The notes beneath the pieces are model-generated. The model worked only from the letters and a program-made list of their open reading frames with translations, was not told where the DNA came from and searched no databases. From Candidatus Melainabacteria bacterium (lineage in GTDB: Bacteria > Cyanobacteriota > Vampirovibrionia > 2-02-FULL-35-15), in contig JACQBQ010000021.1 of the NCBI GenBank assembly GCA_016201905.1, positions 1-55,529 of the forward strand: a stretch of DNA of 55,529 nt, read 5' to 3'. The translations under genes were made by a program, and so were the position numbers. Each line of letters starts with the position of its first letter. Position 1 is the first letter of the stretch. Positions 1 to 55,529 of this stretch are shown here, one piece after another.

Positions 1-16
1 AAGCTTCTATCTTGTG

Positions 17-39
17 AAAGACCCTTAAAAGGTCTTTTT
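17..39 (+). terminator. Rho-independent terminator
   Basis: A 7-bp stem (AAAGACC paired with GGTCTTT) with a 7-nt loop is followed by further T residues. It reads as an intrinsic terminator on the plus strand for a gene that lies before the window. Confidence 0.6.
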
Positions 40-57
40 CGTTAATTAAAATCATAT

Positions 58-98
58 GCCTGTCTAGCTCACTTTCAAAGCTTTTGACAGGCTTTTTT
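58..98 (+). terminator. Second hairpin with T-tract
   Basis: GCCTGTC pairs with GACAGGC and is followed by a run of six T. The loop is long (about 21 nt). It follows the first terminator in tandem on the same strand, and it also faces the end of recO from downstream. Confidence 0.5.
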
Positions 99-170
99 AT
101 TGAAAAGTGGCCTTTTGTGAATTATTCACATCTCGTTCTTGAATTTCTGACAGACCTTTTGCACTAGGTG

Positions 171-932
171 TTATAAAGAAAACACTAAATCAAAAGTTTT
201 AATTTTATTTTTTGCTCTTAGATCAAGATGCTCTCTTAGAATATCTAAAGCAATGCGTGAATTTAGATCTGATCCTTGTTCCACGAACATATAAGTTTGT
301 TGCTTGAGCATTAACAGGATTTCCGGGGTTACTAATTTATGATCTATAAAGTCTGAACATTTTTTGCAAAGCAGCCCGCCAAGAGCACTTGAATATGGAT
401 AAACATCTGGTTTTTCATTGATCTTTGTATTTCCTAGCCTTTGCACTTCTTTACTACAAGACACACATGTCTCAAGCTGCGGGCTAAGTCCATGAATTGA
501 TAAAAAATTTATAAGAAACCTGATTGAAAATAAAACAGGATTGTTTACTTTTTGCAATTCTTCAAGTCCAGAATAAAGCAAGTCATATACATGAACACTT
601 TCACTTTCCATCTCATGTGCAAAACTACTTACAACTTCAATAAATAAAATGCCATAAGACAAACGGATTAAATCTGATTTAAGCAAAGCAAAGCCATTGA
701 CCTGTGAACAGTCACTAATAATGTCAAGATTTTTACCTCTGGCAAATTGAAAATAGCAGCATGAAAGCTGTTCAACTTTCCCGCTAAATCTGCTTTTAGA
801 TTTCTTTACACCTTTAGCTATTGCCCTTACTAAGCCATTATCTTTTGTGTATATATTTAATATCTTGTCTGACTCAGCTAGATTGTAACTACTTAAAACA
901 ATTCCATAATCATTGTAGGTTGGCATATACAA
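171..932 (-). CDS. recO: DNA repair protein RecO
   Basis: RecO works in the RecFOR pathway: it anneals single strands and helps load RecA at gaps. The 253-residue length is normal for the family. The N-terminal OB-fold region carries the typical start (DYGIVLSSYNLAESDKI), and a Cys-rich zinc site (CVSC near residue 156, CKKC near residue 190) sits in the C-terminal half. The first Met could be residue 1 or residue 3 (MPTYNDYG). The gene is transcribed away from the wHTH gene at 1047 and ends against the tandem terminators at 17-98. The assignment rests on overall pattern and the zinc motif. Confidence 0.88.
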   Translation of the reverse strand: MYMPTYNDYGIVLSSYNLAESDKILNIYTKDNGLVRAIAKGVKKSKSRFSGKVEQLSCCYFQFARGKNLDIISDCSQVNGFALLKSDLIRLSYGILFIEVVSSFAHEMESESVHVYDLLYSGLEELQKVNNPVLFSIRFLINFLSIHGLSPQLETCVSCSKEVQRLGNTKINEKPDVYPYSSALGGLLCKKCSDFIDHKLVTPEILLMLKQQTYMFVEQGSDLNSRIALDILREHLDLRAKNKIKTFDLVFSL

Positions 933-1046
933 ATATCTTATCTTAATTTTGTTACATTTAATTATAAATCTACAATTAACAAAATCTAAATAAACCTAAA
1001 TGTTAATATTTGATAGATTAATATAGTCTCACTCAAAGGAAATCAA

Positions 1047-1373
1047 ATGACAAGCGAAAGAAAAGTAGTTGAACAAGACATTCCTCGTGAAGCAGAAGCA
1101 GATCTTACTGACGAAGCAAGGGTAGCACTGGCGCTTTATTTAAAAGTTTATTCTGAAGGAAAAGTTACCCCACAAGGGGTAGTTTGTCCTGAGCTAAATA
1201 TATATAAATTAGCTCATGCAGCTGAAGTACCAAATAGAGTCGTTAGTAAAACATTTGAGAGATTACGTGGCAAAGGCTTCTTAAGTAACCTGCCATCCGG
1301 GCATCTAATCGTCAAGAATCTAGAAGAATTTCAGCAATGGCTAGTTAGTCAGGGCGCTTCTATTGAAATATAG
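1047..1373 (+). CDS. Small winged-helix DNA-binding-like protein
   Basis: This 108-residue protein is not recognised as a named regulator. Residues about 50-95 look like a winged helix-turn-helix: a helix (IYKLAHAAEVPNRVVSKTFE), then an RLRGKGFL turn and a short wing (GHLIVKN), much like the DNA-binding end of Crp/Fnr or GntR proteins. There is no sensor domain. The first 30 residues are acidic and probably flexible. An AAAGGAAAT ribosome-binding site precedes the ATG. It stands alone, divergent from recO. A local transcription factor role is inference. Confidence 0.6.
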   Translation: MTSERKVVEQDIPREAEADLTDEARVALALYLKVYSEGKVTPQGVVCPELNIYKLAHAAEVPNRVVSKTFERLRGKGFLSNLPSGHLIVKNLEEFQQWLVSQGASIEI

Positions 1374-1415
1374 ACAAGCGAAAAATATTCTTCATCAGAA
1401 TATTTTGAGCATCTA

Positions 1416-1673
1416 TTATTCTTTTTTAGTTGGGCCATTATCGACACAGGTATTTTCTGTAGTAGGCTCAGTTGAACATTTAAGATACCTGGTTTCGTTT
1501 TGATCATTACTGTATGTAGGGCAACATTTTGGAATTGAACTTGCATTATCACTATTCTGGCTACATGGCTCATCCAGGTTTGCACATTCACAGAAACCGC
1601 TCTGGAAGGGCAAGATAGCAAGGAAACATGCTAGTGGAGCAATAATTGCTAATTTATATAAAAATATCATCAT
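1416..1673 (-). CDS. Small secreted cysteine-rich protein
   Basis: An 85-residue protein with an N-terminal hydrophobic segment (residues about 3-25) that looks like a signal peptide. The mature part has many Cys (CEC, one single, CC, and two more singles) among Asn, Thr and Pro, which suggests a disulfide-stabilised exported peptide. No family was recognised. An overlapping reading frame on the same strand (1349-1621) lacks these features and is judged a shadow. The 560-bp non-coding stretch upstream, with RNA-like hairpins, would lie in its leader. Confidence 0.55.
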   Translation of the reverse strand: MMIFLYKLAIIAPLACFLAILPFQSGFCECANLDEPCSQNSDNASSIPKCCPTYSNDQNETRYLKCSTEPTTENTCVDNGPTKKE

Positions 1674-1841
1674 TTGTTTTTATTTTAAGCTTATTTAGGA
1701 CTATGTAGAATATACCCATAATTACTGCCAAAGTAAGTGCTAGGGCTCATACCTATCCCTATAAAAGACTTAATTTCAATCGAAAAGCTTAGAACTTTTA
1801 ACCTAAAGTTAATGATTTTTATAACTGTGATTTAATTTTTC

Positions 1842-1945
1842 ATTCATAGCCGAACCTCCGGTGACATAGCTCCTCGCTAGGCTTTGCAGAGATTTCCGGC
1901 CTACTTCACCTTACAATATTCAGGTGGTTTCAATCCCAGAAAATC
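1842..1945 (-). ncRNA. Candidate structured RNA or riboswitch leader, unassigned
   Basis: Read on the minus strand, this GC-richer island in AT-rich spacer folds into successive hairpins: CACCT/AGGTG, TAGC/GCTA directly after CTGCAAAGCC, and CCG/CGG in CACCGGAGGTTCGGC. The order GAAACC, hairpin, GCAAAGCC, hairpin, ATG-CA-CCGG recalls the c-di-GMP-I (GEMM) aptamer, but the spacing between the first hairpin and GCAAAGCC is too long for a clean match. It ends about 170 nt before the start of the Cys-rich secreted gene on the same strand. Family and ligand are unknown. Confidence 0.3.
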
Positions 1946-2061
1946 TTTGCTTGCTTTTCTCAAGTCCATCAGGTACTATCAAATTGGCCTTTGATTTTCT
2001 GTTTATAATTTTTTGTCCTACAAGAATAAAAGTTATGGGAGTTCAGCATTTTTAGTAGTTA

Positions 2062-2101
2062 AGTATATCGACGTACCGAAAGGTAATCGAAAACGGATAC
2101 T
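2062..2101. other. Extended imperfect hairpin in the 562-bp gene-free stretch
   Basis: AGTAT pairs with ATACT at the ends, TCGA pairs with TCGA inside, and TACC pairs with GGTA around a GAAA tetraloop as read on the plus strand. The stretch 1674-2235 has no credible gene. It holds this hairpin, the RNA-like island at 1842-1945 and a small hairpin (CAATTTT/AAAATTG, 2142-2158) followed by a T-rich run. Together they could be one longer non-coding RNA. Confidence 0.35.
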
Positions 2102-2235
2102 ATTAAACGAGAACACCCACCTGGTATAAAAACTGGGCAAACAATTTTCAGAAAATTGAGGGCTTTCTTTGTTTTTAAGGTTAATTACTTACGCATGACT
2201 GGATTTGATGAATTAATCACACAAATATTAAAAGT

Positions 2236-3402
2236 CTATACAACAATAGATCTGTTAAATATTTTTTGAATTGAATCCATGTAATTACTTTTTAATATTC
2301 CAGCTTCAGTAATAATTCCAGTTATATATTTTGAGGGTGTTACATCAAATGCTGGATTTTGAACTTTTATTCCTTTTACACAAATTAATTTTTCATTTAT
2401 ATTCGTAATTTCTTCAGCACATCTCTCTTCAATCGGAATATCAGAGCTACTTTTACATTTGAGATCAAAAGTAGAAAGTGGCGCTGCTACATAAAAAGGA
2501 AGATTATTTTCTTTTGCAAGAACCGCAAGTTGATAAGTACCGATTTTATTTGCAGTGTCTCCATTACTGGCTATCCTGTCTGCCCCGGTTATAACTAAAT
2601 CAATTTCTCCACTATGCATTAAATGTCCACATGCAGTATCTGAGATTAAAGTACAATCAATTCCATTTTCAATACATTCAAATGTTGTCAGTCTTGCTCC
2701 TTGCTGACGAGGTCTTGTTTCAGCTACAAAAACTTTAATTTTAGAATCATTTTTATAAGCAGTTAAAATTACACCAAAAGCCGTGCCAATGCCACCTGTA
2801 GCAAGCGCACCGGTATTGCATATGGTTAAAATGCTACACGTCATTGCGAGGGGCTTTAGCCCCGAAGCAATCTCATCAACGTTATTACGATTATGAGATT
2901 GCTTCGTCAGCACTTCGTGCTTCCTCGCAATGACGTGATCTACGATTTTTACACCATATTCACCAATTTTTTGGCAACGCATAGCATCATCTTCATGAAT
3001 CCAGATAGCACGTTTTGTAATGGCATCAATGATTTTTTTTGTGTCATTAATTTGACTTATATCATTTAAAATTAAATCAACTGCCCATTTTAAATTAATA
3101 GCTGTTGGCCTTGATCTTTTTATTTCTTCAGCAATAAATTTCAAATTATCCATAAATTTGGGCGTTTCAGGAAACGCCCTTACAGTTTCTCTTGCTGCAA
3201 GTGCCATTCCATATGCTGCAACTATTCCAATCAATGGTGCACCACGTACAGTCATATCTTTTATAGCCTCTACAACCTGTTTATAAGAATTAATTTCTAA
3301 ATATTTCTTTTCATAAGGCAATAGTCTTTGATCTAAAACAAGCAATTTGTTTTCTTGATAGATAATTGGATTAACTTTTGAATAGATTGATTTCATAATC
3401 AT
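2236..3402 (-). CDS. mtnA: S-methyl-5-thioribose-1-phosphate isomerase, with in-frame insertion
   Basis: MtnA converts methylthioribose-1-phosphate to methylthioribulose-1-phosphate in methionine salvage. The family (shared with eIF2B subunits) is clear from VRGAPLIG near residue 54, the active-site loop CNTGALATGG, RPRQQGARLT, the catalytic Asp in ITGADRI and PAFDVTP near the C-terminus. At 388 residues it is about 35 longer than usual. The extra residues form a block just before the catalytic Cys loop and are encoded by the palindromic element at 2837-2937. Whether the enzyme is active with this insert is not known. Confidence 0.93.
   Translation of the reverse strand: MIMKSIYSKVNPIIYQENKLLVLDQRLLPYEKKYLEINSYKQVVEAIKDMTVRGAPLIGIVAAYGMALAARETVRAFPETPKFMDNLKFIAEEIKRSRPTAINLKWAVDLILNDISQINDTKKIIDAITKRAIWIHEDDAMRCQKIGEYGVKIVDHVIARKHEVLTKQSHNRNNVDEIASGLKPLAMTCSILTICNTGALATGGIGTAFGVILTAYKNDSKIKVFVAETRPRQQGARLTTFECIENGIDCTLISDTACGHLMHSGEIDLVITGADRIASNGDTANKIGTYQLAVLAKENNLPFYVAAPLSTFDLKCKSSSDIPIEERCAEEITNINEKLICVKGIKVQNPAFDVTPSKYITGIITEAGILKSNYMDSIQKIFNRSIVV
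2837..2937. repeat. Palindromic element inserted in frame in mtnA
   Basis: The ends are a perfect 15-bp inverted repeat (CACGTCATTGCGAGG and its complement). Inside is a second pair (CGAAGCAATCTCAT / ATGAGATTGCTTCG) plus two small hairpins (GGGGC-TTTA-GCCCC and AGCAC-TTC-GTGCT), so it could form a branched cruciform. On the mtnA strand it reads VIARKHEVL and ends GLKPLAMT, with no stop. It is related to the elements in purL, the thermonuclease-like gene and pabB. Confidence 0.9.
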
Positions 3403-3451
3403 GTTTTATAAATCATATCAAATGCTACAGAGCATAATAAATAAAAGTGCT

Positions 3452-4462
3452 CTACGTCAAATTAACATAGACTAGCTTGCTAATCTCTCTGATTATTGTT
3501 TTTCCTTGCAGGCTGTTAAATGGTCTTTTTACTATTATTGAAATGCTAATCCTTTTTCCAAAAGGCAGATAAACAATTCCTGCATCACCCACACATATAC
3601 CAATTGTTCCTGTCTTGTGGGCAAATCTTGTGTATCTGCCAAGACCCTTTCTAATGAGTGAAGTATTTTTTACAGACAATAATGTGCTTTTTAAAATACT
3701 TCTTGAGCCTTTGCTGAGCAGATTACCTTCTAATGATTTTTCTAAAATATTTACAAGATCACCTGGGGAAGTTTTATTTGTACCTTTAAAATCACCAAGC
3801 CAGTTAACTACTTTTGTATTTTTTAATCCAAGTTTTGTGATTTCTTGATTTGTTTTATATATGCCACCCAAAAGATCAATAATCATATTAGTAGCAGTAT
3901 TGTCACTAATCGTAAGCATTAATCTAAAAACTTCTTTTAGTTTTATTTTTGTACCTAGCCTTCTGGTTCTTAAAACACCTGCACCAGCTGCATAGTGTTT
4001 TCTTTGAAGAACAAGAATTCTATTCCAATTAATTTGTCCTTTGTCAATTTTTTGAAGCAGTACAACAGCAATTGGTATTTTTATTAAACTTGCTGCGGAA
4101 AAGGCTACATCACCATTAATGTTTATTATGCTATTTCCCTTTGTAGCCCAACTTGGCTTTATGTATACACCACAAATAAGCCTTGGGTATTGTTTTATTT
4201 TTGTGCGTATTTTGGGTATTAGTATATTGGTTATGCCTCTGTTTTCTGTATGAGCTAGAGCATGGTTAAATAATAGTATATTTAGAAAGCAAACCAAAAT
4301 TAGAAATGAAGATAAAAAGGAATTACAACTGTAGGATTTGTGTGGTTTACCCACCAAATCCGATCTTGTGGGAGAATTGATAGAAGGAAGCTTCAGCTTG
4401 TCTGAAGCTTTAAATAAAATGAACTTATGTTTTGATTTTGATGGTCCAATCATAGATGTCAC
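3452..4462 (-). CDS. Class A beta-lactamase-fold serine hydrolase, exported
   Basis: The three serine-hydrolase motifs of the penicillin-binding fold are present in order: SLIK (S-x-x-K), SDN, and KTG in HKTGTIG. A hydrophobic segment (FLSSFLILVCFLNILLF) followed by NHALA gives a probable signal peptide, so it acts in the periplasm. The omega-loop Glu expected in true class A enzymes is not evident between SDN and KTG, so penicillin-binding or other hydrolase activity is as likely as resistance. The start is uncertain. GTG at 4462 would overlap the divergent HAD gene; ATG at 4453 or GTG at 4354 are alternatives, the last giving a more normal signal peptide length. Confidence 0.75.
   Translation of the reverse strand: MTSMIGPSKSKHKFILFKASDKLKLPSINSPTRSDLVGKPHKSYSCNSFLSSFLILVCFLNILLFNHALAHTENRGITNILIPKIRTKIKQYPRLICGVYIKPSWATKGNSIININGDVAFSAASLIKIPIAVVLLQKIDKGQINWNRILVLQRKHYAAGAGVLRTRRLGTKIKLKEVFRLMLTISDNTATNMIIDLLGGIYKTNQEITKLGLKNTKVVNWLGDFKGTNKTSPGDLVNILEKSLEGNLLSKGSRSILKSTLLSVKNTSLIRKGLGRYTRFAHKTGTIGICVGDAGIVYLPFGKRISISIIVKRPFNSLQGKTIIREISKLVYVNLT
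4388..4410. other. Perfect 9-bp inverted repeat between divergent genes
   Basis: AAGCTTCAG and CTGAAGCTT are separated by 5 nt and lie 8 bp before the HAD gene ATG. It could be an operator or a leader hairpin. Its presence argues that the beta-lactamase-like gene starts downstream of it rather than at 4462. Confidence 0.45.
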
Positions 4463-5102
4463 CGACAGATATTATCGGGCATATTTAGAAAGTTTAAAAG
4501 GCTTTGAAACAAAAAAAATTCAATTTTTAAGCAAGGAGGATTTCTGGAAATTAAAACAAAACCGGGTATCTGACTTTGAAATTGGAATTATGAGTGGGCT
4601 CAATATAAACGAGGCAAAAGATACAATTGATCTTAGAAGAGATCTTTCATTTAAGCAGGAATATTTTGCTCTGGATAAGGTATTTAATGATGTTTTTCAA
4701 ACTTTTGATTACTTAAAAACAAATAATATATTTTTCTTTGTTGTTACACTACGAAGAAACAGGCAGTTACTTCAGGCAATTAATCAGTTTAAGATGACAA
4801 AGTATTTAACCGATGATAGATTTTTCTCACTGCCTGATGAACATAAGATATCTAATGATATACAAGAAAAATATATTTTACTTGTCAATGCAGTAAACAA
4901 ACTTCAGTTAGACCCTCAGGACACTTGGCTAGTCGGAGACTCGGACACAGATATTCATGCCGGCAAACTTGCAAGATACGGAAAAGTAATTGCTGTTTCG
5001 CGTGGTATTAGAAGTAAAGAACAATTAGCTGTTTTAAAGCCGGATTATTTAATAAATGACTTTGCTGAGCTTATAGGAAAAATTCAAAAAGTACCTGTTT
5101 AA
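4419..5102 (+). CDS. HAD-family hydrolase (phosphatase-like)
   Basis: A haloacid dehalogenase superfamily phosphatase. Motif I is DFDGP with the nucleophile Asp near residue 5. Motif II is the Thr in VVTLRRN, and motif IV is GDSDTD near residue 179. The cap region between motifs I and II is about 90 residues of mixed helix. The start at ATG 4419 puts motif I right at the N-terminus, as usual. The longer open frame upstream (from 4338) only adds sequence overlapping the divergent gene. The substrate is unknown. The stop codon abuts the stop of the convergent MerR-like gene. Confidence 0.8.
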   Translation: MNLCFDFDGPIIDVTDRYYRAYLESLKGFETKKIQFLSKEDFWKLKQNRVSDFEIGIMSGLNINEAKDTIDLRRDLSFKQEYFALDKVFNDVFQTFDYLKTNNIFFFVVTLRRNRQLLQAINQFKMTKYLTDDRFFSLPDEHKISNDIQEKYILLVNAVNKLQLDPQDTWLVGDSDTDIHAGKLARYGKVIAVSRGIRSKEQLAVLKPDYLINDFAELIGKIQKVPV

Positions 5103-6113
5103 CTATCTTTGTCCAGAGCCCATTCTTAGCAGGTCCAATAATGGGTTTTTAAAGGTCTTCAATTGATCAATTTCCTGTATTTGCTCTTTGATTTTTTGTT
5201 TGAGTCTTAGAACCTCTTGCTCGCGTCTTTTTTCTGAAGCTAAAAGTTCTTTTCTATGCATATCACTTGACTGAGTATAGAATGATTCCCACTCTTTTTG
5301 CTTTTTATTTATTAAAGATTCAATTTGTCCTCTCAAGCTATCAATTTGTTCTTGATAGCGTTCTTCTATTTCATGTTCCATCTCAGAAATTTCATCTTCA
5401 GCCAGATCAAGTCTTTCCATAAGTTCGGCAGATTCTTCTTTTTCTTCATTTAATTTAATTAATAGCTCCTCATTTTTCTTTCTTAATTCTAGAAGCTCTG
5501 CTTCTTTTTCAATAATTGTCTGATAAAGTTCCTTTGCTTTTTTCCCTTTTATTTGAATCTGCGGCTGGCCTACTTTATATAAAGTCAACTCTGATTCTAG
5601 TTGGGTTTTTTGTAAAAGAACCTCTGATAATTTCCTATCAAGACTATTAATGGCTTTCTGTTTTAAGGTAAGCTCTGCCTGAACAACAGAAGAGCTATCA
5701 CCGGAAAATTGTGATTTATTTTCGATTTCCTTTTCCAAGGCTTTTTCAAGTTCAAGCAATCGTGTTTTTAGCATATTTAATTCTTGCCTTGTAAGATTTA
5801 ACGATTGTTTTAAACGGTAAACAGGAGATAGCTTAAGCAGGTTTTTTACTTCATCTTTTCCTTCAAAATCTACACTTTTTAAAAGTTCAGAAAAAGAAGT
5901 TAGTAGCTTAATTTCATTATAGGTCAGTCCGGATTCACGAAGCTTGTGAAACATTCGAATTGATTGTAAATCTTCTGAGGTAAAACTATCCAATCCAGAA
6001 GAATTTGGATCTGTATCCATTTCTAATTCATGTTCATACAATGATAATGTATCATCGGGAATATCGAGTTCTTTTAAAATTTCTTCGCGGCTTAGTTTTT
6101 CTTGATTTGCCAT
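5103..6113 (-). CDS. MerR-type HTH protein with long coiled coil
   Basis: A 336-residue protein. Residues about 8-75 resemble the MerR winged helix (EEILKELDIPDDTLSLYE, then SIRMFHKLRESGLTYNEIKLL). Residues about 110-320 are a nearly continuous charged coiled coil rich in Glu, Lys, Leu and Gln. There is no effector domain and no membrane segment. MerR-like heads fused to long coiled coils are seen in some DNA-organising or structural proteins, so it may bind DNA and bridge or scaffold rather than act as a classic metal or drug sensor. Function is inferred only. Confidence 0.65.
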   Translation of the reverse strand: MANQEKLSREEILKELDIPDDTLSLYEHELEMDTDPNSSGLDSFTSEDLQSIRMFHKLRESGLTYNEIKLLTSFSELLKSVDFEGKDEVKNLLKLSPVYRLKQSLNLTRQELNMLKTRLLELEKALEKEIENKSQFSGDSSSVVQAELTLKQKAINSLDRKLSEVLLQKTQLESELTLYKVGQPQIQIKGKKAKELYQTIIEKEAELLELRKKNEELLIKLNEEKEESAELMERLDLAEDEISEMEHEIEERYQEQIDSLRGQIESLINKKQKEWESFYTQSSDMHRKELLASEKRREQEVLRLKQKIKEQIQEIDQLKTFKNPLLDLLRMGSGQR

Positions 6114-6183
6114 AATTTCTTAATTCTGTAATTGTTCTTGGAAAAGGTACTTTAAATATATTACCATTAAGGCTTAGGCAAAA

Positions 6184-7155
6184 ATGCTTTCTAATAGTAC
6201 AATCAAAGCAACATTAAATAAATCTAATCTAAGGGTATTTGTTTCTTTAATTATTTTAATTTTTCTCTTTCAGTTTACCTTTAACCTTTCAAAAGCAGCT
6301 GTTAATAGCCAGGAACAGGTAATCAGTTCAAACCACCATCTGCTTCGGCCGTTACATAAAGAGAATGAGGTAATAGAAGTAATATCAAATGAAACAGTAA
6401 ATGTCGGTGATACTTTCTCAGTTAAAGTTAAAAAAATTGAAAATGTACATGGTGTACCTAAGATTTTTTTTGATGCAGATAAAATACCTGTCTTTGTACT
6501 TTCAAATAACTGGTATAGAAGTCTTATCCCGCTAAGTGCTGACTCTAAACCAGGGAAACACATTCTTGAAATATATTATAAAGGTCATGCAAAAAAAATT
6601 GACTTGAATGTGATGGCCACAAAATATCCGCTCCAGGAACTTACACTAACAAAAGAGGTTGCTGCACTAAAAGCAAGTAGAACTGAAAAGGCATTGGTGG
6701 CAAAAACATTGGCTGTACTAAGCAATACAAAACTCTGGAGCGGGAAATTTATTTTTCCAAGCACAAGCCCGCAATCTACAACCTATGGTGTAAAAAGAAG
6801 AGTCAACGGCATTATAAATCCAGACTACTTTCACAAAGGACTGGATTTTGCAGCACCTTATGGTAGTAGTATAAAAGCATCAGAAGATGGAAAAGTAATC
6901 TTGGTCGGCCTTGAGCCAAAAGGATTTGTTGTAAATGGGAATTGTATTTTCTTAGATCATGGTCATGGAGTAATTACAGGGTACTTGCACTTAAGTAAAG
7001 TCCTAGTAAAAGAAGATGAAATAGTTAAAAAAGGACAGATAATTGGTAAAGTTGGAAGTACAGGAATTGCAAGTGGTCCACATTTACACTGGGGACTGTA
7101 TGTACTTGGGAAAACAGTAGATCCAATTAGCTGGACAAACATGATAATTGAGTAA
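6184..7155 (+). CDS. M23 (LytM) family peptidase, exported
   Basis: A 323-residue periplasmic peptidoglycan endopeptidase of the lysostaphin/LytM type. An N-terminal hydrophobic segment (residues about 18-36) is the export signal. The zinc site is seen as HKGLDFAAP (first His and Asp) and HLHW near the C-terminus (His-x-His). The middle region is a beta-rich domain like those before other M23 domains. It is divergent from the MerR/coiled-coil gene, with 70 bp between the starts. Both metal-binding motifs are intact, so it is probably a true hydrolase rather than an EnvC-like activator. Confidence 0.85.
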   Translation: MLSNSTIKATLNKSNLRVFVSLIILIFLFQFTFNLSKAAVNSQEQVISSNHHLLRPLHKENEVIEVISNETVNVGDTFSVKVKKIENVHGVPKIFFDADKIPVFVLSNNWYRSLIPLSADSKPGKHILEIYYKGHAKKIDLNVMATKYPLQELTLTKEVAALKASRTEKALVAKTLAVLSNTKLWSGKFIFPSTSPQSTTYGVKRRVNGIINPDYFHKGLDFAAPYGSSIKASEDGKVILVGLEPKGFVVNGNCIFLDHGHGVITGYLHLSKVLVKEDEIVKKGQIIGKVGSTGIASGPHLHWGLYVLGKTVDPISWTNMIIE

Positions 7156-7301
7156 AAAATAAAAATATTTTATATCTTGTTATACAAAATAAATATAATT
7201 TTTTTACTTATTGAATTAAACTATAAGTTACAATAAATATGTTTTGCAAAAGCAAATGATAGTTAAAAAATAAAAGGAAATAAGCAAGGAGATAAAAAAC
7301 G

Positions 7302-7658
7302 ATGTTAAAGAAACTAACACTATTATTTTATTCAGTCATGTTAATGGTGTATATGACTGCTTGTGCGGCACCAAAACCAGCCCAACAAGAAGTTGAAGAA
7401 CCACAGAAAGAGTCTACTGAAGAAGCAGAAGAAGGAACACCTGAAGAAGAAGCTACTGAATCACCTGATGAAGAAGAAGCTGAAAAAGGCAAAGAAGCAG
7501 CCGGTACTGAAGCTATGACAGAAGCTGCTCCAGGAGCTATGGCAGAAGCTGTTCCAGCCGCCCCTGCTACTAAGCCAGCCGCTGCTCCTGCTGTCAAGCA
7601 AGCTGCTCCAGCTGCCCCTGCTACTAAGCCAGCTGAAGGTGAACCAAAGGCTCAGTAA
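7302..7658 (+). CDS. Low-complexity lipoprotein (Glu- then Ala/Pro-rich)
   Basis: A 118-residue protein with a signal peptide and lipobox (VYMTAC, Cys near residue 21), so probably anchored in the outer or inner membrane. After the Cys come a strongly acidic stretch (EEPQKESTEEAEEG) and an Ala/Pro/Lys stretch with short repeats (APAATKPA-like). This is an unfolded tail of the kind that spans the periplasm or peptidoglycan. The reading frame on the opposite strand is a compositional shadow. A second small lipoprotein follows 24 bp downstream, so the two are probably co-transcribed. No known family. Confidence 0.65.
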   Translation: MLKKLTLLFYSVMLMVYMTACAAPKPAQQEVEEPQKESTEEAEEGTPEEEATESPDEEEAEKGKEAAGTEAMTEAAPGAMAEAVPAAPATKPAAAPAVKQAAPAAPATKPAEGEPKAQ

Positions 7659-7682
7659 TTAAGCCAAAGAAAGGATTAAAAA

Positions 7683-7814
7683 ATGAAAAAGTTGTTGAAA
7701 TGTTTTTTAATAATTCAATTGGCTGTTCTTTTAACAGGTTGTGGTTGCCCATGTGGTAAGAAGCCTGCAGAGCAAAGTCAACCGGTTCAAAACGAACAGA
7801 CAGAACAGAAATAG
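7683..7814 (+). CDS. Very small lipoprotein (43 aa)
   Basis: A short gene. The product has a Lys-rich start (MKKLLK), a hydrophobic core and lipobox LTGC (Cys20), then GCPCGKK and a Gln/Glu-rich tail. AAAGGA lies just upstream of the ATG. The tail after the acylated Cys is only 23 residues, which resembles entericidin-type or other micro-lipoproteins. It lies directly behind another lipoprotein gene on the same strand. Function unknown. Confidence 0.6.
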   Translation: MKKLLKCFLIIQLAVLLTGCGCPCGKKPAEQSQPVQNEQTEQK

Positions 7815-7896
7815 AAGTTAGATATTAGAAATTGGAGAATTAGAATGGAATCCTAGGGTTTTGTTCTAATTCTTTAATTTCTGGTACTCTAAACAT

Positions 7897-8745
7897 ATGT
7901 CCTCCATTCCACAATCTGAAATTAAAGCAATCGGTAAATTATTAAAAAGCTCTGATGAGGATACTTTAAAACTTTTAGAAGAGCAGTTAAAAAAATTTGA
8001 CACGAAGACTTTAAAAGAAATAAATGATGAGCTGCCATTAGACGATATAAGTTTAAGAAAACAATACCTCGATCTGGTTTTAAAAATAAAAAGAGAACAA
8101 CTTAAAGAAGATTTCAAAAATTGGTCCAATAAAGATTCAAGTGATCTTGAAAAAGGTGTACTTTTAGTGGCTTCATTTGCAAACCCGCTATTAAAGTCAG
8201 AATATTATTCAAAATTATTAAACGATTGGTCTAATACTCTAAGTAATAGTTTAAAAAAACTAAAAATAAGTAATGATCCAACATCAATAATAAATGAACT
8301 GAATCATTTCTTATTTATGGAGTTAGGTTTTAAAGGAAATAAGGAACATTATTATGACCCTGAAAATAGTTTTATAGATAAAGTGATAGACAAAAAAAAA
8401 GGTAACCCTATTTTACTTTCTGTAATCTATCTCCTTGTCGCAAAAAGGCTAGGATTGCCTTTTAACGGTGTTAATATGCCAGCACATTTTCTCATTCAGT
8501 ATCTTGATGCTTTTGAACCAATTTATATCGATCCATTTAATCAAGGAGAAATTATTACAAAATCAGATTGTCAGGAAAGAATCAAAGCTTTAAAACTAAT
8601 GTGGCAGGAAGATTATTTATCCGGTCCTACAAATAAACAAATTATTGCAAGAATGATGCAAAACCTTGTAAACATTTATCAATCCGAAGGATTGTTTGAA
8701 TTAAAAGAATACATGGAATATTATGTAAATATTTTGAAGCGATAG
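7897..8745 (+). CDS. SirB1/transglutaminase-like (Transglut_core2) protein
   Basis: A 282-residue protein. Residues about 130-225 match the SirB1-type domain: FMELGFKGN, a GNPILLSVIYLLVAKRLGLPF helix and PAHFLIQY with its His, then a conserved Asp in YIDPF. The catalytic Cys of true transglutaminases is not apparent, as in most SirB1-like proteins, so it is probably a binding domain. The first 110 residues are helical and charged. It lies 20 bp before purL and is probably in the same transcript. Function in this family is poorly known. Confidence 0.75.
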   Translation: MSSIPQSEIKAIGKLLKSSDEDTLKLLEEQLKKFDTKTLKEINDELPLDDISLRKQYLDLVLKIKREQLKEDFKNWSNKDSSDLEKGVLLVASFANPLLKSEYYSKLLNDWSNTLSNSLKKLKISNDPTSIINELNHFLFMELGFKGNKEHYYDPENSFIDKVIDKKKGNPILLSVIYLLVAKRLGLPFNGVNMPAHFLIQYLDAFEPIYIDPFNQGEIITKSDCQERIKALKLMWQEDYLSGPTNKQIIARMMQNLVNIYQSEGLFELKEYMEYYVNILKR

Positions 8746-8765
8746 ATGCATACTATAATTAAAAG

Positions 8766-11135
8766 GTGACTGCAATAATCAAAGAAAAATCAGGTATAAA
8801 CAAAGAACTCATCAGAAAGCTCAAACTCAGTACAGATGAGTATCTCAAGATAGTTGAACTTATTGGCAGAGAGCCAAACGATATAGAGCTTCATATGTTT
8901 TCTGTTATGTGGTCTGAGCACTGTTGCTACAAGAATTCAAAAGTTCTGTTAAAAGAATTTCCCACAAAAAATAAATATGTAGCTATTGGACCAGGTGAAA
9001 ATGCCGGAGTAATAGACTTAGGTGCTGGAATTAAAATTGCTTTTAAAATTGAATCTCATAACAGGCCAACAGCAGTAGAACCATTTCAAGGTGCAACAAC
9101 TGGTGTTGGTGGGATTCTTCGTGACATCTTTACAATGGGTGCAAGGCCTATTGCTGTCCTTGACAGCTTAAGATTTGGAGACTTAAACAAATCACGTTCA
9201 AGATTTTTATTCTCTGGTGCTGTAAATGGAATCGCGCATTATGGAAACTGTACCGGCATTCCAAATATTGGGGGTGAAGCATATTTTTATCCGACATATA
9301 ATGAAAATCCTCTTGTAAATGCAATGGCAGTTGGATTAATTGAGACAGATGAAATTGTTAAATCAAATGCAAGCGGATTAGGAAATCCGGTTTTATATGT
9401 AGGTTCAAAAACCGGTCGGGATGGGCTTGGTGGAGCTAGTTTCGCCAGCTCTGGACTTACTGACAAAAGTCATAAGGACAGGCCTGCAGTACAAGTCGGT
9501 GATCCATTTACTGAGAAGGTTTTAATCGAGGCTTGTTTAGAAGCATTTAAAACTGGACACATAATATCAGCTCAGGATATGGGTGCAGCTGGTTTAACCT
9601 GTTCTACCTCTGAGATGGCTGCTAAAGGTGGAGTAGGAATTAATATAGATTTAGATAAAGTACCAATTAGAACTGAAAATCTTACCCCGATAGAATATAT
9701 GCTCTCAGAGTCTCAGGAAAGAATGCTTTTTGTAGTTAAAGCTGGATTTGAAAAAGAGATTTCAGAAATATTTAAAAAGTGGGGATTAGATTCTGTTCAA
9801 ATTGGTGAAATTACAAAGGGTAATAATGTAACTGTAAAACATAAAAATAAAATTGTTGTTGATATTCCAGCAAAAGCTTTGGTAAACGATACACCTGTTT
9901 ATAAAAGAGAGGTAAAAATCCCTGATTACTATAAAGAAAATCAGTCCTTTGATCAAAATTTAGTTCCAGACTTAAAGCAAGATGAAGTTCTGCCAATGTT
10001 AAAAGATCTTCTTGCTTCACCAAACATTTGTTCAAAAAAGTGGATTTATTCAAAATACGATCATGATGTACAAACAAACACAGTTATAAAACCAGGCAGC
10101 AGTGCTGGATTAATAAGAATCAAACCGTTACATGACGTAGTTGCGAGCACTTCTAAGAAGTGCGTGGCAATCCCAAATGATTCACGCATAAGCGATCGGG
10201 ATTGCTTCGTCGCTAACACTCCTCGCTCGCCTCGTCTCCGACTCGTCGGAACGGGCAATGACATAGCAACAAAAGGTTTGGCGGTTTCTTGTGATGGTAA
10301 CTCTGCTTATGTTTATCTGGATCCATACCTAGGTTCAAAAATTGCTGTGGCTGAAGCAGCAAGAAATGTTTCTTGTATCGGTGCAAAACCAATTGCAATT
10401 ACAGACAATTTAAATTTTGGAAACCCGGAAAAGCCTGAGATTTACTGGCAGATGTCTGAATCAGTAAAAGGAATAAAAGAAGCTTGTATCGAATTTAATA
10501 CTCCTGTAACCGGAGGCAATGTAAGTCTTTACAATGAAACAAATGGAATAGATATATGGCCTACTCCTGTAATCGGTATGGTTGGCTTTATTAACGATGT
10601 GACACTAGGAATAGATCATTCGTTTAAAAAAGCAGGAGATGTGATTCTTCTCTTAGGAAAACAAAAAAGTGAAATTGGTGCCTCTGAATATTTATATCTG
10701 CGTACAAAACAAATAAAAGGCAGGGTACCTGAACTTGATTTTAATCTAGAAAAAATTGTTCAATTATCTACAAGAGAGCTTATTAATAAGAAGCTTATAA
10801 AATCAGCCAATGACTGTTCAGTCGGCGGACTTCTTATAACACTATGCAAAAGTGCATTTCAAAACGATTTAGGATTTGTTATTTCGTTACCTACTAACAC
10901 TCAGTCACGATTAGATTCATTACTTTTTGGTGAAACACAAAGCAGGATTATTATAAGCATTGATAAAAGCAACTTACAAGCAGTAGAAAAACACTTAAAC
11001 AAATTAAAATGTCCTTATCAAACCCTTGGAGAAGTCACTGACGGTAATGTAATCATTAATTCACTAAATATAAATGTGCAAATTAGTGAGTTAAAGGACA
11101 TTTGGGAAAAAGCCTTAGGAAATTATTTCAACTAA
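8766..11135 (+). CDS. purL: Phosphoribosylformylglycinamidine synthase, PurL subunit, with in-frame insertion
   Basis: PurL catalyses the ATP-dependent conversion of FGAR to FGAM in purine synthesis, with PurQ and PurS as partners (neither is in this window). Family signatures are HMFSVMWSEHCCYKNSK, the GENAGVIDLG loop, FKIESHNRP, GATTGVGGI, and in the second half AVAEAARNVSCIGAKPIAITDNLNFGN-type sequence and TGGNVSLYNE. The start is GTG at 8766. The product is 789 residues, about 50 longer than usual. The excess lies after residue ~455 between GLIRIK and TKGLAVSCDGN, and comes from the palindromic element at 10131-10264. Confidence 0.95.
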   Translation: MTAIIKEKSGINKELIRKLKLSTDEYLKIVELIGREPNDIELHMFSVMWSEHCCYKNSKVLLKEFPTKNKYVAIGPGENAGVIDLGAGIKIAFKIESHNRPTAVEPFQGATTGVGGILRDIFTMGARPIAVLDSLRFGDLNKSRSRFLFSGAVNGIAHYGNCTGIPNIGGEAYFYPTYNENPLVNAMAVGLIETDEIVKSNASGLGNPVLYVGSKTGRDGLGGASFASSGLTDKSHKDRPAVQVGDPFTEKVLIEACLEAFKTGHIISAQDMGAAGLTCSTSEMAAKGGVGINIDLDKVPIRTENLTPIEYMLSESQERMLFVVKAGFEKEISEIFKKWGLDSVQIGEITKGNNVTVKHKNKIVVDIPAKALVNDTPVYKREVKIPDYYKENQSFDQNLVPDLKQDEVLPMLKDLLASPNICSKKWIYSKYDHDVQTNTVIKPGSSAGLIRIKPLHDVVASTSKKCVAIPNDSRISDRDCFVANTPRSPRLRLVGTGNDIATKGLAVSCDGNSAYVYLDPYLGSKIAVAEAARNVSCIGAKPIAITDNLNFGNPEKPEIYWQMSESVKGIKEACIEFNTPVTGGNVSLYNETNGIDIWPTPVIGMVGFINDVTLGIDHSFKKAGDVILLLGKQKSEIGASEYLYLRTKQIKGRVPELDFNLEKIVQLSTRELINKKLIKSANDCSVGGLLITLCKSAFQNDLGFVISLPTNTQSRLDSLLFGETQSRIIISIDKSNLQAVEKHLNKLKCPYQTLGEVTDGNVIINSLNINVQISELKDIWEKALGNYFN
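10131..10264. repeat. Palindromic element inserted in frame in purL
   Basis: This is a diverged member of the family. The left end is TGACGTAGTTGCGAG, the right end is GCAATGACAT, and inside are GGCAATCCC and GGGATTGCTTCGTCG plus an AGCACTTC-GAAGTGC hairpin. It encodes about 45 residues beginning HDVVAS and ending VGTGND, a segment that purL homologues lack. It enters in the same frame as the other copies (GTA GTT GCG). Confidence 0.85.
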
Positions 11136-11136
11136 A

Positions 11137-11686
11137 CTATTTGTCTCCGCTGTCTGATGTGTCAGAAGTATCTACTGTATCAGACAAACCACAAACATCA
11201 GGAATACCATCTCCATCATCATCAATTGATATTGCTTCATCAAGAGAGGCAGCTGAATCCTGAAGATCAGGATCGTATGTTTCAACAATATCCTGGGGAA
11301 TACAACGCCTTGGATTTGAGTCTGGACTGTCGCATTCTCTGCTTTCTAATTGATCAATTGCTTTATTTAATATTTTATTAGCACTTAATAATTTTCTATT
11401 GCATTTATCCAGATCACCATTCTCATCACTTGCTTGTAAAGCACCATTTAATAAATCAATTGCTCGATTTATTTTGTTTCCTACAATCTGTAATGGTTTA
11501 CTTGAAATATCTTGAAGCTCAGAAAGAATATCTTGATGGGTAGAATCTAAATCACTAATTATAGTGTCTATTGATACATCTCCTTCACTACTTGATACAT
11601 CTCCCCCCACTTGTATCCATTGCAAAAACTGGTACAGCTATAGTTGTCAAAGACAATAAACAAAATAGCACAAATAATTTTCTCAT
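11137..11686 (-). CDS. Secreted acidic protein with frameshift between signal peptide and body
   Basis: ATG at 11686 has a strong GGAGGG ribosome-binding site and encodes a clear signal peptide (MRKLFVLFCLLSLTT..., cleavage near VFAMD). This frame meets a TAG shortly after a run of six G (plus-strand C run 11603-11608). The body is in another frame (open from a TTG at 11625 to 11137). Removing one G joins them smoothly as MDTSGGDVSSSEGD. The body has a helical middle with paired Cys and an Asp-rich tail with DDDGDGIPDVC, a thrombospondin type-3-like calcium motif. The frameshift may be a sequencing error, slippage or phase variation. No family recognised. Confidence 0.6.
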
Positions 11687-11801
11687 TGAAAAACCCTCCG
11701 GTAAGATAAAAGTAAGCACCTAAGTTATTTATATATAAATAACTTGTACAGTTTAGTGCGAATTGTCACATGGACAGCCCTATATGGCTTTCCGTTTATC
11801 C

Positions 11802-13148
11802 CTAATTATCTTCTTCTTCAACTAAATCTTTCCATTCAGGACTTTTTTCTAATTCTGAAGCAATATTTGAAATTTCAGTTATAGGCTTTACCTTCTTTGG
11901 CTTTAAAATACCAGAAGACTTTATTTCTTCTTTATGTAGTTCTTCTTCATCGTCCTCAAATTCATAATCTAATTCATCTAATTCCTCAGTTTCTTCCCTT
12001 GTTCTTTCTGAAAGGTTTTCTGTAAAAAGTTTTTTTCTTTTTGATAGAGCAGCAGTTGATTCATCTGGTACTTCTGGTTCTTCTTTTTTATTTTCTTTTT
12101 GTGAAGTGCTTTGTATTGGTGTTGGATCTTTGATTACTTCTGTGTCATTCTCTTTATGAGAATCACTAAATGGAAACGTTCCTTCTTCTTCAAGCAAGTC
12201 AATTAATGATTTTTCACTTAATAATTCTTCTTTTAAAATTTCTTCGTCAGGAGTTAATATATCTTTTTTAAGTTCTTGTGTAACTTGGAGTTCATAGTCC
12301 TGAATTATGGCATCTTTTTCCTGTTCAATTGGTGATAAAAGTTCTTCATCTGATTCTTCTTGAATTAAAACAGCATTTTCATGTTCAGCTGGTAATATAA
12401 CTTCTGTTATTTGTTCAGGAATTTCAATTTGTGGTTCTTTAACCTCAAGATGTGAGACTAAACTTACCAATGCATTTAACTGTGTGGAAAATCTTGCGTC
12501 TAGCTGTCCTGACCTTGTTTCAATTAAACAACTACCAGGATCTACTGAATCATTTGCTAGTGGAACTATATCTATACCGCTTGGAAATAATTTCTCCATT
12601 TCAGGAATATTCTGTTCAAGTGTTTTTAAGTCTGCCGGGTTTACAAATACCTGGACACGATCTGCTTCAGATGTTGCTTTTTTAATTGAATCTACAATCT
12701 GTGTTTTTAATATATTTGGATCAATTGCTGCCTGATATTTGATTATCTTACCAGCAAGGTCCAGTGCAACTTTTATAATTTCTTTGTGAGCTTGATTCAG
12801 GGCTTCTCGCTTTACTTCAAAGAGTTCTTTTAATAATAGCCTTGCCTGACTTTTCAAGTGATCAGCTTCTTCATTTGCTAATCGCAGTGTTTCATTATAA
12901 ACTTTTTCCTTAAGTTCTCTTGCTTCAACATTTGCTTTTTTTATTATCTCTTTTACTCTTACCTCAGCTTCATTCAGCTTTTTTTGGGACTCAGCTAAAA
13001 TATTTTCTGCTTCCTGTTTAATTGCCCTAGCCTCTTGCTTTGCTTTATGAATTTCAAGCTGCACAGCATGTGCAACTTCACTTACATCCAATGAGGTGGT
13101 CTTATGAGGGTTTTGTATCTTTGTAAGTTTTTTGCTTTTTATTAGCAT
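11802..13148 (-). CDS. fliH: Flagellar assembly protein FliH with acidic C-terminal extension
   Basis: FliH binds and regulates the export ATPase FliI. Residues about 25-240 have the FliH/V-ATPase E-subunit pattern: a long Ala/Glu/Lys-rich coiled coil (HKAKQEARAIKQEAENILAE) then a C-terminal domain with VQVFVNPADL, GIDIVPLANDSVDPGSCLIET and a FSTQL helix. After that come about 200 extra residues, mostly acidic and low complexity (DELDYEFEDDEEELHKEE). FliI is not in the window. The gene lies 4 bp after the small gene in the fliG slot, in the flagellar operon. Confidence 0.8.
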   Translation of the reverse strand: MLIKSKKLTKIQNPHKTTSLDVSEVAHAVQLEIHKAKQEARAIKQEAENILAESQKKLNEAEVRVKEIIKKANVEARELKEKVYNETLRLANEEADHLKSQARLLLKELFEVKREALNQAHKEIIKVALDLAGKIIKYQAAIDPNILKTQIVDSIKKATSEADRVQVFVNPADLKTLEQNIPEMEKLFPSGIDIVPLANDSVDPGSCLIETRSGQLDARFSTQLNALVSLVSHLEVKEPQIEIPEQITEVILPAEHENAVLIQEESDEELLSPIEQEKDAIIQDYELQVTQELKKDILTPDEEILKEELLSEKSLIDLLEEEGTFPFSDSHKENDTEVIKDPTPIQSTSQKENKKEEPEVPDESTAALSKRKKLFTENLSERTREETEELDELDYEFEDDEEELHKEEIKSSGILKPKKVKPITEISNIASELEKSPEWKDLVEEEDN

Positions 13149-13152
13149 TGTA

Positions 13153-13548
13153 CTATTTCATTTTCTCCATATCGGTTAAGAATTTATCAACAATCTTTGT
13201 AACTTCCTGAGACAAAAATACTGGTGGACCCTTTTTTTGTATTCCTAACTTAATTAAGATATATTCCTTGAGTTTTGCTCTTTGTTCATCAGCAATTCTG
13301 GATACTTTTTGTGATTTAATTTCTCTTTTACAATCATTCAGTATTTTTTGAAGCTCAGGCCAAGATTGATAAAACGGTGTCCAGTCAAGCTTTTCAACAT
13401 CAACTTTTGTTTCTTGCTCAATCTGGGCTAGTACTTTAGCAACTTCAGGACTAAAATGCGCCATAAGCAAAGATTGCTGATCCCTTGGCATTGTACGCAG
13501 TATCAAGGAAAGCGTTAATAATTTTATGTCTTTAGATAGTGTTGCCAT
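13153..13548 (-). CDS. Small protein in the fliG position (FliG N-domain-like?)
   Basis: A 131-residue protein between fliF and fliH, where fliG normally sits. Its first 40 residues (LLTLSLILRTMPRDQQ..LLMAHFSPEVAKVLAQIE) follow the helix pattern of the FliG N-terminal domain that binds FliF, but the middle and C-terminal torque-generating domains of a normal FliG (about 330 residues) are absent. It may be a reduced FliG, an adaptor that holds a full FliG encoded elsewhere, or an unrelated protein. The frame is clean, so it is not an obvious truncation. Confidence 0.5.
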   Translation of the reverse strand: MATLSKDIKLLTLSLILRTMPRDQQSLLMAHFSPEVAKVLAQIEQETKVDVEKLDWTPFYQSWPELQKILNDCKREIKSQKVSRIADEQRAKLKEYILIKLGIQKKGPPVFLSQEVTKIVDKFLTDMEKMK

Positions 13549-13706
13549 TTATAATCTTATGCCACATAGCAGAGAATCAAAAATCAGAGAATTAGTGTAT
13601 CAATAAGAAATAACCTGATTTAAATGGTTATCCCTAAGTAAATTGTACTGAAGTTTTATATAAATATTATCTTCTGATTAATATGAATGAGACTTTTGAG
13701 TCCTAA

Positions 13707-15302
13707 TTAAACTCTTCCTGCGGGAGTACCTTCTTCCAACCAGATCTGTAATTTGCTTGCTAAGAATTCAGGTTTTTCAACAGCTGCTTCTTTCAGGCCA
13801 GTTAAAATGCCAGTAAAATCAGGTTGTGCTTGTGTAATTCCAGGAACCTGTTCCTGTGCTTGTGCTGAGAGCTGTTGTTCAGGTCTTTGAAATTGTTTTT
13901 GCATCGACTGATTAATCTGTGAAACAGTACTTGGTTCTTGTACAGCTGGTCTCCTAAAAGAACCAAGGATTATTAGCAAGCCAATAACTGCAATTGTTAT
14001 ACCTGCCCAGCGTGGCAGTTTCTTAAAATAATCAGTTGTCTGGCTGAGAAAATTCCCTATATTAAATATTGGTGTTTTTGGCACACCAGCTTTTGGTTTG
14101 TTCGTAGCAAACTCTGCAACTGTAATTTTTATATCATCAGCAGTAGTGTTTGGACTTGTTATTGCAGCAATGCCCTCGCGTAATTGTCTAGTGGAAATCC
14201 TTGGCAAGAGTTCACTGTTTAAAGCTACTGCTACAGAAATTTTTGTAATTCTTCCTGGAGGCATAGTAACTGTTTTTTGTTTATAGCTTGGATATTTTTG
14301 AGTTACTCTGTTTGTTCTTGTATATCCTTTACCACCATCAACACCTGGCAATGCAGGTCCTACCGCTTGATCAGCACCACCATTAGCACCTAATCTTTCA
14401 TCACCAACTTGCTCTTGACCTATAACACCATCTGCAAAAGTCGTCGCACTTTCTTGTATTTTATTTCTGCTTATGTCTGAACTGACTCTTACTATGTAGT
14501 TACTTGCGCCAAGCAATGGTTGCAGATATTCTTCAATCCTTTTCTGAACCATTTTATTTACTCTCTCGGACTCTTCCAATAATTCACTGGCTGCAATTTC
14601 TTCAGTCTCAACCGTAGAGTATGTTTCTCCATTTGTATCAATTATAGAAATATTGTTTTTCTGTAGATTTGGAACATATCCGACAAGAAGATTAATTATG
14701 CTTCTCACTTGTGATCTATTAAGTTTACCTGCTTCATCGGGTAATTCTACCTGTACTGTCGCTGTTGTTGCTGCCTGAAACTGGCTAAATAACTGGGGTT
14801 CAGGAATATTTACACGAACTGTTGACCACTTAATTCCTGTCATTCTACTGATTATTCGTGAGAGATCTCCATTTACTGCTCTCATCATTTTTATTCTTTT
14901 ATCATAGTCTGAAGCAGCCCAGTCACTTTTATCAAATAAATTAAAACCATCTTCCTGCAAAAGATCACTCCTTGAAAGTGCAATAGCTGCTTTATCAAAA
15001 TCCTTCTGATAAACTTTTACATTTACTTTACCGGGTAAGTCACTATCTGACATTTTAGCTTCTAGATCATTTGCTTTTAATTTTGAAATGACTTCAAAGG
15101 CCCTGCCTTGATCAATTCTTTTTACAAGATCAATTTCATTTCCTTTACTGGCTCCTCGTGTCCAAGCAAACGCTACGATTAGAAGTGTAATAATGAGAGT
15201 TATAACACCAGCTCCAATTAAGACTAATCTTTTGTTTTGACCAAGATTAGTAAGCGTTTCTTGTACATCTGGTGTTCTTAATTGTGTTTGTTCTGTTGCC
15301 AT
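13707..15302 (-). CDS. fliF: Flagellar MS-ring protein FliF
   Basis: FliF builds the membrane MS ring. The 531-residue product has the two expected membrane segments: residues about 28-48 (LVLIGAGVITLIITLLIV) and about 427-445 (WAGITIAVIGLLIILGSF). The ring-building motifs between them include GFNLFDKSDWAASDYDKRI, TGIKWSTVRVNIPEPQLF and VRSIINLLVGYVPNL. The C-terminal tail ends with a short segment (LQIWLEEGTPAGRV) like the FliG-binding end of other FliF proteins, so a FliG partner is expected. It lies 71 bp after fliE. Confidence 0.92.
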   Translation of the reverse strand: MATEQTQLRTPDVQETLTNLGQNKRLVLIGAGVITLIITLLIVAFAWTRGASKGNEIDLVKRIDQGRAFEVISKLKANDLEAKMSDSDLPGKVNVKVYQKDFDKAAIALSRSDLLQEDGFNLFDKSDWAASDYDKRIKMMRAVNGDLSRIISRMTGIKWSTVRVNIPEPQLFSQFQAATTATVQVELPDEAGKLNRSQVRSIINLLVGYVPNLQKNNISIIDTNGETYSTVETEEIAASELLEESERVNKMVQKRIEEYLQPLLGASNYIVRVSSDISRNKIQESATTFADGVIGQEQVGDERLGANGGADQAVGPALPGVDGGKGYTRTNRVTQKYPSYKQKTVTMPPGRITKISVAVALNSELLPRISTRQLREGIAAITSPNTTADDIKITVAEFATNKPKAGVPKTPIFNIGNFLSQTTDYFKKLPRWAGITIAVIGLLIILGSFRRPAVQEPSTVSQINQSMQKQFQRPEQQLSAQAQEQVPGITQAQPDFTGILTGLKEAAVEKPEFLASKLQIWLEEGTPAGRV

Positions 15303-15373
15303 TGTTTCTTAAACTACTTCCCCTTATCTTTTTTCATACCCCTGGTTTATTAACTACTAACCAACCCTTAAAG

Positions 15374-15691
15374 TTAAACCTGCATTTGGGTTAGTTTTTC
15401 TACAGTACTAATAAACTTTCCTGCTACCTGAGTTGTCAAACCTAAAGCAATTTCTTCTTCAGCCATTGCAATCATTACCTCATGCAGGTTAACCTTTCCA
15501 GTAGTAACAGCTGCTTCAGTTAATTGTTCTGACTTATTCATCATTTTATTTACTTTACCAAGCATTTCAGATAAAACATTGCCAAATGTGCCACCACCAC
15601 CAAGATTTACTTGCCCCTTTAGTACAGGTATTTGTGGAATGCTTGGTAATGTTGGCATTAGATTTTTAAATTGCATTGGTGATTCTTTCAT
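15374..15691 (-). CDS. fliE: Flagellar hook-basal body complex protein FliE
   Basis: FliE joins the MS ring to the rod. The 105-residue length and C-terminal half (VNLHEVMIAMAEEEIALGLTTQV...KFISTVEKLTQMQV) are typical of the family. The N-terminal third is Gly/Pro-rich (LPSIPQIPVLKGQVNLGGGG) and unlike other FliE. It has a clear AAGGAG ribosome-binding site. Its place between the lytic transglycosylase and fliF supports the call. Confidence 0.85.
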   Translation of the reverse strand: MKESPMQFKNLMPTLPSIPQIPVLKGQVNLGGGGTFGNVLSEMLGKVNKMMNKSEQLTEAAVTTGKVNLHEVMIAMAEEEIALGLTTQVAGKFISTVEKLTQMQV

Positions 15692-15733
15692 TTTATTCTC
15701 CTTGATTTTCTCCTTGTTTTTGGCCCATTGTAA

Positions 15734-16276
15734 TTATGTAAGTTTACTCATGATTTCGCTCACATAATTTCTTGTTTCTTTAAACGGTGGTACTCCTTTA
15801 AACTTATCTACATTTCCTGGTCCTGCATTGTAGGCTGACAGTGCTAAAGCTACATTGCCTTGGTAACGATTAAGTAAAGAACTTAAATATTTAGTGCCTG
15901 CCCTTATGTTTTCAAGCGGATTTAATGGATCTTTAACGCCTAGTTGTTGTGCTGTCCCTGGCATAAGCTGCATTAGTCCTAATGCCCCGGATTGTGAAAT
16001 TGCACTTGGATTAAAATTTGATTCTCGTTCTATAATAGCATTTACAAGTTTTGGATCTACTCCATTTTCTTTTGCAATCTGATTAATTGACCATTGTAAT
16101 TTTTGTTTAATTACAATGGTTGAAAGGCTATTTAAAATATTCGAGAAAACTTCCTTAGTCTTTGACTGAACTGAGTTTTCAAAACCATCAAAAGATTTTT
16201 TCAACTTAGAGATTTCTTCTACTCTCCCTAGAGCTGATTTATATCCTGACTGATTTATAAAATCTAAACTATTCAC
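15734..16276 (-). CDS. Lytic transglycosylase (SLT domain), flagellar
   Basis: A 180-residue protein whose last 125 residues are a soluble lytic transglycosylase domain: the catalytic Glu in AIIERESNFNP, then SGALGLMQLMPGTAQQLG and the AYNAGPGNV motif. No signal peptide is visible. Lying between flgC and fliE, it probably opens peptidoglycan for the growing rod, the job FlgJ does in other bacteria, and it may be exported by the flagellar secretion apparatus. Confidence 0.85.
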   Translation of the reverse strand: MNSLDFINQSGYKSALGRVEEISKLKKSFDGFENSVQSKTKEVFSNILNSLSTIVIKQKLQWSINQIAKENGVDPKLVNAIIERESNFNPSAISQSGALGLMQLMPGTAQQLGVKDPLNPLENIRAGTKYLSSLLNRYQGNVALALSAYNAGPGNVDKFKGVPPFKETRNYVSEIMSKLT

Positions 16277-16285
16277 TCCCTAGAG

Positions 16286-16750
16286 TTATCCTCCCTGTTT
16301 CCCAATATTTAAAGTTTCCCTAGCTGCAGCTTTTGCCATTTCAACTATTGACAGGTTTGCTTTATAACCTCTGGTTGCATACATCATTTCAAGCATTTCA
16401 ACCAGCGAGTCAACATTTGACATTTCTACATCACCATTTGCATCTGCTTTTGGATGTCCTGGCATATGAACTTTTTGACCTGGTGTTTGATCAACTAAAA
16501 CCTGACTCACTTCAACACCTTTGCTGATCTGATTTCCATTTATAAAACTAAGCAGATCATCTTCTTTAATACCAAGCTGTCTTGCCATTATGATGGCAAA
16601 AGCACTTCCAGTTTTCTGTGAAAAAACCGGTATTTTTCTTTTGTAGTTTGGAGTTGAAGCATTTGCAACATTTTCAGAGATGATTTCCATTCTTTCTCTT
16701 TGAGCTTCAAGACCATTTGATGCTGTATTTAATAAATCAAAAAATGTCAT
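16286..16750 (-). CDS. flgC: Flagellar rod protein FlgC
   Basis: A proximal rod component of 154 residues. The N-terminal rod motif (DLLNTASNGLEAQRERMEIISENVANASTPNYKR) has the family's ANxxTxxYKR-like signature, and the C-terminal helix (VDSLVEMLEMMYATRGYKANLSIVEMAKAAARETLNIG) is the expected coiled coil. It follows flgB by 11 bp. Confidence 0.92.
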   Translation of the reverse strand: MTFFDLLNTASNGLEAQRERMEIISENVANASTPNYKRKIPVFSQKTGSAFAIIMARQLGIKEDDLLSFINGNQISKGVEVSQVLVDQTPGQKVHMPGHPKADANGDVEMSNVDSLVEMLEMMYATRGYKANLSIVEMAKAAARETLNIGKQGG

Positions 16751-16761
16751 TCTTTTCTCCT

Positions 16762-17121
16762 TTAATTAGCTCTGACTTCTAAAGCCTTTTTCATATGATC
16801 AAAGTGATGATTGATAGACTTAACCAAAAGCAGGTAACGTAAATGATTATCATAAAGCTTTGACAATTCAGATTCCAATGTCATTGGCTTTGAGTAATCT
16901 CTGTATCTGCTTCGGGCTAATATTGATTCATTTCCTTCACCTGATGCAGCTGAATCATTTTTCAGATCACTTAAAACCCTGCTAAAATCAACATCCTGCC
17001 TTACATAGCCTTTAGTTTCAATATTTGCTAAGTTGCTAGAAAGGATTTCCTGACGTTGCATTACTGCATCTGTCAGGCCCCTTACTGTTTTAAATCCTTC
17101 ATTCTCAAACATATTTTTCAC
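16762..17121 (-). CDS. flgB: Flagellar rod protein FlgB
   Basis: A proximal rod component of 119 residues. It has the QEILSSNLANIETKGYVRQDVDF motif of FlgB at residues about 22-45 and a C-terminal helix (DNHLRYLLLVKSINHHFDHM). It is the first gene of the flgB-flgC-SLT-fliE-fliF run. About 210 bp separate it from the Gly-rich gene upstream, leaving room for its own promoter. Confidence 0.9.
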   Translation of the reverse strand: MKNMFENEGFKTVRGLTDAVMQRQEILSSNLANIETKGYVRQDVDFSRVLSDLKNDSAASGEGNESILARSRYRDYSKPMTLESELSKLYDNHLRYLLLVKSINHHFDHMKKALEVRAN

Positions 17122-17330
17122 CTTTTATTCTTCACCAAAAATATTTTCATTTATAATTTATATCGGTGAGTAAGTTGTATTGTTTATAATTTTGGTTAAG
17201 GATTCGTTGTGATTTGGGACTTTATACAAAAAAAATCTATAAAGCTAGAAATAACCCGAGAAAAATCTGTCTCAAAACAATATTAGTTTAAGATCCAATT
17301 AAAACCAAATCCTAAATATTGAATTCTTAT

Positions 17331-18167
17331 TTAGTAATAATTATTCAGATTATTGGTTAAATTTGAATTGCCATCTTCACTCTCAGCAAAACCAGCACCT
17401 TCATATGAATCGCTTGGTTCGTCAAAGTTGCCTTCTTGATATGCCTTATTTAAATAATCCTGAAAGCCATTGTAGCTAGTTTCAGTCTCATTTATATTTA
17501 CCGGTCGTACTCCAGCTAACGATTTTCTTAGACCAAAGAATGCTTTAACAACACCAAAAAGGCTAATGATAGGAACCAGTAAAAACTGCAACATGCCACC
17601 GCCACTTTGCTGAGAACCGGTTTGTGCAAATCCATTCTGTGCAAATGAAGGACTACCAAGGCCTCCTCCTCCTAGGAATCCAGCCTGCCCGGCAAATCCT
17701 TGAAACGCTGGATTTGGTGGCTGTGCTGGCACCTGTAGAGTTGAATTAATTAAAACTGCGCCAGGAGCTAAAGCCTGATTTCTTGTAGTAGTTGATATGG
17801 AATGATTATTTCTTGCATTCAGAAATGCCTGTACAGCCATTGGTGTAACACTACCATAGCCACCTGCTTGCGGATAACCACCATAACCTTGCTGTGCTAT
17901 GCCTTGTGGAAAACCACCATAACCTTGTTGTACTAGGCCTTGTGGAAAGCCACCATAACCTTGCTGTGCCACGCCTTGTGGAAAACCACCTCCGCCTAGT
18001 GAGGGCATTCCACCAGCACCACCATATGGTGAAACTGACTTTAGTACATTATTAAAAATATTTCCAAAAGTTGCCCCGGCAGGAACGTTTATTCCATAAC
18101 CAGCAGGATTAGTATATGCTGTTGTTGTTACTGAACTTTTTATGATTCCTAATAATTCTTTTAGCAT
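17331..18167 (-). CDS. Gly/Gln-rich repeat protein within the flagellar cluster
   Basis: A 278-residue protein not recognised as a known flagellar component. Residues about 50-105 carry four tandem copies of a GGFPQG-x-x-QQGYGG unit (nucleotide repeats at 17870-17990). There is no signal peptide. A hydrophobic segment near residues 195-215 (GGMLQFLLVPIISLFGVVKAFFGL) could enter a membrane. The N-terminal half resembles disordered, sticky low-complexity proteins. Its place between flgG and flgB suggests an assembly or structural role specific to this lineage. Confidence 0.65.
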   Translation of the reverse strand: MLKELLGIIKSSVTTTAYTNPAGYGINVPAGATFGNIFNNVLKSVSPYGGAGGMPSLGGGGFPQGVAQQGYGGFPQGLVQQGYGGFPQGIAQQGYGGYPQAGGYGSVTPMAVQAFLNARNNHSISTTTRNQALAPGAVLINSTLQVPAQPPNPAFQGFAGQAGFLGGGGLGSPSFAQNGFAQTGSQQSGGGMLQFLLVPIISLFGVVKAFFGLRKSLAGVRPVNINETETSYNGFQDYLNKAYQEGNFDEPSDSYEGAGFAESEDGNSNLTNNLNNYY

Positions 18168-18219
18168 TTTATCTCCTTTTAATTATTACTTTATCCTCAT
18201 TCCTTTATTTCACCAGTCA

Positions 18220-19029
18220 TTAGACAGATTTTGAAATTGTGTAGTGAACATTTTCATAAATCTTGTCAATTGTTTTCAAAAGCCTAATTTGAGCTGAAAG
18301 CAGATTTTTGATTTGAGTTATGTTTATAAATTCTGCAGCAATGTCAACATTTCCAAACTCTACATATCCTTGTTTTACATTTGTAGCAGAATCTGGGCCA
18401 ACATCTGTCTCAAGAGCAGAACCAGATGCATCTGTCGGTAAATAAAAACCTCTGCCAATTGCTTCTAGTCCCTGTGGATTGTTAAATGCAACAACATTTA
18501 TTTTTCCAATCTTTGTTTTTTCTCCTGTTACTGTATTAATACCGTTCACTGTTCCATCTTCCTGGACTTCAGGCACAAGTTCAGTTGGAATAGTAAGCTT
18601 AGCTGTATTAACTTTAATATTTAAACCAAGTTCATTGTTCTTAGAATTATTACTTTCAATAACAGGTTTAGCTGGCTCAACTTCAGGAATAACACGATAT
18701 CCTTCATCAGTTACTAATTCACCTTCACCTGTTAATTTAAAACGACCTACCCTAGAGTAAGCTCTTTGTCCATTTGGTAGTTCTACTTCAAAAAACCCTG
18801 GACCATCCAAAGCCATATCAAATAACCCTCCAGTTTTTCTGAGCGGTCCTTGAGAGAAATCTCTGGTTTCATATTTGGCAATTTCACCATTTAATGTTTC
18901 AACAAAACTTGATTTGCCTTTTTTATAACCAATCGAATTTATGTTTGAGATATTTTCAATGGCATTGGATAATAAAGCAAAACTGTTTTGAGTTGCTTTA
19001 GATACTTGATATCCCATTTTTCCATACAT
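18220..19029 (-). CDS. flgG: Flagellar rod protein of the FlgG/FlgF type (FlgG-like)
   Basis: A 269-residue rod/hook-family protein. The N-terminal motif (ENISNINSIGYKKGKSSF), the LDGPGFFEVELPNGQRAYSRVGRFKL segment and the C-terminal VKQGYVEFGNVDIAAEFINI region match distal rod FlgG. It is adjacent to a second, shorter paralogue (19046-19684). The flgG name is the better guess for this longer one, but the two are hard to tell apart from sequence alone. Confidence 0.75.
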   Translation of the reverse strand: MYGKMGYQVSKATQNSFALLSNAIENISNINSIGYKKGKSSFVETLNGEIAKYETRDFSQGPLRKTGGLFDMALDGPGFFEVELPNGQRAYSRVGRFKLTGEGELVTDEGYRVIPEVEPAKPVIESNNSKNNELGLNIKVNTAKLTIPTELVPEVQEDGTVNGINTVTGEKTKIGKINVVAFNNPQGLEAIGRGFYLPTDASGSALETDVGPDSATNVKQGYVEFGNVDIAAEFINITQIKNLLSAQIRLLKTIDKIYENVHYTISKSV

Positions 19030-19045
19030 GATATGATTTCTCCTT

Positions 19046-19684
19046 TTATACGTTTCTGCCGTACTTCTCTATTAAATCCCTATCGACTGAAGCTTCCATG
19101 CCAAGCAATTTTTCACTAGCTTCAAAAGAACGAAAAGCCATTGCCAGTGAAACCATTTCATTTTCAATGCTTACATTTGATCCTTCAACAAATCCTTGAT
19201 GAACTTTTACAGGTTTATTGTCAAGGATTTGCATTGCAATTCTGCCGTATCGTTCAGTACCTACATGAATTTCTCCATTTTGATCTATACGGATGTCAAA
19301 ATCCTTAGCTAGGCTAATATCCTTGTCTGTTTTTTCAATAACTACAACTTCATGTCCATCCTGTGTAGATAGTTCCCCTTTTTCATTTAAGCGGAACTTG
19401 CCATTTCTAGTGGGGATAATACCATCTTTAGTATCAATGAGAAAATATGCATTTCCTTCAATTGCAAGATCAAATTTGTCACCTGTTTTTTTAAGTTCAC
19501 CTTGTGAAGCATCTCGCATAGCTGCTTCATTCAAAACCGATCTAAAACTTAAAGACTCCGGGATTTGTCTTTGATAACCAATGCTACTAGCATTGGAGAT
19601 ATTGCCTGCAATGATCTGAATCATTTTTAATTTATGAAGCATTCCTTGTATTGTTGGGCCAAAGCTGTTTGGTTGATTACTCAT
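19046..19684 (-). CDS. flgF: Flagellar rod protein of the FlgF type
   Basis: A 212-residue paralogue of the neighbouring FlgG-like protein. It has a GNISNASSIGYQRQ rod motif, IEGNAYFLIDTKDGIIPTRNGKF, and KVHQGFVEGSNVSIENEMV near the end. It is shorter than most FlgF and looks like a minimal rod protein. It is the first clear flagellar gene of the operon, 16 bp before flgG. Confidence 0.72.
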   Translation of the reverse strand: MSNQPNSFGPTIQGMLHKLKMIQIIAGNISNASSIGYQRQIPESLSFRSVLNEAAMRDASQGELKKTGDKFDLAIEGNAYFLIDTKDGIIPTRNGKFRLNEKGELSTQDGHEVVVIEKTDKDISLAKDFDIRIDQNGEIHVGTERYGRIAMQILDNKPVKVHQGFVEGSNVSIENEMVSLAMAFRSFEASEKLLGMEASVDRDLIEKYGRNV

Positions 19685-19823
19685 ATTTTTTCCTTTTTAC
19701 TTTTTATTTACATGTTCAAAGTACCGCTCTTGTTTAAGAGGGTATGAGATTTATATATGACTTTGTTTATGAGAAAGTTAAAACAAATCTAAGTTAGGAC
19801 TATTTATATCAGTTAAAAGTTAG

Positions 19824-20075
19824 TTAATGCAATGTTCTTTTTAAAAATTGCTCTGTTTGGCTAAATGTAGGAATGTTCATTTTTCCTCTAATTACTGTCA
19901 TTGTTCCATCTATAACATGTGCAGGAGAAGTAGCGACTAAGTTATTTGGCTGCGGGCTTCCTAATTCACTTACTCTTCCTTTTATATGTTTTGGCAGGTT
20001 GTTATAGTAATGAATCTGCTTTAATGCTGATTCAACTGCTTCTTGATCAATTACTGTAGTTTCTAATATATCCAT
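19824..20075 (-). CDS. Small protein upstream of the flagellar operon, unknown
   Basis: An 83-residue soluble protein with no recognised domain. It lies 139 bp before the first rod gene, on the same strand. The middle has a short Asn/Pro-rich stretch (GSPQPNN). It might be a chaperone or anti-sigma-like regulator of the flagellar genes, but nothing in the sequence shows that. Confidence 0.45.
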   Translation of the reverse strand: MDILETTVIDQEAVESALKQIHYYNNLPKHIKGRVSELGSPQPNNLVATSPAHVIDGTMTVIRGKMNIPTFSQTEQFLKRTLH

Positions 20076-20163
20076 AAATATACAAAGACCCTAAAAGTTA
20101 TAAGTTGATAATTATGGTTCAAAAGTCCTACTTGATTAAGAAGAGGTAAAAAATAGTAATCAA

Positions 20164-20976
20164 CTAAATAGCAATTAAACAAATATTCATTTTGTCTGCA
20201 GATTTAATTATTTCTTCTTTATTAGTGACAATTGTTTTATTAGCTTCAAAAGCTAAGATGCCACCACCATTTTTTCCAAGAATCTCAATCGTATTTTCTC
20301 CAATAGTCGGTATATCAAAACGCTCATCTTGGTTTGGCTTTGCAACCTTTACTACTATTACTTCTTTCCCAAAAAGCAAACAACCTCTTTTAATAGCTTC
20401 ATCTGTTCCTTCTATAGCTTCTATAGCCAGTATCATTTTGTTTTTTACTACAACTGTTTGTCCTATATCAAGTGATGAAACTTTTTTAGCAACATCATAG
20501 CCATATTCAATATCTATTCTTTCTTCTAAAGTAGGCTTTCTTTTACTTAGAACTTCTTTTTCTAAAAACAAATGTTTTAAAAACATTGTCTGGGGTAAAA
20601 CTTTAACATCATATTTTTTCAATAAATTAATAACAGCTTTGTGGATAGAATCATCATTAAAGTTTGTCAGGGTACTCATGTATTTTAGTGCAAGCCAATC
20701 AAGCTTATGAATATTTCTAAGCAGATCAAGCTTGGGTACTTTACCGATAAAAACAGCCTGATTAACCATTTCAGTTTTCATGAGGTCAAGCATTTTTGTA
20801 ACTTGAACAGGTGAAACTTTATAGACTTTATCGCAAAGTCCTTCTAAATTACGGTTTGCCTCTTCTGTTACTGCAAGTGCACAAGTATTAAAACCTTGTT
20901 CACAAGCTGACTTTGCAAGGAGTACTGGTAATTCACCATTGCCAGCAATGATGGCTAGTTTGTTGTTTTGTTGCAT
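20164..20976 (-). CDS. lpxI: UDP-2,3-diacylglucosamine pyrophosphatase LpxI (DUF1009)
   Basis: LpxI cleaves UDP-2,3-diacylglucosamine to lipid X in lipid A synthesis, replacing LpxH in some lineages. The 270-residue length is normal. The N-terminal Rossmann-like start (LAIIAGNGELPVLLA) and the C-terminal DUF1009 pattern (EGTDEAIKRG, VVKVAKPNQDERFDIPTIG) are clear. It is good evidence for an LPS-bearing outer membrane. Confidence 0.9.
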   Translation of the reverse strand: MQQNNKLAIIAGNGELPVLLAKSACEQGFNTCALAVTEEANRNLEGLCDKVYKVSPVQVTKMLDLMKTEMVNQAVFIGKVPKLDLLRNIHKLDWLALKYMSTLTNFNDDSIHKAVINLLKKYDVKVLPQTMFLKHLFLEKEVLSKRKPTLEERIDIEYGYDVAKKVSSLDIGQTVVVKNKMILAIEAIEGTDEAIKRGCLLFGKEVIVVKVAKPNQDERFDIPTIGENTIEILGKNGGGILAFEANKTIVTNKEEIIKSADKMNICLIAI

Positions 20977-21003
20977 ACAGCAACTTATTATAAACCATTG
21001 TAA

Positions 21004-22569
21004 TCAAGATTTAACACAGCCTCTGAAGAAAGTTCGAAATTCAGTAGTTAAAGAATTCATCAGACTCCTAATATTATTAAGCATCTCTCTTGATTCCTCA
21101 GCAATTGGATTCCTAAACCCATTAGATTCATGTGCAAGTTCCTTTTTAATCCCTGCAAATCGCATAGCAAGGTTGAGCATCGGTTCTTTATAATTAGTGG
21201 CAGAGTTATGAAGAAATTCCAACCTCCTTAACATTGAATACATTCTTGCATCTACTTCTCCAAAACAGTTTAAGTAACCAGAAATGTTTAACCTAGCCTC
21301 TCGACTTGATACAACTGCTTCTAAATTATGAAAAATCTGTTGAATTGCTCTCTGTCTTTGCCCCGGAGAACTTATAACTTTAACTCCTTGTCTTATCATT
21401 TTTCCTTTTGTTAAATAACTAATGGAACCAGATAAGGTCGCCATTGCATTAACTATTCCTTCGTAAAGTTTATTAGGCAAAATTCTTCTAAGTAATGAGT
21501 AGTCACAGTTTTTTCGAAATGCATTAAGGTAAGTTTCCATATAAACTTTTCTAGGCAAATGTAAAACTGGGTATAAAAATTGCTCTAGATGCCTACACTC
21601 ATGTGGAATAAAATCCGTTATATTAGAAAGATAACTAAATTTTTGGTTTAAGAATAACCTGGGTTTAGGACAGATGGGTTGTGGTGGAACAAAGGCTCCT
21701 CCAATAGGACGGTTTATACTTATTATTTCTAACTTTGGTGCAATATCTTTTAGATCGCTTTCATTTATTCCAAGTCTTTTAGCTAACATCTTTACTTCTT
21801 CATTATAGATCTCTATAGCACGAGGTTTAAGTTTAGGATCAATCTTATAGATATTTGAATCGTTTAGTTTCTTAAAAAGGCTAGTAATGTGTTTCCATTT
21901 AAAACATATGCTGTCTTTTAAAGTGCTAAACCCATTTTTGCTCACCATCGATAAGTTCTCTCTAAAAGCTTGAAGTAATCCAATGGATTTAGCTTCCCTA
22001 GCTGCATTTAAACCTACTTGCACTGCTTCTACTTCTGTAGCACCTGCTCTAAGTGCAGTACTTGCGGCTTTTGCTTCAGCTGCTACTGCTGCTGAACCTC
22101 GTATTCCAAAGATTGACAAAATAGTACCGATTGTACCAGCACCCATATCTTTAAAAGAATTTTCCATTCCCTCTGAATCACCTCTAGAACTACTTGATGC
22201 AAAATTTATTATGCCTTTCCCAAGTTCAAATCCACTAAATGCTATGCCTGCTACCAGCATAAGTGGTATTGATGCTGGACAGAAAAATGCAAGCGCACCA
22301 CCAGCAATAATCATTGGTAACGCTGCAAGTGGATTTTGAAAAATTGCCGTTATTGGACTTATAACACCTTTAAAGAAGTTTTTAATTGCATTTCCAAAAC
22401 TAAATCCTCTGTTTCTAGAAGAACTTATGCTTCCATCTGAACCAACAAATGAATCAGCTTCATCTGCTTCATTTGCATTTTGTGGAAGTAACACTCGGCC
22501 AGGTCTATGAGCCTGTGGTCTCTCACTAGCACTAATATTAGGATTTTCACCGATTAATAAATTACTCAT
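21004..22569 (-). CDS. Unknown membrane-associated protein with HECRH motif
   Basis: A 521-residue protein with no family recognised. Residues 1-60 are polar. Residues about 82-116 hold one or two membrane segments (LAALPMIIAGGALAFF, IPLMLVAGIAFSGF), and the region 160-200 is Ala-rich and helical. H323-E-C-R-H327 in IPHECRHLEQF is a canonical HEXXH zinc signature, and a later GEVDAR could give the third ligand Glu. A metallopeptidase is therefore possible. It starts 28 bp upstream of lpxI on the same strand. Confidence 0.55.
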   Translation of the reverse strand: MSNLLIGENPNISASERPQAHRPGRVLLPQNANEADEADSFVGSDGSISSSRNRGFSFGNAIKNFFKGVISPITAIFQNPLAALPMIIAGGALAFFCPASIPLMLVAGIAFSGFELGKGIINFASSSSRGDSEGMENSFKDMGAGTIGTILSIFGIRGSAAVAAEAKAASTALRAGATEVEAVQVGLNAAREAKSIGLLQAFRENLSMVSKNGFSTLKDSICFKWKHITSLFKKLNDSNIYKIDPKLKPRAIEIYNEEVKMLAKRLGINESDLKDIAPKLEIISINRPIGGAFVPPQPICPKPRLFLNQKFSYLSNITDFIPHECRHLEQFLYPVLHLPRKVYMETYLNAFRKNCDYSLLRRILPNKLYEGIVNAMATLSGSISYLTKGKMIRQGVKVISSPGQRQRAIQQIFHNLEAVVSSREARLNISGYLNCFGEVDARMYSMLRRLEFLHNSATNYKEPMLNLAMRFAGIKKELAHESNGFRNPIAEESREMLNNIRSLMNSLTTEFRTFFRGCVKS

Positions 22570-22758
22570 AAAATAAAGTTCTTAAATAATTCAGCTATTA
22601 TCAATATATAAAAAGCCAAGTGAATACTGCTTTTTAATGGTAGATTCGTTCTATATCTGTTAAAACTTAGTTAAAATCAAAATTTATTGTAAGCTTTGAA
22701 GACTGCTTTGAGACTAGTTTCTAGACCATATGACTTATTATTACTTTTCAACATCGGG

Positions 22759-23778
22759 TTATAATGCTTCTACTTGCCTTCCGCTAAGCGCTTTTAAAAA
22801 CTCTATTAAATCTTTTTGTTCTTGTTCATTCAGGTTTAAAGGCTTTTTAAGTGGATCTTTATACGTATCTACTCCGCCACCTGCATTATAAAAAGCAATA
22901 ACCTGCTCTAGAGTTTCAAACTGGCCGCTATGAAAATAAGGAGCAGTGTTAGCCACTTCACGAAGCGTTGGTGTTTTAAACTTTCTTGTGTCTTTTGATG
23001 TTACAGAGATTTTTGAACGGCCTACATCATCAGTTATAGGTAAACCAATATTGTGAAAGTCGCCATCAGTAAAATCAGGTCCTTTATGACAAGCAATGCA
23101 CATTGCTTTACCATTAAAAAGTGCAAGCCCGCGATTTGCACTCTCAGAAAGTGCCATGCTATCTCCACTAAGAAATCGATCATAGTCTGAGTCAGTTGAG
23201 ATTAGTGTTCTTTCAAATGCAGTTATTGCAAGTGCAAGATGTAATACCGCGATTGATTTTCGTCCAAAGGCATTTTGAAATTGTTTAACATAAACTGGGT
23301 CTTTATTTAGTTTAGTTAAAACGCCAGCTATTGTCTCTCCCATTTCTTTTGGATTTTGAATAGGACCAAGCGCCTGCTCTTCTAAACTCTTGGCTCGTCC
23401 ATCCCAAAAAAGAAACTTTAGATGACTAGTATTAAAAACGGTTGGTGTGTTTCTATCTCCTTTTTGATCATTAATGCCAATGGAAACCGGCTTATCATCA
23501 CTAAAACCATGATCCGGCTTGTGGCAGCTGGCACAACTTACTGTGCCAGTTTTTGAAAGTATTGGATCAAAGAATAATTTTTTGCCTAGCTCTATCTCTA
23601 GATCTGCGGTTTTTTTTGTGGTTTTTTCTTCTACATAATCAAATGAAAGCTCTTTTGAAACTCCAGAAATACCTTTTTTACTTTTTTCTGTAATAATTAT
23701 TGAAATGGCACTATTTGCAAAAAAGAAGATGACTAAAACAAAGGATATGGTTAAAAAAATATTTCGCACACTTTTCAT
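22759..23778 (-). CDS. Di-heme cytochrome c peroxidase (CcpA/MauG family)
   Basis: A periplasmic enzyme that reduces hydrogen peroxide with electrons from cytochrome c. The 339-residue product has an N-terminal membrane/signal segment (residues about 8-27), a first heme site CASCHK in the N-terminal domain and a second, CIACHKG, in the C-terminal domain. The family pattern around them (FFDPILSKTGTVSC, DRNTPTVFN, FWDGRAKSLEEQALGP, FKTPTLREVANTAPYFHSG) is intact. Its start overlaps the divergent nuclease gene. Confidence 0.9.
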   Translation of the reverse strand: MKSVRNIFLTISFVLVIFFFANSAISIIITEKSKKGISGVSKELSFDYVEEKTTKKTADLEIELGKKLFFDPILSKTGTVSCASCHKPDHGFSDDKPVSIGINDQKGDRNTPTVFNTSHLKFLFWDGRAKSLEEQALGPIQNPKEMGETIAGVLTKLNKDPVYVKQFQNAFGRKSIAVLHLALAITAFERTLISTDSDYDRFLSGDSMALSESANRGLALFNGKAMCIACHKGPDFTDGDFHNIGLPITDDVGRSKISVTSKDTRKFKTPTLREVANTAPYFHSGQFETLEQVIAFYNAGGGVDTYKDPLKKPLNLNEQEQKDLIEFLKALSGRQVEAL

Positions 23779-24460
23779 ATTATTTATTTTCTCAATTCTA
23801 AATGCCGAATCCTCAGTAGATTATAAACCAAAAACTAATTTTGCAAAGGACTGCAATAAAGAGAGGAAACAATACTCAGTAAAAGCTGTTTTTGATGGGG
23901 ACACAATTTTAATTGTAGGGGATAAAAAAGATACTAAAATAAGATTGCTTGGAATTGACGCATTTGAACATGAACAAATTCCATATGGACCAAAAGCAAA
24001 AGATTTTTTAGCCATGCTTGTTTTAAATAAAAATGTTTGTGTGGAAACTGATGTACAAGAAAATGATATTTATGGAAGAACACTGGGATATGTGTTTGTT
24101 AATTCAGTAAACATTGAGCAAGATGTCATTGTGGGGAGCAAAGAGACATTGCATGCAACGTCTCCACAGCAATCCCGATCTAACTTGCGCAAATCGTCTG
24201 GGATTGCCACGCCTCACTCTGTTCGGCTCGCAATGACATTCATAAACGAAGAACTTGTAAAAAATGGGTTTGCAATTTTATATGACTTTCCACCAAACAT
24301 AAAATATCTTTTAAGATTAAAAAAAGCACAAGTGTTTGCTAGACAAAACATGCTTGGTGTCTGGGAAAAGCATGATTATATAATTGAAACACCGGCTCAG
24401 TGGAGACATGAGCATCCGTTTAAAAAAAACAGTAAAAAGAAAAAATTACAACGTCTTTAA
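23747..24460 (+). CDS. Exported thermonuclease-like (SNase) protein with in-frame insertion
   Basis: A micrococcal nuclease-fold protein with an N-terminal signal segment (FRTLFILFIFSILNAESS). The catalytic residues of SNase are visible as the Arg and Glu in KIRLLGIDAFE and the Arg in DIYGRTLGYVF; DGDTI gives a calcium-site Asp. Between the NSVNIEQ strand and NEELVKNGFA it carries about 39 extra residues from the palindromic element at 24123-24239. The start is uncertain (ATG at 23705, 23729 or 23747). All of these overlap the divergent peroxidase start at 23778. Confidence 0.85.
   Translation: MVKKIFRTLFILFIFSILNAESSVDYKPKTNFAKDCNKERKQYSVKAVFDGDTILIVGDKKDTKIRLLGIDAFEHEQIPYGPKAKDFLAMLVLNKNVCVETDVQENDIYGRTLGYVFVNSVNIEQDVIVGSKETLHATSPQQSRSNLRKSSGIATPHSVRLAMTFINEELVKNGFAILYDFPPNIKYLLRLKKAQVFARQNMLGVWEKHDYIIETPAQWRHEHPFKKNSKKKKLQRL
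24123..24239. repeat. Palindromic element inserted in frame in the thermonuclease-like gene
   Basis: The ends are ATGTCATTG and CAATGACAT. The inner arms are GCAATCCC and GGGATTGC, and there is an inner palindrome GAGAC-(A)TTGCATGCAA-CGTCTC. It encodes VIVGSKETLHATSPQQSRS, sharing SKETLHATSPQQSRS with the pabB copy, then a diverged right half ending LAMTF. Confidence 0.9.
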
Positions 24461-24751
24461 CTTGGCAAGGAGTAAATGAGCTCCTCTTCTACCTTTTTTA
24501 ATACATTCTTCTACAAAACGAATGGTTTCTTTTTTACCTTTCATATTAACTGCATTATCTAAAGCCCACATAGCATGAGCTTCGTACTGAGATGCTATTT
24601 TTGAATTGGATTTTTTATTAATACTGGCATTAACAAGTGCTCTTTGAGCTACAGATAGCCTGGTTTCAAATAATTCTTCAAATTCTTGTTCACACCCAAG
24701 TACTTTAAATAAAAAAAAGTTTCTGAAAGCTAGATTATTAAATATTTTCAT
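24446..24751 (-). CDS. Small helical protein, unknown
   Basis: A 101-residue protein, mostly helical and basic, with no recognised domain. It starts 9 bp downstream of the aspartate kinase stop on the same strand and overlaps the nuclease stop by 15 bp at its own end. It is probably the tail gene of the kinase transcript. The function cannot be read from sequence. Confidence 0.5.
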   Translation of the reverse strand: MKIFNNLAFRNFFLFKVLGCEQEFEELFETRLSVAQRALVNASINKKSNSKIASQYEAHAMWALDNAVNMKGKKETIRFVEECIKKGRRGAHLLLAKLKTL

Positions 24752-24759
24752 GGTAGAAA

Positions 24760-26004
24760 TTAAACTTTTTGCTTTTCTTTTGACACTTTATCCAGCTCAA
24801 ACACCTTATGAATGGCCTTTACAGCTTTCTCACCATCTTTGGTATCTATAACACAACTTACTTTTATTTCACTAGTTGAAATCATTTGAATATTTATGCT
24901 TGTATCTGCAAGTGCTTTAAACATTGCAGCTGCAATGCCAGGACGCCCTATCATTCCTGCTCCTACAATCGATACCTTTACAATATTCACATCGGTGGTT
25001 ACTCCGCTTGCACTAATATCTTTTGCAATTTCTTTTGTAACTTTCGTGGCATCTTCTACTGTATCTTTATCCACAGTAAAAGCAATTTCATTTGTTCCAT
25101 CTTTACTTGTAGATTGAACAATCATGTCCACACTGATGTTTTTTTTAGCAAGTGATTCAAAAACTTTTGCTGCAATGCCGGGTTTATCTGGAACACCGAC
25201 AATTGCTATTCGTGCCTGAGATTCATCTAATGCTACGCCACTCACTGGATTATTTAACTCCATCTTACCTACTCCTTGTACTAGTGTACCTTCATCCTGG
25301 GGTTTAAAGCTACTGCGAACCCGCATAGGCATATTATAATTTTTAGCAATTTCAACAGAGCGGGGATGTAATACCTGAGCCCCAAGACTAGCCAGCTCAA
25401 GCATCTCTTCATAAGAAATAGTTTTTAACCTAGAAGCATCCCTTACAATATCAGGGTCTGTGGTAAACACAGCATCGACATCTGTATAAATATCACAACG
25501 CTCAGCACCAAGTGCTACAGCCAGTGCTACAGCTGTAGTATCTGATCCACCACGACCAAGTGTAGTTATTTCACCAGTAGCTGAACTGATTCCTTGAAAT
25601 CCTGCTACTACTACAATATTTCCTTCCTTTAAATAGTTTTTTATTTTTTCTGTTTTTATTTCAGTAATGCGTGCCTTGGCATGCTTATCTTCTGTAAGAA
25701 TACCTACTTGAAGCCCTGTCTGTGAAATAGCTTTAAATCCTAAATCATGAATAGCCATTGCAACAAGAGGAATGCTTATTTGCTCACCTGTTGAAAGCAA
25801 AAGATCATATTCACGGGGATCAGGTTTATGTGTTACTTCACGAGCAAGGTCAATTAAATTATCAGTAGTATCGCCCATTGCAGAAACTACTACTACAACT
25901 TGGTATCCATTTTTTTGTGCATCGGTTGCAATTTTTGCTACACGTTTTATACAAATGGCATCACGAACCGATGTCCCACCAAATTTTTGAACTAATATTG
26001 GCAT
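24760..26004 (-). CDS. lysC: Aspartate kinase with tandem ACT domains
   Basis: The first step of the aspartate family pathway (Lys, Thr, Met). The start at 26004 gives MPILVQKFGGTSV, the family's N-terminal signature; the open frame continues 12 codons further upstream but adds nothing typical. The kinase core shows VSAMGDTTDNLI, TTLGRGGSDTTAVALA and DVDAVFTTDPDIV. Two ACT domains follow from about residue 255 (GVPDKPGIAAKVF and VSIVGAGMIGRPGIAA), as in feedback-regulated monofunctional enzymes. Confidence 0.93.
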   Translation of the reverse strand: MPILVQKFGGTSVRDAICIKRVAKIATDAQKNGYQVVVVVSAMGDTTDNLIDLAREVTHKPDPREYDLLLSTGEQISIPLVAMAIHDLGFKAISQTGLQVGILTEDKHAKARITEIKTEKIKNYLKEGNIVVVAGFQGISSATGEITTLGRGGSDTTAVALAVALGAERCDIYTDVDAVFTTDPDIVRDASRLKTISYEEMLELASLGAQVLHPRSVEIAKNYNMPMRVRSSFKPQDEGTLVQGVGKMELNNPVSGVALDESQARIAIVGVPDKPGIAAKVFESLAKKNISVDMIVQSTSKDGTNEIAFTVDKDTVEDATKVTKEIAKDISASGVTTDVNIVKVSIVGAGMIGRPGIAAAMFKALADTSINIQMISTSEIKVSCVIDTKDGEKAVKAIHKVFELDKVSKEKQKV

Positions 26005-26268
26005 AATTAAAATGATATCAAAATAGTAGAGGCACTGCAATTAAACATCACTTTTAACTCTAAGTGAAAAACCTTACTTAGCTATAAGACTGTTTGCTAA
26101 TGAGGTGATTAGAATGACATGATTAAATCAGCTCTATTTATGGGACTTGATCTATAGTACACATCTGTAAGAAATTAAATTAATAAAATCATTATTTAAA
26201 TAATTTTTAATGTTTTGTGTAACCTTTGGTTACATGTTTTTGGACTTGGTTTTTGTATACTTGATTTT

Positions 26269-26484
26269 ATGATTACTGAGCGACAGAAATATTTATCTGT
26301 GATTTTAAGAAGTGTTGGCTTTGCACTTCTCACACCAGTTGGCTCTATAATATTTCAATGGCTGGTTCTTCAAAACGGCGCCTTTTGGAATCACTTTTTA
26401 CATTCTGTGTTAATATTCTTTTTAGGTGTGGTATGTTTAGCTTGTGGTTTCATAGTATTAAAGGAGAAAAATAATGCACATTGA
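26269..26484 (+). CDS. Small membrane protein (71 aa, two TM segments)
   Basis: From ATG 26269 the product is 71 residues with two hydrophobic helices (SVGFALLTPVGSIIFQWLVL and FLHSVLIFFLGVVCLACGFIVL) and a short charged tail. A longer frame from TTG 26215 is possible but adds a less likely N-terminus. It overlaps the next small membrane gene by 11 bp, so the two are translationally linked. No family recognised. Confidence 0.5.
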   Translation: MITERQKYLSVILRSVGFALLTPVGSIIFQWLVLQNGAFWNHFLHSVLIFFLGVVCLACGFIVLKEKNNAH

Positions 26485-26590
26485 GCAAGGTGAATTAGCC
26501 TTTTGGATTTTCATTATTGGCATAATAGGTGCAATTGGATATATGTGGTATGAACTTAATAAAGAACAAAAAAAAGAAAAAAAAAGCTAA
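26474..26590 (+). CDS. Micro membrane protein (38 aa, one TM)
   Basis: A short gene. GGAG lies just upstream of the ATG. The product is one hydrophobic helix (WIFIIGIIGAIGYMWYEL) with a very Lys-rich C-terminus (NKEQKKEKK), the layout of a small single-pass subunit. It overlaps the end of the 71-aa membrane gene, which suggests the two act together. Confidence 0.45.
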   Translation: MHIEQGELAFWIFIIGIIGAIGYMWYELNKEQKKEKKS

Positions 26591-26650
26591 AGCTCTCACT
26601 AAATTCTGAACAGGTACTGGTATAATTAGCAATTATTAGGAGGATTCATA

Positions 26651-26983
26651 ATGATTTTAAGAGTTGGTAGTTATAAACCTGTACCATTTACTGGTGGGAA
26701 AAATGAAGATCCAGCATTTGATAAAGCTTTAACAGACAAAGATAAATTTGTAGAAAAGTTTAAAATACTTGCTGGTGGAACCTATACACAAAATGGGACA
26801 AATAGTTGCACTGTAGTCATAGATGATGAAAATAACTATTGCATCAAAGTTACCGGAACTTCAGAAGATGCATTAAAACATTTACCTGATTCATATGGTA
26901 AAGAACCTAAAACCAGAATAATTAAAGAAGTAATTGGTGTAATTCCTCCACAAGATATACAACGTTTTACAACGTTTATTTAA
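26651..26983 (+). CDS. Small soluble protein, unknown
   Basis: A 110-residue protein with a good TAGGAGGAT ribosome-binding site before ATG 26651. It has alternating strands and turns (CTVVIDDENNYCIKVTG) and no signal peptide or membrane segment. No domain recognised. It stands alone between the small membrane pair and the convergent PEPCK-like gene. Confidence 0.5.
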   Translation: MILRVGSYKPVPFTGGKNEDPAFDKALTDKDKFVEKFKILAGGTYTQNGTNSCTVVIDDENNYCIKVTGTSEDALKHLPDSYGKEPKTRIIKEVIGVIPPQDIQRFTTFI

Positions 26984-27005
26984 TTCTTAAAGAATCTCAA
27001 AAAAA

Positions 27006-28829
27006 TTAGTTAGCACCGGCTTTCTTCTGTAATATTTTAATTAAAACTTCTGCCAGTTCTTTTGAAATAGCTCCAGCTCTCTTTGCCATTAAGATTGCAG
27101 TTCCTTTTATTGCAAGCTCTTGCTCATCAGTAGTAAGGGAATTCCAGTCTCTATTTTTAGCATCTTTTATACCAAGACCTATCCAGCATGGCTTGCCTAT
27201 ATTAATAGCTGAGCAGTTTAATTTTTCACCATAGCTTTCATAAAACTCTCTTTGAAACTTATCATAAGCTAAAACTTTGTCTGGCTTTGCCAGATATTTC
27301 GTACCTACTATTTCAAAAGTTGGCTGTCCCCATTTTTCAGGACCACTGGCTCCTGGTCCAAACTTTGTCGGCACAAAACGAAACACTTCCCAGGCACGTT
27401 TAGCTCCTTTTAAAGGTACAACAAAACTACATTCTCCTTCCTTAAAAAATGTTTCCATTGTATAAGGCAGCTTGCAGTCTTCATCTGTAAAACCTGCTCC
27501 CTTTATTTCTTTATTTACAGCTTCTATTCCAGAGTCATCGTCAAACTTAAGTAAAATATTTACCGCTGTAAGTGGAGCTGAAAATGAAAGGCCACTAGCC
27601 GGATTAGAAACAGCATCTCCTGGATTTGCAATGACACGAGAGTTTGGCATACCGATTGAATCATGCAAAAGAAACTTTTTATCAGGAGAGACTTTTACGT
27701 TCTCCTTTAGTGCCTTTGCAAATATTCCATCCCTGGCTTCTTTCATCAGCGCAGGCATTTTATTTTCTGGTATTCTGTCATCAACAAAGTTTGTTCGCGG
27801 GTAAATATGTCGCTCAGAAATTGTGGCTATATGTTTTCTGTCAATGTATAACCAGTCATCAGAATGGTATTGAGACCTTATGCTTTTTGCTTCCTGAATT
27901 AATTTTGGATCAGTCATGGATTCTAATAATTGTGGTACCCACTCATTCATTGTGCCAAGCATAGCTTCCTGTGTAGATTTCCCTGTTCCTGTTGGGGCTA
28001 CAAATGCAATGGCTTTTCCATTTACTACTGCTGCTGCTGCATGAAGAGAATGGAACTGCATACTATAAGGTAAGCTCTCTCCAACATCTGAAACAGCACC
28101 AAGCGCCCAGCTCTTTAGCTGCCCGTAATAGTCAGTGTTCAGTGCAACAATTGTATGAGTGTCAGGATTGTAATAAGCGCCGGGCTTTTCAAAATCCGGA
28201 CTTTCTTTATAAAGCACTTCAATGAGTTCTTTTAGTTTTGGTTCACCAACAAACTGTTCACCTGTTTTACAGCTCTCTTTTTCAAACCTTTCTTTGAAGA
28301 TGGGATCAATTGCATTAATCATTCTGACAAACGGCAATTTGTTTTTTTCTATATAATCTAATTTTTTTCTATAGTCTCCAAACTCTTCACCTAAAACACA
28401 AATTCCAAGTACAAACCAGTTTCTAGACCAGAAATTAAACATGTGTGGTGAGTTTGTTTCAAGAAGAGCAGGTATACCATTAATTAAAGCAAGAGATTGA
28501 TAAGGTGCTGAGCTGCCAAAGGTTTTCCTTGCTTTGTTTTCTTTTTCTTTTATACGTTCAACTGAACATGGTTTTTCTGCAATATCACTTCTACGCCTAA
28601 GGTAAGTATTGTGATTATATTTCCCGGGGATATTTTTGAATAATTCTCCGGTCACTGGGTCAATTAAGCCAAAATTTTTGTTTAAATCAATATTTATAAT
28701 GTCAGAGGCTTTAAAACCAACACCACTAAAGTAATCAGGCGGATTGTAATAGTCTACCTTTGCATTACTTGTACTGGTTTTAATAGCATTAAAAATTTCT
28801 TTTGGATTAAGTTGTGTAATCTGTGGCAT
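27006..28829 (-). CDS. PEPCK/HPr kinase-like P-loop protein
   Basis: About 607 residues. AAGGAGAT lies 7-8 nt before ATG 28829 (MPQITQLNPKE), which decides the start over the longer open frame. The centre has a P-loop, FVAPTGTGKST, followed by a region with YHSDDWLYID that could be the second metal/kinase motif, the layout of the ATP-type PEP carboxykinase and HprK superfamily. The usual PEPCK substrate motifs were not found, so it is not called as PEPCK itself. It is divergent from leuA. Confidence 0.55.
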   Translation of the reverse strand: MPQITQLNPKEIFNAIKTSTSNAKVDYYNPPDYFSGVGFKASDIINIDLNKNFGLIDPVTGELFKNIPGKYNHNTYLRRRSDIAEKPCSVERIKEKENKARKTFGSSAPYQSLALINGIPALLETNSPHMFNFWSRNWFVLGICVLGEEFGDYRKKLDYIEKNKLPFVRMINAIDPIFKERFEKESCKTGEQFVGEPKLKELIEVLYKESPDFEKPGAYYNPDTHTIVALNTDYYGQLKSWALGAVSDVGESLPYSMQFHSLHAAAAVVNGKAIAFVAPTGTGKSTQEAMLGTMNEWVPQLLESMTDPKLIQEAKSIRSQYHSDDWLYIDRKHIATISERHIYPRTNFVDDRIPENKMPALMKEARDGIFAKALKENVKVSPDKKFLLHDSIGMPNSRVIANPGDAVSNPASGLSFSAPLTAVNILLKFDDDSGIEAVNKEIKGAGFTDEDCKLPYTMETFFKEGECSFVVPLKGAKRAWEVFRFVPTKFGPGASGPEKWGQPTFEIVGTKYLAKPDKVLAYDKFQREFYESYGEKLNCSAINIGKPCWIGLGIKDAKNRDWNSLTTDEQELAIKGTAILMAKRAGAISKELAEVLIKILQKKAGAN

Positions 28830-28936
28830 TTTCATATCTCCTTTGATAATCTTTTTGCAAACATGTACACATTTTAAACGATAATTAACACTTGTGACTG
28901 AAATGTTTTGTACAATATATATTAAGCAGGACAAAA

Positions 28937-30517
28937 ATGGCAAGTGATAAAGAAAAAGTATTTATTTTTGATACTACACTAAGGGATGGTGAACAATCTC
29001 CTGGGGCCACTTTAAACATTCAGGAAAAACTAGAAATTGCAAAACAGCTTGCAAAGCTTGGTGTAGATATTATTGAAGCAGGGTTTCCGTTTTCAAGCCC
29101 CGGAGACTATGAGGCAGTAAAGCTCATCGGTAAAGAAGTTCAGGGACCAGTTATTTGTGCTTTAGCAAGGGCAAGAAAAGAAGACATTGATAAAGCAGCA
29201 GGTGCCTTAGAATCTGCAAAGAAAAAAAGAATTCACACTTTTATAGCAACAAGCGATATTCATATCGAGCATAAATTAAAAACTACACGTGAAAAAGTTT
29301 TAAAAACTGCTGTTGAGATGGTCCGCTATGCAAAAAGTTTTACAGACAACGTTGAGTTTTCACCTGAAGATGCAGGAAGATCTGATCCAAAGTTTTTATT
29401 TGAAATATTAGAGGCGACGATTGAAGTTGGTGCAACTACAGTAAATATTCCTGATACAGTTGGATATACTGTGCCAAGTGAGTTTGGTGGGTTAATTAAA
29501 GCTATAAAAGAAAATGTACCAAATATAAACAAGGCAGTAATCTCAGTTCACTGTCACAATGATTTGGGTTTAGCTGTTGCAAACTCGCTCAGTGCTGTAG
29601 TAAATGGTGCCCGTCAAGTGGAATGTACCATAAATGGAATTGGTGAGCGGGCAGGGAATTGTTCACTTGAAGAAATAGTAATGATTTTAAAAACAAGACC
29701 AACTCTTGGTTTACATACAGATATTGACTCTACACAGATTTACAGATCAAGCAGGCTTGTCAGCACACTTACAAATATGCTTGTCCAGCCAAATAAAGCA
29801 ATTGTCGGAGCAAATGCATTTGCACATGAATCAGGTATTCATCAGGATGGATTTTTAAAATATAAAAGAACTTATGAAATCATGAATCCGGAAGATGTTG
29901 GGTTACTTACATCCAAACTTCCACTTGGTCCACGCTCGGGGCGTCATGCATTAAAAGAAAAACTTTCAGAGCTCGGTTATCATCTAAATGAAGAGCAGCT
30001 TGATAAGGCATTCATAAGATTTAAAGAAATCGCTGATAAGAAAAAACAGGTGGTAGATCGTGATTTAGAATCCATAATCCGTGACGAGCAAAGAATTGCA
30101 GAAACTACATCACACTATGAGCTTGAAAACCTACAAATAGCCTGTGGAACAGGTTTGCCGACAGCATCTGTATGCTTACGTAGAACAAGTGACAATGTAT
30201 TTTTAAAAGACTCAGCACTTGGAACAGGACCAGTTGATGCTATATATAAGACTATAAATAAAATTGTTCAGATACCAAATGAGTTAATAGAATTTTCAGT
30301 TCAGTCTGTAACAGAAGGAATCGATGCCTTGGGTGAAGTAACTATTCGTATTCAACAGGATAGTTTAATTTACAATGGTCATGCTGCAAATACTGACATC
30401 ACGATTGCTAGTGCAAAAGCATACTTAAATGCACTGAATAAATTAATCGATGCAATTAACAGGGGTGAAAAAATTCTTGCTCAGAAAGAAGAGCTTAAGA
30501 GTAAGAAGGGTGTTTAG
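28937..30517 (+). CDS. leuA: 2-isopropylmalate synthase
   Basis: LeuA condenses acetyl-CoA with 2-oxoisovalerate, the first step of leucine synthesis. The 526-residue product begins with [15 protein letters not shown], carries the metal-binding [14 protein letters not shown] and [14 protein letters not shown] motifs, and ends with the leucine-sensing LeuA dimer domain (residues about 390-510, [15 protein letters not shown]). leuB, leuC and leuD are not in the window. Its 3' end overlaps the convergent pabC by 23 bp. Confidence 0.93.
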
Positions 30518-31343
30518 ACAAGCTGGCATTCAGATATTCCTGAACTTCTCCATCGTAAGCATTTTTTAGACGAATTGTTTTTGAATCTCTTGAAAAATTA
30601 TACTCTTTATCCTCAAACTTAATTCTGGAAACCGGCATAATGCCTATTATTGCATTGGTTATAAAAGCATCAGCTGCTTTACCCAGATAAAGACTATGAA
30701 CGTTTTTTTCTTCAATTACCGTTCCTTCTTTTTTTGCAATTTCAATTATTTTAGCTCTAGTTACACCAGAAAGAATTCCGCTTTCTAGAAGTGGTGTGAT
30801 TATTTTATCTTCTATTACTAAAAAGATATTTGCTCTTGTGCATTCTATGAGTTCATTCCTCTCATTTACATACAGTGCATCATTGAAATCACTTTCTATA
30901 GCTTTTTTATATGCCACATAACTGTCTGCCCTGCTTGTAGTTTTATGCCTGAAGGAAACAGACTTAGAATCCCTGCTTAAAGTATATGAAAGCAAAGAAT
31001 AAGCACCTGGGAGCTTTTCAAGTGGTGAGGTTAAAATTAAAACATTAAATTTATCTTCAATGCGTTTTGAAATGATGATTTTTACTCTTCCTGAGGTTAA
31101 TTTGTTTGCATGCAAAATATCCTGTATCCATTTTTTTACTTCTTTCTCTTCTACTGGAAATGACATTTCCAGCTCTTTTGCACTATGAGTGAGCCTTTTA
31201 TAATGATATTCAAAAAAAAGTGGTATGCCTTGTTCACACCTTATAGTTTCAAAAAGCCCATAGCCAAATTGATAAGAAAGATCATTTATGCTTATCTTTG
31301 CATCTTCTTCTTTTAGGATTTGACCATTTAAGAAAACTAGCAT
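30495..31343 (-). CDS. pabC: Aminodeoxychorismate lyase-like class IV aminotransferase
   Basis: A fold-type IV PLP enzyme of 282 residues. It starts [34 protein letters not shown], as in PabC and branched-chain aminotransferases. The PLP Lys is in the YKKAIESD region and the cofactor pocket in [11 protein letters not shown]. It overlaps pabB by 7 bp, directly downstream, which favours 4-amino-4-deoxychorismate lyase (PABA synthesis) over IlvE. Confidence 0.78.
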
Positions 31344-32668
31344 GGTGCTTTTATTCCAAGGGTACTCATTATACCTTTAGCTTTCAATCTTATCTCTTCT
31401 AATTCACTTTCTGGCTCTGAATCAGCAACAATTCCACCACCTACGTTAAAAGTGATTTTGTTATTGTGAATGAACATTGTTCTAATTAAAATATTAAAGT
31501 TCATGGTTCCATCAGTCCTTATATAACCAAATGAGCCTGTATATGCTCCTCGCTTTGTAGGTTCAATTTTATCTATTATTTTCATTGCTGCAATTTTCGG
31601 TGCACCTGTAATAGAACCACTTGGAAATAATGCCATGAATATTTCTTTTAAGTTTATATTAGCTCTAAGCTTTCCTTCAATCGTAGAAACTACATGATTT
31701 AAATGCTTGTAAGATTCAATATCCAAGAGCTTTTTAGCGATTATAGAACCATATTCACAAACCCTTCCTAAATCATTTCTTTCTAAATCCACAATCATTA
31801 TATTTTCAGCTTGATTTTTTAAATCAATGTTTAATTCATATTTGGGCAAGGTGCCTTTTATTGGTCTTGTTCTTATATAGCCATCTTTAACAAATAAAAA
31901 CTCTTCCGGCGAACTAGAAAGAATACTTACAAAAGGTGTCTTAAAAAAACATCCATATGGATTTGGTGAAGCATCTCTTAGTTTTAAATATATAGCCAGC
32001 TCATCGATATCAGACTGTTCTATAGAGTATTCACGCGTCAGGTTTACCTGGTAAACATTTCCTGCTTTAATTTCATCCTTTATGAGTCTGACTTTTTCTA
32101 AATATTCAGAGTCTGTAATATTAGAAGTGAGATGCTTACATGATACGTCATTGCGAGCCAAAGGCGAAGCAATCTCCATAGCGTCTACATAGCCAGATCG
32201 AGATTGCTGTGGAGACGTTGCATGCAACGTCTCTTTGCTCCTCGCAATGACATTTTGACCCATATCTTGTACATCATCAAAATACGCAAAGAAAAAATCT
32301 GGGTAATTGTTTTTTTTACCTCTTTGAAATAAATCATAAGAAAAATATCCTACAAATATTCCATTTTTATTTTTTTTCTCTTCATTAAGCTTTTCTTCTA
32401 AAAAATCAAAACAATTTCCATTTACAAATGTAATTGCTCCGCTATCACACTCATATAGATTAACTTCATTCAGAAATCCATATAAGTAATATTTTAGATT
32501 AGTACCATAAAATGAAAGATTACAGTGCTCACTTGGTCCACCAGAGCTATCGATCCAGAAAGATATTGGACTTTCTTTCAAAGAATCTAAAAAACTTTCT
32601 TTGCCTGTTGAGTGTTCTCTTGGAACATCCCTACAGTTATTTTGTTCTTTCAACTTCAACCGATACAT
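31337..32668 (-). CDS. pabB: Aminodeoxychorismate synthase component I, with in-frame insertion
   Basis: A chorismate-binding enzyme of 443 residues. Family motifs are SSSPEEFLFV, RTRPIKGTLP, IVDLERNDLGRVC, LFPSGSITGAPKIAAMKII and GAYTGSFGYI. PabB is preferred over TrpE because of the folB-pabB-pabC order. About 35 extra residues near position 150, from the element at 32147-32251, lie before the catalytic domain (SEYLEKVRLIKDEIKAGNVYQVNL). AAGGAG directly touches ATG 32668, so TTG at 32659 may be the real start. PabA is not in the window. Confidence 0.85.
   Translation of the reverse strand: MYRLKLKEQNNCRDVPREHSTGKESFLDSLKESPISFWIDSSGGPSEHCNLSFYGTNLKYYLYGFLNEVNLYECDSGAITFVNGNCFDFLEEKLNEEKKNKNGIFVGYFSYDLFQRGKKNNYPDFFFAYFDDVQDMGQNVIARSKETLHATSPQQSRSGYVDAMEIASPLARNDVSCKHLTSNITDSEYLEKVRLIKDEIKAGNVYQVNLTREYSIEQSDIDELAIYLKLRDASPNPYGCFFKTPFVSILSSSPEEFLFVKDGYIRTRPIKGTLPKYELNIDLKNQAENIMIVDLERNDLGRVCEYGSIIAKKLLDIESYKHLNHVVSTIEGKLRANINLKEIFMALFPSGSITGAPKIAAMKIIDKIEPTKRGAYTGSFGYIRTDGTMNFNILIRTMFIHNNKITFNVGGGIVADSEPESELEEIRLKAKGIMSTLGIKAPC
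32147..32251. repeat. Palindromic element inserted in frame in pabB
   Basis: The ends are GTCATTGCGAG and CTCGCAATGAC. The inner arms are GAAGCAATCTC and GAGATTGCT, and there is a palindrome GAGACGTTGCATGCAACGTCTC (22 bp span). On the pabB strand it reads VIARSKETLHATSPQQSRS, sharing SKETLHATSPQQSRS with the nuclease copy. Confidence 0.9.
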
Positions 32669-33059
32669 CTCCTTGAAATTCTGGGAAAGGAATATGTGGT
32701 TTACGTACTATAACTCTGGCTTTCAAAACAAAAGAATGTTGTAAAAAAGATAAGGCTAAGTCCTCAGCAAGAGTCTCTATAAGCGAGTGTGGCTTAGACT
32801 GGGCAATTCTTTGAACTGTTTTATAAATATCTACATAACTAAAAGTATCATTTATATCGTCTGAATTAGTAAGCTTATCTGAAGCAACATCCACATGAAC
32901 ATCAATAAATAACTTTTGTCCAAGCTTTTTTTCTTCACTATGAATTCCTATTGAGCAGTAACAAGGAATATTGTGAACATTTATAGCAGTACACTTAACC
33001 TTTTTATTCAATGGTTTTTCAATGTGATTTGTAGATTCTTTTAGTTCAATGCTTGACAT
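32637..33059 (-). CDS. folB: Dihydroneopterin aldolase
   Basis: FolB makes 6-hydroxymethyl-dihydropterin in folate synthesis. The 140-residue product has GIHSEEKKLGQKLFIDV (catalytic Glu), SYVDIYKTVQ, HSLIETLAEDLA and VRKPHIPFP (catalytic Lys), all typical. The first 20 residues are an extension. The 3' end overlaps pabB by 32 bp, so folB-pabB-pabC form one translationally linked operon. Confidence 0.9.
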   Translation of the reverse strand: MSSIELKESTNHIEKPLNKKVKCTAINVHNIPCYCSIGIHSEEKKLGQKLFIDVHVDVASDKLTNSDDINDTFSYVDIYKTVQRIAQSKPHSLIETLAEDLALSFLQHSFVLKARVIVRKPHIPFPEFQGDVSVEVERTK

Positions 33060-33120
33060 TTTGATTTACCTTTTCTAATTTCATAATATTATAACCTGTA
33101 ATTGCGTATGCTAGCCAAGT

Positions 33121-34107
33121 TTATTCTTTAATATTCAAAATACCCTGAGTAAATCTTGTACTGGCCACCCTGTCAAATAGCATAGATAGGTGAGTAAGGT
33201 TTTTTATCTTTTCTGAAAAGTAATCAAATCTTTTTAATAAATCGCTAGCTGCTGCACAAATCCACAATAAGCCAGATTGTGCAATTGGAGAGCGCAAATT
33301 TATTCCTTCACTTGATTTTGATCCTTGTCTTTGGTGAGTTTCTAAACTTTGTTCATTGGTAATATTTTTATGGAACAGCATAGACGACTCAATTGCTACT
33401 GTAGAACAGTTTCTAATTACTGCCTCTAATTTTTTAAGATTTAAAATACCAAAAACTGGGGCAATTAACATAAATAAGTTGCTTGCAAATAAAGAGTGAG
33501 TCATTTTTTTTATCCTCGATGGTTTTTTATATAATTCAATTAACATTTTCTTGCTTTCACTAAGAGTAGTAGTAATGCTACTCCACCATCCTCTGCTTTT
33601 AAAATCACCATTAATTACTTGAGGATTTTTATTTTTATCTAAAATTGGTTCCCCATTATCATCTACTATTTCACGTTGATCGGTTATAACCGCAAAATTA
33701 ATAAGGCCTTCAGCAAAACCTACTGCAACCCACATGTTATAACCTGTACTAAGCAAAGCAATTGGGGATGCTATTGCATATCCTAAAAATGGGAGGAAAT
33801 TTTTCTTCTGCCATAAATCAATTGCCCCAATAACATGAGCTACACTAAATGCAGCTTTTGATAATTTTTCACTGATAGATTCTAATTTTTCCTGTATTGA
33901 ATTAGCAATGTCAAAATTCCCATTTAAGAAGGTAATTAGACTAACTAGTGATGAAAATCCATTTGCACAATAATTTATTACTTTCTTTGTATCATCATTT
34001 TTAAAAACTTCAAGGATTTTTCCCTTGTTTCCACTTGTAATATGTTTTGCAGATGAGGAAACTCCACCAATAAGGCTTTTAGATGCTCCAGCTAAAGCAA
34101 GTGACAT
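33121..34107 (-). CDS. Membrane-associated protein, unknown
   Basis: A 328-residue protein with no recognised domain. Several moderately hydrophobic segments are visible (near residues 50-62, 100-122 and 208-222: NFLPFLGYAIASPIALL, SNLFMLIAPVFGI). A charged loop with ITDQREIVDDNGEPILDKN separates them. There is no signal peptide cleavage site. It begins 101 bp from the transporter gene on the same strand. Confidence 0.5.
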   Translation of the reverse strand: MSLALAGASKSLIGGVSSSAKHITSGNKGKILEVFKNDDTKKVINYCANGFSSLVSLITFLNGNFDIANSIQEKLESISEKLSKAAFSVAHVIGAIDLWQKKNFLPFLGYAIASPIALLSTGYNMWVAVGFAEGLINFAVITDQREIVDDNGEPILDKNKNPQVINGDFKSRGWWSSITTTLSESKKMLIELYKKPSRIKKMTHSLFASNLFMLIAPVFGILNLKKLEAVIRNCSTVAIESSMLFHKNITNEQSLETHQRQGSKSSEGINLRSPIAQSGLLWICAAASDLLKRFDYFSEKIKNLTHLSMLFDRVASTRFTQGILNIKE

Positions 34108-34175
34108 TTGTAAGTAATTCCTTAAGCAATATTTTAAATATCTTACTTAGAAAAGTACTTGATCTTACAAAGCAC

Positions 34176-35075
34176 TTACATAGTTGTAACTTTCAAAAAC
34201 AGTTTTCTTAAATCTATTTCCAAATCAGATATTACAATTGCTAAAAGTATTAACAATCCACCAAATGCTGAGTTAAGAATGAAAGCTTCTTTACCAAAAG
34301 TCCATGCAAAAACTGCCCCAAAAAGTGGTTCCAGAGCAAAAATTAATGAGACTTTAATTGGCGAAGTAATTTTCTGAGCTATAAGCTGAATTAAAAATGC
34401 TAAGACCGTTGGAAAAAGCGTTAAATAAATAATTATCCAAAAAACATTTTCAGTACTAAATGCAAAATCAAGTTTAAAAAAGAAAGCAGTGATAAAGCTA
34501 AAAATAGAAACAAATAAAAATTGCTGAAAGCATAGAACAAAAGGATCAATATTATTTTTCACGAATTTATCACCGAATAGCACATGCAATGCATAAGCAA
34601 TTGCAGTAATTATTGTTATTAAGTCACCTTTATTTATACTATTTAAACCACCTGTTAGAAGCCACAGTCCAATTAAGGCAATGAAAATTGCAATTATTTG
34701 AATAAGCGATGGCATAATTCTAAAAAAAACAAAAGAAAATATTGGAATAAATGCTACGAATAAACCTGTTATAAATGCAGCATTTGCAGCACTTGTAAAA
34801 ACCAGTCCGATAGTTTGAGAAATATAGATTGCCCATAAGAAAAATCCTAAAACGAATCCCTCTTTTAAATTAGAAAATAATTGCCGTTTAGTAATCAAAA
34901 GAAAAATAGAAACTATAATTGCAGCAAGTAAAAACCTATAAGCACATAAAATTACAGGATCAATATGTTTTACAACACCTTTTACAATAAAAAAAGTAGT
35001 ACCCCACACCGCACTTGCATAAAGTAACCCTAGATCTGCAAGAAAAGTTTTATTGTTTCTTATATTTTGTGACAT
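34176..35075 (-). CDS. EamA/DMT-family transporter
   Basis: A 299-residue inner-membrane carrier with about ten hydrophobic helices arranged as two EamA repeats. It starts ADLGLLYASAVWGTTFFIVK, the usual first helix, and has an ALEPLFGAVFAW segment in the ninth, the family signature. The substrate is unknown (metabolite or amino acid efflux is usual). Confidence 0.87.
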   Translation of the reverse strand: MSQNIRNNKTFLADLGLLYASAVWGTTFFIVKGVVKHIDPVILCAYRFLLAAIIVSIFLLITKRQLFSNLKEGFVLGFFLWAIYISQTIGLVFTSAANAAFITGLFVAFIPIFSFVFFRIMPSLIQIIAIFIALIGLWLLTGGLNSINKGDLITIITAIAYALHVLFGDKFVKNNIDPFVLCFQQFLFVSIFSFITAFFFKLDFAFSTENVFWIIIYLTLFPTVLAFLIQLIAQKITSPIKVSLIFALEPLFGAVFAWTFGKEAFILNSAFGGLLILLAIVISDLEIDLRKLFLKVTTM

Positions 35076-35098
35076 ACTTCTTAGCTAAAACAAACCAA

Positions 35099-37105
35099 CT
35101 ATTCTTTTTCTTCTTCTACTATACGTCTACGTTCAGTTTGATCTATATAATCTCCTAAACCAAATCTACCTAACACTATCTCTAAATATTCACGCCTACG
35201 TTCATTAGGAGCAAGTGCAATAAACTCTTCTATAAATCTTAATCTAACTGTATGAAGAGGAGTATGAACCATAGTTGAAAATAATTTTGGCTCTAATGTA
35301 CTAAGCTTATTAAGAACAAGGTCTTGCCTATTTTTTCTTCTTGCTTGTGAATCGTTTATTTTATCAATATTTTCTATGAGTCTCAGTAAGTGCTTGCAAT
35401 CATTTTCTACATCAGCATAATCTCTATTGGCATTTTTATAATTTTCTAAATATGTCCTGACGAAGTTGCTATATAGACTACTTTCATATAATTCAAAAAT
35501 ACCTAATCTATTATTAGTACCTTTAAAAAGTTTTTGATTTAATTCTTTTACTTTTTTATCATGGGTTTCTAAGTCATCCCTGTAAAGTGTCACTAATCCT
35601 GCTGCTATATGAGGAAAATTATTCAATGGGGTAGCAGTTACCCTAACTTTGTTTTCTAGTGAGGCTGTTATTTTACTGGTGATTTCTAATAGCTGATCAT
35701 AATTATAAGAGAGGTTGATTCCTCTCTCATTTTCAAGTCTTTTAAGCATATTTAAGATCTCTTTGTCAAAGGCATTTAAGACAATATTTGAATTACTAAG
35801 TAGCCTATGAAATGCTTTTAAAACATTTGGATTAACATCGCCTGATTTTAACTTGAGCATTGTATCTTCATCTAAATTTTTTCTTAATAGTGGTTCTATG
35901 TCTCTTCCATAGCTATATCTGACCATTAAGAGAATAGCATTTGATACTGGTGTTTCTTTATTTAGATTAATCTCATCCTTTTTTATAGCCAGCTCAAGTC
36001 TTTTATTAAATTCTCTAGCTTTGTCTCCCCCATTATTATTTGAACCCACAACACCCATAGAGCCAAAAATAATCTCATACCCTGCTTCTTTTAAATAAAG
36101 CTGAGCTAGAAACTTTCCAAGCTCCTGAGTAGATAGAGGTGTTTCTTCTTTTACAAGAGCATTAGTAAAACGATCTAGCAAAGAAACTATATCAGTAGAT
36201 AGCAAACCCATAGCTTTATACAATTGTCCGCGAGTTCTAGGATCTTCTTCTGTTTTTAACCTAGAATCAATTATTTCAAGAGATTTTATTTTAAGTTGTG
36301 GATCACTAATATCTTTAAGGACTGAAAGAGTTACTTCAAAAGCTCTCTCATCAATGTAATGATTAAATGTAGAAGAAAGTTTTCGTAAAACTGTAGCTTT
36401 TTCTAAATAATTAACAAATGTACTATCTAAATTTTTAAGGTGTATCTTGGTAAGATTTTCAACAGTCCTTATTTCTTCTTTTGGACAAAGCTCCTTTTCA
36501 GAAGCAATTTTTATACCTGGTTCAAATAGTTTTAAAAACTGCCTATAGCTAGCTAATTGTTCTAAGGCTTCAACCTGTGCTTTGAACTCAGTAGAATCTA
36601 GTGAGGCATTAGCTTTTTTAAGAACAGTGTTTAAATAACCATTTTGGATGTGGAGCATCTTTAACATCATTGGTCCTCGCCAATTAGTAGCTCGCCAGTT
36701 ACTACCTCGCCAGTCAGTAGAGGGACTCACACTAAAAGTCATATTAATAAAATTAGTAAACTGTTTTAATCCTGTATCCTTCTTTGAATCAAAAAAGTTT
36801 TCAGATATAGTTCTTAAAGTACGATCAAGGTTAAATGAATTAAAAGAATTCATATTATTACAAACTCGTTCTTGAAACGAAAGTCTTTCAGATTCAGTAA
36901 GATTCTTTGAGCTTGCTAATATTGATTCAAAAAGTGATGTTGCTTCTTCTTCCAGTGGTTTTCTACTAGCTTGGAAGTTTTCTTCAGCATCAGAAGTAGG
37001 ATAATATGCTACTTTCATTAAGAGATCAAACCCTGAATTTAAAATATCATGATTTGAATTTCCTTTAACAATTTTTTCACTTACTTGTTTAAATAAAGGC
37101 TTCAT
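35099..37105 (-). CDS. Large helical protein, unknown, with short WRG repeat
   Basis: A 668-residue protein with no recognised family. It is almost entirely helical and charged, without signal peptide or membrane segments. Near residues 130-144 a short repeat reads DWRGSNWRATNWRG, encoded by three degenerate 15-bp units (about 36673-36720). The acidic end is QTERRRIVEEEKE. The next upstream gene starts only 68 bp away, so it may share a transcript with the 715-aa protein. Confidence 0.55.
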   Translation of the reverse strand: MKPLFKQVSEKIVKGNSNHDILNSGFDLLMKVAYYPTSDAEENFQASRKPLEEEATSLFESILASSKNLTESERLSFQERVCNNMNSFNSFNLDRTLRTISENFFDSKKDTGLKQFTNFINMTFSVSPSTDWRGSNWRATNWRGPMMLKMLHIQNGYLNTVLKKANASLDSTEFKAQVEALEQLASYRQFLKLFEPGIKIASEKELCPKEEIRTVENLTKIHLKNLDSTFVNYLEKATVLRKLSSTFNHYIDERAFEVTLSVLKDISDPQLKIKSLEIIDSRLKTEEDPRTRGQLYKAMGLLSTDIVSLLDRFTNALVKEETPLSTQELGKFLAQLYLKEAGYEIIFGSMGVVGSNNNGGDKAREFNKRLELAIKKDEINLNKETPVSNAILLMVRYSYGRDIEPLLRKNLDEDTMLKLKSGDVNPNVLKAFHRLLSNSNIVLNAFDKEILNMLKRLENERGINLSYNYDQLLEITSKITASLENKVRVTATPLNNFPHIAAGLVTLYRDDLETHDKKVKELNQKLFKGTNNRLGIFELYESSLYSNFVRTYLENYKNANRDYADVENDCKHLLRLIENIDKINDSQARRKNRQDLVLNKLSTLEPKLFSTMVHTPLHTVRLRFIEEFIALAPNERRREYLEIVLGRFGLGDYIDQTERRRIVEEEKE

Positions 37106-37173
37106 GTACTCAGCACTTGCACGATTATAAATCCCTAGTTGTTCTGTAAATAAGTTTGCACCTTCTAAAATTA

Positions 37174-39321
37174 TTAACTGCCTCCCCTGTGATCTCTAAC
37201 CTCTTGTAGATTTTGTGCTTTTTGCATTGCTTTTTGTGAAAAGTCAATCTGGGTATGTAATCCGTGATTAAAGCACTTCAAGGTACTGGCACTTTTATTA
37301 TCTTCTTCTAAAATAACTTTCAAAAGATCAACATAAGACCTTACAGCTCCTTTATCTTTAAGCTCATTGTTTTGAAAATGCTCTAAAATCAAATCTGCCT
37401 TTTTACTTAAGTATTCATTCCTTCTGAAATAAAAAGTTTTACTTCTAGGATACAAATCCCTTATAGCAAGAATTGTTTGTGCAGCAGCTTCATGCTTTGT
37501 ACAATTCTCATCCAATAAATTTTTAAACTCAGTATCTAAGAGTGGCGTTAAGTGTTTCTTAGTAGAATTAGCAATCTTTTCATAAAGCTCTTGATTAAGA
37601 AAATTAGAGGGTTCAAAGTTAGATCCAAATCTATTCACAAGCTCTGGAATATTTTCAATATTTGCTTTAGAAATTGTTTCAGCAAGTTTTCTAAGCATTA
37701 AATCATGCCCTACTTCAAGACAATCAAAACGGTTAAATAGGACTGTTAACATTTGAGCTCTAAGATAAGCTGAAATATGTAATGATCTTTGCTTTTCAGT
37801 AGCATCATCAGATGGTGGGTTAGCTAATATTTGCTGAATTATTTTTTCATAGGGTTGGATTAGTGACCCAGTATGTGCATCTCTATCATTTACTATAGCT
37901 TCATTTTTTATAAACTCTTCAAGTGAATTAGAAAATAAAGGGAAATTGTCCTCAAGATTTTTATTTGTTAATTTAATCAAATCATTATATAATCTGGGCT
38001 CTTTTACACCACTATCTTTTCTATGCTCTAATGTTGCTATTTTTGCAATTGTCTGTACTAAAGAAGCCTTAGTATAAAAAGGTGGTGTAGAAGTAAACTC
38101 TTTATCAATTCTTTCTAGTATTTTTTCTATTTGTGGATACCACTTCTTACTAAATAAACTAGGTGGTGCAGAACTTATTATTTCGGATCTTAACAAATAA
38201 TTTCCTAAAATCAATGAATTCCAATAAGCACTTTGCTCACTAGTTTTTTCACGCTTATTTTCTTTGTCTGAAAGTGCCTGCAGATATGCTCCGATTAATT
38301 CTTGATATTCATTCTTTGCACCTTCAAGAGTACTTTTTAATAGCCAAGACGTAGAAGAAATTGACTGCAAAAAATTATATAGGCCAGCTTCTTTACCTCT
38401 CAAGTCAGGATCATTATTTTTCAGTGCCGTAGAAGTCTCTGTAAAAATTTTTCCTACAATTTCAGCTCTTACTTTTTCAGGACATGCTACTAATATTTCA
38501 TTTATATTTACACCTTGTTGCCCTATAAACTTAGCTCTAGGCAAATTTTTATATACCTTTGGTTCTTTAATTCCACTATCTTTCCTGCTTTCTAATATAG
38601 CTAATCGTATAACTGAATTTAAAGAAGACGTTATTGTAGTCCCACCTGCAGTAAATTCATTATCAGTTCGTTCTAGTATTTTTTCTATTTGCGGATACCA
38701 TTTTTTGTTAAACAAACCAGGTGGTGCAGAGTCTAATACATTAGGTTTTAATAAGTTGCGTTCTAAAATCCATGAATTCCAGCTAGCACTTTCCTCACTG
38801 GTTTGTTCACGTTTATTTCCTTTGTCTGAAAGTGCCTGCAGATATGCTCCGATTAATTCTTGATATTCATTTTTTGTATTTGCAAGAACATTTTTTAATA
38901 AAGGCTCTTTCATAGAAAGAGCTTGAACAAAACCATTAGCTTTATTTTCTATATCTTTTAAATCCGCAACATTATCTTTTAATGCTTTAGTTGCTTGACT
39001 AAAAGCTCTCTTTGCAATTTGAACTTTTATTTCTTGAGGCAGACCATGCAATGTTTTTATTTGTAATTCATATTGAGGAGTATTCCATTCCGTTAAATCT
39101 TTAAATATGTCTATGAACTGGTCTATTAAATTGTCAGATAAAGGTATTTTCTTCTCTACTAACTTTGGAACATCTAAAGGACCTAATTGCACTTGTTTAG
39201 GTAGATTTGGCAGTTCTACTTTTTTTTGATCATCTGCACTAGCAGATTTAATAATTGAAGCTAATCCTAGAGCTACAGTGCCTACTGCACCTAAATGTGA
39301 AGAGACTTTAAATATTTTCAT
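37174..39321 (-). CDS. Exported large protein with 186-residue tandem duplication
   Basis: A 715-residue protein with an N-terminal signal-like segment (SSHLGAVGTVALGLASIIKSASADD). Two copies of a roughly 186-residue helical unit lie side by side. Each has NEYQELIGAYLQALSDK, a TSE-S--WNS-IL stretch, SAPP-LF-KKWYPQIEKILER and HRKDSG/SRKDSG. A stretch of about 51 bp is identical in both units (38263-38313 and 38821-38871, offset 558 bp), so the duplication is recent. No family recognised. Confidence 0.6.
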   Translation of the reverse strand: MKIFKVSSHLGAVGTVALGLASIIKSASADDQKKVELPNLPKQVQLGPLDVPKLVEKKIPLSDNLIDQFIDIFKDLTEWNTPQYELQIKTLHGLPQEIKVQIAKRAFSQATKALKDNVADLKDIENKANGFVQALSMKEPLLKNVLANTKNEYQELIGAYLQALSDKGNKREQTSEESASWNSWILERNLLKPNVLDSAPPGLFNKKWYPQIEKILERTDNEFTAGGTTITSSLNSVIRLAILESRKDSGIKEPKVYKNLPRAKFIGQQGVNINEILVACPEKVRAEIVGKIFTETSTALKNNDPDLRGKEAGLYNFLQSISSTSWLLKSTLEGAKNEYQELIGAYLQALSDKENKREKTSEQSAYWNSLILGNYLLRSEIISSAPPSLFSKKWYPQIEKILERIDKEFTSTPPFYTKASLVQTIAKIATLEHRKDSGVKEPRLYNDLIKLTNKNLEDNFPLFSNSLEEFIKNEAIVNDRDAHTGSLIQPYEKIIQQILANPPSDDATEKQRSLHISAYLRAQMLTVLFNRFDCLEVGHDLMLRKLAETISKANIENIPELVNRFGSNFEPSNFLNQELYEKIANSTKKHLTPLLDTEFKNLLDENCTKHEAAAQTILAIRDLYPRSKTFYFRRNEYLSKKADLILEHFQNNELKDKGAVRSYVDLLKVILEEDNKSASTLKCFNHGLHTQIDFSQKAMQKAQNLQEVRDHRGGS

Positions 39322-39471
39322 GTTTGTTCAGCCTTGATCAAATTTTTTCGGGTTTTCAATTTCTTAATTACGTAAATGATAGCAATGACTTAAGTTTGTA
39401 ATCAAGGGAAAACATATATCTTACAATCTAACTTACAAATTTCTTTAGTGGTAATATTCTACGCTTATTAT

Positions 39472-41169
39472 TTATAAATCTACGTTATAAATCTTCCTAT
39501 ACTTTTCTCTAATGTAATTAAGAAAATGATCAGGATTCAATGATTCACCTGTAACCCTTTTAGCAATTTCATTTGCTGTTTCCATTCTTCCATACTTGTG
39601 AATCTTATCTTTCAGCCATTCTTTTAATGGAATAAAGTTTCCTTTTTTAAATTCTTCTTCAAGGCCTGGGATTTCTTTTTTTGCTGTGTTGTAAAACTGC
39701 GCTGCATACAATGTGCCTAAAGTATAGGTAGGGAAATATCCAATATCTCCAGAAGACCAGTGCATATCCTGTAATGCTCCTACCGAATCGCTTGTAGGAC
39801 AGAGTCCAACATATTCTTGCATCTTTTCATTCCAAGCTTTTGGAACATCTTTAACGGATAGTTTTCCCTCTATAAGATCTCTTTCAATCTCATATCGTAC
39901 AGGAACATGGAGGTTATATGTAACCTCATCTGATTCATTTCGAATAAATATAGGCTGGACTTTATTTATAGCTTTATAAAACTCATCTACGGTTACATTA
40001 CTGAGCTTATCTGGAAAACGTTGTTGGAGTTTTGGAAAAAAATATTCCCAAAAAGATAAACTCTGCCCAACCATAAGTTCATATAATCTGGACTGAGATT
40101 CATGAATACCAAGAGAGGTACCTTCTGCTAAAAGTGATTTGGCTAATTTCGGATCAACTCCTTGTTCATAAAGAGTATGCCCAGCTTCATGGAGGAGAGT
40201 ACTTATGGAATCCCATAGTTTTTCATAACGAGACGTGAGGCGTATATCATGCTCTGCAATGGTCGTAGTAAACGGATGTGCTGAATCATCTAAGCGTCCT
40301 CTATCCATCTCACAGTCAACAAGTTTCAGGAGTTCTAAATTTAATTCTTTTAATTCACTTTCACTATATTGTTTATTTAAAAAACTAGTGTCTATTTGAA
40401 CAGGAGAATTTTTGATTGCTTTTATAATTGGGATTAAACCAGCTTTAAGCTTAAGAAAAATTTTGTCTAACTCTTCTATAGTCAACCCTTCTTCAAACCT
40501 ATCTAATAAAGCATTATAAGGAGATCCTTTATAGCCCATAAACTCTACCATCTGACGCTGAATTGAAATTATCTTTTCAAAATATGGTGCAAACTTCTCA
40601 AAATTATTTTCATCACGAGCACTTGCCCAAACATGATGGGCTTTAGTTGTCACTTCAGTATATTCTTCCATAAGCCTTACAGGAATATTTTTCAACTTAT
40701 CATGTTCTTTGCTAATTAGTTTTACCAAGGCTCTATCAACATCATTTAGCTCTTTAAAGTTAGATTCTTCTCTTAAGAACTTAAGTAAGCTACTCATTTT
40801 TTCTGAGATTAGAATTTCATGGTAATACCTTGTGGTATATGTCATCAGCCACCCTCTTTCTTCACTTGCTTTGGGTGGCATGTGGGTTTGCAAATCCCAA
40901 TCTAAAATATTTTCTATAGATAAAATTGCCCTCATTTCTTTTGCAAGCTCTTTAAATTCTTCGAGCTTTTCCTGAAGTAAATTGTTTGTACTTAAAGGCA
41001 CGTTGGACGAACTTAAAAAACTAGGTATAGATTCTTGTACTTGAGGTGCTTCATAATGGTTGTTTAAATTTGTTCTTCCATCTTCTTTTTTGTTTTCAGG
41101 AAAATTTACCTGTCGTGGATTTGCAGAAACAAAAAAACGGAAGACTTGTGGATGTGAAACTCTTATCAT
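39472..41169 (-). CDS. M32 family carboxypeptidase (Taq type)
   Basis: A zinc metallocarboxypeptidase of 565 residues. The HEXXH site is HEAGHTLYEQG, followed by the M32 signature HESQSRLYELMVG (third-ligand Glu). Other family stretches are ILDWDLQTHMPPKASEERGW and PVRYEIERDLIEGKL. Compared with usual M32 enzymes (about 500 residues), there are about 60 extra residues at the N-terminus, polar and unstructured, with no clear signal peptide. Cytoplasmic peptide trimming is the usual role. Confidence 0.9.
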   Translation of the reverse strand: MIRVSHPQVFRFFVSANPRQVNFPENKKEDGRTNLNNHYEAPQVQESIPSFLSSSNVPLSTNNLLQEKLEEFKELAKEMRAILSIENILDWDLQTHMPPKASEERGWLMTYTTRYYHEILISEKMSSLLKFLREESNFKELNDVDRALVKLISKEHDKLKNIPVRLMEEYTEVTTKAHHVWASARDENNFEKFAPYFEKIISIQRQMVEFMGYKGSPYNALLDRFEEGLTIEELDKIFLKLKAGLIPIIKAIKNSPVQIDTSFLNKQYSESELKELNLELLKLVDCEMDRGRLDDSAHPFTTTIAEHDIRLTSRYEKLWDSISTLLHEAGHTLYEQGVDPKLAKSLLAEGTSLGIHESQSRLYELMVGQSLSFWEYFFPKLQQRFPDKLSNVTVDEFYKAINKVQPIFIRNESDEVTYNLHVPVRYEIERDLIEGKLSVKDVPKAWNEKMQEYVGLCPTSDSVGALQDMHWSSGDIGYFPTYTLGTLYAAQFYNTAKKEIPGLEEEFKKGNFIPLKEWLKDKIHKYGRMETANEIAKRVTGESLNPDHFLNYIREKYRKIYNVDL

Positions 41170-41295
41170 GAGCTTATTTCCCTTTGTTTTGTTTCTGTAA
41201 TATGAACTTAAGAAAACTGTATCAATCGGCTAATTACATGTCAAATGAATGAGCACTGTATTGTTAATGAATGGGATTTGTAAAAATAGTTAAGG

Positions 41296-41955
41296 CTAAG
41301 ACCGAAAGAGCTTATCAAGGTATTTAATTAACTTATCTTTTAATATTTTTTTTAGTGCTTTCTGATGCAATATTTCTCCTGAAGATTTTACCTGGACTTT
41401 TTTATTATTCGTACTAGGCTTTGGCAGGTTATTAACAATAATTGGGGGTAATAGTTTTACTTCTTCAATGATTACATCTTTTGCATCGACTACTCCATCA
41501 TGATTTAAATCTAACTGTCTCATTTGTTCATCAGTTAACTTAACATCACCATTTATAGCCATTTCTAAAAAGATCACATCGTGCCAGTCTACTCTGCCAT
41601 CTTCATTGAGATCACCATCTAGCTTTCTTTTTTTTGGTTTTGATATATCATTGTCATTTTCTCTGTAGCGAATATATTCTTTTGCTAATTGGCAAACTGT
41701 CTTTAGATGAGCAATGGCTGCCCTGATTTCTCCACTATCTTTAGTATCAGGAATACTGTACTGAATACTTGGCAAGCTAAAATTAATATCTTCGCCTCGA
41801 CTTGCAATTAGCTCAGCTAATATGCTCTCTACTTGTTTTATTTTACTTTTAATCGCTGCTTTTAAGTCACTTGAGTTACTTACTGAGGAGTTTTTATTGT
41901 TTTCTATATTACCCATGAGTTTTAAGCCTAGTAAAAATGTTCTATTCTTTTGCAA
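41296..41955 (-). CDS. Dockerin type I-like protein
   Basis: A 219-residue protein. Residues about 115-170 hold two dockerin/EF-hand-like calcium loops, DLNEDGRVDWHDVI and DLNHDGVVDAKDVI, separated by a helix, the paired layout of type I dockerins. The N-terminal half is coiled and polar. No cohesin or carbohydrate-active domain is visible here. ATG at 41916 (MGNIENN) is an alternative start. A calcium-dependent docking role is inference from the motif. Confidence 0.7.
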   Translation of the reverse strand: MQKNRTFLLGLKLMGNIENNKNSSVSNSSDLKAAIKSKIKQVESILAELIASRGEDINFSLPSIQYSIPDTKDSGEIRAAIAHLKTVCQLAKEYIRYRENDNDISKPKKRKLDGDLNEDGRVDWHDVIFLEMAINGDVKLTDEQMRQLDLNHDGVVDAKDVIIEEVKLLPPIIVNNLPKPSTNNKKVQVKSSGEILHQKALKKILKDKLIKYLDKLFRS

Positions 41956-42098
41956 GCATTAAATATTGAAGATATTCTAGAAAAAATTGAATATGAAATC
42001 GTTAACTCCATGCAATAATTTATATTAATTTTAATTAATAAGTAATTTAAAGAGTTTAGGACTAAAAGACTATCTACTACTGCCCAAGTTATTTATAC

Positions 42099-44672
42099 TC
42101 ATCTTTTTATAATTCTATCTCTAAGCAACTGTGCAAAGCGTGTTGGGTCTCCATTAAACTCATCAACTGATGTCATCATAAAAAGAATATCCTCTGAATC
42201 TATGACATAGTTTGGATTATGAGCAAGCCCTATTGCAAACAGTGAGTCAGGATTATTTCTGGCAAACTCTTTATCTTCCTGTGTAACTTTCCAACTTCTA
42301 TGCCACGTTACACGCTGTGCAAAAACAGAATCAGGATGATTATAAGCAGTTAATCTATCATTTTCTTCTACAAGAAGATCTTCTCTATTTAAAAGAGCTA
42401 TTAAAGTGTAATAATGGTAGTAGTAATTTTTTTGATAATTCTCTTCAGTTAAACCTATACTTTCAGGACAAAACAGATAAGGATTGTTTCGCATAAAGTT
42501 TTTGTCTTCTTGAGTAATTTTATAGCTCTTATTTTCTTCAAATAAATATCTTGCAAAATCTGAATGAGGATTTTCTTTTCTTACTTTAAGATCTCCAGGC
42601 TCTACTATGTAATTAGGATTAGAAAGTGCATACTGTGCAAGCCGCCAGGAATCTAAGTTTTCCCATATGGCTTTTTTATCTTCTGCTTCTATTCCATAGT
42701 CAGGTCTTTTAAGAAGATAAACAAATTCAGAGTAAGGCTCTCTTCTAAGTATTTCTTTATCTTCTTTTTCAATTACATAATTTGGGTTTTGCATTAATCC
42801 TCTTGTAAACATTGAACGAGGATTTTTTCTGGCTATTTCTATATCTTTAGGTTCAATGACATACCTGGAGTTACTTAAGATATCATTCATCCAATTCATA
42901 TCAATATTTTTTCTTAGATATTCTTTCTCGTTTTTATTTATTGGATAACCTAAAACAGCAAATCTATAGCTTATAATTGAAACCATTGAATTAAATGATT
43001 GAGATTTTTTTCCTGCATGATCATAGCCTTCTATATCCTCAGGTTGTAGCTCATAATTAGGATTCATATATAATCCATGAGAAAACCATGAATCTGGATT
43101 TTTTCTGGCTATTTTTATATCTTCTTCCTCTATTTTGTAGTCTTTTCTTCTTAATAGTGCTCCTGCAAAGTAAGTGTTAAAATTTTCTCTGGCTATTTTT
43201 ATATCTTCTTTTTGAATTTTATAGTTTAGATTTGCTACCAAAAATGGGGTGTACACTTTATTGTTAATAAGCTGTCTTGCAAGCTCTATATCAGAAGCAT
43301 TTGGTATAAAATCTTTTCTACTTAAAAGAGCTTTTGTAAACTCAGTATCCGTATTTGCCCTTGCAGCTTGTCTATCTTCTTCTTCTATTTTATAATCTTT
43401 TTTGCTAACTATATATTTTGCAAGCTCACCCGAAAGTTTTGAATATGGTTCTTTTCTAAGCAGTGTTTTCAACTCATTGTCTAAATTAACTTTTAAATTG
43501 CCCAGATTAGGATTACCTAATAATGCTCTAACAAGCATTGAATCAGGGCTTTTGACAGAATGCATAAGATCAGAAGCACTTATAATATAATCCGATCTGC
43601 TTGCAGTTACTCCTGCAAATATACTATCTGGATTTGTTTTTGCTATATCTAAATCTTGTGGTTGTAATTTGTGGTTTAGGTTTTTACCTATAAAATAAGC
43701 TAAATAAGAGTTTGGGCTTTTAGCTACTGAATCTATATCTTTTTTTTCTACTACATAATCTTTCTTTTTAAGCAAAATCTCAGTAAGTGGATTTTCAGTA
43801 TTATTTCTAACAAAGTTTTTATCACCAGCTTCAATGGTGTAATCATCTCTTAAAAAAAGATATTTTGTAAATAGTGTTCCAGGATTTCCCCATGCAAACT
43901 CTCTATCACTTTTCAATATTTTATAGCCTGGGCTTGACAATAAGCGTAACGTAACCAAACTATCTGGGTGTTTTCGAGCAATTTCATTATCTGCTTCTTC
44001 TAGCTTATATGTCGGATTTGAAATTAAAATCTCTGCTAGTCTTTTTTCTGGATTTTCTCTAACAAACTTTTTATCATTACTATCTATTACATAATCTTCT
44101 CTTGTAATTAATGCAAATGCAAAACTACTTTCAGGGTTTTTAAGAGCTATTTCTTTGTCAATCTTTTCTACTTTATAATCTTTCTTTTCGACTAGAGCAC
44201 TAGCAAAAGTTGAATCAGGATTATTTCTTGCTATTTCTATATCTTGTTTTTGAATTGGAAGTGTGGAATTGCTTATTACAAGCCTTGCAAAATAAGTATC
44301 TGGGTTTTTTCTTGCTACATCTATATCTTCTTTTTTAATCTCATAATCTTCTCTGGTTATTAGAGCTATTGCATAGCTGGTTTCTGGATTTTCCCTTATA
44401 AACTTAATATCTGCTTGTGTAATTTTAAATTTAGGATGGTAAATAAGGTCATTGACAAAGTGCGAGTCTGGATCATCTCTTAAATATTCTCTAAGTAAAA
44501 TTGGATCGTTTAATAATTTATCTAAATTAAACTCAAAGTTTTGAAAATTAAAAGGGGCAGGCTTTGTTATATTTTGAGCTGGTTTATTTTTATCAGTATT
44601 ATTCAACCCTCCAGCAAATGGTAATAAAGCTGTTCCCATAAGTGTTGTACGAAGTATGTTTAATATTTTCAT
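42099..44672 (-). CDS. Exported protein made of about 26 copies of a ~30-aa repeat
   Basis: An 857-residue protein with a signal-like start (MKILNILRTTLMGTALLPFAG). From residue about 60 to the end it is built from roughly 26 imperfect units of 29-34 residues with the core D-I-x-x-A-R-x-N-P-D-S-x-F-A and then x-x-L-x-x-x-x-D-Y-x-I-E. One unit (about residues 560-590) is degenerate. Each unit looks like a helix pair, so a solenoid is likely. It is not recognised as TPR, Sel1, LRR or another named family. Confidence 0.65.
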   Translation of the reverse strand: MKILNILRTTLMGTALLPFAGGLNNTDKNKPAQNITKPAPFNFQNFEFNLDKLLNDPILLREYLRDDPDSHFVNDLIYHPKFKITQADIKFIRENPETSYAIALITREDYEIKKEDIDVARKNPDTYFARLVISNSTLPIQKQDIEIARNNPDSTFASALVEKKDYKVEKIDKEIALKNPESSFAFALITREDYVIDSNDKKFVRENPEKRLAEILISNPTYKLEEADNEIARKHPDSLVTLRLLSSPGYKILKSDREFAWGNPGTLFTKYLFLRDDYTIEAGDKNFVRNNTENPLTEILLKKKDYVVEKKDIDSVAKSPNSYLAYFIGKNLNHKLQPQDLDIAKTNPDSIFAGVTASRSDYIISASDLMHSVKSPDSMLVRALLGNPNLGNLKVNLDNELKTLLRKEPYSKLSGELAKYIVSKKDYKIEEEDRQAARANTDTEFTKALLSRKDFIPNASDIELARQLINNKVYTPFLVANLNYKIQKEDIKIARENFNTYFAGALLRRKDYKIEEEDIKIARKNPDSWFSHGLYMNPNYELQPEDIEGYDHAGKKSQSFNSMVSIISYRFAVLGYPINKNEKEYLRKNIDMNWMNDILSNSRYVIEPKDIEIARKNPRSMFTRGLMQNPNYVIEKEDKEILRREPYSEFVYLLKRPDYGIEAEDKKAIWENLDSWRLAQYALSNPNYIVEPGDLKVRKENPHSDFARYLFEENKSYKITQEDKNFMRNNPYLFCPESIGLTEENYQKNYYYHYYTLIALLNREDLLVEENDRLTAYNHPDSVFAQRVTWHRSWKVTQEDKEFARNNPDSLFAIGLAHNPNYVIDSEDILFMMTSVDEFNGDPTRFAQLLRDRIIKR

Positions 44673-44952
44673 AAAAAAGAGAACCTAAAATTACACCAAT
44701 AGTACACTAAGAGAAATATAAATTAAATATGTAAGACCTGCACAAAGTGTATTTCTGGAAGAAAGTAAGACTACAAAGCAATTTTTATCTAACAGCAGTT
44801 CTTAAAGCTAAAATTTGTTCTCTGGTGGTATGAGATAGATTTTCTCCTACACCTGACTCTTAATAATTTTAGATTTTTAGATTCAGGAAAACTGTATAAT
44901 ACTACTAGTTTTGATGTTGTATTAGTACAAAAGTACATGAGGCTCATATTTT

Positions 44953-46756
44953 ATGCATGTTACATTAGTTGCTAGGGATGGCTTTCCTAGACAGGAAATT
45001 CAAGGAGTAATAAAGCTTGCTGAGTCAAAAAAATCTAAAATTGCATCAAAGTCTCTTCCAACAAAATACAATCTATTCACAGAAATACTCTCGCCTACAT
45101 CTGAAAAACCAATAGCTCGTCAAACTTTTGCCGAGTTTAAAAAATGTTGTTCGGGGTTATGGGCTATTGCATATCAGGCTTTCAAAAATCCTTCCGGGGC
45201 TAGAAAGGCACTTTATTTACTTTTAGGAGGAGAGCATAATTTGCAGGAGTGGTTAGTTAAAAATACTCCTGTAAAAACACCGATATATAAACGAGGTCCA
45301 AGAGGTACTGTATGTTTAATTCCCTATGAACAATTTGATCCAAGAAGTAATAACTGTTTTGCAAAGGGAGATTCTTCCCACGGTATGAAATTAAAACATA
45401 ATGCTGTTCCTATTACAGTTGAACATAATGGAAAAATAGGAGAGCTATATTGGGTTACAGACAAAAACAACAAACGTTATGAGATCTTTCATCGTTTATT
45501 TGGAAGTCATGGACCTCTTGGTGCCATAGACCATAATAAACATCAGAAAGCCATGTCTATGATTGATGCTAAAAGTTATTTTCTTAGTGATGCCGTTAGA
45601 AATAAAAGAAAAGAAATTTCAGAAATCATCGGGGGAAATGCAGGCAGAATAGAAGCTTTAATAGGATCAGGAGCTGAAGTTAATCTTAAAGAAGAATGGA
45701 AAAGATCAATTTCAGAAACATTGTTCAGGTGTTTAATTGGAAATGTTTCTGAGGAACGTCAGGAAGATATTATTCGTAACGCTGAAATAGCACTGAACTA
45801 TTTAATAAGAACTAAGGCAATAAGTCCTATTCCAAAAATAACAATTTTCAGCAATGCAAATCAAGAAGGTGAAAGAGCACTTAAAGAACTCGATATTATG
45901 GGACTTGAAATATGTAGCGAACGTCTCAGAGAACTTGAGAACAGAAATCCTGAAACCCTTATTGATTGGCTTACACTTTCAGTAGTAAACACAATAAGAG
46001 AAGAATCACAAAACAAAGACCCTGAAGAGGTTGTACTAGATGCATCTAAAACATTTCTTGAGATGATGGGAGCCGGAGTTTTTACACGAACAGCCTCAAG
46101 AAGCAATTTCGATTATTTGGCTCTTACTGATAATGATTTTCGGCAAAGGCTAGTTAGAGCATTGGACCAATTTAATTCTCCAGATCTCAATGGAATAATA
46201 CAAGGAGCACTTAACAATGAAAAATTATTGGAGCCTTTTTATGCTGCTGCATGTGCTGCATTAGCATATAATCCAACTGTACTTTTTGCTTCTAAGGAAT
46301 TCAAAGATTGTGTTTCGGGAATTACTAGATGACAATAAAACTATTGAACTAAGTGATACCGAACTGAGACAATTAATTGAAAAATATTGCTTTGAACACC
46401 CTCTGTTAAGCATAAGACAGAACCAAGAAGTTTTTTACCCGCTGGCTGGTTACTGCAGGAAAGGTCTTGAAGAAAATGGTTTTATAAAAGAAGATGGAAA
46501 TCTTAACAGTGAAGCTGTATTTGATCCTAAAAATTTTGACAAGATAACTGCAATAGGTAAATGGCAGTTTGCTACTGGTGTAAGAGGTTGCATAGGTGAA
46601 ACATTTGCCCTTGAAGCCCTTACTTGGGATACGTTGTGTATGGCATACCTGCTTAAAAAGTTTCCAGAGATGAAAATTGTCGGAAAAACCAAGACAAATT
46701 TCGGCATCTTTATGGGTAGAGAATTCAAGGTAAAAGATTTAACAGCTAAAAACTAA
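44953..46756 (+). pseudogene. Cytochrome P450-like gene split by a frameshift
   Basis: Two reading frames make one P450-like protein. The first (44953-46332, 459 aa) has a helix-I-like GAGVFTRT. The second (open from 46286 to 46756) has the heme Cys loop FATGVRGCIGETFALEAL, matching F-x-x-G-x-R-x-C-x-G. Dropping one T from the T5 run at 46283-46287 joins the frames as NPTVLLLLRNSKIVFRELL, as in P450s after the K helix. The ExxR of the K helix is not intact (reads AALAYNP). The frameshift may be real or a sequence error. The first 100 residues are unassigned. Confidence 0.65.
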
Positions 46757-46916
46757 AACATAGAGGGATTTTATATTCCCAAATATCACTTGCAAAGTAA
46801 AAGTTATCCAAAAATGCTACTGGCTTAGTGCAAATTTCTTCTCGGATATAAAGTCCAGATTCCAATTTCTGTGCTGCTCCAACTTGCCCTAGTGATGTAA
46901 CTATAACTTTTTCTCC
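46746..46916 (-). other. Short open remnant without start codon
   Basis: On the minus strand an open frame of about 56 codons reads like protein (VIVTSLGQVGAAQKLESG, EICTKPVAFLDNFYFASDIW) but has no ATG or GTG start and begins right after a stop. It overlaps the end of the P450-like gene on the other strand by 11 bp. It is probably the decayed tail of an older gene. Confidence 0.3.
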
Positions 46917-46941
46917 TTACTTAAATATTTCTTGTCCTTAG

Positions 46942-47085
46942 TTAAGCATTTTTATCTTTTAATTGCTCTGGTTTTTTAAGCTCTCTTTCCACCTTTTTTC
47001 TAAGATCATAATTGTGCCAAGCTTCTCTAGAAAATGGTGAGAAAAAATAGCGCAACTCGAACAGAGCATTTCGTATTAAATTCAT
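46942..47085 (-). CDS. Small basic protein (47 aa)
   Basis: A short gene. ATG at 47085 is preceded by AAGGAG with good spacing. The product begins MNLIRNALFELRYFFSPFSREAW and then becomes strongly charged (LRKKVERELKKPEQLKDKN). There is no membrane segment; the first half may be an amphipathic helix. Function unknown. Confidence 0.5.
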   Translation of the reverse strand: MNLIRNALFELRYFFSPFSREAWHNYDLRKKVERELKKPEQLKDKNA

Positions 47086-47190
47086 AGACTTTTCTCCTTG
47101 TAATTATTTTACATTAAAATAACTCATTTATAATGTAGCGATTGTCATAGGGGTTTGAACTGTATTTTACAGGGATGAATCTTCTTTATA

Positions 47191-47760
47191 TTAAGTAATA
47201 TCTTCGAATACTTTCCCTTCAGTATCCATCATGATATCAATCCAATTTATTATGCCGCGAATTTGCAATGTCTTCATATACATTTGTGGTTTAGGTGATT
47301 TGTTAAGTATAAAATGACTAGTAATTCCGTTATCATCAGTAATTTTTTTTTCACTAAACTCTTGTGCAATGCAAGTTAAGTCTGATTCACGGGAGATTTC
47401 ACTTCCAGTGTAAGTAATTAATTGACTCGCCAAAAATTCTGCCAGCATGTTAGGGTCATTTTTCATTTTTCTTCCTCGTTCCTCTTCTGGCTTTTCTTGA
47501 TGCATATTCGATATAATACCTAAAGCAATTAGTCTCCCATTTAAAGCTTCTAGCTGACAGTATATTTCTACTTTTCTTTTATCATCGTTTTGTATAGCTG
47601 GATTAGTAAATAGAGCATTAACTCGTTGCATTACCTGAATACATAAATTTCTTATCTGACTTGCACGGTCGCTTTGAAAAAAGAAATGCTTTGTTGGTCT
47701 CCAGTTCCCACTTGAAGTTATATAGCAAGTTTTCATATTATTTAATTTTATCATCTGCAA
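47191..47760 (-). CDS. Soluble protein, unknown (189 aa)
   Basis: No domain recognised. The protein is helical, with charged clusters in the middle (NMHQEKPEEERGRKMKND) and a C-terminal alpha/beta part (IRGIINWIDIMMDTEGKVF). There is no signal peptide. ATG 47736 (MKTCYITSSGNWRP) is an alternative start. It sits between the P450-like remnant and the MazEF-like module, facing away from the latter. Confidence 0.5.
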   Translation of the reverse strand: MQMIKLNNMKTCYITSSGNWRPTKHFFFQSDRASQIRNLCIQVMQRVNALFTNPAIQNDDKRKVEIYCQLEALNGRLIALGIISNMHQEKPEEERGRKMKNDPNMLAEFLASQLITYTGSEISRESDLTCIAQEFSEKKITDDNGITSHFILNKSPKPQMYMKTLQIRGIINWIDIMMDTEGKVFEDIT

Positions 47761-47870
47761 AAATATATATTAAATCTATTTAAGGTTCACACAAAAAGAA
47801 AGTGAAAACGCTTTAGTCAAGGACATTTTAAACCAATATTTATATTTTTTTAATCTTTCTTTCATTTAAA

Positions 47871-47907
47871 GCATCTGTCCCAAAATAATATAAAAAACGA
47901 CAGATGC
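47871..47907. other. 9-bp inverted repeat hairpin in the 319-bp spacer
   Basis: GCATCTGTC and GACAGATGC are separated by 19 A/T-rich nt. The spacer 47761-48079 has no gene. It also holds a 6-bp repeat AACACT/AGTGTT (47993-48011) that could be an operator for the downstream toxin-antitoxin module. Confidence 0.4.
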
Positions 47908-48040
47908 AATCCTGCAAATGGTTTGATCAATGGAAGTTATAAGCTTGCCTTGTGGCCTATAAAAATGTTTGGATTAAGTAACTAATGGAAATAACACTAG
48001 AAAACAGTGTTAGTACTAATTTTATACATCTTAATATGTG

Positions 48041-48046
48041 TATAAT
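48041..48046 (+). promoter_or_regulatory. Candidate -10 box of the toxin-antitoxin operon
   Basis: TATAAT lies 34 bp before the antitoxin ATG, between two copies of ATATGTGT. The matching -35 is weak. The AACACT/AGTGTT inverted repeat lies about 30 bp upstream. Autoregulation by the TA complex would be usual. Confidence 0.45.
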
Positions 48047-48079
48047 ATGTGTGTAGTAGAGTTGTGTTAAGGTAAGCAT

Positions 48080-48286
48080 ATGAGTAAGATTAGAAAAAAT
48101 TTCTCAATATCAGATCAATCAGCAAAATATCTTAAATCAGTTGATAATGAATCAGATTTTGTAGATAAGTTGATTAAACAAGCCATGTTTGAAAATGCAG
48201 CAAGTAGCATGGCTAAAGATCCTGATTATCTAAAAGAATTTAAAGATTGGGATTCTCTTTTAAAAGATGGTTTAGAAAATGACTAA
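48080..48286 (+). CDS. Antitoxin of a MazEF/PemIK-like pair
   Basis: A 68-residue acidic protein (KFSISDQSAKYLKSVDNESDF...LKEFKDWDSLLKDG) with the size and layout of type II antitoxins. A weak N-terminal DNA-binding segment (KIRKNFSISDQSAKYL) is followed by a flexible acidic tail. It overlaps the toxin start by 8 bp (ATGA), typical of coupled TA pairs. Called mainly from context. Confidence 0.6.
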   Translation: MSKIRKNFSISDQSAKYLKSVDNESDFVDKLIKQAMFENAASSMAKDPDYLKEFKDWDSLLKDGLEND

Positions 48287-48644
48287 GCCACTTCTATTAC
48301 ATAGGCCAAAAAGAGGTGAGGTTTGGATAGTTGAATTAGATCCAACGCGTGGTCATGAAATGCAAAAAACCAGATATTGCCTTGTGATTCAATCAGATGT
48401 TTTAAATAAAAAGTTACCTACTTTTATTATTTCCCCGATTACATCAAAAGTAAGAGAAGAATGGTATCCGATCGGGATAATTTTGAAAAAGGGAGAGGGT
48501 GACTTAATGAAAGAATCTCAAGTTATGCTTAATCAAGTCAAGGCAGCAGATATAACAAGATTCAAAAAAAAAATCGGGAAAGTTAGTGAAAATATTATGA
48601 AACAGGTTAACCATTCGCTTACTTTTGTCTTAGGACTAGAATAA
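48279..48644 (+). CDS. MazF/PemK-family toxin
   Basis: A 121-residue endoribonuclease-type toxin. The family pattern is clear: RPKRGEVWIVELDPTRGHEMQKTRYCLVIQSD at the start, FIISPITSK, MLNQVKAADITRFKKKIGKV. The Arg and Thr expected at the RNA cleavage site are present (RGEVW and the SPIT region). Expressed with the upstream antitoxin. Confidence 0.88.
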   Translation: MTKPLLLHRPKRGEVWIVELDPTRGHEMQKTRYCLVIQSDVLNKKLPTFIISPITSKVREEWYPIGIILKKGEGDLMKESQVMLNQVKAADITRFKKKIGKVSENIMKQVNHSLTFVLGLE

Positions 48645-48658
48645 TTTTTTCTCTAAGA

Positions 48659-48752
48659 AATGGGATGTCGTGGACTTAGTTAGACAAAAGGATTCTAACC
48701 TATAAAGGAGATGTTTATATTCCTGAGTTAGAGTTGGCAGTTTGATATCTTT
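48659..48752. repeat. Diverged copy of a short sequence also at 55003-55072
   Basis: Both copies read CGTG-ACTTAGT...ACAAAA...ATAAAGGA-A--TTTATATT-CTGAG...GC-GTT/GCT and in one frame end as KGDVYIPELELAV-stop and KGQIYITELALAA-stop. Each copy lies next to a TA pair. They are probably decayed ends of one gene family. Confidence 0.35.
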
Positions 48753-48785
48753 TACCATCCTTAAGGATTTACAAAACACTCAGCT

Positions 48786-50759
48786 TTATCTAATTATACC
48801 TCCAGGATTATCTATAAACCCCTGTACGAGTTGATAAATATTTTCCCGGTCAACGTTCTGTAGATGCTTATCATAAAGGGCTTGTGCTTCTTCCCCTTTT
48901 AGTTCCCCTTTAAGTCCAAGATATTCTTTAACCAAATCTTCAAGTTTATCCTTTGGTACCTGCTTTATGATTTGTCTGCTAGTTAATAATGCTCTATCAA
49001 GAATTTGATTCATAAACTCACTATCTTTATCTGAAAGTTCTACCTGTGGATCAGTGTAATCAGAGGAAATGTGCCCTTCAAACATTGCGCTACTTAACAG
49101 TAAGCGTATAATGTCTCTTGCTTCTTTGTAATCTCCTTTAGCTCCGGTAGTTTCACTATTTCGTGGTAGAAGCTCTAGTTCTGCAGCTCTTCCACCCATA
49201 AGAATAAGAAGACTTTCAAGAAGTTCAGCTTTTGCAGGTAAAATCTTACTGTATAATCCACCTGAGATCATTACATGTCCTAATGATCTTCCTCGCGGAA
49301 TATTAGATATGGTTTCTATGTTCCTTTTACAGGCTAAAGCAAGTATTCCATGTCCAGCTGGTTCATGCCTGGCAATTACTTTTAAGTCTCTATCTTTTAC
49401 CTGTGCCCCGCTTTCCATTCCTATGCTTATCTCTGTAATTGCTGACTTAAAGTTTTCTTTTGTTATCAGGGACTGATTATTTTCAAATGCAATAATAGCT
49501 GCCTGTTTAATCAGGTTTTCAAGCTGTGCACCGCTAAATCCTTCGGTGTTATCAGCAAGCCATTTAATATCTACATCTTCTGCAAGTAAACCTTTTTCTT
49601 GTTTTCTACTTAAGTACTTATCTAAGACATCTTCTCTTTGACTTGATGAAATAAGAGGAGGGATTTCAATTATCATATCAAAACGCCCAGGTCTTGTAAG
49701 AGCATCATCCAGTGTGTCAGGTCGGTTTGTAGCTGCCATAACAGTGATGCGATCGTTCGGTTTAAAACCATCCATTCGGTTCAGTAACTGATTTATAGCT
49801 TGAGTATATTCCCTACTAGAGTCAGTAGAACCACTGGCACTATTTGAGCGCTTACCTCCTATAGCATCTATTTCATCAATGAAAATTATGCAATGACCTT
49901 CCTTTTTAGCTACCTTGTCAGCTTCATCAAATAAGTTGTCTATCTGGACAGCTCCCAGACCGGCAAACATTTTTATAAACTTTGAAGCACTGACCGGTAT
50001 AAAAGGAACGCCGGATTCTCCTGCAACAGCTCTTGCTAATAAGGTTTTTCCAATTCCTGGCCCTCCTATAAGAAGTATCCCCTTTGGTAATTGTGCTTCC
50101 ACCTTGTTTTCATCAGCATCTTTAATATATTTAACAATCTTCTCAAGCCTTTTTATAATATTTGGGTATCCTCTAACATCTTTAAATCTGGTATCAGATT
50201 TTACTGGCTTGAAACCATCTTTTCCACCACTCGATAAATGTTTAAAATATCTATATAAGATCAAGATTAATATAACGGCAACTAATGAAGGAGCTACCGG
50301 TGTTACTCTATCCATGATTGCCGTGATTCTACTTTTTTCACCTTTAGTAATAAGTACTGGTTCAGGGCTAAGTGTTCGTAATCCCTGTTCTAGTTTTTCT
50401 ACTTCTTTTGTATCAGTTGGCATAGTAAGATATACACTGCTTTTGTTTTTTAAAATAAATTCATAATATGCTGTAGTGGTTTGCCTTTCATCAGTACTTA
50501 TCCATAACTGTGCTTTGGTGATTTTTCCTAGCTTTGCTTTTGCTAAAACTTGATCAACTGTACTTAGAAATAAACCATCTTTATCGGGGATGTCATCTTT
50601 TATAACTTCATTATTTACTTGTGTTTGAGGAGCAGTTTGAATTTCTGCATTGTCCTTTTTGTTGCAGCCTTGAAGAGTTGTTAGTCCAAGAAGTGATGCT
50701 GCAATTAGATTTCTTGGGTAGGAAAGCAATCCGTGACTTGCTGGAGATAACTTAACCAT
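48786..50759 (-). CDS. FtsH-like AAA+ protein with altered zinc motif and lipobox
   Basis: A membrane AAA+ protein of 657 residues. It has FtsH order: N-terminal segment ending in a lipobox (LQGC, Cys32), periplasmic part, one membrane helix (residues about 155-172), AAA domain with Walker A GGPGIGKT (233-239), Walker B FIDEIDA and ALTRPGRFD, then the protease domain. The zinc site reads H465-E-P-A-G-H470, one residue longer than the HEAGH of active FtsH. The pore loop is FAG, not FVG. The rest of the domain and an Asp (ETTGAKGD) remain. It is probably an inactive or altered paralogue. Confidence 0.85.
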   Translation of the reverse strand: MVKLSPASHGLLSYPRNLIAASLLGLTTLQGCNKKDNAEIQTAPQTQVNNEVIKDDIPDKDGLFLSTVDQVLAKAKLGKITKAQLWISTDERQTTTAYYEFILKNKSSVYLTMPTDTKEVEKLEQGLRTLSPEPVLITKGEKSRITAIMDRVTPVAPSLVAVILILILYRYFKHLSSGGKDGFKPVKSDTRFKDVRGYPNIIKRLEKIVKYIKDADENKVEAQLPKGILLIGGPGIGKTLLARAVAGESGVPFIPVSASKFIKMFAGLGAVQIDNLFDEADKVAKKEGHCIIFIDEIDAIGGKRSNSASGSTDSSREYTQAINQLLNRMDGFKPNDRITVMAATNRPDTLDDALTRPGRFDMIIEIPPLISSSQREDVLDKYLSRKQEKGLLAEDVDIKWLADNTEGFSGAQLENLIKQAAIIAFENNQSLITKENFKSAITEISIGMESGAQVKDRDLKVIARHEPAGHGILALACKRNIETISNIPRGRSLGHVMISGGLYSKILPAKAELLESLLILMGGRAAELELLPRNSETTGAKGDYKEARDIIRLLLSSAMFEGHISSDYTDPQVELSDKDSEFMNQILDRALLTSRQIIKQVPKDKLEDLVKEYLGLKGELKGEEAQALYDKHLQNVDRENIYQLVQGFIDNPGGIIR

Positions 50760-50838
50760 TTATATAGTCCTTTCATTTTTTAAATAAAAATATCTAATAA
50801 GTTTATGTGAATAAATAATACTCTATGCAAAAAAAAAT

Positions 50839-50858
50839 ACATTAAATCTATTTAATGT
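50839..50858. repeat. Perfect inverted repeat ACATTAAAT-CT-ATTTAATGT
   Basis: A 9-bp perfect palindrome with a 2-nt centre, in the otherwise gene-free stretch 50760-51136. A 15-nt core (ATTAAATCTATTTAA) recurs at 47768-47784 near the start of the 189-aa gene. Possible operator. Confidence 0.35.
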
Positions 50859-51136
50859 TTCTGTAATTATGCTGAAAAGTCCTTAAATAAAGCTCTTAAA
50901 CAAGTAAGCAAAAAACTTTTATAAACTTTTATAATCTTTTAAGATTTAGTTTTTAGCAATTGGCTTTTGATTATTAGTCCTTAATTAAAGTAGAGATTTT
51001 GCCTGATTCACAAATGATAGAAATTATTTTAAGGTTAGCTATGTAAAAAACTTAGAAGTGTGGAAGTTAGTATATGAGCACAGCATTAATACCGACAGAA
51101 AGTAAAATTCTGAAACATGGACAAAAGTACAATTAA

Positions 51137-51970
51137 TCATCTTATTTTAATCTTAGATAAATCTAGAGAAGATTTAGGGAATTTCATCTTTAAGCTTCCT
51201 AACTCTTCTACAATAATTTGTGAAACGGCAAAATTTCTAAACCATTTGTGATTTGCTGGTATAACAAACCAGGGAGCATATTCAGTGCTACAACGGCTTA
51301 ACATTTCCTCATAAGCTTTTGTATATTTGTCCCATAATTCTCGTTCTTTTATATCTGATAGACTAAACTTCCAATTTTTAGTTGGGTCATTAAGGCGTGC
51401 TTCTAGGCGTTTTTTTTGTTCTTCTTTACTTATATGCAGAAAAAACTTTAGGATTTTTACATCATTGTCTGAAAGAATTTCTTCAAACTTATTTATTTGC
51501 TCATATCTAGCTTTCCAAACTGATCTTGGAACTAAATCTTTAACCCTCACCACTAAGACATCTTCATAATGAGATCTATTAAAAATACCAATATTACCTT
51601 TGTTAGGAATATTTTTATGAATACGCCATAAGAAGTCATGATCAAGCTCTTCTTCAGAAGGAGCTTTAAATGAGGTCACCTGACAGCCTTGGGGATTAAC
51701 GCCATGCATAACGTGACTTATAGTTCCATCTTTTCCAGAGGTATCCATTCCTTGAAGTACAACAAGAAGTGCATTTTTATTTTCTGCATAAAGAAGTTTC
51801 TGCAACTCACTAAGTTTTTTTATATTATCTTCTAAAATTTCATTGGCAGAGTCTCTGTCTGTCAAGCCAGCTGTATAATCAGGATCATAATTCGAAAGTT
51901 TTACTTTCTTTCCAGGAGGAATATTAAATTGGCTATATAAGTCCTTGATAGAAACAGAATGAGTTTTCAT
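51137..51970 (-). CDS. Polyphosphate kinase 2 (PPK2) family
   Basis: A 277-residue single PPK2 domain that moves phosphate between polyphosphate and nucleotides. Walker A-like LQGMDTSGKDGTI, then FKAPSEEELDHDFLWR and IGIFNRSHYEDVLVVRV are the family's signatures. One-domain PPK2 enzymes usually make ATP or GTP from polyphosphate. The 377-bp stretch upstream (50760-51136) has no credible gene. Confidence 0.88.
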   Translation of the reverse strand: MKTHSVSIKDLYSQFNIPPGKKVKLSNYDPDYTAGLTDRDSANEILEDNIKKLSELQKLLYAENKNALLVVLQGMDTSGKDGTISHVMHGVNPQGCQVTSFKAPSEEELDHDFLWRIHKNIPNKGNIGIFNRSHYEDVLVVRVKDLVPRSVWKARYEQINKFEEILSDNDVKILKFFLHISKEEQKKRLEARLNDPTKNWKFSLSDIKERELWDKYTKAYEEMLSRCSTEYAPWFVIPANHKWFRNFAVSQIIVEELGSLKMKFPKSSLDLSKIKIR

Positions 51971-52109
51971 AATTTATTAAATTGATTAGTTAAAAAGTTT
52001 AGCAGATTATATAAAATCATGTGTTAATAAGCCGATTTCCTTTGGCTTCGCTTAATCATAGACTTGCACAAAAATTCAAAAAGCATCAGGGCACCAATTT
52101 TAATACTGC

Positions 52110-54245
52110 CTATTTTCTAACTTCTTCAATAGCAGCTTTTACAAGCTTATCGTCTAGCTCATCTTCTTTATGCTGTCTTAGTGTAAGTTTGCTTAAGTTT
52201 TCTTTTACTTTTTCTTTTGAATTTATAATTGCTTTTGTAAGTGCAAGCCTTGTTCTTTCAGAGACTTTGCTAGTATTTAATTTATCCTGAGCTATTGCAA
52301 TGGCAACAATTCCTTCAATTGCTCCATGCATCCTAACTAACTCTCTTTGTCTAAGCTCAAGATCGTCCCCATATTTAAGCCCAAGCAAGGATACCTTTAA
52401 AGCTAAACATTTTGACTGAAATTGAAGCCATAATGCATCAGATAAACTAAGTGAGCCTTTTTGAAAACTAAACATTCTTTTTGTAAATCTTATTACTGCT
52501 GGAATTACATCAGCCCAAAAGCTTACCCTATCTTTCCTGTTAAAAAAATTAAGCACTGCTTTACCATCTTTTTCAAAATCTTTTAAGGCTGCACCAACCA
52601 CAAGTTGTCTAAGCACATCAACTGTACCTTCTCCAATAACCCATACTTCTGAATTTCTTTCTCTTAGCTCTGTCCCACTTATATGACCAACTGCATTACC
52701 AGCACCACCCATTAAAGTTTTTACTCTCCTAGCAATTTTTTGATTTGCCTCTGAAGCAAGTATCTTTAGAAGTGCGGCTTCTGCAATGCCATTCCCACCA
52801 GTTCCATATTTGTCAATAAAAGCTGTAATTAAATCAGAGGCTGCTTTTGACTGCGCATACTCAGATTCAATTTCTGCATCGTGTGTTCTTACTATAGGAA
52901 CATCAGCTAGTGTTCCTCCATATTGAGGGAAAACATTTCTTGAGATTTGGTAATTTAAATTTTCATCTCTACTTTCTCTTGCAAGCTGAGTGCATATTGG
53001 TCCAAAACCAACTCTCCCAAGACTAAGGCCTGCAACAATTAGTTCTGCTGCTTTTCCAAGTCTTTCTTTCCCACCAAGCACAATATCTATTGGTAGAGAA
53101 GGTAAAACATAGTTATTAAAATCAATTCTTGCTTGATAGCTTCCTTTCACTGTAGATAAATATAGTGGAATTGAAATATCAAGTCCTTCTTTTCTTAGCT
53201 CGCTTGATTTCTTTTCCCTGTCACTAACCGAGTCATTTATACTAAATGGTAATTTTAATATAAAGCCAGTTGGTTTTAATTTCCCTTTTATGTCTACTTT
53301 TGCCATTACAAATGCATAACTTGCAATATGAGTACATGTTATATAAACTTTTTGACCATTTAAAATCCACTTACCATCTGCTCTTTGATGTGCCGTAGTT
53401 TTCATACCCCTTAAAGCATCTGTACCAGAATGTGGTTCTGTTAAGCCAAAGGCTACTAGCTTACCGCTCCCAACCTCACTAAGCAGAAAATTCTGTTGCT
53501 CTTTAGTACCAAATCCAATGCATCCTTGAGAAAGAGAATTTTCAACGCTTGTAATAATTCCTAAACTTTCAGATGCGCTTATTACTTCTTGGATAATTGG
53601 GGCATACATCATTTGAGAAAAACCAAGACCATTGTGTTCAATTGGAAACTTCATTCTAAAAAGCCCAAGCTTCTCCATAGCTCTTAAAACTGCAGGAGGA
53701 ATATTTCTGGTCTCATCAATTTCAAATTTATCTACTTCAGACTCTATGAATAATTTTTTTAAATCATCTTTTGAAAGTTTAAGCCTTTTAAGAACTGGCT
53801 CAAGATCAGACAGTGGATTTCTAAGAAACTCTTGAGCATTTTTCTCATCCATTTCCCATTTTTTCTTTTCATTTTCATACCAGTTATAAGCACCACTTCC
53901 TGGACTTAAATCTGAGTTTTTTATCCCGTACATTGCTATTAAATGGTGTTCTAAAGTTGAGAGCTTAGGTCTAAGCACAATTCTAACCAATTTCTTATAA
54001 GCTTCTACAAAAACTTTTTGATTATCTAAAAGATTTTTATTTATTCCTTGGATTAAATTAAGTGGAACACATCCACCAAGAACACTTTTTACTATTGTTG
54101 GTTGTATATTTTGCTTTTGATCTGAGTCTGAGAATGCATGCTTAAGTGCTTCAACCTCTTCAGATGGTTTTCTTTCCATAAATCCATCTCTCCCATTATT
54201 TTTGGAGATTTCTTGAGAAGCCATTTCATTCATTGTTTGTGACAT
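52110..54245 (-). CDS. Acyl-CoA dehydrogenase family protein, long form
   Basis: A 711-residue FAD enzyme. The dehydrogenase core (residues about 90-560) shows LTEPHSGTDA, WILNGQKVYITCTHIA, KTLMGGAGNAVGHISG and the end motif VWVIGEGTVDVLRQ (catalytic Glu region). About 150 further residues at the C-terminus are helical, as in long multidomain acyl-CoA dehydrogenases. The substrate (fatty acyl-CoA chain length) is not visible. No beta-oxidation partner is in the window. Confidence 0.88.
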   Translation of the reverse strand: MSQTMNEMASQEISKNNGRDGFMERKPSEEVEALKHAFSDSDQKQNIQPTIVKSVLGGCVPLNLIQGINKNLLDNQKVFVEAYKKLVRIVLRPKLSTLEHHLIAMYGIKNSDLSPGSGAYNWYENEKKKWEMDEKNAQEFLRNPLSDLEPVLKRLKLSKDDLKKLFIESEVDKFEIDETRNIPPAVLRAMEKLGLFRMKFPIEHNGLGFSQMMYAPIIQEVISASESLGIITSVENSLSQGCIGFGTKEQQNFLLSEVGSGKLVAFGLTEPHSGTDALRGMKTTAHQRADGKWILNGQKVYITCTHIASYAFVMAKVDIKGKLKPTGFILKLPFSINDSVSDREKKSSELRKEGLDISIPLYLSTVKGSYQARIDFNNYVLPSLPIDIVLGGKERLGKAAELIVAGLSLGRVGFGPICTQLARESRDENLNYQISRNVFPQYGGTLADVPIVRTHDAEIESEYAQSKAASDLITAFIDKYGTGGNGIAEAALLKILASEANQKIARRVKTLMGGAGNAVGHISGTELRERNSEVWVIGEGTVDVLRQLVVGAALKDFEKDGKAVLNFFNRKDRVSFWADVIPAVIRFTKRMFSFQKGSLSLSDALWLQFQSKCLALKVSLLGLKYGDDLELRQRELVRMHGAIEGIVAIAIAQDKLNTSKVSERTRLALTKAIINSKEKVKENLSKLTLRQHKEDELDDKLVKAAIEEVRK

Positions 54246-54395
54246 TGATTTTTTAAAGTAAGCTTAAAACTATACTATCAGAACAGTTGCTTTAGTTCAA
54301 AATATATAGGTATAAAAGCTTGAACTGTAGTTTTTAGCATTTACAAGTTTTGATAACTAAGAGTGTTAACCAAAATTAGGATGACATTTTTTCTT

Positions 54396-54623
54396 CTAAG
54401 CTGCTAAAAATTCTCTTACTTCTACCTGAACACCGGATCGTGCTGCTGACTCTGCTAGCTTGAGGAGTTGTGTTGTAGTCTCTTCTGAGAAAAATGCTTC
54501 ACTACAGTTTTGACAAACCTGTGCAGGTACATCTTGGAAAACAATTGTTGTACTTCCCTTAGCTAGGGTTGCTGTGGTATGCCCTTCTTTAGTTTCACCA
54601 TTTTTACAGATTGTACATTTCAT
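54396..54623 (-). CDS. YgiT-type zinc finger protein (antitoxin-like)
   Basis: A 75-residue protein with two CxxC knuckles (CTIC and CQNC) in a YgiT/MqsA N-domain layout, then a short helix. In other genomes this domain pairs with MqsR or DUF4258 toxins. It lies 2 bp after the DUF4258 gene, so the two form a TA-like pair in toxin-first order. Confidence 0.8.
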   Translation of the reverse strand: MKCTICKNGETKEGHTTATLAKGSTTIVFQDVPAQVCQNCSEAFFSEETTTQLLKLAESAARSGVQVEVREFLAA

Positions 54624-54625
54624 TT

Positions 54626-54907
54626 TTATCTTCTCTTTTCAAATCCTGCTTGCCATAACTTTGGATCTGGTTCATATACTGTAATTATAATCGCTTTTTT
54701 AGTTTTATTGTCAATAGCAACTACTATGTGTAGTGATTTTTCATTAATAAAACCGGAAATGAGATAACTTGGAAATGGTTTATCATCCAAATATTGTTCA
54801 ATAATTTTTCCATTTTTCATTACCTCTTTAACATCTACTGTTGTTATTCCACGTTCATACATTCTTTGAACAGCATGTAACCTAAAGTCTATAGATGAAA
54901 AATCCAT
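54626..54907 (-). CDS. DUF4258 protein, likely toxin of a TA pair
   Basis: A 93-residue protein with the DUF4258 pattern: RLHAVQRMYERGITTVDVKEVMKNGKIIEQY and a C-terminal IVVAIDNKTKKAIIITVYEPD strand region. The fold is RelE/MqsR-like. With the YgiT-type zinc protein directly downstream, it is probably an mRNA interferase toxin, but this is inferred from pairing. Confidence 0.8.
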   Translation of the reverse strand: MDFSSIDFRLHAVQRMYERGITTVDVKEVMKNGKIIEQYLDDKPFPSYLISGFINEKSLHIVVAIDNKTKKAIIITVYEPDPKLWQAGFEKRR

Positions 54908-55002
54908 AAACTTTATTATAGCTATTGTTTCTAGAGTTAGGTTAGAACCAAAAGATGCTTATAAATATTGTGGTTTGAACACTTTGTTTTAAAACTCGGG
55001 TG

Positions 55003-55072
55003 GAATCGTGTACTTAGTACGACAAAAAACCATAAAGGACAGATTTATATTACTGAGCTGGCTTTAGCTGCT
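55003..55072. repeat. Second copy of the short sequence at 48659-48752
   Basis: See the partner copy. This one lies in the spacer upstream of the DUF4258 toxin (54908-55182), which otherwise holds no gene I can support. Confidence 0.35.
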
Positions 55073-55182
55073 TAAAAAGTTACCCTACAGCACTACTCAC
55101 TGTATCTCACAGGGGCAGATTCGCTTTATCATTGTTGTACTAAATAAGATTCTTTTTGTTATTTAGTGTAAAATAGCTAACT

Positions 55183-55455
55183 ATGACAAACAAAGTTTTA
55201 CCTGTAGGTATATTCAGGCAGTTACTTAAGCCGGACTTTACCAGACTACAACCACAAGAATTACTGGAGGTACGCAAGAGTCTTGCAGGATATGATGAAT
55301 TTAGTGTTACAAGACATAATGATCCCCTAACATTACAACATCTTCTTAGCACTCAATTCTATAATTGGCTACCAGTAGATACTGTAAAAAGTAAACAACC
55401 CTCAACTAAAAGTTGGGGGCTTTGGAACACGCTCGCACTGAAGTGCTTGCGTTAA
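55183..55455 (+). CDS. Small protein of uncertain reality (90 aa)
   Basis: The first 65 residues (MTNKVLPVGIFRQLLKPD, QPQELLEVRKSLAGYDEFSV) could be a small soluble protein. The last 25 codons run through the hairpin at 55399-55419 and a second palindrome, so the true gene may end earlier or be a remnant. No domain recognised. Confidence 0.35.
   Translation: MTNKVLPVGIFRQLLKPDFTRLQPQELLEVRKSLAGYDEFSVTRHNDPLTLQHLLSTQFYNWLPVDTVKSKQPSTKSWGLWNTLALKCLR
55399..55419 (+). terminator. Hairpin, terminator or IS200/IS605-type end
   Basis: CCCTCAACT pairs with AGTTGGGGG (one G-T pair) around AAA. It is followed by GCTTTGG and a second palindrome (GCAC-TGAA-GTGC with flanks ACGC/GCGT, 55428-55455). A hairpin plus GGCTTTGG layout is also seen at right ends of IS200/IS605 elements. 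No transposase is seen in the window. Confidence 0.4.
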
Positions 55456-55529
55456 TCCTCCTCAACCGTTATATCCCCATCTATACTTTCTCCCTCTTGA
55501 CCTTTAATATATTCCTGTATCATTTCATC
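55452..55529 (-). CDS. C-terminal end of a gene cut by the window edge
   Basis: Read on the minus strand, an open frame of 25 codons ends in TAA at 55452 and runs to the edge: DEMIQEYIKGQEGESIDGD and a final acidic ITVEED. It is acidic and gene-like, but too short to identify. Confidence 0.45.
   Translation of the reverse strand, partial: DEMIQEYIKGQEGESIDGDITVEED

Follow-up and report, generated by a model that had tools for sequence, protein, structure and literature searches.

In the leucine-rich repeat variant (LRV) family, each repeat unit is made of two short helices, and alpha and 3-10 helices alternate. The units of PUF, ARM and HEAT proteins are at least 36 residues long and contain longer helices or three helices, as the PUF repeat does. 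The alpha-solenoids of Cyanobacteria are, according to PMC3837014, largely HEAT-PBS proteins. Here we describe a 28-residue tandem repeat which, judged from sequence, appears to constitute a new alpha-solenoid family with no match among the catalogued repeat families searched, and whose array in an 857-residue protein is predicted to form a two-helix alpha-solenoid in which about 27 stacked units build a long curved rod.

The window, that is, the whole 55,529-nucleotide stretch analysed, comes from the 2.28 Mb genome of a Candidatus Melainabacteria bacterium, and positions 42099-44672 of its minus strand correspond to exactly one open reading frame of 857 amino acids (ATG at 44672; the stop codon ends at 42099); the original prediction had given no strand. 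Its repeat character is evident from periodicity, a unit matrix and a unit HMM. Specifically, the autocorrelation of the protein peaks at 28 residues (z 17.6 against 100 shuffles) and again at 56 (z 14.3), and the unit matrix recovers 24 units with scores of 20-48, as compared with a best score of 10.8 in 50 shuffled copies. An iterated unit HMM built on the 28-residue repeat family extends this to 27 units, which start at residues 52 to 820 and end at 847 (42132-44519, minus strand), with helix pairs throughout this array in the full-length model. The long, regular repeat of about 26 units that the original prediction had described is thus borne out. Two stretches are irregular. At residues 388-424 (43401-43511, minus strand) the 28-residue register slips, with a unit-matrix spacing of 65 instead of 56 and pLDDT values of 62-75; at residues 738-763 (42384-42461, minus strand) one unit carries a long insertion (spacing 49), and the full-length model shows pLDDT below 50 at residues 735-748 and a helix at 743-761.

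Across 251 family units, the consensus reads P-N-Y-k-I-e-e-e-D-k-e-f-A-R-k-N-P-d-S-x-F-A-x-g-L-t-q-N, in which D9 is the most constant position (91%), followed by N16 (76%), A22 (73%), F21 (72%), A13 and R14 (70% each), Y3 (69%) and P17 (65%). Because of this consensus and these frequencies, the core D-x3-A-R-x-N-P-D-S reported originally is correct as a consensus; as a constant motif it fails, since it is complete in only 4 of the 27 units of the window protein. Individually, its residues are frequent in these units: D9 in 24 of 27, A13 in 13, R14 in 17 and N16 in 17, with P17 in 19, D18 in 13 and Ser or Thr at position 19 in 20.

AlphaFold2 modelling of six regular units (residues 108-275; 43848-44351, minus strand), with 22 six-unit blocks aligned gap-free as input, yields a confident two-helix solenoid (pLDDT 95.7, pTM 0.86), and the structure prediction that had been proposed for one to five units is hereby supplied for six. 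In this model, two short helices, A (positions 7-15) and B (positions 20-26/27), make up each unit and are joined by an N-P-[DN]-[ST] turn. The turn would end helix A and cap helix B, and an extended Y-x-I link would lead from helix B into the next unit. In the full-length model of the window protein, which rests on an alignment of two sequences (pLDDT 78.1, pTM 0.44), helix pairs begin near residue 57 and continue up to the C-terminus, and residues 1-48 are disordered with pLDDT below 50. Both predictions show the tandem helix-turn-helix units with a regular core that characterize an alpha-solenoid.

Sequence searches did not place the repeat in any described family. In Pfam, no model consistently accounts for it in the window protein and 11 relatives, and in these 12 members none of the TPR, Sel1, HEAT, ARM, ankyrin, PUF and LRR profiles matched (E limit 10 for 11 members and 0.01 for L066), in agreement with the earlier claim for TPR, Sel1, HEAT and LRR; one TPR_7 line belongs to the neighbouring gene at 37174-39321 and lies below the TPR_7 cut-off. 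Nothing in NCBIfam (eight family proteins), PHROGs (four) or PADLOC (four) explains the repeat, PDB sequence searches with the window protein and with the profile gave no relative, and nothing returned by our literature search describes it. Because none of these databases accounts for the repeat, the HMM and profile searches that the original prediction had set as its test ended with no confident placing in a known family. Additionally, Foldseek searches with the repeat model against the PDB and viral models gave no match at E 1e-3 or better. Together with the confident six-unit model, these results support the view that the solenoid looks new.

Several isolated matches were rejected. LpxD (Pfam E 0.0049) lies below its cut-off and covers a single stretch of the window protein (residues 154-188), which we ascribe to chance; so do we the GSH-S_N match in L043 (E 1.4e-6, above cut-off), as the scattered Pfam matches vary among proteins and fall on repeat units. 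DUF4116, considered as a further candidate, appears solely as one viral Foldseek row with probability 0.14. A phage, plasmid or viral origin found no match in viral contigs, plasmids or phages when queried with an L043-led alignment or an L043 block.

The repeat family is best read as lineage-specific and was found chiefly in one order, very probably the Caenarcaniphilales, non-photosynthetic relatives of cyanobacteria. It occurs at E 1e-3 or better in 9 of the 11 searched genomes of this order, G001 and G005 being without it. In a search of 386 genomes of the phylum at 1e-4, eight match, seven of which, the window genome included, belong to one taxonomic family, and the eighth (G192) to another family of the same class. 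When 84,980 species were scanned with one short pattern, a search which may omit the window genome's own records, 54 stretches emerged, of which eight were confirmed, all from Melainabacteria or Caenarcanales. The unit HMM at 1e-3 identified 21 open reading frames in the regions examined, to which L066 and L067 were added at 6e-7 or better. Among the relatives, L031:552-2981 is of the same length class as the window protein and 46% identical to it. The window genome also encodes a second, degenerate member of 594 amino acids that adjoins a gene which we take to be Mrp/ApbC. Such degenerate members (L066 5695-7479, minus strand; L067 7484-8779, plus strand; L046 9131-11269, plus strand) lie beside the presumed Mrp/ApbC gene in three genomes, those of the window, G002 and G006.

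We found no conserved partner gene for the family. In five genomes (G002, G003, G004, G008 and G009), repeat genes lie between a pabA-like gene and anmK, whereas in five others (G000, G001, G005, G006 and G007) the same operon lacks a repeat gene; anmK was not found in G010. The occupied sites (L041, L042, L044, L038 and L033) and the empty ones (L078-L082) form a clean pair of five genomes each. A role in cell-wall recycling was rejected, since this site is optional for repeat genes and the window gene is located elsewhere. The window gene adjoins a gene for a type I dockerin-like protein (41296-41955, minus strand), and the genome gave no further dockerin match. Among the regions examined, a dockerin-like gene lies near a repeat gene elsewhere only in G004 (L045); no repeat gene accompanies those of G001, G005, G008 and G002 in their stretches, and no cohesin was found, so that a cohesin-dockerin system was dismissed.

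Other genes of the window were recorded in passing. An FtsH-like AAA+/M41 protein with a lipoprotein-like N-terminus (48786-50759, minus strand) contains HEPAGH, which we take to be one residue longer than the usual zinc-binding HEAGH; from its sequence, it is perhaps an inactive protease. Two overlapping frames on the plus strand, 44953-46332 and 46286-46756, gave no Pfam match above cut-off; the second holds FATGVRGCIG, which presumably resembles the cytochrome P450 haem motif, and the two are possibly one P450-like gene broken by a frameshift. Flagellar genes occupy 11802-19684 (minus strand), among them a lytic transglycosylase-like frame and one with GGFPQG repeats, the flagellar and transglycosylase names being presumptive assignments from the translations.

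We then consider where these proteins reside. With an export cut of Kyte-Doolittle 1.6 over 11 residues, 14 of 21 family members carry a strongly hydrophobic N-terminus after positive charge, and 45 of 167 background frames pass the same hydropathy cut. The signal-like N-terminus claimed for the window protein (residues 1-24; 44601-44672, minus strand) does have positive charge followed by a hydrophobic stretch, but it is weak, its value of 1.51 falling, like that of L031, just under the cut. L046 contains RRAFLK, presumably a Tat-like motif. Four members (L032:8848-11262, L039, L043 and L034) may be cytoplasmic, as they have no hydrophobic N-terminus, and no anchor was found in the repeat proteins. 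The class is diderm as judged from gene content, according to PMC4040986. Taken together, export is likely for most family members, and we infer it for the window protein too; because most members carry an export signal, the rod would most likely be located in the periplasm or on the cell surface.

The arrays differ widely in the similarity of their units. The window array is heterogeneous, with a mean identity of 29% between units, and appears to be old. In L043, on the other hand, units are on average 76% identical; L038 contains an apparently doubled 11-unit block (64% identity at offset 11 vs 40% overall), and L032 and L039 show a two-unit rhythm. When the window protein is compared with L031:552-2981 unit by unit, the closest counterpart sits at the corresponding place for 10 of the 11 leading array units. 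Identity averages 52% between closest counterparts vs 29% over all pairs; for L041 and L044, 14 of 15 units agree in place. G009 encodes two tandem paralogues. The first is truncated by the end of the contig and shares 67% identity with the window protein along its last 179 residues; it would be a better candidate orthologue of the window gene than L031. The window-L031 pair may therefore be paralogous, which weakens the unit-by-unit argument; the argument still stands because L041, L044 and L042 occupy one genomic site.

Among the positions at which units differ but related proteins agree are 6, 23, 24, 26 and 27; two of those in helix B, 24 and 26, may serve in packing. Pooled unit-specific conservation is 0.46 at the exposed positions of helix B (20, 23 and 27) vs 0.18 at those of helix A (7, 11 and 15), exposure being taken from a hand-worked helical wheel without coordinates; as the two sets were chosen after viewing the per-position table, the comparison is a lead and not a clean test. 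Helix B exceeds helix A in each of three protein pairs computed separately, with a bootstrap 95% interval for the difference of 0.08 to 0.40 from two of the three pairs.

These observations suggest a working model in which about 27 units would stack as one long curved rod that, once exported, would act as a scaffold in the periplasm or on the surface of the diderm cell. The core residues recur in all units, whereas the outward helix-B residues vary among units and are retained at each place among relatives, a pattern to be expected if this face recognised a particular extended partner. On balance, we consider it rather more likely than not that the family is a lineage-specific, mostly exported alpha-solenoid scaffold with a helix-B binding face, binding through this face being suggested by the conservation pattern. 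The rod could instead serve as a spacer or coat of variable length, in which case it would be a stiff product of tandem duplication whose units matter for length alone. The HMM unit number, which ranges from 5 to 27 among the larger-scoring members, is consistent with that, as are the recent amplification seen in L043 and L038 and the Ser/Thr/Gly-rich stretches behind the hydrophobic N-termini of L038 and L033. This explanation nevertheless seems unlikely in view of the old, heterogeneous window array and its kept positional correspondence with L031, and a binding face is favoured over a plain spacer because unit-by-unit conservation is stronger at the exposed residues of helix B than at those of helix A. 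The binding surface outside the cell envisaged in the original prediction accordingly gains from the prevalence of export-like N-termini and from helix-B conservation, and loses from the weak signal of the window protein itself, the four members without one and the missing anchor.

An intracellular protein- or RNA-binding scaffold of PUF or ARM/HEAT type is a further alternative, in keeping with the four members that have no export-like N-terminus and with VIA, in which PUF chains rank first for the six-unit model (Puf4 4dzs_B, Z 9.5, rmsd 2.6 over 155) and ARM/HEAT and PUF solenoids, with one engineered protein, lead for the full-length model (best Z 11.4). We regard it as quite improbable, given that Z below about 13 is, by VIA's own note, common among helical repeats, that most members look exported and that the PUF unit, with its three helices, is longer. 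Still less do we expect the repeat to be a very divergent LRV member lengthened from 26 to 28 residues. LRV does supply the top Foldseek probability in the PDB (1lrv, 0.84; TM 0.57, rmsd 3.8 over 149 columns, E 1.3), the x-N-P-x-[TS] turn common to both is where the best profile alignment falls, and 2 of 100 LRV profiles with shuffled columns reach the real score. In VIA, however, 1lrv (Z 5.8, rmsd 3.4 over 146) is outscored by PUF chains, and hhalign gives LRV against the 28-residue repeat a probability of 0.2-1.3% in all nine block-size comparisons, whereas halves of each family compared with each other reach 99.8-100%. Moreover, Pfam LRV (PF01816) gives no entry up to E 10 for the window protein or any of 10 relatives, under HMMER filters that drop most matches above about 0.1, no LRV match occurs in G000, G002 and G003 of the order to which the window genome belongs, and the main spacing of cyanobacterial LRV is 26 (102 spacings in arrays of 12 loci). 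The lineage-specific exported scaffold remains our preferred reading.

Very large proteins of the class (L065 5379-10523; L119-L128) contain 29-residue repeats of the DNLDFARELVANKDFPREEI type, which match in 34 of 382 genomes and for which we found no convincing Pfam family. These giant proteins, presumably of Gastranaerophilales, have an F-A-x2-L-x2-N-x-[DN]-[FY] stretch in common with the 28-residue repeat, from which they differ in period and in an unlike second half. A four-unit 28-residue profile finds the 29-residue repeat at E 1.7e-9 in one genome, and hhalign with the L065 protein alone gives 66-84%. Kinship was set aside, as hhalign drops to 2-8% with a broad profile (10 more loci and L065) and the shuffled maximum of 16.8 exceeds the real score of 15.8; the 29-residue repeat is at most a marginal lead to a relative.

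New solenoid repeat families are uncommon. The present repeat is short, regular and confidently modelled, and its natural arrays span near-identical units at one extreme and highly diverged ones at the other; it is therefore a candidate design scaffold and a visible record of repeat-array growth. The order is known mainly from metagenomes (Candidatus Caenarcanum was named from sludge, according to PMC4040986), and exported binding scaffolds would offer a rare handle on the contact of its cells with their surroundings. With LRV (PF01816, 1lrv), the family has in common a bacterial origin, long tandem arrays and the x-N-P-x-[TS] turn ahead of the second helix; it differs in unit length (28 vs 26) and in core, which is Y3, I5, D9 and F21-A22 here and V-R, V-A, T-P and L-x2-L-A in LRV. 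With PUF, ARM and HEAT proteins it has in common the curved solenoid of stacked helices, as reflected in the Puf4 and ARM/HEAT matches above, whereas none of their Pfam models matches the repeat family. Tentatively, and with more doubt than we attach to the scaffold itself, the N-P-[DN]-[ST] turn and the near-invariant D9 might define a new alpha-solenoid class that originated within this order and radiated into exported modular binding rods. Through such rods the cells may touch prey, a host or their neighbours, and the positionally coded helix-B faces would play a role like that of ankyrin or PUF repeats.

Follow-up and report, generated by a model that had tools for sequence, protein, structure and literature searches.

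A conserved HExxxH zinc motif in an FtsH-like AAA+ protein of Vampirovibrionia: a probable variant metal site

The stretch of DNA analysed here (hereafter the window; 55,529 nucleotides) comprises positions 1 to 55,529 of contig JACQBQ010000021.1, which belongs to a Candidatus Melainabacteria genome of 2.28 Mb in 59 contigs (98.9% complete). On its minus strand the window carries a gene for an FtsH-like protein, whose features are collected in Table 1. The reading frame of this gene is intact and free of stops. In the Pfam search the AAA domain was recovered with E=7e-39, and AAA_lid_3 and Peptidase_M41 likewise exceeded their gathering scores, the latter with 49.4 bits against a gathering score of 29.9. 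The NCBIfam FtsH model TIGR01241 matches residues 67–561 with a score of 353, below its cut-off of 600, and the nearest solved proteins found by HMMER alignment are FtsH structures. These matches, together with the sequence itself, bear out the description given in an earlier note on this DNA, which had read the gene as an FtsH-like protein with the motif HEPAGH.

Several other genes of the window deserve mention. A MazF/PemK-like toxin ORF (PF02452; 48080–48644, plus strand) is convergent with the FtsH-like gene and is immediately preceded by a small ORF, a possible antitoxin. Further away, the minus strand encodes an 857-aa protein (42099–44672) with many short repeats of about 25–35 residues, as judged by eye, and no Pfam match, as well as an M32 carboxypeptidase Taq (PF02074; 39472–41169) with a normal HEAGH motif.

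Table 1. Coordinates, in window numbering, of the FtsH-like gene and of the motifs discussed in the text
Feature	Position	Strand	Details and basis
FtsH-like gene, AAA+ ATPase and peptidase M41 domain	48786..50759	(-)	ORF, 657 aa
Lipobox-like TLQGC, residues 28–32, Cys32	50664..50678	(-)	PS51257-like pattern match only
Predicted membrane helix before the AAA domain, residues 152–170	50250..50306	(-)	Kyte-Doolittle mean 2.03 over 19 residues
Walker A GGPGIGKT (usual GPPGTGKT)	50043..50066	(-)	sequence and alignment
Pore-loop motif FAG (usual FVG)	49959..49967	(-)	sequence and alignment
Walker B FIDEID, intact	49866..49883	(-)	sequence and alignment
Zinc motif H465-E-P-A-G-H470 (HExxGH)	49350..49367	(-)	sequence; one-residue insertion relative to solved FtsH; spacing kept in five other genomes
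His495 in edge strand (SLGHV)	49275..49277	(-)	alignment; invariant in the HExxxH group
Asp543 in TTGAKGD, putative ligand aligned to the third zinc ligand (Asp) of FtsH	49131..49133	(-)	alignments; invariant in 6/6 HExxxH members

The motor part of the protein departs from the usual FtsH sequence in Walker A and in the pore loop, both as previously noted; in the alignment it retains the sensor-1 Asn and the Arg-finger motif. Of the N-terminal membrane helices only one is clear, and the first is weak and lipobox-like. The lipobox, which had also been pointed out in the earlier note, fits a pattern of the PS51257 type; lipidation is putative, the match being one of pattern only. Upstream of TLQGC, no 19-residue stretch reaches the membrane-helix threshold in the Kyte-Doolittle scan.

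The zinc motif is encoded on the minus strand by the codons CAT GAA CCA GCT GGA CAT. Alignment to Aquifex aeolicus FtsH (6gcn) by HMMER places Pro467 as the sole extra residue within HE-AGH and leaves the flanks unshifted, in agreement with the single additional Pro reported before. Downstream, the window segment TTGAKGD pairs with TTGAEND of the same structure. As known from FtsH crystal structures, the third zinc ligand of these proteases is a distal Asp. Two published sources, PMC8197885 among them, list a Glu for M41.

Structure prediction agrees with the domain assignment. The AF2 model of the AAA and M41 parts (six sequences) reached a pLDDT of 79 and a pTM of 0.48, the domain packing being unsure; its top PDB matches are FtsHs. 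The M41 part modelled alone gave a pLDDT of 83.8 and a pTM of 0.84, with the zinc motif lying within a single helix (model residues 17–37) and D543 in another (99–117). When this model was compared using Foldseek, TM scores of 0.70 by query with FtsH 3kds and of 0.77 by target with the isolated FtsH protease domain 2di4 were obtained. Ycf2-FtsHi motor subunits are also among the Foldseek matches. Overall, the M41 part of the window protein is predicted to have the M41 fold.

Two follow-ups suggested by the earlier note, a search of the genome for another FtsH and an alignment of orthologues, were carried out. The window genome encodes two canonical FtsHs elsewhere (L002, HEGGH; L003, HEVGH), both with the pore loop FVG. 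HExxGH relatives were found in five other, separately assembled Vampirovibrionia (Melainabacteria) genomes, namely as HEVGGH in G003, G008, and G032 and as HEVVGH in G036 and G059; thus the spacing of HEPAGH is kept in all of them. The G008 gene is split across two contig ends. Identity of the five relatives to the window protein is 33–52% over the protease part, and the G008 fragment is 55% identical to it. For the comparison of motifs, 33 canonical rows were aligned together with 12 sequences from the group and its kin. All six genomes have two residues between E and G, although these vary in identity (PA, VG, VV), and in 6/6 HExxxH proteins both His, the Glu and the Gly of the motif as well as the distal Asp are invariant. 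Among these six sequences, 31 protease columns out of about 217 show no variation, and the probability of H, E, H, and D all sitting in such columns by chance is about 3.5e-4, a rough value which takes columns as independent.

The edge-strand position of His495 also distinguishes the group: it is occupied by His in 6/6 HExxxH proteins and by no His in the canonical FtsH rows, nearly all of which read LGxT. The same His is found in L034, a second G003 copy with the motif YEIVGR, in which both zinc His are lost and the motif length is retained; L050 reads AHV. Because L034 keeps this His in spite of having lost the zinc His, the edge-strand residue may perhaps be a mark of the group and nothing more.

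The paralogue L034 also gives an idea of how decay proceeds in this group, as does the FtsH-like protein L036:4557-5858 of G002, which has 434 aa, stops after the AAA lid and is devoid of an M41 domain. To judge from their sequences, decay looks like these two cases, and the HExxxH proteins are unlike that. The motor part varies as well: in L005, the HEVGGH orthologue of G003, and in L007, the N-terminal piece of the split G008 gene, Leu takes the place of the pore Phe and is preceded by one additional residue (TPLVG, TPLAG). Within the six, the window copy is by its motifs the most altered: in no other member does the zinc motif contain Pro or Walker A read GGPGIGKT, and FAG replaces the FVG of most.

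In the phylogenetic tree, the divergent group is split from canonical FtsH with 100/100 support, and the order inside it is blurred by long branches. The HExxxH members are not cleanly grouped, because two kin with HExxH, L050 (HELGH) and L051 (HEHGH), both on very long branches, fall among them in the best tree. A single origin of HExxxH was not rejected by the AU test (p 0.40), and on these trees it is neither shown nor excluded. At E ≤ 1e-25, a group member is present in 8 of the 382 genomes of the class, six of which carry HExxxH; the counts are 3 of 11 genomes in the family of the window genome and 3 of 10 in that of G036. The distribution is patchy. Outside Vampirovibrionia, a phylum sample of 386 genomes yielded no HExxxH FtsH, only ordinary HEVGH FtsHs with weak scores. 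A scan of genome contigs with narrow peptide patterns, by which HExxxH FtsHs elsewhere could be missed, returned five loci; the MAGs they come from all carry the label Melainabacteria, Vampirovibrio, Vampirovibrionales or Cyanobacteria. A viral origin of the gene was also considered and rejected, as the IMG/VR scan gave no relative.

No conserved gene neighbourhood was seen around the window gene in comparison with members of its family; by eye, G032 and G036 are the only pair with a seemingly common one. G032 encodes, alongside its HExxxH copy, a 1239-aa FtsH-like protein with HEFGH (L041:2644-6360), and in addition a 395-aa protein with HELGH (L043:2454-3638) in which no AAA motif was seen. 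In G003, G008, G032, and G036 the HExxxH gene is most likely an addition rather than a replacement, because further FtsH-like loci are listed there at a similarity usual for canonical FtsH.

The earlier note had concluded that a lengthened motif should make the metal site fail. This is not supported, because the six-residue motif and the metal-binding and catalytic residues are conserved in the orthologues and HExxxH is the metal motif of three other peptidases. In DPP III (M49), both His of HELLGH and a distal Glu hold the zinc; the helical turn concerned contains five residues, and the enzyme shortened to HExxH is still active (PMC3268031). TldD coordinates its metal via HExxxH plus Cys (PMC5810440), and the tubulin carboxypeptidase TMCP1 (KIAA0895L) combines an HExxxH motif with carboxypeptidase activity (PMC10499314). 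Distant relatives retain the longer motif, and we therefore consider the metal site to be probably a functional variant rather than a defective one.

We therefore favour, with a probability of roughly 0.6, the view that the product of the window gene is a membrane-anchored AAA+ metalloprotease with an accessory role, which descends from M41, has the zinc-helix spacing of M49, and is probably metal-binding and proteolytic. The extra residue would be taken up as a wider turn of the helix, as in DPP III and TldD; zinc would still be bound by H465, H470, and D543, and water would be activated by E466. The hexamer would thread substrates in an ATP-driven manner through its Phe-containing pore to the zinc site, where cleavage would follow. 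Such a protein would act beside the two canonical FtsHs without replacing them, and its substrate range would most likely be narrower. Several observations count against this explanation: the Pro in the zinc helix, the altered Walker A and pore loop, the lack of a conserved neighbour, the patchy family, and the Leu in place of the pore Phe in G003 and G008. As no other of the six is so altered as the window copy, the argument for activity holds more strongly for the family than for this member.

A broader formulation, whose chances we put slightly short of even, is that a lineage of M41/FtsH, confined to Vampirovibrionia so far as searched, has arrived by convergence at the HExxxH zinc geometry known from DPP III, with the edge-strand His perhaps compensating, and forms an active AAA+ protease whose metal tolerance or cleavage properties are altered.

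Alternatively, the M41 domain could be purely structural and the AAA ring could serve as a chaperone or unfoldase, either by itself or in a mixture with canonical FtsH, in the manner of the plastid FtsH12/FtsHi import motor. The two canonical FtsHs of the genome would be possible partners, the protease part is dispensable in relatives (L034, L036), and the Foldseek matches to Ycf2-FtsHi motor subunits point in the same direction. However, in plastid FtsHi, to which the earlier note had likened the protein, the motif is mutated or missing and both His are substituted (PMC8197885), whereas the six divergent members of the present group all share H, E, H, and D at one fixed spacing. The zinc motif itself is no evidence for a chaperone or unfoldase role, and we regard the pseudo-protease explanation as unlikely. 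A second possibility is that the family is active through HEVGGH or HEVVGH and that the window copy alone is decaying, its unique Pro and Walker A and its FAG being early signs of lost function. This we judge improbable, given an ORF without stops, the retained ligand residues, Walker B, sensor and Arg-finger motifs, and the identity to the G008 fragment. Finally, it is hardly credible that the CCA triplet was added by a sequencing or assembly error, which is rejected for the family because five other assemblies show the six-residue spacing with other residues at that place.

If the preferred reading of a conserved, metal-binding HExxxH lineage is true, the rule by which FtsH paralogues are classed as active or inactive according to HExxH can misclassify. 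It would also be a natural experiment on the tolerance of a zinc helix for an additional residue, for which the examples until now, DPP III, TldD, and the tubulin carboxypeptidase, are all of other folds, and the FtsH background would allow both spacings to be compared directly, as in DPP III. One published listing keeps M41 (HEXXH) and M49 (HEXXXH) apart, and in the literature searched, in which subscription journals are thinly covered, no report of HExxxH in an FtsH was found.

The comparison with known systems can be drawn as follows. With canonical FtsH of the M41 family (Thermotoga maritima, A. aeolicus) the window protein shares the order AAA+ then M41, the M41 fold, the catalytic Glu, the two His, the Asp of TTGAxxD, and the membrane anchor; it differs in having HExxGH instead of HExGH, the edge-strand His, a divergent C-terminal part, and a TIGR01241 score under the cut-off (353 < 600). 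Like plastid FtsHi and the FtsH12/FtsHi motor, it is an accessory FtsH paralogue next to active ones; unlike FtsHi, it keeps all ligand residues and has one residue added between them. DPP III has the same HExxGH spacing, with a wider turn in the helix, and is active with zinc, but its fold is unrelated, its third ligand is Glu and it has no AAA domain. Membership of the window protein in M49 itself was rejected, as there is no Pfam M49 match and the model has the M41 fold. TldD and TMCP1 have HExxxH metal sites as well, seen in a crystal structure for the former and modelled for the latter, although in unrelated folds and architectures. Overall, the conserved set of HExxGH plus Asp stands nearer to DPP III, TldD, and TMCP1 than to FtsHi.
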